In this document: positions 1 to 23,235 of the stretch, in pieces
How positions within the stretch are numbered: position 1 is the first letter of the stretch
How the letters are laid out: each line of letters begins with the position of its first letter
Source: a virus
IMG/VR virus record: IMGVR_UViG_3300045741_000111
Location: 1-23,235 of that record
Direction: 5' to 3' (one strand)
DNA length: 23,235 nt
Notes under the pieces: generated by a model
What the model saw: only the letters and a program-made list of their open reading frames with translations
Databases searched by the model: none
Told to the model about the DNA's origin: nothing
Made by a program: the position numbers and the translations under genes

Positions 1-409
1 CCATCGCCGCTTTCGTCGATCTATCTTTACCGCTTAGCCATCCTTCAGCCCACACAACAAATGTAGGATTGGTATAGACCCCAAGCGCGCACCTGATCGC
101 GATTTCCACCCGTTGCACCGTTGTAATAGCGGGCAGCTCAATCTTCCTAACCGTCATCAGCGTGACACATCCACACTTCAGCAGTCCATCGCGTTTAGCG
201 ATCTCGCCTTCCGCCTCCCATAGCACTGGGTTAGTAAAGTTGGCATGGATCGGATTCATGAACGCCGCAATCAACGGATGCTCATAAGCATGGATGTACC
301 CCGGTCCACAAAGATTCCCTTCGCCAGTTCCGCTATGCGACACTCCCGGACCCCATTGTGTTTCGCCGCGCGTTTGAAATCTCTCGTTAGTCAATTTGTA
401 CAAGGTCAT
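1..409 (-). CDS. Partial gene, DUF7666-like conserved phage protein (3' end outside window)
   Basis: The frame opens with ATG at 409 behind a strong AGGAGG site (spacing about 5) and runs off the left edge without a stop, giving 136 visible codons. The visible protein begins MTLYKLTNERFQTRG, then has a W-G-x-G-V-x-H segment, a L-C-G-P-G-Y-I-H-A-Y segment, NPIHANF, LWEAEGE and, late, WLSG. I recall this set of conserved words from a family of uncharacterised phage and bacterial proteins (DUF7666 in my memory; the number should be checked). No function is known to me. ATGA overlap with the upstream gene (stop 406-408) indicates translational coupling. No signal peptide or membrane segment is visible. 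Confident that it is coding, moderately confident about the family. Confidence 0.8.
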   Translation of the reverse strand, partial: MTLYKLTNERFQTRGETQWGPGVSHSGTGEGNLCGPGYIHAYEHPLIAAFMNPIHANFTNPVLWEAEGEIAKRDGLLKCGCVTLMTVRKIELPAITTVQRVEIAIRCALGVYTNPTFVVWAEGWLSGKDRSTKAAM

Positions 410-648
410 ATTGCCTCCTGGAAGTATTTTTCTGCGCCTTTCGATGCTGGCTGCCATCTAACCACATAAGCTCCGTCAGCGATCAATCCGCCGGGAAGAA
501 GTGCTATCGGGTGAATATTTAAACCCACACGTTCGCAGTAAGGGTTACTGCATAAGTCTTTCCTTATAATCCTCAGGCTCCGGCTGCCGTCGTAATCGAT
601 CAACCACGCTAAATCAACAAAGCCAATTAACGCTAGGAACTTCCGCAT
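406..648 (-). CDS. Small protein with hydrophobic N-terminus, unknown function
   Basis: An 80-residue protein starting MRKFLALIGFVDLAWLID, followed by a charged middle and a W-x-P-A-S-K-G-A-E-K-Y-F tail. Two cysteines lie in CSNPYC (about residues 33-38). The first 17 residues are hydrophobic behind R2-K3, but without a clear cleavage site, so a membrane or peripheral location is only possible. An AAAGGGAAAG stretch upstream of ATG 648 can serve as ribosome binding site. Its stop overlaps the next ATG (ATGA at 406-409), which argues that both are real and co-translated. Family not recognised. Confidence 0.65.
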   Translation of the reverse strand: MRKFLALIGFVDLAWLIDYDGSRSLRIIRKDLCSNPYCERVGLNIHPIALLPGGLIADGAYVVRWQPASKGAEKYFQEAI

Positions 649-703
649 TTAGTCTTTCCCTTTTACGGGCGGCAAAATCTGTCAAGGCCATTTCACCGCC
701 CAT
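614..703 (-). CDS. Possible 29-residue peptide upstream of the 406-648 gene
   Basis: A short frame, MGGEMALTDFAARKRERL and on to NWLC, overlaps the start of the next gene by 35 bases. Its lysine/arginine-rich helical look and position in the leftward chain are compatible with a real leader peptide or tiny gene. There is no clear Shine-Dalgarno for ATG 703; the internal ATG at 691 sits behind GGGCGGTGAA. Weak evidence, listed because the interval is otherwise empty. Confidence 0.3.
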   Translation of the reverse strand: MGGEMALTDFAARKRERLNAEVPSVNWLC

Positions 704-773
704 ATCCAAATTAGTATAAGTCTTTCTATAACCGGACGCACCCCGGCTGGCGACTACAGAGCAATTCAAGGAG

Positions 774-841
774 GAATCGGATGGGACTCGAACCCATTCG
801 CAGCGTTTTAAAGCCCGCCTGATCCATCCGGCTCCCGATCC
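774..841 (-). pseudogene. tRNA-like element, probably degenerate
   Basis: On the - strand a perfect T-arm (ATGGG, loop TTCGAGT, CCCAT; 781-797) sits next to a 7-bp acceptor pairing of GGATCGG (835-841) with CCGATTC (774-780, one G-T pair). A D-arm GCC...GGC resembling those of class II tRNAs is also present. Only three bases separate the D-stem from a CTTTAAA loop, so no 5-bp anticodon stem can form and the whole is just 68 bases. CCA is not encoded. Read literally the loop gives anticodon TTA (ochre), but the broken stem makes a decayed tRNA more likely than a suppressor. Confidence 0.35.
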
Positions 842-1036
842 CGCCAACCGCCGCCCAGAACACCCGGAAAGAAGAGTGAATTGGACCAAAGTGCCCCGAG
901 CGGCGATTCGCGGTATCAGTTGCCGAACTAAACTGACCAAGCCATCCGGCCAAGCCAGCGATTATGTAACTCATTTGATTCTTTCGTTCAGCCAATCCAC
1001 GGTCTGTTCCTTTTTTCTTTCTTTCTAAATCTTTGG

Positions 1037-1127
1037 TCCCCCCGCTAGGATTCGAACCTAGGATGCGCACTAATCTGGTGCCTATGCCGGGTATAAGCCG
1101 GGTGTTTTACCGCTAAACTACAGGGGG
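1037..1127 (-). tRNA. tRNA with anticodon TAT and a long variable arm (tRNA-Ile(TAT)-like)
   Basis: Acceptor CCCCCTG (1121-1127) pairs with CGGGGGG (1038-1044, one T-G), followed by discriminator A and an encoded CCA (1034-1036). The D-arm is GTTT/AAAC round AGCGGTA. The anticodon arm is CCCGG-CTTATAC-CCGGC (outer pair mismatched), with T33 and anticodon TAT. The T-arm is CTAGG-TTCGAAT-CCTAG. Between anticodon and T arms lie about 24 bases with a GCAC/GTGC stem, i.e. a class II variable arm, giving 91 bases in all. TAT would read the isoleucine codon AUA, yet class II architecture is normal only for Leu, Ser and bacterial Tyr. Identity is therefore uncertain although the gene looks intact. 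Confidence 0.7.
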
Positions 1128-1205
1128 ATACGTCCCCGAAGAGACGAAGCATTTTTACAGTACTTGACGCTATGCGTAAAGCTTTAGCTGAAAGCTGCTT
1201 AGACT

Positions 1206-1322
1206 TTAAATGGTGGAGCGTACGAGATTTGAACTCGTTAGGCCTTCTGCATCGCGGAGGATTTCTCGTTCCAGCCGTTCGTTTTTGTCTTTGATAAGAT
1301 CATTCAACTTGCTTCGTTCCAT
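1206..1322 (-). CDS. Possible 38-residue charged peptide overlapping a tRNA 3' end
   Basis: The frame from ATG 1322 (AAAGGAC upstream, spacing about 9) encodes MERSKLNDLIKDKNERLERE and a short tail ending RSTI. It is a strongly charged, coiled-coil-like peptide. Its last third is also the T-arm and acceptor strand of a tRNA (1211-1238). The ribosome site and helical heptad-like pattern favour translation. The tRNA overlap means the C-terminus may simply be read-through of the RNA element. No family recognised. Confidence 0.45.
   Translation of the reverse strand: MERSKLNDLIKDKNERLEREILRDAEGLTSSNLVRSTI
1211..1238 (-). other. Orphan tRNA 3' end (T-arm, acceptor strand and CCA)
   Basis: The - strand carries ACGAG-TTCAAAT-CTCGT (T-arm, 1222-1238), ACGCTCC (acceptor 3' strand, 1215-1221), discriminator A (1214) and CCA (1211-1213). 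No matching 5' strand GGAGCGT, D-arm or anticodon arm occurs at the required distance upstream; that sequence reads instead as a small ORF. Such 3' tRNA ends are the usual core of phage attachment sites that recombine into host tRNA genes. No integrase is seen in this window, so attP is only one possibility; a decayed tRNA is the other. Confidence 0.5.
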
Positions 1323-1480
1323 TTGACTTGTCCTTTCTATTTTATATGTGGATAAGCTAGAAGTATTAGATTTCTAAAATCGAAACCACGCTACTTACGT
1401 TTTCTAGTCTCGTATAAAGCTTTTTCGTAAACACGTATAGAGTGTTTATATATCTTTAGTTTTGGCTTTCTATATCCATT

Positions 1481-1508
1481 CAAATGCTCCGGGTCTTCGG
1501 AGCATTTG
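1481..1508 (-). terminator. 11-bp hairpin just after the 1525-1770 gene
   Basis: CAAATGCTCCG (1481-1491) pairs perfectly with CGGAGCATTTG (1498-1508) round a 6-base loop, 17 bases beyond the stop codon of the leftward gene. Position suits a transcription end or mRNA 3' protector. The U-run expected of an intrinsic terminator is missing on either strand, so function is unsure. Confidence 0.4.
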
Positions 1509-1524
1509 ATGGATGCAGATACGT

Positions 1525-1770
1525 TTACTTTGTAACTGTCGCAGGGGGCGGAACTTGCCCAATTGGTTCGTCTGATAGCTTAGCGACTCCCTCACAGCGA
1601 AGCCAAGTATAGCCGTTCATAGCTTGGGCAAATTCCTGCCCGCCCATGCTACGACATAGCGTTGTACCACGCGCTACGAAGCGTTGTTCGATGGGCTTCG
1701 CAGTGCGCCCCGCCCCTACGGCTAGAAGCGCAGTAGCTCCTACGAGAAAAATGAGATTCTTTAGATTCAT
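1525..1770 (-). CDS. Small secreted protein with signal peptide
   Basis: An 81-residue protein. I chose ATG 1770 over the upstream start at 1839 because it gives a classical Sec signal: MNLKNLIFLVGATALLAVGAG (K4, hydrophobic 6-19, small residues near 20). An AAAGGA site lies about 12 bases upstream. The mature part, about 60 residues, has two cysteines (C39, C59) that could form one disulfide in the periplasm, and a proline-rich tail QVPPPATVTK. A stem-loop follows the stop. Possible roles include superinfection exclusion or lysis control, but nothing specific supports either. Family not recognised. Confidence 0.65.
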   Translation of the reverse strand: MNLKNLIFLVGATALLAVGAGRTAKPIEQRFVARGTTLCRSMGGQEFAQAMNGYTWLRCEGVAKLSDEPIGQVPPPATVTK

Positions 1771-1811
1771 GTGATTGTTTTTTCCTTTAGATGTGTACGT
1801 GTAAAATAGTA

Positions 1812-1871
1812 GGGAAGCCCCGTGCGGCTTGCTTCCCACTGGACGATGTTGACACGGGCTTGTGACCGTGT
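1812..1871 (-). other. Two hairpins between small genes (possible terminator/leader structure)
   Basis: GGGAAGC (1812-1818) pairs with GCTTCCC (1831-1837), and ACACGG (1852-1857) with CCGTGT (1866-1871). A GGGC/GCCC pair lies just beyond. On the - strand the first hairpin is followed by TACTATTTTAC, which is modestly U-rich. The structures fill the 139-base gap between the stop at 1910 and the start at 1770. They may end the upstream transcript or shape the leader of the secreted-protein gene. Confidence 0.4.
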
Positions 1872-1909
1872 TGCCGCATTAAATGGGCTAGACGCCCACC
1901 CACTCTGCG

Positions 1910-2326
1910 TTAGGTAGTTACTTCCTTCCATACCTTTGGTTCGTCTCGGTTTTTTATTTGATATATATATTCGTCTCCGCCCTCCCACTCTAGCAAACCT
2001 CCGTAATAACCATTTGATTCATTACGATAATCGATTGTAATGTGACCGTGATCTGTGGTGATACGCTCGCCGTAATACTTGATTGCGATGTCATCCTCTG
2101 GAGAACCTAGATCCGGCATTTCGATATTTTCTACATTCAACACAGTTGCGGGTAGCCCTAAAGCAGGTAACGAAATATTCTCTACCCAAGAGTTAGAACA
2201 ACAATCTCCGTATGCGTAAGCGTGTATGTCTCCTTGGGATGTGTGGAAACGTAGAAAAGTTTTATCTTCGGATATATCTATACGAAGAATAGTTTTACCT
2301 TTGAGAATGTGCGAAAATTGCTCCAT
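1910..2326 (-). CDS. GDCCS-motif phage protein (DUF7448-like)
   Basis: A 138-residue protein with ATG 2326 behind AAGGAG at good spacing. Key feature is YGDCCSNSWVENI (about residues 39-51) preceded by a strand-rich segment FLRFHTSQGDIHAYAYG. A later ITTDHGHITIDYRNESNGYYGG is followed by an acidic W-E-G-G-D-E segment. The G-D-C-C-S-x-S-W word is the signature I recall for a small family of phage and bacterial proteins of unknown function (DUF7448 from memory). The paired cysteines could bind metal or be redox-active. It follows the tmRNA on the same strand, 24 bases after a hairpin with a T-run. Coding nature is clear; function unknown. Confidence 0.8.
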   Translation of the reverse strand: MEQFSHILKGKTILRIDISEDKTFLRFHTSQGDIHAYAYGDCCSNSWVENISLPALGLPATVLNVENIEMPDLGSPEDDIAIKYYGERITTDHGHITIDYRNESNGYYGGLLEWEGGDEYIYQIKNRDEPKVWKEVTT

Positions 2327-2352
2327 ATATGTAACTCCTTAAAAATCATGTG

Positions 2353-2372
2353 CCCCGGATTACCTACCGGGG
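2353..2372 (-). terminator. Hairpin and T-run ending the tmRNA transcript
   Basis: CCCCGG (2353-2358) pairs with CCGGGG (2367-2372) round an 8-base loop. On the - strand it is followed by CACATGATTTTT, so the T-run starts about 7 bases after the stem. It lies 20 bases beyond the tmRNA tag stop and just before the Shine-Dalgarno of the next gene. It could act as a weak terminator or as the 3' processing mark of the tmRNA coding piece. Confidence 0.5.
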
Positions 2373-2392
2373 CGTGGCTCATCACCAGGGGT

Positions 2393-2562
2393 TTACGCGA
2401 ACGCGGGTACCATTGCGCCTTGCGGAGCAAAGAAACCACGGATCGCCTCAACCATACGCGCAACTAGAGAGTTGGCATTTTTTTGTTTATGCTCTTTAAC
2501 GTTGGACATCTAACGCTTACCTCCACATCCACATCCATGTCCAGTCGAAACCGATCAGGCCC
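2393..2562 (-). ncRNA. tmRNA coding piece with 27-residue tag frame
   Basis: Begins with acceptor 5' strand GGGCCTG (2556-2562), D-like region ATCGGTTTCGA and P2 5' strand (2536-2544). After an A-rich run ending AAAAAAAT, the resume codon GCC lies at 2474-2476. The frame then reads A-N-S-L-V-A-R-M-V-E-A-I-R-G-F-F, then A-P-Q-G-A-M-V-P-A-F-A, stop TAA at 2393-2395. An alanine-asparagine opening and small hydrophobic C-terminus fit ssrA tags, which classically end in LAA or VAA; AFA is a variation. The tag is longer than the usual 8-16 residues. The resume codon is assigned by position, not proven. Confidence 0.7.
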
Positions 2563-2688
2563 ACCGAAGGGCTAAAGCAGGTGACTCGTGTCCAGCGAAA
2601 TTAACTTGCTTTAGCATCCTTCGTTAGGGGCGCATTGCTGCGCCCTCCACCAGAAGGGCAGACTAGTGACACCTAGCCCTACCTTCGG
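2563..2688 (-). ncRNA. Intervening segment of the permuted tmRNA precursor
   Basis: The segment joins the acceptor 3' end to the coding piece 5' end and would be removed in maturation. Its ends extend the acceptor stem: ACCGAAGG and CCTTCGGT add 8 bp, making an unbroken 15-bp helix with the acceptor pairs. Inside are three hairpins: GCTAAAGCA/TGCTTTAGC (2571-2579 with 2607-2615), GGGCGCA-TTGC-TGCGCCC (2628-2645), and an AGGGC/GCCCT pairing ending near 2680. RNase P would be expected to cut before G2562. Confidence 0.75.
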
Positions 2689-2768
2689 TGGACCTGCGGG
2701 GAATCGAACCCCGGTCCTAAACATATCGCGTTTGCTTCATCGATAAGACGCCAAACCCTCGTAAGGGT
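2689..2768 (-). ncRNA. tmRNA acceptor piece (transcribed first)
   Basis: Runs from a hairpin ACCCT-TACG-AGGGT (2755-2768) through GTTTG/CAAAC and GCGT/ACGC segments that can pair in an interleaved, pseudoknot-like way. Next come the P2 3' strand (2717-2725), T-arm and acceptor strand, ending at discriminator A (2689). The next bases are CCG, so the terminal CCA is not fully encoded and would need trimming and CCA addition. The 5' boundary is inferred; the upstream gene stops at 2781, 12 bases away. Confidence 0.75.
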
Positions 2769-2780
2769 AAAGCGTTTTAG

Positions 2781-3098
2781 CTATGCCGCAATCAAATCAG
2801 TGACTGGCAGTTCTGCCAGCGTTTGCTCCACTAGTATATCTAATTCGTCTGATGAGATTCGCCAAGGGTATGGAGTGTTTGGATTTAGATTATAGCCTGT
2901 AACTCTTTCAAATTCTTCTTTAGAGATTTGTTTTACTAATTTTACTAGTAACGATGAAAGGTTTGAGTCATTAGGGTCGAAGATCTCTAACCAATCACCG
3001 GGAGCCGCTAATGCGCTAATTTGAATATACGGCTTCTTTCTTAGTGATTCTGCTAAAGTTTTTAAATCAGGGTTTGCTGTTGCTTGATGTATAGTCAT
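2781..3098 (-). CDS. Conserved-looking small phage protein, unknown
   Basis: A 105-residue acidic protein, ATG 3098 behind AAAGGAG (spacing 7). It starts MTIHQATANPDLKTLAESL, has a mixed alpha/beta pattern (PYIQISALAAPGDWLEIF), then an alpha-helical KLVKQISKEEFERVTGY and a C-terminal helix SSDELDILVEQTLAELP. No cysteines, signal or membrane segment. It ends 12 bases before the tmRNA acceptor piece, so the tmRNA may be processed from the same transcript. Function not recognised. Confidence 0.7.
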   Translation of the reverse strand: MTIHQATANPDLKTLAESLRKKPYIQISALAAPGDWLEIFDPNDSNLSSLLVKLVKQISKEEFERVTGYNLNPNTPYPWRISSDELDILVEQTLAELPVTDLIAA

Positions 3099-3122
3099 TT
3101 CATACTCCTTTAAAACAACTAT

Positions 3123-3147
3123 CTAACCCCTCTGTCACAGGGGTTAG
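3123..3147 (-). terminator. 9-bp hairpin with U-rich tail on the - strand
   Basis: CTAACCCCT (3123-3131) and AGGGGTTAG (3139-3147) pair perfectly round a 7-base loop. On the - strand the stem is followed by ATAGTTGTTTTAAAGG, a partly U-rich tail. It separates the small membrane gene (stop 3166) from the next gene's ribosome site. It is plausible as a terminator or attenuator within the leftward array. Confidence 0.5.
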
Positions 3148-3165
3148 TAGAGGTTTTACTCAAGT

Positions 3166-3270
3166 TTAAACATGTGCCAAGATGTAAATAGCTGAAGCAA
3201 CCAAAATAGAAGCTAACGATATCCCTAATACCGTTAAAACTATTACATCGTCCGGATCTTTTAAATTCAT
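3166..3270 (-). CDS. 34-residue single-pass membrane peptide
   Basis: MNLKDPDDVIVLTVLGISLASILVASAIYILAHV, split here as an acidic head (DPDD, residues 5-8) and one hydrophobic helix from about residue 9 to 32. Start ATG 3270 overlaps the upstream stop (ATGA), showing translational coupling with the 3267-3464 gene. Likely lies in the host inner membrane. Short phage membrane peptides serve as holin helpers or exclusion factors, but nothing here picks one. Its 3' side is followed by a terminator-like hairpin. Confidence 0.6.
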   Translation of the reverse strand: MNLKDPDDVIVLTVLGISLASILVASAIYILAHV

Positions 3271-3464
3271 ACTCGCTCCACACATACATCTTTGCATTGA
3301 ATTGCTAGCAAATGACGTCCTAGCTCGTGTGCGTCGTTTTGATTGAAATATCCAGCTACCTCAGATTCTCCGTCTGGGGTTACATATTCTAGAATGTATG
3401 CAGCACGGTCTGGAGAATAGTTATCTTGCGCATACTCAATCATATCTCGAAGTTCTTGGGGCAT
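3267..3464 (-). CDS. Small unknown protein
   Basis: A 65-residue protein with ATG 3464 directly behind AAAGGAGG, one of the strongest ribosome sites in the window. Sequence opens MPQELRDMIEYAQDNYSPD, has a beta hairpin-like AAYILEYVTPDGESEVAGYF and ends in LLAIQCKDVCVERV with two cysteines five apart. Soluble, acidic. It is the first protein gene after the tRNA-Lys/tRNA-Tyr pair and is coupled to the membrane peptide downstream. Not recognised. Confidence 0.7.
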   Translation of the reverse strand: MPQELRDMIEYAQDNYSPDRAAYILEYVTPDGESEVAGYFNQNDAHELGRHLLAIQCKDVCVERV

Positions 3465-3504
3465 AGCCCCTCCTTTCTAAACACATTTATCTGCTAAAAT
3501 TTGG

Positions 3505-3590
3505 TGCATGAGGTAGGATTTGAACCTACAAGACCCCAAAGGGCATCAGATTTACAGTCTGCATCGGCTCCATTACCGGACTACTCATGC
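3505..3590 (-). tRNA. tRNA-Tyr (anticodon GTA)
   Basis: Acceptor GCATGAG (3584-3590) pairs with CTCATGC (3506-3512); discriminator A at 3505 and an encoded CCA (3502-3504). Anticodon loop CTGTAAA sits between CAGA and TCTG, anticodon GTA at 3553-3555. The T-arm is GTAGG-TTCAAAT-CCTAC. A long variable arm with CCC/GGG pairing is as expected for bacterial tRNA-Tyr. It lies six bases downstream of tRNA-Lys and is probably co-transcribed. Confidence 0.93.
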
Positions 3591-3598
3591 AAATTTGG

Positions 3599-3672
3599 TG
3601 CATCCAGTTAGATTCGAACTAACACGCGTCGAGTTAAAAGCTCGCTGCTCTACCGATTGGAGCTATGGATGC
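3599..3672 (-). tRNA. tRNA-Lys (anticodon TTT)
   Basis: Acceptor GCATCCA (3666-3672) pairs with TGGATGC (3600-3606), discriminator A (3599), CCA encoded (3596-3598). The anticodon arm CGAG-CTTTTAA-CTCG gives anticodon TTT (3636-3638). The D-arm is GCTC/GAGC and the T-arm GTTAG-TTCGAAT-CTAAC. All helices are intact. It precedes tRNA-Tyr on the same strand. Confidence 0.94.
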
Positions 3673-3683
3673 AAACTTAGGAT

Positions 3684-3845
3684 TTAGCTACGTAGCAGTC
3701 GCCAATAACTCTCTACTCCTTTAGAGTGTTTAAAGCGTCGGCGTAAACAAACTTGCTTAGTCGCAGTACGAGGTGTTTGAGCCCCTATTGCGTAGCAATA
3801 TGCTGGGATTTGTTCTCCTAAATCTTTAAATTTGTTTTTCTTCAT
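3684..3845 (-). CDS. 53-residue basic protein, unknown
   Basis: ATG 3845 follows AAAAGG at spacing about 8. The protein is strongly basic: MKKNKFKDLGEQIPAYCYAI, then T-P-R-T-A-T-K-Q-V-C-L-R-R-R-F-K and a WRLLRS end. Two cysteines and clusters of K/R suggest nucleic acid or ribosome contact, an inference only. It lies just upstream of the tRNA-Lys gene, so one transcript may carry both. No family recognised. Confidence 0.6.
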   Translation of the reverse strand: MKKNKFKDLGEQIPAYCYAIGAQTPRTATKQVCLRRRFKHSKGVESYWRLLRS

Positions 3846-3937
3846 TGGGTTTACCTTTTCTAATCTAAAACTACCCTCATCTAGACGTTCACGCGGAGCG
3901 AGCGTCTAATCAAAGTAGGTTTGCGAGCTTCTATGTG

Positions 3938-4132
3938 TTATGCGGAAGTGACTTGCCAAGGTTTACATGGCCTAGGTGCGTATAGTGTAATCTGTACATC
4001 TTCACCCGGGTGTGTTTCTTGGATAGCAGTTAAGCAAGATTCGGGATATTTGAACTCTCCAAATACTTCACCGGTACCGACCTGCCCATATTGCCATTCA
4101 TTTCTATATTTACGAATTATGAATTGTTTCAT
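3938..4132 (-). CDS. Small unknown protein (64 residues)
   Basis: MKQFIIRKYRNEWQYGQVGT and on through EVFGEFKYPESCLTAIQETH to an end of RPCKPWQVTSA. The N-terminal half looks like two beta strands, the middle an amphipathic helix. Two cysteines. The ribosome site is modest (GGAGAAAG, about 13 bases upstream). Its start lies inside the 3' end of a remnant frame (4110-4232), the usual overlap pattern of this array. The frame on the opposite strand at the same place looks like a shadow. Function unknown. Confidence 0.55.
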   Translation of the reverse strand: MKQFIIRKYRNEWQYGQVGTGEVFGEFKYPESCLTAIQETHPGEDVQITLYAPRPCKPWQVTSA

Positions 4133-4232
4133 CTTCTACAGCTTTCTCCGCTAGACGAATTAGGTTTAAAGTACCGGCATCAATGGCAGCAGCAGCAGCA
4201 TTAGCAGCAGCCCTAGCAGTGTATTTATGTGC
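4110..4232 (-). pseudogene. Remnant of an alanine-rich gene (3' end only)
   Basis: An open frame without a usable start codon encodes KYTARAAANAAAAAIDAG, then TLNLIRLAEKAVEDETIHNS and a stop at 4110-4112. Alanine runs followed by a short charged helix are typical C-termini of some phage proteins. The next gene's ATG (4132) overlaps its 3' end as in an intact operon. Upstream in frame are a TGA (4233-4235) and further stops, so the 5' part is missing or frameshifted. The DNA has a GCA trinucleotide run (about 4185-4215), a plausible slippage site. Confidence 0.4.
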
Positions 4233-4492
4233 TCACCTACTGAACCCTCTCCCGCTGTTAAGCTCACTAGAGGTAGCACTTTCTAGGTGCCTTAACTACA
4301 GTACCGATGATAAACTTTCCAAAACCGTCAAGCTGGCGTCGCCAGAATAGCCCGCAATCGAGCGGAAACGCCGTGCCACGCCGATATTCGCTTCGGCGGG
4401 TAGGGTAGGCTACCCCCTCGCCTCTCGCCTCTCATATCGCAAAATTCATCACGATATCCGTTTCAACAGATAATTCGTGCGGATACACAAAA
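4233..4492. other. Intergenic, no supported gene
   Basis: About 260 bases with no frame that has both a start and a ribosome site. It contains GC-rich stretches with CGCTTCGGCG and CCTCGCCTCTCGCCTCTC direct repeats (about 4378-4435), similar in tone to the palindrome-rich strand-switch region. A long startless - strand frame crosses it and could be decayed coding sequence. I see no RNA gene here. Confidence 0.4.
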
Positions 4493-4516
4493 AAAGGGAC
4501 CCTACGGGGTCCCTTT
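4493..4516 (-). terminator. Strong intrinsic terminator for leftward transcripts
   Basis: AAAGGGACCC (4493-4502) pairs perfectly with GGGTCCCTTT (4507-4516) round a TACG tetraloop. On the - strand it is followed by a run of T (complement of the A-run 4489-4495). It lies 39 bases beyond the stop of the 4555-4686 gene and ends the three-gene unit 5302-4555. Confidence 0.85.
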
Positions 4517-4554
4517 GGAGGTAGTCAAAAATTTGTATCGAAACTAATCCCACG

Positions 4555-4686
4555 CTAGCGATTCCATCGGCGCCCCCTTTCTTCGCGGGTAGCTAGCCAA
4601 AACGCTCTAGACCAAAACACGATAGCTAGCGCGTAGCACGCTAGCTGCGCATAATCCCACACGAACCCCGCTAGTTTAGCGTCCAT
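4555..4686 (-). CDS. 43-residue membrane peptide
   Basis: MDAKLAGFVWDYAQLACYAL continues into AIVFWSRAFWLATREER and a basic end GRRWNR. The stretch from about residue 6 to 32 is aromatic and hydrophobic, followed by a strongly basic tail, so a single membrane span with cytosolic C-terminus is likely. ATG 4686 lies inside the last codons of the upstream gene, an 11-base overlap implying coupled translation. It is the last gene before the terminator at 4493-4516. Exact role unknown. Confidence 0.6.
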   Translation of the reverse strand: MDAKLAGFVWDYAQLACYALAIVFWSRAFWLATREERGRRWNR

Positions 4687-4903
4687 AGTGGTTTATCTCC
4701 CCAAAATCTAACGCTTCTTGCACACTGCGCGGCATCCATTTATCACGACGGATGGGGGCTTGATAGCGTAGCGGCGAATAGCTAACTACCATCCGTGCAC
4801 CCTGCATTGCCAATCCTTGCGACATTTCCGCTTGCGCTTCGCTACGCGCGTGGCGTCGAATGTCCTGTGCGTCAAATAGCGCCTCTAACTGCGTTTGCTT
4901 CAT
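4676..4903 (-). CDS. Small helical protein, unknown (75 residues)
   Basis: ATG 4903 is preceded by GAGGTGA at good spacing. The N-terminal half is a long charged helix (MKQTQLEALFDAQDIRRHA, then RSEAQAEMSQGLAMQG). The second half is M-V-V-S-Y-S-P-L-R-Y-Q-A-P-I-R-R with W and P, ending EALDFGEINHYGR. No cysteines. It is second in a three-gene leftward unit, separated from the first gene by an attenuator-like hairpin. Function not recognised. Confidence 0.65.
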   Translation of the reverse strand: MKQTQLEALFDAQDIRRHARSEAQAEMSQGLAMQGARMVVSYSPLRYQAPIRRDKWMPRSVQEALDFGEINHYGR

Positions 4904-4923
4904 ACGCTTGTCACCTCAAGCAA

Positions 4924-4949
4924 AACCCCCTGCTAGGTAGCAGGGGGTT
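4924..4949 (-). terminator. Hairpin terminator/attenuator between two leftward genes
   Basis: AACCCCCTGC (4924-4933) pairs with GCAGGGGGTT (4940-4949) round TAGGTA. On the - strand the stem is followed by TTG from the complement of CAAAA, a short U-run. It lies 23 bases after the stop of the 4973-5302 gene. Partial termination would make the first gene more abundant than the two behind it, as for a highly expressed phage protein. Confidence 0.75.
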
Positions 4950-4972
4950 AGCTTCAAACCACACGCGTAGCG

Positions 4973-5302
4973 TTACAGCTTGAACGTCAAATTGATATTG
5001 AACGGCCGACCGGCGAGGGTACGCTCACTCCCGTTAGAACGAGTAGTCTTGAGCGAGATCCCCTCCGAAGTGCGAACCGTCGCAACCAACGATTTGCCGG
5101 AGGTAGACATTTTGAGCGCTCCGGCGGAGATTCGCTTGGGAATTCGCACTAGATACGAATCTTGCGTTTCTTCAACATCCGCTTCAATCAATTCCGCCTT
5201 GCCCCCTTCCTCCGAATGCGCCTCAAGCGCGTCTAGGGCCGCTTGTCCTGTAAGACGTACGCCTTGCGTAGCGTGCATCGCTTGAACCATCGTATCTGCC
5301 AT
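4973..5302 (-). CDS. First leftward gene after the strand switch, unknown (109 residues)
   Basis: ATG 5302 follows GAGG at spacing 7. The protein opens MADTMVQAMHATQGVRLTG, has an acidic middle (S-E-E-G-G-K-A-E-L-I-E-A-D-V-E-E-T-Q) and a beta-rich, serine/threonine/arginine-rich C-terminal half ending FNINLTFKL. No cysteines, signal or membrane segment. Being promoter-proximal and followed by its own hairpin suggests high early expression. A small DNA-binding or host-takeover protein is conceivable, but no motif supports it. Confidence 0.65.
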   Translation of the reverse strand: MADTMVQAMHATQGVRLTGQAALDALEAHSEEGGKAELIEADVEETQDSYLVRIPKRISAGALKMSTSGKSLVATVRTSEGISLKTTRSNGSERTLAGRPFNINLTFKL

Positions 5303-5670
5303 GTATATACCTCGTATGTATCTCTCTAGCGTATCGTGCTAGCTACGTAGTCCCTACCCGTAGGGGGCGAGGGTGCCGAAGGCGAAAGCCGGGGTCGGCG
5401 AGAACTTGAGTGCAAGCGGCGTGCCAAACGCGCAGAGCGTTGAAAACAAAGGACTTGCGCCGGAGTTCGCCTTCTTTTCGCCTTGTAAATTCTGCCGAGT
5501 GGGTAAAATTTGCATGGCGCAGCCGGTAAAATTTGCACACCTTGCGGGTTTTCGCCTAGGTTTCGCCCTGCCTGGAGGTATACACTCGCGAAGCGTGTAC
5601 CCGCATCCGCTAGAACCCACTAGGTTTTCGCGTCGCGTGTTACGCCACGCGGTGACACCCGCCGGGTTAT

Positions 5671-5685
5671 CTTAGCGAAGCTAAG
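5671..5685. repeat. GAA-triloop palindrome
   Basis: CTTAGC and GCTAAG flank GAA. It contains the heptamer GCGAAGC, whose single strand is known to fold into an unusually stable DNA mini-hairpin with a sheared G-A pair in the loop. Confidence 0.6.
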
Positions 5686-5764
5686 GGGAATATCGCCCCC
5701 ACCTATCACCCCGCGCTACGCGATAAACCCTCCGCATATTCGCTTTCGCTTCGCCTACACCCGT

Positions 5765-5779
5765 ACGAACGAAGTTCGT
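5765..5779. repeat. GAA-triloop palindrome, different stem
   Basis: ACGAAC and GTTCGT flank GAA in a perfect 6-bp stem. The stem sequence differs from the one at 5671-5685 while the C-GAA-G apex is kept, so the fold rather than the sequence seems conserved. Confidence 0.6.
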
Positions 5780-5880
5780 GTAGCGGAATACCCGTATCAC
5801 GCACGCAGTGCGGGGGTGGGTCAACCTATCGCACGAGCGGATGCGAGCAGGTATAGGCGTATCCCGCCTCTCCAGAGCCG

Positions 5881-5924
5881 TAAAAATTTTAAAAAATAAA
5901 ATACAAAAAAATTTAAAAAATATT
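5881..5924. other. 44-bp A/T tract next to the rightward promoter
   Basis: The tract has only one C in 44 bases, with runs of A and AATTT-type steps, in a neighbourhood that is otherwise GC-rich. It could be a DNA-unwinding element or an upstream activating tract; it ends about 108 bases before the -35 box at 6032. Confidence 0.5.
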
Positions 5925-6013
5925 AGGAACGCGTCGCGTAAGGTGTTTCCCCGCCCGCCCACACCAAGTATAATAGCGGTTCTGCGATTTCGTCGGGAAA
6001 TTCAGTGAATTCG

Positions 6014-6025
6014 ACTAAATTTAGT
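6014..6025. promoter_or_regulatory. 12-bp perfect palindrome, possible operator
   Basis: ACTAAATTTAGT is a perfect inverted repeat ending 6 bases before the -35 box of the promoter at 6032-6060. Its size and place suit binding of a dimeric repressor or activator. No other copy was noticed. Confidence 0.4.
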
Positions 6026-6031
6026 CAAAAC

Positions 6032-6060
6032 TTGACTTCCGCCCCTCCGCATGCTAAGAT
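6032..6060 (+). promoter_or_regulatory. Sigma70-type promoter for the rightward genes
   Basis: TTGACT (6032-6037), 17-base spacer, TAAGAT (6055-6060), with an extended -10 TGC directly before it. The expected start of transcription is near 6067. A GTG codon in the reading frame of the first gene lies at 6068, so the message may be leaderless or nearly so. This makes the upstream GTG at 6005 and ATG at 6059 unlikely starts. Confidence 0.7.
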
Positions 6061-6067
6061 GTCTAAT

Positions 6068-6442
6068 GTGACCGAAAAGCCAGCAAACACCTCCTCCGTC
6101 GTCCCACCCGCTCCACCTCAGGGGTTTTTCTCCGAACCGCTTGTGGAGTTGTGCTCTAGCTTTGCTTGTGCGAACGGCCATGTTTGGCCCCTACAAGCCG
6201 CAATCGGCAAATGTCCGGGTTGCGGCTCTCCTACCCTAGTAATTCGAATGATGAATTGTCCGATGTGCAACGAGCCAACCGACACCTCCAACCTCCGTAC
6301 AGACTGGATTGCTCCGGGAATGTCGATTGTTGCGGTTTGCAAAAGCGAGGTTTCGTATGGAGACACCGGACGAATTAAGGAAAGTTGTAATGTTATTCAC
6401 CATGGGCAGCCCTCCCTACCTACAGACAAAGCTACTTCGTAG
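6068..6442 (+). CDS. Zinc-binding protein, first rightward gene
   Basis: About 124 residues from GTG 6068, chosen because the promoter predicts transcription starting there; alternatives are ATG 6059 and GTG 6005. A proline/serine-rich N-terminus (VVPPAPPQGFF) is followed by cysteines and a histidine in C-x3-H, C-P-G-C and C-P-M-C arrangement (C34, H38, C49, C52, C64, C67), the pattern of one or two zinc ribbons. The remainder has another two cysteines and an SLPTDKATS end. Zinc ribbons at the start of a phage early operon often belong to transcription or DNA-binding factors, but this is inference. Family not identified. Confidence 0.65.
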   Translation: MTEKPANTSSVVPPAPPQGFFSEPLVELCSSFACANGHVWPLQAAIGKCPGCGSPTLVIRMMNCPMCNEPTDTSNLRTDWIAPGMSIVAVCKSEVSYGDTGRIKESCNVIHHGQPSLPTDKATS

Positions 6443-6545
6443 GATTTGTCGAGTATGTGGTGGTATAGGACTTGCCGCCCCCGAAGCCCCGGAAGATGTA
6501 ATTGGATGTAAATGTGATGAGGATCTCGAAAATGCTGAGTGTTGA
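6390..6545 (+). CDS. Small cysteine-rich protein (about 51 residues)
   Basis: Start ATG 6390 follows AAGGA at spacing about 9 and overlaps the upstream gene by 53 bases; a longer start at 6357 is possible. The protein has I-C-R-V-C-G-G and, 17 residues later, C-K-C-D-E-D, then ends NAEC, so a C-x2-C plus C-x-C metal site can form. The acidic tail is notable. Small zinc knuckles like this are frequent in phage early regions with unknown roles. Confidence 0.5.
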   Translation: MLFTMGSPPYLQTKLLRRICRVCGGIGLAAPEAPEDVIGCKCDEDLENAEC

Positions 6546-6690
6546 AGATAGAAATAAAATTACATATGATTTGTTTCGTCGATTGTATGCTGTGGTAGGA
6601 AATACTTCAGAGCCTTTGTATATTCTAAAAAAGGCAAAAGCGGCTACATCTTTTCTAGAGGCTGAAGGTATTCTAACTTTCAAGGTTTAA
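6532..6690 (+). CDS. Small helical protein, unknown (52 residues)
   Basis: ATG 6532 was chosen over 6502 because GAGG lies 9 bases upstream of it. MLSVEDRNKITYDLFRRLYA is an amphipathic helix, followed by VVGNTSEPLYILKKAKAATSF and LEAEGILTFKV, a helix-turn-strand end. It overlaps the upstream gene and directly abuts the next (stop 6690, ATG 6691). No cysteines. Not recognised; the compact helical shape would allow DNA binding. Confidence 0.55.
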   Translation: MLSVEDRNKITYDLFRRLYAVVGNTSEPLYILKKAKAATSFLEAEGILTFKV

Positions 6691-6915
6691 ATGCAACGAC
6701 ACATTCTAATTCGGATTGATGATATCGTTAATATCCTAAAGACGTATCTAGGTGAAGATGATTTACCTGCTTCCGCTCAACCCATTGATTTCGTAGTTAA
6801 CCCAACCCAAAAGAATATGATTGGCCTAAAGCTAGTAGACAAAAGCTGGAATGGTGACATGGGAACTCAACTCTTAGACATTCAAATGAAACGCTATTTC
6901 GGAGTAGGAAGCTAA
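6691..6915 (+). CDS. Unknown protein A of a tandem paralogous pair
   Basis: A 74-residue protein starting MQRHILIRIDDIVNILKTYL directly after the previous stop. Pattern: N-terminal beta-helix (LIRIDDIVNILKTYLGEDDLP), a linker with A-x-P-I-D-F, then P-T-Q-K-N-M-I-G-L-K-L-V and S-W. The next gene shows the same order of elements, suggesting an old duplication. Soluble, no cysteines. Function unknown. Confidence 0.6.
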   Translation: MQRHILIRIDDIVNILKTYLGEDDLPASAQPIDFVVNPTQKNMIGLKLVDKSWNGDMGTQLLDIQMKRYFGVGS

Positions 6916-6917
6916 AT

Positions 6918-7208
6918 ATGCCAGGAACTAAAACTCTTATATTCCCTATCGAAACTCTGCTCACATTACTAACCCATTATACAGAAGGATATATACCCCT
7001 AGATGCCAGGCCTCTTGAACTTCTTCGCTCTCCAATCCTTGACCGCTACATCGCCATTAATGTAGAATCAAACCAATGGCAAGATCAACCCAACGCGGCA
7101 GGCATTTACGAACCCGCTCAAATACGATTCATGGGAGGAAAGGTCGCAAAATGGGGGTCAAAGGCAGATACGCCCCCGTGGACTCGCCACACGGACGAGA
7201 AACTTTAA
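6918..7208 (+). CDS. Unknown protein B of a tandem paralogous pair
   Basis: A 96-residue protein, MPGTKTLIFPIETLLTLLTH and on. It aligns by eye with the gene before it: LIFPIETLLTLLTHYTEGYIP against LIRIDDIVNILKTYLGEDDLP, A-R-P-L-E-L against A-Q-P-I-D-F, and I-A-I-N-V-E-S-N-Q-W against I-G-L-K-L-V-D-K-S-W. It has a longer, tryptophan-rich C-terminus. The genes are two bases apart and surely co-translated. No function known. Confidence 0.6.
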   Translation: MPGTKTLIFPIETLLTLLTHYTEGYIPLDARPLELLRSPILDRYIAINVESNQWQDQPNAAGIYEPAQIRFMGGKVAKWGSKADTPPWTRHTDEKL

Positions 7209-7266
7209 ACCCCCAGGTGGATCATTCCCTTATGTGTCATTTTATTAGATTTGGAGACGCTTGTAC

Positions 7267-8121
7267 GTGTCAAAGAGAATCGTAGTTCTCGGCGATCAGA
7301 TGCTAGACATCTATCGCTTCTGCACGCCTAACGGTGTAGCCCAGGAAGCACCTATAGTTAAACACACGTTCCAATCTGAGCGGGTTGTTTTAGGAGGCGC
7401 TGCTAATGTAGCTCAACAGATATCAAACTTAGTTAAACACATAGATTGTAAAGTTGATATCCACGCATCTAGCTATAACCAAATGTGCCATAAGACCCGT
7501 TACATCTCCGACAACACTGAAGTGTGTCGTGTAGATCGTGATGTGATTGGCCCAGAAATAACCCAACAAGAAATCAATGAGTTTTGTAAAGGAGCCGACG
7601 TGCTAGTCATCTCCGATTACGAAAAAGGTACCTTCTCTTCCAGCATTCAACACTCTTACCCGACAATCCCAACTTTCATAGATTGCAAAAACCCGACAAA
7701 GTTTAAAGTCTCCAAGGGAATATTCTTCCCTAACCAAAAAGAGTTTGACGCGAACCAAGCTTTCGGCTTAAACAAATGCCTAGTAACTAAAGGTCATGAA
7801 GGCGCTGCGTTGTATACACCAACTACAGGATTTTCAAATTTCTTTTTACCACCAAACCCTCAAATCCGTCCAGCATCCGTAGTAGGTGCGGGTGACGTAG
7901 TAGTTGCTGCTTACACAGTGGCTAGCACCCTAGGCTTTCCGCCACTCTCGTGTGCTGAGATCGCTGTGACTTGCGCATCCGTCGCGGTAACTCACTTAAT
8001 TCCCAAGATAAAACTTGACGATTTAGCTAAAGCTTGGTATGCTAATAAGACTAGCACAAATGGTATGTCTGGATATATCCGAGATTTTATTGTGGCACTT
8101 GGATTTAAGTTATATGACTAA
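7267..8121 (+). CDS. PfkB-family sugar kinase, RfaE/HldE kinase-domain type
   Basis: In the ADP-heptose route this domain phosphorylates D-glycero-manno-heptose 7-phosphate at C1 with ATP. The protein opens MSKRIVVLGDQMLDIYRF (strand plus the D-x-x-L-D substrate loop). It has the hallmark LGGAANVA, K-T-R-Y-I...V-C-R-V-D-R-D as in RfaE, F-P-N-Q-K-E-F, V-T-K-G-H-E-G-A and the catalytic V-V-G-A-G-D loop (Asp as base). About 284 residues against roughly 310-320 in bacterial domains. Start: GTG 7267 with GGAG 10 bases upstream; TTG 7261 is also possible. ATG of the next gene overlaps its stop. With the nucleotidyltransferase at 9975 it re-creates in two proteins what HldE does in one. Confidence 0.82.
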   Translation: MSKRIVVLGDQMLDIYRFCTPNGVAQEAPIVKHTFQSERVVLGGAANVAQQISNLVKHIDCKVDIHASSYNQMCHKTRYISDNTEVCRVDRDVIGPEITQQEINEFCKGADVLVISDYEKGTFSSSIQHSYPTIPTFIDCKNPTKFKVSKGIFFPNQKEFDANQAFGLNKCLVTKGHEGAALYTPTTGFSNFFLPPNPQIRPASVVGAGDVVVAAYTVASTLGFPPLSCAEIAVTCASVAVTHLIPKIKLDDLAKAWYANKTSTNGMSGYIRDFIVALGFKLYD

Positions 8122-8467
8122 ACCAATCTTAACCCTAACTAAAAAAGACATGAAGCGCCAAACCTTTCGTTGTGGAGGTAAGGGTGGTCAGAACGTAAAT
8201 AAAGTTGAAACAGGTGTACGTTTTATTCACGAAGCTTCCGGATGTGTAGCGGAATCCTGCACCTTTCGACATCAACATCAGAATGAAGTAGAAGCTTTTA
8301 AACGTTTGATTGAGCAACCTAAAATGCAAAAATGGCTGCGGGTGGAAACACTTAAAAGACTAGGACAGTGTGCGCCAGAGTCTATGGAAGAGATGCAGGC
8401 TCGTGTTAATAAACAATTTGAACAAGATCTTAGAAATGGAAACATACTGGTAGAGACCTATGAGTAA
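8114..8467 (+). CDS. GGQ-domain release-factor-like / ribosome rescue protein
   Basis: A 117-residue protein made almost only of the class I release factor catalytic domain. R-C-G-G-K-G-G-Q-N-V-N-K-V-E-T-G-V-R matches the conserved segment, with GGQ at residues 24-26, which hydrolyses peptidyl-tRNA in the ribosomal centre. T-F-R-H-Q-H-Q-N-E-V-E-A-F follows as in the family. Codon-recognition domains are absent, as in ArfB-type rescue factors, though the basic ArfB tail is not obvious. The true start is ATG 8114, overlapping the kinase stop (ATGACTAA). Its stop overlaps the cupin start. It may terminate or rescue ribosomes during infection, alongside the tmRNA. Confidence 0.85.
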   Translation: MTKPILTLTKKDMKRQTFRCGGKGGQNVNKVETGVRFIHEASGCVAESCTFRHQHQNEVEAFKRLIEQPKMQKWLRVETLKRLGQCAPESMEEMQARVNKQFEQDLRNGNILVETYE

Positions 8468-9008
8468 ACCAGAACAACTAACCAAAACAATCGTCCCTAA
8501 ACTCTGGGGCTACGAAGAATGGCTAGTTAACAACGAACTCTACTGCGGCAAGATGCTCCACATCCGCCCAGGTTTCAAATGTTCCCTTCATTACCATAAA
8601 GTAAAAGACGAAACTTTTGTAGCTTTAGAGGGACTCGTCAAGCTAGAGTATAAACTAGAAGATGGAACTTTCGAAAGTGTCAGCATGCGCGGCGAAGAAC
8701 GCAACTGCGTGCGCATTGCAGCAGGCACACCTCACCGCTTTTGGGCTGTAGACGAGAAATCCACTATCCTAGAATTTTCTACCACACACTCCGACGACGA
8801 TGTAGTTCGTTTAGAAGATTCCTGTGAAATAAAGCCGAAGCTACCGCATGGCTTCGGACATAACCCTAAGGTGGAAGAAGCCACCCGCCGCCTAGCAGAT
8901 GCCATCGGCACTGAAGTTGAACTTGAATACATAGAAGAAGATGAAGATGATGATCTAGACGACGCCATTGGATTTGAATTAAATTCTAAACGACGTATAG
9001 GCTACTAA
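8460..9008 (+). CDS. Cupin protein, sugar isomerase-like (mannose-6-phosphate isomerase type 2 family)
   Basis: A 182-residue protein with W-G-Y-E-E-W near residue 16 and cupin motif 1 as S-L-H-Y-H-K-V-K-D-E-T (H44, H46, E51). Motif 2 is A-A-G-T-P-H-R-F (H92), and it has the D-D-D-V-V-R-L-E-D word usual in C-terminal cupins of sugar-phosphate isomerases and GDP-mannose enzymes. The metal ligands are therefore complete. After residue about 125 comes a helix and a highly acidic tail (E-E-D-E-D-D-D-L-D-D). Lying between the sugar kinase and the terminase, it probably isomerises or epimerises the sugar used by the kinase. The exact substrate cannot be told. Confidence 0.72.
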   Translation: MSKPEQLTKTIVPKLWGYEEWLVNNELYCGKMLHIRPGFKCSLHYHKVKDETFVALEGLVKLEYKLEDGTFESVSMRGEERNCVRIAAGTPHRFWAVDEKSTILEFSTTHSDDDVVRLEDSCEIKPKLPHGFGHNPKVEEATRRLADAIGTEVELEYIEEDEDDDLDDAIGFELNSKRRIGY

Positions 9009-9011
9009 CGT

Positions 9012-9863
9012 ATGTCCCTCGCCAAATCTTTAGAACACGCCGCTACTCTTCCCAGGGAAGAGCGTGACGAGCTATTGGAGAAGATTGGCCAAATCGAATA
9101 TGACAAATGCGCGGCGGACCCATTCTACTGGTTTGATCCGCGCCGTCACGATGGAATCGCGTACGTAAAAACAGTAGATCGAGGTTCTAAGTTCCATTGC
9201 AACCTCTGTAAAGATCAGGAACAGCGCGACTCCGCAAAGCTCGCGTTACATCTCCAAACCTACCACGGCATCAAAGTTAAAAATGACTACGAAGCCCTCG
9301 GCTACTTTACGAAATTACCGCCTCTCCGTGCATTCCCTTTCGTAGAGAAAGAAGAGTACCTACGCCCTCTAATCGAAACTTGGCTAGGCGAACGCTACTT
9401 CTGTATAGAGAAATCCCGCGACATGATGGCAACCTGGCTAGTGCTTTGCCTATACGTATGGGATACCTACTTCCACGCAGGGCGTGAAAACATCTTCCAA
9501 TCGGAGAAAGCTCCGAAGGCCCTAGAACTAATCAACCGCGCTAACCAAATCTACTCAAACCAACCTAAGTTTCTACGCCAAATACACCCTGGCCGTATGA
9601 CTAAAGGTAACGATAAATCTGGCATACTAGAATTTACCTCTCTAGATTCTAAGTTGCTTGGCTTCGCCCAGGGTGCGGATCAAATCCGCATGTACCATCC
9701 CTCTGGCCTATTCCAAGACGAAGCTGCATATCAAATCGGAGCCGAAGAGGGATTCATTGCGGTCAAACCTGCTCTTCAATCCGGAGGTCGATACACTGCC
9801 GTATCTTCTGCCAACCCTTCTTTTTTTATGACTTTATGTAGAGATGAAACAGATGCAGAATAA
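9012..9863 (+). CDS. terL: Large terminase, N-terminal ATPase half (split gene)
   Basis: Terminase pumps DNA into the prohead with ATP and cuts it. This 283-residue part has the ATPase motor: Walker A-like K-S-R-D-M-M-A-T-W (134-142), Walker B L-F-Q-D-E (233-237, E237 catalytic) and coupling motif S-S-A-N-P (265-269). A C2H2-like zinc site (C63, C66, H80, H85) precedes the motor. It stops 14 residues after the coupling motif, exactly where full-length enzymes pass into the linker and nuclease. The missing half is at 14751-15638. Four bases separate it from the cupin stop, and its ribosome site is weak, so coupling is likely. Confidence 0.88.
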   Translation: MSLAKSLEHAATLPREERDELLEKIGQIEYDKCAADPFYWFDPRRHDGIAYVKTVDRGSKFHCNLCKDQEQRDSAKLALHLQTYHGIKVKNDYEALGYFTKLPPLRAFPFVEKEEYLRPLIETWLGERYFCIEKSRDMMATWLVLCLYVWDTYFHAGRENIFQSEKAPKALELINRANQIYSNQPKFLRQIHPGRMTKGNDKSGILEFTSLDSKLLGFAQGADQIRMYHPSGLFQDEAAYQIGAEEGFIAVKPALQSGGRYTAVSSANPSFFMTLCRDETDAE

Positions 9864-9966
9864 AATATTAAATGCTTTGTCTTCAGAAGGTGCTGTCATT
9901 GTGTGGATTCTCGCCGCTGCGTTCCTATTGGGAAGCGTAGTAGGTCGAATCCTTGGAATTCTATAA
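9844..9966 (+). CDS. 40-residue single-pass membrane peptide
   Basis: Starts inside the terminase 3' end (ATG 9844; a second in-frame ATG at 9853). After MKQMQNKILNALSSEG comes a hydrophobic helix AVIVWILAAAFLLGSVVG (about residues 17-34) and a short RILGIL end. Topology would be N-terminal cytosolic with one span. It is the first gene in the DNA that separates the two terminase halves. It could be a holin-like or exclusion peptide; no family evidence. Confidence 0.55.
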   Translation: MKQMQNKILNALSSEGAVIVWILAAAFLLGSVVGRILGIL

Positions 9967-9974
9967 ATAAACTT

Positions 9975-10496
9975 ATGCCCCGTAAACACAAATCAACACC
10001 ACCAAACGCACATCGTGGCGAACGCAACTGGCACTGGGCTGTAAATCGTGACCCTTCAGAGTTAGAATGGATGCGAGCCGAGCGGTTCCGTGGCATGCAA
10101 CTCAAAGCTCCGGTAGTTCTAATCAATGGAGCCTTCGATCTGCTGCACTCCGGTCATATGAAAGTAATTTCATATGCTCGTGAACACGCGGGAACCCTAG
10201 TATGTGCCATGGATTCAGATCGACGCATCCGCGAAGCCAAAGGGCCGTCCCGCCCAATTCTCAACTGGGTCGAGCGGGCTACAACCCTAGGCTACATGCC
10301 TATCGATTACCTCGTGGAGATTGACTCTGATGAGGAAATGAGGGACTTGATTAACTCACTACGCCCAGACCTCCGAGTCCAAGGTGGCGACTACGTAGAA
10401 CATGCCTCCAAATACCCGTGGCTACGTAAAATGTTTGTAACTACCGGAGGCATCCGCACTTCTGAGATCGTGCGAAGAATTAAAGAAAGAGAATAA
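9975..10496 (+). CDS. Nucleotidyltransferase, RfaE/HldE C-domain type
   Basis: Members of this cytidylyltransferase-fold family join a sugar 1-phosphate (or glycerol 3-phosphate and others) to a nucleotide with release of pyrophosphate. The 173-residue protein from ATG 9975 has N-G-A-F-D-L-L-H-S-G-H (51-61, the nucleotide-binding H-x-G-H form), D-S-D-R-R-I-R, a G-P-x-R-P-I segment, V-Q-G-G-D-Y and G-G-I-R-T-S-E-I-V at the C-end, close to the G-x-S-T-T motif. About 40 extra basic residues precede the domain. I chose ATG 9975 because the frame above it overlaps the membrane peptide. Paired with the kinase at 7267 it would form ADP-heptose or a similar activated sugar. Confidence 0.82.
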   Translation: MPRKHKSTPPNAHRGERNWHWAVNRDPSELEWMRAERFRGMQLKAPVVLINGAFDLLHSGHMKVISYAREHAGTLVCAMDSDRRIREAKGPSRPILNWVERATTLGYMPIDYLVEIDSDEEMRDLINSLRPDLRVQGGDYVEHASKYPWLRKMFVTTGGIRTSEIVRRIKERE

Positions 10497-10550
10497 ACTA
10501 GTGACTACGATGAGGAAGACGAATAACTATGTCCTTAGAATTTATCCTTC

Positions 10551-10579
10551 TTGACATCTAAGCTCTAATCTGCTACACT
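10551..10579 (+). promoter_or_regulatory. Consensus-like sigma70 promoter for PheS-fragment and reductase genes
   Basis: TTGACA (10551-10556) is a perfect -35, the spacer is 17 bases, and TACACT (10574-10579) follows an extended -10 TGC. Transcription would start near 10586, only about 7 bases before ATG 10593, leaving no room for a Shine-Dalgarno. It is inside the DNA that splits terL, so this cassette has its own transcription. Confidence 0.75.
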
Positions 10580-10592
10580 AGTCTTCCACCTG

Positions 10593-10781
10593 ATGACAAA
10601 AGTTAAAGAGGCAATTGATCCGTGCGTCGAGTATATGCACTACCTTCTAGCTATAGCCCTAAAAGAAATAGAGACTGCGGAAACCCTTGAAGATTTAAAC
10701 AAAGTTCGTATTAAATACTTAGGAAAAAAAGGTATCTTCAAACAAATCGAAAAGGCTCTTTGGGTAAAACCTACTGAATGA
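10593..10781 (+). CDS. Stand-alone PheS N-terminal-domain-like protein
   Basis: A 62-residue protein whose A-E-T-L-E-D-L-N-K-V-R-I-K-Y-L-G-K-K-G (about residues 32-50) closely follows the N-terminal coiled-coil of bacterial phenylalanyl-tRNA synthetase alpha chain, which has L-x-x-V/L-R-x-x-Y-L-G-K-K-G. In PheS this arm contacts the tRNA. Here there is no catalytic domain: the frame ends 13 residues later and its stop overlaps the reductase ATG (ATGA). It is not a truncation of a longer frame, since the following DNA is fully used by the reductase. It could bind tRNA or interfere with host PheRS; function is inference. Confidence 0.7.
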   Translation: MTKVKEAIDPCVEYMHYLLAIALKEIETAETLEDLNKVRIKYLGKKGIFKQIEKALWVKPTE

Positions 10782-12673
10782 CACCTCAACAAGAATTCAT
10801 CTATCTTCGGACCTATTCGCGATGGCAGGACGATCTGGGCCGTCGCGAAACCTGGGATGAAACAATCTCTCGCTACATCAACTTCATGCGAGAACAACTT
10901 CCCACAATCACTGATGAAGAGGCCGCTACCGCTTCATCAGCTATCCGTTCCATGCATGTTATGCCTTCCATGCGTGCATTGTGGGCTGCGGGGCCTGCGC
11001 TCGCACAGAACCATCTGTGTGGCTTTAACTGTGCATTTCTCACGGTGCGTCGTGTTAAAGCTTTTGCGGAGGCCCTCTATATTCTAATGGCTGGCACAGG
11101 GGTCGGCTTCTCCGTAGAACGTAAATACGTAGATCAATTACCAGAGATGGAGCATGACTGGAATGATAGTGTTGTTGCTATTACTGTTGACGATTCTCGC
11201 GTCGGCTGGGCTACTGCTTTACATGATGTGCTTACTGCAATGTATGCCGGGAATCGTGTTAGGGTGGACTATTCTAGGGTGCGGCCTGCTGGCGCTAGGT
11301 TGGTTACTATGGGTGGTAGGGCCTCTGGCCCCGCTCCTTTAAAGGATCTCTTCACATACATAGAAGAGCTGTTCGAGAAGCGTCGCGCCAAACGCCAATT
11401 CCGCCTAATCCCGATCAACTGTCATGACATTATGAATAAAATTGCGGAGATTGTGGTGGTAGGCGGAGTGCGTCGCTCTAGTGAAATCTCCCTCTCTGAT
11501 CTCGAAGACGCAGCTATGGCCGATGCCAAACTCGGTGAATTTTGGCACACACAACCCCATAGGAGTATGAGTAACAACTCAGCCGTATATGAATACAAAC
11601 CTTCCCCAATCCGCTTCCTCCAAGAATGGACAACCCTCATCAAATCCCAGTCGGGGGAGCGCGGAGTATTTAATCGCGAGGGGGCACGGAAGCAATTGGT
11701 CAGTTCAGGCCGAAGAGGAGATTGTTCAGATATTGGAACAAATCCTTGCGGCGAAATCTTACTTAGAGACATGCAATTGTGTAACCTGTCAGAAGTTATC
11801 GTTAGATCTGAAGACACTCTTGAGTCTCTACGAAAAAAAGTTCGAGTAGCTGTTGCCTTCGGAGCATGGCAATCCACCTTCACCAACTTCGACTTCATAG
11901 ACTCCCAGTGGAAAGCAAACTGTGATGAAGAGCGGCTCTTAGGGGTTAGCATGACCGGCATCATGGACCACCCGGTCCTTAACAATGTGTCCGACAAAAT
12001 GAAGCGCTGGCTCAGCGAGTTAAAAGCCACTGCTATTGCAGAGACCCGTATCTGGTGTGATCGTCTAGGCATCAACATGTCAACAGCTATTACAACAGGT
12101 AAACCGTCCGGCACAGTTTCCCAACTAGTAGATTGCGCGTCCGGCATTCACCCTCGTTATGATAAATACTACATTCGCCGCTATCGGATTTCTTCTAATG
12201 ATCCCCTTTTTAATTTACTCTGCGATTCTGGAGTACCTTTTCACCCAGAGACGGGTCAAGATATTACGACTGGTTCTACAATGGTCTTTGAATTTCCTTA
12301 CGCGGCTCCCAAAGGGGCCAAAACACGACATGATATATCCGCTATAGATCAACTAGAGCATTGGAGAGTCTTCAAAAACTTCTGGTGTGAGCACAACCAA
12401 TCAATAACCGTATACGTCACCGAGGATGAATGGGTAGAGGTAGGTGCTTGGGTCTACAAAAACTTTGATGATTTAGTAGGTATCTCCTTTCTACCTAAAT
12501 CTGACCATGTGTATCAACTAGCACCCTATGAAGAAATAGACTATAATACATACCGTACTCTTGCCGCTGCTTTCCCTAAGATTGATTACTCACTACTCTC
12601 TAAATATGAGTTAGAAGATAATACTGAAGGGGCAAAATCATATGCATGCGTAGGAGACAAATGTGAAATTTAA
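10778..12673 (+). CDS. nrdJ: Adenosylcobalamin-dependent (class II) ribonucleotide reductase
   Basis: Reduces ribonucleotides to deoxyribonucleotides using a thiyl radical made from coenzyme B12, supplying dNTPs for phage DNA synthesis. Active-site parts are all seen: C85 in F-N-C-A-F, G-T-G-V-G-F near 106-111, N-P-C-G-E (C324 radical cysteine, E326), C335 in L-C-N-L-S-E with the family's 11-residue spacing, and a C-terminal C-x4-C pair (C-V-G-D-K-C) that re-reduces the site. At 631 residues it resembles the monomeric triphosphate reductase type but is about 100 residues shorter; no N-terminal ATP cone is visible. Oxygen-independent, so useful to phages in any setting. Translation coupled to the PheS-like gene. 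The 241-codon antisense frame is a shadow. Confidence 0.93.
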   Translation: MTPQQEFIYLRTYSRWQDDLGRRETWDETISRYINFMREQLPTITDEEAATASSAIRSMHVMPSMRALWAAGPALAQNHLCGFNCAFLTVRRVKAFAEALYILMAGTGVGFSVERKYVDQLPEMEHDWNDSVVAITVDDSRVGWATALHDVLTAMYAGNRVRVDYSRVRPAGARLVTMGGRASGPAPLKDLFTYIEELFEKRRAKRQFRLIPINCHDIMNKIAEIVVVGGVRRSSEISLSDLEDAAMADAKLGEFWHTQPHRSMSNNSAVYEYKPSPIRFLQEWTTLIKSQSGERGVFNREGARKQLVSSGRRGDCSDIGTNPCGEILLRDMQLCNLSEVIVRSEDTLESLRKKVRVAVAFGAWQSTFTNFDFIDSQWKANCDEERLLGVSMTGIMDHPVLNNVSDKMKRWLSELKATAIAETRIWCDRLGINMSTAITTGKPSGTVSQLVDCASGIHPRYDKYYIRRYRISSNDPLFNLLCDSGVPFHPETGQDITTGSTMVFEFPYAAPKGAKTRHDISAIDQLEHWRVFKNFWCEHNQSITVYVTEDEWVEVGAWVYKNFDDLVGISFLPKSDHVYQLAPYEEIDYNTYRTLAAAFPKIDYSLLSKYELEDNTEGAKSYACVGDKCEI

Positions 12674-12675
12674 AT

Positions 12676-12789
12676 ATGCTATGTCCTAAATGCAAACAAC
12701 CTATGCGACTAACTATAACAGGTCGCACTAATAACTCTCTTCAGTACCGCTGTTCTAAATGTTTAAAAAAGAAGGATAAGAAAAAATGA
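12676..12789 (+). CDS. 37-residue zinc ribbon peptide
   Basis: MLCPKCKQPMRLTITGRTNN, then L-Q-Y-R-C-S-K-C-L and a lysine-rich tail. C3/C6 and C26/C29 form a textbook C-x2-C...C-x2-C zinc ribbon. The start lies two bases after the reductase stop and the TGA overlaps the next ATG (ATGA 12786). The basic tail could touch nucleic acid. Function unknown. Confidence 0.65.
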   Translation: MLCPKCKQPMRLTITGRTNNSLQYRCSKCLKKKDKKK

Positions 12790-13376
12790 AAAAGTATTTA
12801 CTTGCTAGTCTACTAACAGTCTTTTCGACTTTTGCTCAATACCCACAACAGCCTCGTTTTGCGGGAGCCTCAACTTTTGGACATGAGTATCGGCTAGTTG
12901 TGTTTGACCAGTTTCAAAATTCTGCGAGTGCTATTAATTCTTTTTCTAGTTGGTTAGGTGCAAACTCTAGCAACTATGCCACCATGAACGCTCCTACAAC
13001 ATGTGTGTTCAATATGTACTCCATAGGCTCAGCCTCAGCGGCTATTGTTGGATACACTCCTGGAAATATGAGTACATATACAGCGGCATATATGAATAAC
13101 CCAAACCGTCCTACCTCAGCAACAGCCGGAGCGTGCAATTGGAATCCAGCTAAATCACGTATTGAGTATGGCACCTGTACTACATCCATCACAACTAGTT
13201 TTCCTCCTTATGATTTTTCTGCTTGGCCAAGTACTTGTAATAGTCAATGGTATCCCACATTAGCCCCAGGCAGAAACGCAGTTCGAATGGTTATATATAT
13301 GACAGATATTCCAAGTTCAACAGGTTTAGTTATAGCTACTTCTATTTCAAACTATGCTGTACATGGAGAATTTTAA
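12786..13376 (+). CDS. Secreted protein with signal peptide, unknown (196 residues)
   Basis: MKKYLLASLLTVFSTFAQYP is a standard Sec signal (K2-K3, hydrophobic 4-14, cleavage likely after FA at 16-17). The mature part is rich in Ser, Asn, Tyr and Thr, beta-strand-like, with five cysteines after the signal (in T-T-C-V-F, G-A-C-N-W, G-T-C-T-T, S-T-C-N-S), so disulfides in the periplasm or outside are likely. Such proteins are not part of standard phage heads. It may coat the cell, modify a receptor or form a fibre-like adhesin. The gene sits in the cassette between the terL halves; another secreted gene starts at 22899. Confidence 0.65.
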   Translation: MKKYLLASLLTVFSTFAQYPQQPRFAGASTFGHEYRLVVFDQFQNSASAINSFSSWLGANSSNYATMNAPTTCVFNMYSIGSASAAIVGYTPGNMSTYTAAYMNNPNRPTSATAGACNWNPAKSRIEYGTCTTSITTSFPPYDFSAWPSTCNSQWYPTLAPGRNAVRMVIYMTDIPSSTGLVIATSISNYAVHGEF

Positions 13377-13377
13377 C

Positions 13378-13524
13378 ATGTATCTTTTCATCGTTTCATA
13401 CTCAGATCATGATCCGGTAAAAATTCCTTGCGCTACATCGCTAAGCTCTGAATTAAAATCAGTAATATATATCGCAGATCAAATAGGAAAACGCACAAGT
13501 ATCCAAGTAATAAAACGTATCTGA
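13378..13524 (+). CDS. 48-residue unknown protein
   Basis: MYLFIVSYSDHDPVKIPCAT continues S-L-S-S-E-L-K-S-V-I-Y-I-A-D-Q-I-G-K-R-T and ends S-I-Q-V-I-K-R-I. The beta-alpha-beta look (FIVSYS, helix SELKSVIYIADQI, strand SIQVIKRI) suggests a small folded domain. The start is one base after the previous stop, and its TGA overlaps the following ATG by one base (TGATG). No ribosome site of its own, so coupled translation. Not recognised. Confidence 0.5.
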   Translation: MYLFIVSYSDHDPVKIPCATSLSSELKSVIYIADQIGKRTSIQVIKRI

Positions 13525-13898
13525 TGTCTAAACCATTTCGAGTAATTCATCAACCCGAGGGTTCTCTTCTCTGCGGTCAAGCTTGTGTAGCTATGGCCGC
13601 AGGGGTTTCTTTAGCCAAAGCATGTTCTGTTATAGGACATAAAAAAGCAACTTCAACTGGTGATTTAATTTTAGGTTTAGACTTACTTGGTATAAAATGT
13701 GCTTTACGTTTAAAACGTGTAAGTACTAAACGGCCCCATTATCCTAAACGTTGTATTTTACACGTAGCCAAAGAAACAGCAGATAACTATGGTCATTGGA
13801 TTTTGCTTTGGGATGGAGTAGAATATGATCCGGCAGGTTATACTATTCAAGAATACCGAGGTTGGAAAGTTTTAAGTTATTTAGAGATATATGCCTAA
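13524..13898 (+). CDS. C39-like cysteine peptidase domain protein
   Basis: A 124-residue protein with Q-P-E-G-S-L-L-C-G-Q-A-C (Q10, C17) at the N-terminus, matching the Q...C-G-x-A start of papain-fold C39-type peptidases. Later comes N-Y-G-H-W-I-L-L-W-D-G-V-E-Y-D-P with H91 and D102, the order Cys-His-Asp of that clan. A G-D-L-I-L-G-L-D-L-L-G helix lies between, as in bacteriocin-processing domains. There is no transporter or signal peptide, so it acts in the cytosol on an unknown target, or is a catalytically reused fold. Its 3' end overlaps the methyltransferase ATG. Confidence 0.68.
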   Translation: MSKPFRVIHQPEGSLLCGQACVAMAAGVSLAKACSVIGHKKATSTGDLILGLDLLGIKCALRLKRVSTKRPHYPKRCILHVAKETADNYGHWILLWDGVEYDPAGYTIQEYRGWKVLSYLEIYA

Positions 13899-14748
13899 CC
13901 CACTTTATAGATTTCCTTTAGCCTATACCCAAACACCTATAGGTCCGTTTATTTATATACCCACAGATGAGTATGTAGGTAAAGCTCTCCAAGAATACGG
14001 ATGGTACTCTCCCTCAGAATCTCATTTTCTCCAAAAAATATGTCGTCCAAATTGGAGAGTTGCTAACATCGGAGCCCAGATGGGATATGTAGCACGAGTA
14101 TTTGATAGTGTAGGCGCTCATGTAGACGCTTTCGAACCACAACCCGGTATGTTCGATGTAATGAAAGTAAACGCTGCGCTAGGCCAAAACATAAACCCGT
14201 ATAGAGTAGCAGTAGGCGAGACAGTTGGAATGGTTAACATTCCTTATTTCGATTATTCTCGTGTGGGCAATTTTGGAGCTATAAACTCTAGCATGTGGAC
14301 AGCCGGAGAACAAATAACCCAAACAACTCTAGATACTCTTGACATAGAATATGACTTAATACAAATAGATGCAGAGGGTATGGAGCTAGAAATTTTAAAA
14401 GGGGGAACTAATATTATTGAAGAATGTAAACCTATTTTATTTTTAGAAAATGATAGACCTGATACAGGAAAAGAATTAATTAAATACATAGAAAGTATTG
14501 GGTATGTATGCTTTTGGGTGATCACCCCTTTATTTCAAACACCGAATCCAGCTCAAAATGAGATAAATGTTTTTCCTAACACGGTAACATTTAACATGAT
14601 TTGTTTTCCAAAAACACACGCTATACGACCTAATAATGAAAATGACATACATATTGAAAACATGTATAGATGGTGCCAAGAAAACCTATCAAAAGCCACA
14701 CCTATAGATGAGATAGGTAAAACTAATAAATGGTTAGTATTTAATTAA
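13891..14748 (+). CDS. FkbM-family SAM-dependent methyltransferase
   Basis: 285 residues. The W-R-V-A-N-I-G-A-Q-M-G-Y motif (55-66) is the SAM-binding loop, followed by V-D-A-F-E-P-Q-P (E82 holding ribose), N-A-A-L, then L-D-T-L-D-I-E-Y-D-L-I-Q-I-D-A-E-G-M-E-L-E-I-L-K-G split here as the classical FkbM pair of motifs (L-D-T-L and I-D-A-E-G-M-E). FkbM enzymes O-methylate sugars or polyketides. Together with the glycan genes it may methylate the transferred sugar, e.g. on virion or cell-surface glycan. It precedes the C-terminal terminase half by two bases. Confidence 0.82.
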   Translation: MPNPLYRFPLAYTQTPIGPFIYIPTDEYVGKALQEYGWYSPSESHFLQKICRPNWRVANIGAQMGYVARVFDSVGAHVDAFEPQPGMFDVMKVNAALGQNINPYRVAVGETVGMVNIPYFDYSRVGNFGAINSSMWTAGEQITQTTLDTLDIEYDLIQIDAEGMELEILKGGTNIIEECKPILFLENDRPDTGKELIKYIESIGYVCFWVITPLFQTPNPAQNEINVFPNTVTFNMICFPKTHAIRPNNENDIHIENMYRWCQENLSKATPIDEIGKTNKWLVFN

Positions 14749-14750
14749 AT

Positions 14751-15638
14751 ATGCCAGAAATTCTCTTTGAATCAGAATATCGAGATCCTAAGACAAACCT
14801 TCCCGGTCTTCTAATTCGTAAAAACTCCAAAAACAAATTCGCCATCGCATCTCTCTATTTCTTCGCAGACCCGTCCAAACGCTCAGAAGAATGGCAAGCT
14901 GAGGCCTTCGCAGGTATGACTCCCGCAGGAGTTCGCAAAGAATACTACATCGACTACACCGCTATGGCCGGGCAGAAAATCTTCCCAGAATTCTTCGAAC
15001 ACGAAGCTAAAATTATCGTGCCCCCCGTAGACCTAGACCCTAGTGAATACGCGTTCTTCGCTGGATTCGACTACGGCCCTCGTAACCCCTCCAGCTTTCA
15101 CATCTATGCACGACACAAAAACCCAAAGCCCGAGGAACCGTGGTTAGTAGTCCACGAGCAGTACGAACCTTGCCCGAACATCCCCGAGTTTGCGGAGAAG
15201 ATGAAGGCGCATAAGTATTTCCCCTACATCAAATACATCGCAGCGGACCCTGATTTATGGTCAGCTCGCCAACACGTAAAAGCGGGCAACCCAATCTCGA
15301 TCAATCAGTTATTCATTAACGAAGGGGTAGTTCTATTTACTCCTGGGGTACGTGACGAAGAAGCATGGATCGCAGAAATGCATCGGCATTGGATGGCTGA
15401 GGTACCAACTTTCCAAATCTTCTCTTCCTGCTTCCATCTAATAGATGAAATCAAGAACGCGGTGTACGAAGATCCGAAGAGTCTCGATAAAAATCTAGCG
15501 TATTCAGATCGAATGGCCGACCGCTACAACCACGCCCTAGACGACTGCAAGTACTTCATCAACTCTATCCCCATGGCGAACCTCTCGGAGCGAAAGGTAA
15601 CGAAGTACCCTATAATGGTTAACAAATGGAAAAATTAA
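14751..15638 (+). CDS. terL: Large terminase, C-terminal nuclease half (split gene)
   Basis: 295 residues. The first 75 (N-S-K-N-K-F, F-A-D-P-S-K-R-S-E-E-W, Y-Y-I-D-Y-T-A-M-A-G-Q) are the segment that in intact terminases follows the ATPase. The RNase H-like nuclease comes next: F-F-A-G-F-D-Y-G (D107), Y-I-A-A-D-P-D (D166) and H-A-L-D-D near 261-265, the three acidic sites that hold metal and cut concatemers. It has its own ATG but no strong ribosome site, and is coupled to the methyltransferase. With the 9012-9863 protein it should rebuild one motor; whether the halves bind each other is not shown by the sequence. Confidence 0.88.
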   Translation: MPEILFESEYRDPKTNLPGLLIRKNSKNKFAIASLYFFADPSKRSEEWQAEAFAGMTPAGVRKEYYIDYTAMAGQKIFPEFFEHEAKIIVPPVDLDPSEYAFFAGFDYGPRNPSSFHIYARHKNPKPEEPWLVVHEQYEPCPNIPEFAEKMKAHKYFPYIKYIAADPDLWSARQHVKAGNPISINQLFINEGVVLFTPGVRDEEAWIAEMHRHWMAEVPTFQIFSSCFHLIDEIKNAVYEDPKSLDKNLAYSDRMADRYNHALDDCKYFINSIPMANLSERKVTKYPIMVNKWKN

Positions 15639-15656
15639 CCCTAAGGCGGCACCCTC

Positions 15657-17594
15657 ATGTCTAATTCTATCGAGTTAACCATTCCAGCCGAGTTAGCTCC
15701 TGACGAACAAACAGCGCTGCCTATGGCGGATCCGGCTACACAGACTCCCGGCTTAGACTATGAAGCTCTCGCCACCCACATTACCAATTGGAAGAAAAAT
15801 CTTCATGCTGGTCGTGCGGCAAAACGAGCAATTTGGGACGAATGTTGGGCCGCTTTTCGTGGTGTAGAAGATTTCTCTAATAAAGAAGATTGGCAATCTA
15901 AGATTGTACTGCCTAAAGCTATGGCATCAGTCAAGCAGGCTTCTTCTGTTCTAATTCGTTTAATCTCTCAATCTGCACAGCCTTGGCGATATGAACCTAT
16001 TGATAAAAACAATACTATTCAACAAATCCGTGCGGAAAAGAAAACTACCCTCGTAAATACTTTCATGAATAATGCAAAGTATTTATCCGCAGTTAAGGAG
16101 GCTAACGAGGGTGCGTTCGTTATGGGTCTTGCTGTACTTAAACCTTACTGGGGTTACGAAACTCGTCTAGACATTCAAGCTATGCCAGACGGAAGTATTG
16201 TTCGCAACGAAGTATTAGAGGGTAAGTTATTCGTGAAGGCCGTAGACCCCTACAATTTCTTCTGGCTTCCCGGTTCCTCCCTAAATAATTGGGCCGGAAC
16301 AATTGAAGTTATGGAGATGCCATATTGGAAATTAAAAGAATTAGTTAAATCGTTGGAAGAGGCTGGTCTTAGTAATCTAATCAATCACAAAGCTTTAGAA
16401 AATATAAAATCTTCACGTATTGATGCTATTGATAAACAAGCTACACTTCGCCATCAAGAAATGAACTCCTTCATCAAAGCTCCTTCGGAAGTATCCGACG
16501 TGGTTAAAGTGACGGAATATTACGGACCGATTTTTCAAGGTGAAGAATTGGTAGAAAAATCTGGCCATGTATTTATGATAGGCGATAAAGTTCTAATCGC
16601 TAAGAAAAACACCATTTGGAACAACCGTCCACCCTACATCGGTTGGTCTCCTCTTCTTGTACCTTTCCGTACAGAGGGTATGGGTCTCATCGAACCCGTT
16701 CGTCAAGTGCTTCGCAATTACTCCAAAATTACCAACCAAGCCGTAGATTCCGTAGCCTACTCTATGCTTCCGATGTTTGAACTATTCGAGGAAGCCTATG
16801 AAAATCCTGATGATTTTAATACTGGATTAACTCCAGGTAAGGTATTACGACGTAAAGCACAAACTGCTCAAAATTTACCCGGCATGCAACAAATACAATT
16901 TAGAGATGTATCTACGGGAGCAATTGAAGTAGCGGCCCAATTAGACCGCGCATATCAAGAAGGTGCTTTAGTGGGTGAAATCCAGCAAGCTCTTCCACGC
17001 TTTCGAGGAGCGCAGACCGCTAGCGAAATCGAAATCAAAGATGGAAATCAACAAAGCTTCTTCGGAAGCATGGGTGCCGATATGGAGCAAAACCTAATCG
17101 CTCCATTAGTAGACTACTGCGGCGATCTAGTTATTCAATTTCTCGATACAGCTAATGACCCAAGAATTTCTCAAGTGCTTGGAGCAGACTTCACTACCTT
17201 TGCGGGTATGACTCACGCTCAAAAGCTAATTGAGATTCAAGGTGATTTCACACTAAAAGTATCTGGCATCTCAGAACAATTTGAAAAGTCAGAGATGCTT
17301 AATAATCTCGTTCAATTTATGAATTTAATTGGACAAAATCCGATGGCATGGTTACCCTATATAAACCAAATTGAGCTTCTCAAACGAATCGTCGAAGGCT
17401 TCCGGCCTCAAATTCATGATATTGATAAAATTGTAGTAACTCAAGAAGTAGCTGCTTATCAAATACAACAACAGATGTTACAACAAATGGGGCCACAAGT
17501 ACTTGGTATGCTACCTCAACTTATCGAAATGGCTCAAGCTCAGCAACTCGCCCGTGAGCAACAGGCTCAACCAACATCTACACCTGCCTCATAA
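15657..17594 (+). CDS. Portal protein
   Basis: 645 residues, directly after terminase, behind AAGGCGG. The portal forms the 12-subunit ring through which DNA enters and leaves the head. Family-like features: an N-terminal helix region with W-x-E-C-W-A-A-F-R-G and I-V-L-P-K-A, an E-A-N-E-G-A-F-V-M-G-L-A-V-L-K-P-Y segment, V-D-P-Y-N-F-F-W, a loop-strand core, and a Gln-rich C-terminal helical barrel (Q-I-Q-Q-Q-M-L-Q-Q). Size and context fit the P22/N4-type portals, though I cannot fix the subfamily. Codon use is like that of its neighbours. Confidence 0.85.
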   Translation: MSNSIELTIPAELAPDEQTALPMADPATQTPGLDYEALATHITNWKKNLHAGRAAKRAIWDECWAAFRGVEDFSNKEDWQSKIVLPKAMASVKQASSVLIRLISQSAQPWRYEPIDKNNTIQQIRAEKKTTLVNTFMNNAKYLSAVKEANEGAFVMGLAVLKPYWGYETRLDIQAMPDGSIVRNEVLEGKLFVKAVDPYNFFWLPGSSLNNWAGTIEVMEMPYWKLKELVKSLEEAGLSNLINHKALENIKSSRIDAIDKQATLRHQEMNSFIKAPSEVSDVVKVTEYYGPIFQGEELVEKSGHVFMIGDKVLIAKKNTIWNNRPPYIGWSPLLVPFRTEGMGLIEPVRQVLRNYSKITNQAVDSVAYSMLPMFELFEEAYENPDDFNTGLTPGKVLRRKAQTAQNLPGMQQIQFRDVSTGAIEVAAQLDRAYQEGALVGEIQQALPRFRGAQTASEIEIKDGNQQSFFGSMGADMEQNLIAPLVDYCGDLVIQFLDTANDPRISQVLGADFTTFAGMTHAQKLIEIQGDFTLKVSGISEQFEKSEMLNNLVQFMNLIGQNPMAWLPYINQIELLKRIVEGFRPQIHDIDKIVVTQEVAAYQIQQQMLQQMGPQVLGMLPQLIEMAQAQQLAREQQAQPTSTPAS

Positions 17595-17597
17595 CAT

Positions 17598-17891
17598 ATG
17601 ACAGAAAAACAACTACTCGAACTTCGTGATGCAGAATATGTAGAGACACTTTTAGCTCAAGCCGGTTGGTCCGAGGTAATCGTACCTCAACTAATCGAAG
17701 AGCGTAAACATCTCTGCGAAGTTCTAATTTCCACAACTCTAAATCGTGCCCGCACCTCCGCGCTGCCCGGATTGCTGCCCGAAGAAATAGCGGGTCGCAT
17801 CTCCGGCATCGACTTCCTACAAACTCTTATCCGAGATATTTTAAAACGTAAAGAAAAAATACTTACTTCTCAGCGAACTTCGGCTGAGTAG
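17598..17891 (+). CDS. Small helical protein between portal and scaffold
   Basis: 97 residues, start ATG 17598 three bases after the portal stop. It is almost all alpha-helical: MTEKQLLELRDAEYVETLLA, W-S-E-V-I-V-P-Q-L-I-E-E-R, an A-L-P-G-L-L-P-E-E-I-A-G-R turn, and a basic helix I-L-K-R-K-E-K-I. Position suggests a head-assembly helper or a small structural protein; no family recognised. Confidence 0.65.
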   Translation: MTEKQLLELRDAEYVETLLAQAGWSEVIVPQLIEERKHLCEVLISTTLNRARTSALPGLLPEEIAGRISGIDFLQTLIRDILKRKEKILTSQRTSAE

Positions 17892-17918
17892 TGATATACT
17901 CAAGGAGAAATATAAAAC

Positions 17919-18758
17919 ATGTCCGATTTAATTACACAACCGGTTGCGTCTCCCGATGTAGCGCAAATTCCTACGCCTCCGCAACCTCCTCCGGTTCCAT
18001 CAGATCCAATTGCTGTACAACGATATCAAGAATTGTATGGAACCCCTCCGGTGAGTACACCACCTATTACGCCCGCTAACACTCAGCCTTCTGAGCCTCC
18101 GGCTTCAGCGCCCGGAAACTTTGGCTCAGAGGAGGTGATCCAGCTATTAAACACAATGAAGGCTGAGATTGAACAGTTGCGTGCTGCGCAACCACCCGCC
18201 ACTCCTACACCAGTTGCTACGCCAACACAGCGCCAACATTGGATGGATTTAGTTAGAGCAGGTAAATTAGAAGAAGCAGACGAACTTTTACAAACCCAAA
18301 CAGCGGAACGAGCTTCTCAACTGGCTATAACCCAAGTTGAGCAAAGAATGGCCACACAAAATTTTATCAACAAGAAAGTTGAAGAAATTAATTCTGGCTT
18401 ACGAAATGCCAACCCAGACTTAGTAGACATGGAAGATGTCATTGCATCTAGGGTCGAGGCTGAATTACTTGACTTACAGCGGAATAACAAATTGCAAACC
18501 CCCGAACAGTACGTCGAAGCATATCATAAAGCGGTCAGCAAACAAGTCGATAACGCGAAGCAGTTTATCCAGCGGATTCGCGGCGCTGGTGCCCTTCAAG
18601 CTCAAACAGTTCGAACAGAAGTTTTATCTAGTACAACTGGACAACCTTCTGCTCGTATAGATGCTCCTCCTTCCACAACTTCTAAACCAAAGACAACCTT
18701 TGAAATTCTAGAAGAACGGAAGAACCATCAGTTAAAGCTTAGAGGTTTAGGTCAATAA
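17919..18758 (+). CDS. Probable scaffolding protein
   Basis: 279 residues behind a strong AAGGAG. The first 90 residues are proline-rich (P-T-P-P-Q-P-P-P-V-P), followed by coiled coil E-E-V-I-Q-L-L-N-T-M-K-A-E-I-E-Q-L-R, a second P/T-rich linker, then long helices with few aromatic residues and a basic C-terminus (E-E-R-K-N-H-Q-L-K-L-R-G-L-G-Q). This composition, and the site just before the major capsid gene, are what scaffolds of this kind of phage show; they guide prohead assembly and leave. No cleavage protease is fused. Confidence 0.78.
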   Translation: MSDLITQPVASPDVAQIPTPPQPPPVPSDPIAVQRYQELYGTPPVSTPPITPANTQPSEPPASAPGNFGSEEVIQLLNTMKAEIEQLRAAQPPATPTPVATPTQRQHWMDLVRAGKLEEADELLQTQTAERASQLAITQVEQRMATQNFINKKVEEINSGLRNANPDLVDMEDVIASRVEAELLDLQRNNKLQTPEQYVEAYHKAVSKQVDNAKQFIQRIRGAGALQAQTVRTEVLSSTTGQPSARIDAPPSTTSKPKTTFEILEERKNHQLKLRGLGQ

Positions 18759-18773
18759 TTTTTAGGAGACAAT

Positions 18774-19724
18774 ATGCCAGGACAAGTATACTCTGTATCA
18801 ACATACGGTGGTAACTGGACTGTTCCCTATTTGAGTGAACGGCTTCGTTCGGTAGCACAGCCTTTTTATGTGTTACGGCAATTTGCTGATGTTCGCGAAG
18901 CAATTGGTAAAGGACGTGGCGACACGTTCTACTTCGACAAACGTCAGAACGTTCAAACTCAGGGCGGAACAATTCTAGAAACCCAGACGATTCCAGAAAC
19001 TCAATTCCTTACAAACCAAGGAACTTGTATTATCTCGGAATACGCCAACTCAATTCCTTTCACAGCTAAACTAGACGCTCTAGGTCAATTCTCAGTTTCA
19101 TCTGAGATTGAACAGGCACTACGTGACGATCAAGTCAAAGTATTGGAGTCTGCGGCAGGTAACGCCTTCGCGACCACTGATTACTATGGCGTATGCGTTG
19201 GTACTTCTAGTTTTGCTATCACAACCAACGGAACCGCTACTGCTACTGCCACAGCTAACCTAACAGGTAAGAATGTGCGCAGCGCTGTAGACTTCTTCAA
19301 GAAACGTTTAGTACCGAAATTCGACGGACGTAACTACGTAATGGTAGCTTCAACTTCTGCTCTTTCGGGTATGTTCGATGATACTGCCGCTGGAGGCTGG
19401 GTAACTGTATCTCAGTATACTCAACCCTTTGCTGCAAATATTCTTAACGGTGAGGTAGGCACTTACTACGGCGCTCGCTTCGTTGAAGAGACCGGTTATT
19501 TATCGAATAGTATTGGCAATAGTTCTGCTTATGGTCAAGCTGTTTTGCTTGGTGGTGATAACGTCATCGAAGCTGTATCTATTCCAGAAGAAATGCGTAT
19601 GAAGAATACGTCAGATTACGGTCGCGATATGGGTATGGCGTGGTATGCTTTACTTGGTTTCAAAATCGTATGGAATTATGCTAACGACGGTGAACAGCAT
19701 ATTATGTTCATCACATCAGCCTAA
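18774..19724 (+). CDS. Major capsid protein (N4-gp56-like, HK97 fold expected)
   Basis: 316 residues, ribosome site TTAGGAG close to ATG. The order after portal and scaffold, the length and the A/G/T/V-rich, beta-rich composition identify the shell protein. Local words such as F-Y-V-L-R-Q-F-A-D-V, G-D-T-F-Y-F-D-K and an E-E-x-R-M-K...D-Y-G-R-D-M-G-M-A-W-Y-A-L end resemble capsids of the N4 gp56 group. Expected to assemble as hexamers and pentamers. It should be among the most expressed genes, and an efficient terminator follows two genes on. Confidence 0.82.
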   Translation: MPGQVYSVSTYGGNWTVPYLSERLRSVAQPFYVLRQFADVREAIGKGRGDTFYFDKRQNVQTQGGTILETQTIPETQFLTNQGTCIISEYANSIPFTAKLDALGQFSVSSEIEQALRDDQVKVLESAAGNAFATTDYYGVCVGTSSFAITTNGTATATATANLTGKNVRSAVDFFKKRLVPKFDGRNYVMVASTSALSGMFDDTAAGGWVTVSQYTQPFAANILNGEVGTYYGARFVEETGYLSNSIGNSSAYGQAVLLGGDNVIEAVSIPEEMRMKNTSDYGRDMGMAWYALLGFKIVWNYANDGEQHIMFITSA

Positions 19725-19733
19725 GGAATAAAT

Positions 19734-20156
19734 ATGAGCTATTCAGATCAAAAATACTACGCACGTAATCACTATCGTGAAGGCTCTGCACTATCTTTTG
19801 GAACTGCGACCGCTGGCTCTTCAACTGGTCATAACGTCACCGACGTTGCCAACATGAAGAAGTTCGTTCGTCGTTCACAGGTGACAGGTGCTCGTCTACA
19901 CGTTACTACTATACCGAATGCGGCTAGCACTAACCTAGTGGCTAGTTTCGTTAACGGCACTAATACCTTTGGTACAGCGGTTTTAACTACCGCTGCTTTA
20001 GATTCATATATTGATCTAGTTATTACCACAGCTTCTAACGGTATCTTTGCCGCTGGGGATGAGTTAAAGATCAATATTACTGGCACTGCTACCGCCTCTG
20101 GCGCGGCTGTCGGAGCTTTTGACGTTTGGATTGAACAGAACGAACTGTTCGCGTAA
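19734..20156 (+). CDS. Probable capsid decoration/head protein
   Basis: 140 residues, ATG behind AAGGAATAAAT, nine bases after the capsid stop. Sequence MSYSDQKYYARNHYREGSAL then a Thr/Ala/Val-rich beta-sandwich-like body (G-T-A-T-A-G-S-S-T-G, T-T-I-P-N-A-A-S-T-N, A-T-A-S-G-A-A-V-G-A-F-D-V-W) with no cysteines. Small beta-rich proteins encoded right after the capsid typically bind its outside and stiffen it. It ends 13 bases before a terminator. Confidence 0.65.
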   Translation: MSYSDQKYYARNHYREGSALSFGTATAGSSTGHNVTDVANMKKFVRRSQVTGARLHVTTIPNAASTNLVASFVNGTNTFGTAVLTTAALDSYIDLVITTASNGIFAAGDELKINITGTATASGAAVGAFDVWIEQNELFA

Positions 20157-20169
20157 TCACTTTAAACCT

Positions 20170-20197
20170 AAAGGGGAGGTTCTACGCCCTCCCCTTT
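20170..20197 (+). terminator. Intrinsic terminator ending the head-gene operon
   Basis: AAAGGGGAGG (20170-20179) pairs perfectly with CCTCCCCTTT (20188-20197) round an 8-base loop, followed by TATTTAT, the T-run merging with the stem. It lies 14 bases after the stop of the decoration gene and separates head from later genes. Confidence 0.88.
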
Positions 20198-20228
20198 TAT
20201 TTATATCTACTCTCACATAGGAGAAACT

Positions 20229-20705
20229 ATGAGTAATTTAAAACCAACAGACCCTATACGTCCTACTGTAACTCCTCCCGAACCTGCAACTGATTGGAGT
20301 GTTTTTGAGAAACTACGCCTCAATCCTAAACTAATCCGCTGCGAGTCTTACAAAGAATTTCACGGCCAAGATTCCACCTGCCATACAACTCTACGCCCTA
20401 AGGTAGATTCCATCAAGTCACATATTCTAGGCGATCACTCCGGCGCGTTCTACGTTGAGCTAGAAGCCGTTCCTGAAGGTGCTAAAGTTTGGTCGGGCTG
20501 GCAAGATCTCAAATTGCTTGGCGCAGAACTAGAGGATCTACGCGGTGCGTATCGCATCGATAAACGAATCGGCGCTGTAGTTCACGAGATCCGCCCACTC
20601 ATGGAACCTCACATGGGTAACAACAAACGCAAGTGGCCGGGTAAAGCTTTCTACATGACAATCTCACTCCCCATCGTTAAACAGATTCCTGTTGACGAAG
20701 AGTAA
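20229..20705 (+). CDS. Unknown 158-residue protein
   Basis: ATG 20229 after TAGGAGAAACT. Starts with a Pro/Thr-rich MSNLKPTDPIRPTVTPPEPA and has a folded middle with a W-S-G-W-Q-D-L-K-L-L-G segment, C38/C51-type cysteine pair (L-I-R-C-E-S, D-S-T-C-H-T) and a C-terminus W-P-G-K-A-F-Y-M-T-I-S. First gene after the terminator, so it needs its own promoter, which I could not point to. Its tail overlaps the next gene's start by 14 bases. No function recognised. Confidence 0.7.
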   Translation: MSNLKPTDPIRPTVTPPEPATDWSVFEKLRLNPKLIRCESYKEFHGQDSTCHTTLRPKVDSIKSHILGDHSGAFYVELEAVPEGAKVWSGWQDLKLLGAELEDLRGAYRIDKRIGAVVHEIRPLMEPHMGNNKRKWPGKAFYMTISLPIVKQIPVDEE

Positions 20706-22212
20706 CCCACTCACTGCTTCGGCATTAACCAAGATTACTCCGAAGCAGTGGGTTCGTTTTCGGGCTGCTGGTTACATGACAGGTATTGGTCTCCACTGGG
20801 GAGCGGCTGACCATATTTTACCTATTGCGGCTACGGGTCCCAATACTTCTACAATATATGCAGATAAAATTCAAACACCTTTTGCTCAAGTTTATGATTT
20901 AGAATTGTTAACTCGTAAATCTTTTGATTGGGTTCTTTGCGGGGAACGTATCCTTACCGAAGAAAAACCCTTAGAGCGTCTTCAAGAGTTGATATCAAAG
21001 CTGCGTCAAGGTGGACATCTTATATTTGCTATTCCACAAGAAACCTCTGCTACTTTTAACTATATACAGTTTGAAGATATGCTACGTAAAATAGGCTCTT
21101 GGTGTATTAAAGATTATCAAACTAAAGTTGGTGTGGTTTTAGTTATAGCTAAATTAATTCCAGGTTTTGGTAAGATTGAATATCTTAAACCTCCCACACG
21201 TAAACGTGCCTGCATAATTCGCTACGGCGCAATTGGCGATTTAATTATGGTCACGCCTTTGATTCGTGCTCTTCACGAAGACGGCTATGACGTAACTATG
21301 AATGTTTCAACTTATTCTAAAGATGCTATAACTAACAATCCTTATGTATCTAATATTATTCCTCACGAAAGAAATGTCGTAGATAATCAAGAACTAGGTG
21401 CGTACTGGGCAACTTGGGCTCAGGAGTATGATAAATACATAAACCTCTCAGAGTCAATAGAAGGGTCACTCCTAAAGATCGAAGCACGTCGGGACTTCTA
21501 CACACCTAAAGCATTTCGTGAAGCTACTTGCTCTGAGGGATATCTAGATAAAACCATGCGCATAGCAGGTTACCCTGACGCTCCAAAACGTCAAGAGTTA
21601 TTTTTTTCCAAATCGGAAGAAGCGTGGCGAGATAAATTTCTAAAACCCTATAAAGACAAATTCACTATTGGTTGGGGTTTGAATGGGTCTTCTGCCCACA
21701 AGCGCTACGCAATCCTAGAGCCCACACTTCGTAGTTGGTTAGAAGACAAAGAAGACGCGCAAGTTTTCCTACTTGGAAATGAAGCTGCTCGCCCTTTAAC
21801 CTTTGAACATCCTCAAGTTCGTTCGTTGATTTCCGAGATATCGCTACGCGAACTCTTCTGTATGCTGGAGAAACTAAACGTAGTGGTTGGTCCAGAATCC
21901 GCCATCATTAACGCGGCGGCATGCTGGACCAACCCAAAAATAGTGTTACTCTCACACTCCTCCGAATCAAACCTCTGTTCTAACTGGACGAACTATGTAG
22001 CTCTTAAACCAGATGCAGCTATAGCCCCCTGCTATCCTTGCCATCAAATGCATAACTCGGCAGACACCTGCCCCCTAGTTCAAATAGAAACTGATACACT
22101 ACCTGAAGTATTACGTACAGGCCCCGCTTGCGCAATGGGTGCTATTTCCGCAGAAGCTGTACACGCTGCTCTAGATATTGCTTACAGCGCTTGGAAAAAC
22201 CGGATGATATAA
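20692..22212 (+). CDS. Methyltransferase-like/GT9 glycosyltransferase fusion
   Basis: 506 residues from TTG 20692; a later start would break the first domain. Residues about 20-155 look like a degenerate class I methyltransferase: W-V-R-F-R-A-A-G-Y, G-L-H-W-G-A-A-D, S-F-D-W-V-L-C-G-E and R-Q-G-G-H-L-I-F-A-I-P. From 172, R-A-C-I-I-R-Y-G-A-I-G-D-L-I-M-V-T-P-L is the opening of GT9 ADP-heptose heptosyltransferases. V-V-G-P-E-S-A-I-I-N-A-A-A-C-W (about 400) is the donor-site G-P-x-x-x-x-x-x-A-A. A CYPCH...C cluster follows. GT9 enzymes move heptose onto lipopolysaccharide or, in some cases, protein. Overlaps the preceding gene. Expected to use the activated sugar from the 7267-10496 genes. Confidence 0.8.
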   Translation: MTKSNPLTASALTKITPKQWVRFRAAGYMTGIGLHWGAADHILPIAATGPNTSTIYADKIQTPFAQVYDLELLTRKSFDWVLCGERILTEEKPLERLQELISKLRQGGHLIFAIPQETSATFNYIQFEDMLRKIGSWCIKDYQTKVGVVLVIAKLIPGFGKIEYLKPPTRKRACIIRYGAIGDLIMVTPLIRALHEDGYDVTMNVSTYSKDAITNNPYVSNIIPHERNVVDNQELGAYWATWAQEYDKYINLSESIEGSLLKIEARRDFYTPKAFREATCSEGYLDKTMRIAGYPDAPKRQELFFSKSEEAWRDKFLKPYKDKFTIGWGLNGSSAHKRYAILEPTLRSWLEDKEDAQVFLLGNEAARPLTFEHPQVRSLISEISLRELFCMLEKLNVVVGPESAIINAAACWTNPKIVLLSHSSESNLCSNWTNYVALKPDAAIAPCYPCHQMHNSADTCPLVQIETDTLPEVLRTGPACAMGAISAEAVHAALDIAYSAWKNRMI

Positions 22213-22219
22213 TGCCTAT

Positions 22220-22897
22220 ATGGCATTTTCCACACAAAAAACACAAGCGGAAATATTGTCTATGTGTAGAAATTTACTCATGGACCCAAACGGCCGCGTG
22301 TGGAATAACCCTACTTTAAACGGTTATATAGATGATTGGCAGAATTTAATTCAGAATGAACTTCCTCTGGTTACTTCTACTGCTACATTAGTCACTTCGT
22401 CAGCTACAAATTCTTATACCGCCTTTGCTTCCGATATAGATCAACCTATTTCTTTTTTTTGGAATGGGGTTCAACTTCCTCCTAGAGAACCAGAGGACAT
22501 GTATCAAATATCTGCTACTTTTAGAACTGAAGAGTCTGGCACACCTCGTGTAGTTATGCCAATAAATTTTCAACAATTTGAACTACATCCAGAACCTAAC
22601 ACGACAGGTACAGCTGTTATAGAATATACGAAAAAATTAGCATTAGCTACTTCAACCTCCACCACAGAACTTCCAACCTGGATAGTTTACACCTGCCCTT
22701 ATTTCGTAGCTATGTCTGCTTACTCAAAAGATTCGCCACTATCCGATCAGAATAAAGCTAATGTATACAAAGGTATTTTTAAACAACGTTTAGCTAAAGT
22801 TAAAGAGTTATGGGCTAAGCGAGAATCAAATCATATCAGAACATTTCGGCCTAACGGCCATTTTCAATCAAATATACTTTTAGGGAAAAGGTCCTAA
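22220..22897 (+). CDS. Probable head-tail adaptor/connector protein
   Basis: 225 residues. The opening Q-A-E-I-L-S-M-C-R-N-L-L-M-D-P-N-G-R-V-W-N-N-P-T-L-N-G-Y-I (given in pieces) is like small phage neck proteins, which start with a helix, then D-P-x-G-x-x-W and a second helix N-G-Y-I-D-D-W-Q. A beta-rich middle with F-W-N-G-V-Q-L-P-P follows, then a long C-terminal helix (N-K-A-N-V-Y-K-G-I-F-K-Q-R-L-A-K-V-K-E-L-W). Such proteins plug the portal ring and hold the tail. Eight bases after the preceding stop. Moderate confidence. Confidence 0.65.
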   Translation: MAFSTQKTQAEILSMCRNLLMDPNGRVWNNPTLNGYIDDWQNLIQNELPLVTSTATLVTSSATNSYTAFASDIDQPISFFWNGVQLPPREPEDMYQISATFRTEESGTPRVVMPINFQQFELHPEPNTTGTAVIEYTKKLALATSTSTTELPTWIVYTCPYFVAMSAYSKDSPLSDQNKANVYKGIFKQRLAKVKELWAKRESNHIRTFRPNGHFQSNILLGKRS

Positions 22898-22898
22898 T

Positions 22899-23235
22899 AT
22901 GCGTAATTTTATCATGTGTCTGATGCTATTAGCATCTTCTCTTCTAGGAGCCGACAACGGTCTGGGTTGGGTACCTTCATCACCAACCGTTGTTACTAGT
23001 ACTACCTCCTATATATATTCTATTTATCTAGCTAACACCTCGGCAAGTGCTGTAACTTGTACTATTCGAGACAATACCACAAATGATACTACTGGTTATC
23101 AAATTTGGCCCGCTATTTCTATAGCAGCTAATACAGTATATATCTATACAGCTCCGGAACGTTCGGCATTTGTAAAAGCTCAACTAGGGTTTAAATGGTC
23201 TTGTAGTACAGGTAGTGTAGTTGTAGGTATGATCG
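22899..23235 (+). CDS. Secreted protein with signal peptide, partial at right edge
   Basis: At least 112 codons from ATG 22899, no stop before the window ends. MRNFIMCLMLLASSLLGADN is a Sec signal with cleavage expected after LGA (about 16-18). The mature part is beta-rich with S/T/N and a W, including T-S-T-T-S-Y-I-Y-S-I-Y-L-A-N, C-T-I-R-D-N-T-T-N-D-T and W-S-C-S-T-G. It resembles small immunoglobulin-like secreted proteins. It sits in the virion gene region, paralleling the secreted gene at 12786, although the two are not similar to the eye. Confidence 0.65.
   Translation, partial: MRNFIMCLMLLASSLLGADNGLGWVPSSPTVVTSTTSYIYSIYLANTSASAVTCTIRDNTTNDTTGYQIWPAISIAANTVYIYTAPERSAFVKAQLGFKWSCSTGSVVVGMI

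Follow-up and report, generated by a model that had tools for sequence, protein, structure and literature searches.

A divergent, beta-like circularly permuted tmRNA gene on a phage contig

We analysed a virus record of 23,235 bases, referred to here as the window, and confirmed a gene for a circularly permuted tmRNA on its minus strand at 2302-2785. An earlier note on this DNA had proposed a phage-encoded permuted tmRNA from the letters alone, and this proposal is borne out by a match to the Rfam family of permuted tmRNAs, by an independent gene finder and by synteny of the window with other phages. Phage permuted tmRNAs have already been described, and the one in the window is a rather divergent new example.

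Detection of the gene and its phage setting

The Rfam model tmRNA_permuted (RF04321) matched the minus strand at 2448-2748 over its full length (model positions 1-213 of 213), with 78.4 bits and an E-value of 8.9e-14 against a gathering score of 47; searched with the tmRNA stretch alone, the score was 81.8 bits. The gene scores under other phage examples, which reach 93-144 bits. ARAGORN, an unrelated program, independently called a permuted tmRNA (tmRNA*) at 2302-2778. The coordinates given in the earlier note proved good, and the RF01850 alignment, which extends to 2785, together with the ARAGORN call widens the gene to roughly 2302-2785. The window contains the permuted order of motifs (T-arm, ACC, a gap of 110-140 nt, then GGTTTCGAC) a single time, and 100 shuffles did not contain it at all.

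The record carries terminase, portal and capsid genes, and the segment 6918-22897, which contains these and others, is syntenic with eight viral relatives at a capsid identity of 61-69%; all eight came from a search with the capsid, and a search with the portal gave none. The tmRNA sits in a left arm that is not common to these relatives, the left 6.9 kb being without a syntenic match, and it lies among genes for tRNA-Ile, tRNA-Tyr and tRNA-Lys called by ARAGORN. It adjoins the open reading frame 1910-2326, a member of the phage family phrog_2650. The phage genes and the synteny support a phage-encoded gene, and the phrog_2650 neighbor and the tRNA cluster make it improbable that the left end is host DNA. 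As the capsid relatives' records gave no tmRNA match and the stretches of them that were read contain no tRNA, the tmRNA was either gained locally or lost elsewhere.

Several other features of the window deserve mention. A type-P5 twister self-cleaving ribozyme (58 bits, cut-off 37.6) lies at 1854-1909 on the tmRNA strand, directly downstream of the frame 1910-2326, and could cut the same transcript; it was not found in the capsid relatives. The tRNA-Ile(UAU) at 1034-1127 (minus strand) measures 94 nt and has about 20 extra bases in its variable region, with a pairable GCAC...GUGC, which is unusual for an isoleucine tRNA. Two long segments that separate the left arm from the conserved block (3700-4970 and 5310-6000) are without convincing open reading frames and contain G+C-rich inverted repeats. 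The large terminase is apparently split into two plus-strand frames (9012-9863 and 14751-15638) that lie 4.9 kb apart, with a reductase, a methyltransferase and other genes between them; in several relatives the terminase parts are also separate frames. Finally, a heptose kinase-like gene (7261-8121, plus strand) and a heptose adenylyltransferase-like gene (9903-10496, plus strand) are two genes whose order is kept in the relatives.

Anatomy of the two pieces and the spacer

The gene reads leftward, starting at about the stop codon of the open reading frame 2781-3098, and its transcript runs from an acceptor piece through a 124-nt spacer to a coding piece and a terminator-like hairpin; all the positions that follow are on the minus strand. 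Sequence and folding place a hairpin, CGCTTTACCCTTACGAGGGTTTGGCG (2749-2774), close to the precursor's 5' end. The acceptor piece then contributes the 3' strand of the P2 helix (about 2718-2727, from the search with the beta model and the sequence), the T-arm CCGGGGTTCGATTCCCCG (2697-2714, from the RF04321 match and the sequence) and the acceptor 3' strand CAGGTCC (2696-2690), which together with the ACC behind it occupies 2687-2696 by pairing and sequence. This ACC is the discriminator A plus CC, the final A of the tail not being encoded.

Beyond the spacer, the coding piece opens with the acceptor 5' strand GGGCCTG (2556-2562; pairing, comparison and sequence), whose G3 lies opposite U70. 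The D-loop-like tmRNA hallmark GGTTTCGAC follows at 2544-2552, identified by the RF04321 match and by sequence, then the 5' strand of P2, TGGACATGG (2535-2543; beta model search and sequence), and a hairpin at the position of PK1, CGTTAGATGTCCAACG (2500-2515; RF04321 match, folding and sequence). The tag frame with its stop, ANSLVARMVEAIRGFFAPQGAMVPAFA, spans 2393-2476 according to ARAGORN and the sequence, and the gene ends with a terminator-like G+C-rich hairpin and then ACATGATTTT (2352-2373).

The signals on which the earlier note had built its case are all in place. Its 5' hallmark is present at 2552-2544, and the acceptor strand behind the T-arm, said to pair over 7 bp with a distant 5' strand, does so at seven of seven positions (CAGGTCC with GGGCCTG), the two strands being encoded in swapped order on either side of the spacer. 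The P2 helix described there as 9 bp has eight consecutive pairs from U2543, or nine if the adjacent C-G is counted, and the frame noted behind an A-rich stretch reads GCC AAC ... TAA at 2476-2393. The acceptor stem includes the G3-U70 wobble (GT at 3-70), which is identical in all 82 of the other viral, prophage-like and betaproteobacterial sequences compared. G3-U70 is the identity pair for alanine. Several of the P2 pairs are G-U, and this helix has a competitor because its TGGACAT is perfectly matched over 7 nt by the local ATGTCCA, the loop of the 2515-2500 hairpin, a pairing that single-strand folding favors.

The spacer itself (2563-2686) has paired ends and about three hairpins inside, as judged from pairing, comparison and folding. 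Its ends form eight contiguous perfect pairs that continue the acceptor stem, after which pairing ceases; added to the 7-bp stem, they give a 15-bp helix that closes the spacer. For the RNA spanning the spacer, folding gave z = -5.9. In the set of viral tmRNAs with long spacers, the fraction of paired positions in this helix extension is 0.86, compared with 0.56 when partners are swapped, and the extension is thus conserved as pairing. Bacterial beta tmRNAs likewise prolong the acceptor helix into their spacers (ACCAAAAG...CTTTTGAT).

Relationship to bacterial and phage tmRNAs

The betaproteobacterial model is the best-fitting of the older lineage models. Beta_tmRNA (RF01850) aligned over its full length with 49.4 bits (E 3.6e-14), under its cut-off of 84, and alpha_tmRNA (RF01849) gave a partial match of 19.9 bits, under its cut-off of 50; for cyano_tmRNA (RF01851), the general Rfam scan listed no match, and the search of the stretch omitted lower matches of the same clan. 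Pairwise identity over about 195 nt is at most 51% to any tmRNA in a comparison set assembled without alphaproteobacterial sequences, and does not place the gene. Given the sub-threshold score with RF01850, the beta-style helix extension and this low identity, the sequence describes a divergent tmRNA that is beta-like only. A pattern search found no close tmRNA relative, and the viral contigs searched gave no relative of either protein that flanks the gene. The suggestion in the earlier note that the tmRNA could tell the host group therefore stands only weakly, in that the beta model fits best yet its cut-off is missed, and a host assignment beyond beta-like is not justified.

The likeness to the permuted tmRNAs of Betaproteobacteria (RF01850, now within RF04321) extends to gene order, T-arm and GGTTTCGAC, to the acceptor stem with its G3-U70 and the helix running from the acceptor into the spacer, and to the PK1-position hairpin and the GCC AAC region where translation resumes. 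Apart from the missed family cut-off, two differences stand out: the spacer measures 31-66 nt in 11 Burkholderiaceae tmRNAs and 124 nt in the phage, and the betaproteobacterial tag is 10 aa long, compared with a predicted 27 aa here. Among alphaproteobacterial matches over the cut-off, the total span is at most about 260 bases, compared with 301 here.

We surveyed spacers with patterns of two fixed gap ranges. In IMG/VR contigs, the two patterns matched 73 viral stretches (about 70 more permuted tmRNAs), nearly all of them also called by ARAGORN. The long-spacer pattern matched 34 viral stretches, again nearly all permuted tmRNAs by ARAGORN; in 84,980 prokaryotic genomes it gave 14 matches with a single true case, in Achromobacter anxifer. 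Long spacers (about 104-134 nt) thus recur in viral permuted tmRNAs and are nearly absent from prokaryotic genomes within the two gap ranges scanned, a restriction that makes the contrast a lead rather than a distribution. On the Achromobacter anxifer contig, the long-spacer tmRNA, 14 tRNAs and a GOLLD RNA fall within 8 kb, an array that is probably a prophage.

The frame from the resume codon GCC to TAA predicts a tag of 27 aa that ends in AFA, atypical in its length and in lacking the LAA end. An open frame of 27 codons is not improbable by chance, so that tag length alone proves nothing; predicted tags of 25-30 aa nevertheless occur in about ten viral tmRNAs, compared with 10-13 aa in the bacterial tmRNAs recovered. 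The window's own tag sequence has no occurrence in the phages searched. Three viral permuted tmRNAs (L017, L018 and L072) have predicted tags of 27-30 aa with an FTGN motif in common. Judged by its length and its AFA end in place of LAA, the tag may be a poor degron.

The earlier note was mistaken in supposing that a permuted tmRNA might be new to phages, and we rejected the claim of a first case on literature and database evidence. A two-piece tmRNA was reported in 2022 from the Methylophilales phage Melnitz, in a study that lists 53 two-piece tmRNAs in phage genomes, of which 50 come from marine or aquatic phages (PMC9004378). By the count of the work that introduced RF04321, the tmRNA database has 79 phage sequences, all forms taken together (PMC11915505). 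To these can be added the roughly 70 viral contigs of our survey and three cultured phages, namely Stenotrophomonas phage Marzo, where the gene is annotated, Bordetella phage PHB04 and Pseudomonas phage SM1. In all three isolates, as in the window, the permuted tmRNA is phage-borne and near tRNA genes, but those of Marzo and SM1 score above the beta cut-off and that of the window below it. The Melnitz tmRNA is of alphaproteobacterial type (PMC9004378), whereas the one described here is beta-like. Compared with these phage examples, its sequence is also more divergent and its tag longer.

A probable role in ribosome rescue

We consider it likely that the phage has here a working gene for a two-piece tmRNA of the permuted, betaproteobacterial type. 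The analysis shows the anatomy of the gene, its pairing and its family membership. From tmRNA biology we infer that the gene is expressed, that its RNA is cut, charged and used for tagging together with the host's SmpB, and that the phage benefits; most likely the product frees stalled ribosomes in the infected cell. In the folded transcript, the spacer would be closed off by the acceptor stem plus the 8-bp extension; host RNase P and 3' trimming enzymes would cut it out, leaving the acceptor and coding pieces joined via the acceptor stem and P2. After completion of the 3' end by CCA addition, alanyl-tRNA synthetase would charge the molecule through G3-U70, and host SmpB would bring it to ribosomes stalled on broken messages. 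There, translation would resume at GCC and the tag be added up to the stop, which would release the ribosome and leave the peptide labeled for proteolysis. Counting against this reading, the 8-bp pairing of leader and trailer could hinder RNase P, the beta cut-off is missed, and a SmpB gene is missing from the contig, which is a fragment.

The main rivals to an ordinary two-piece tmRNA are a gene in decay and a decoy role. In the first, which we regard as unlikely, a beta-type gene was acquired and has since drifted until it no longer tags, the long tag being read-through past a lost stop. The score below those of other phage tmRNAs, the G-U-rich P2 with its competing local pairing and the capsid relatives without the gene weigh for decay and against function alike, and the 27-aa tag with its AFA end is atypical. 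Against decay, however, the acceptor stem is intact at seven of seven pairs with G3-U70, the T-arm and GGTTTCGAC are intact as well, the 8 bp that prolong the stem into the spacer are perfect, the frame runs uninterrupted from resume codon to stop, and other viral tmRNAs too have predicted tags of 25-30 aa. Still less probable is a decoy or modifier that, in competition with the tmRNA of the host, either shuts trans-translation down or gives proteins a tag with another fate, so that they escape the usual proteases. The long tag with its non-LAA end would suit such a role, but the tag frame is complete with a stop, unlike that of DS6A. A chance resemblance, in which a tRNA-like fold with a fortuitous GGTTTCGAC mimics a tmRNA, has the sub-threshold scores of the lineage-specific models as its sole support and is refuted in practice by the full-length RF04321 match (E 8.9e-14), the ARAGORN call and the shuffle test, with the seven acceptor pairs including G3-U70 also speaking against it.

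The functional reading relies on SmpB from the host, and phage SmpB genes are rare, with one among 48 viral records searched. A very large viral record, G202 (296.6 kb), combines a permuted tmRNA with an SmpB gene of its own (185.8 bits). In the window, the frame 8039-8467 (plus strand) encodes an RF-1 domain protein with a GGQ motif (62 bits), a mini release factor similar to those of mycobacteriophages and Tunturiibacter phages; the relatives gave no match to this gene at the syntenic position. The pairing with a tmRNA has precedent in that McGee carries both. McGee and Colt, which are mycobacteriophages of cluster C, share the RF-1 mini release factor and tRNAs with the window, but their genomes of about 156-158 kb are unrelated to it. 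The tmRNAs of cluster C mycobacteriophages are one-piece. Among the 48 viral records, an RF-1 protein and a permuted tmRNA occur together on the window's contig and on one other, and we therefore rejected their co-occurrence as a general rule.

With this gene, the phage-borne two-piece tmRNAs gain a divergent example, and the long spacers merit a survey. If the long-spacer contrast between phages and prokaryotes holds, phage tmRNAs would form a branch of their own. We give a small chance to the more specific proposal that this is a phage-evolved branch of beta-type tmRNAs, marked by a long, structured spacer and in some cases a long tag, adapted to infection instead of the quality control of the host, and here combined with an RF-1-type factor into a two-part kit for ribosome rescue. 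The long tags could reveal whether phages change the fate of tagged proteins.
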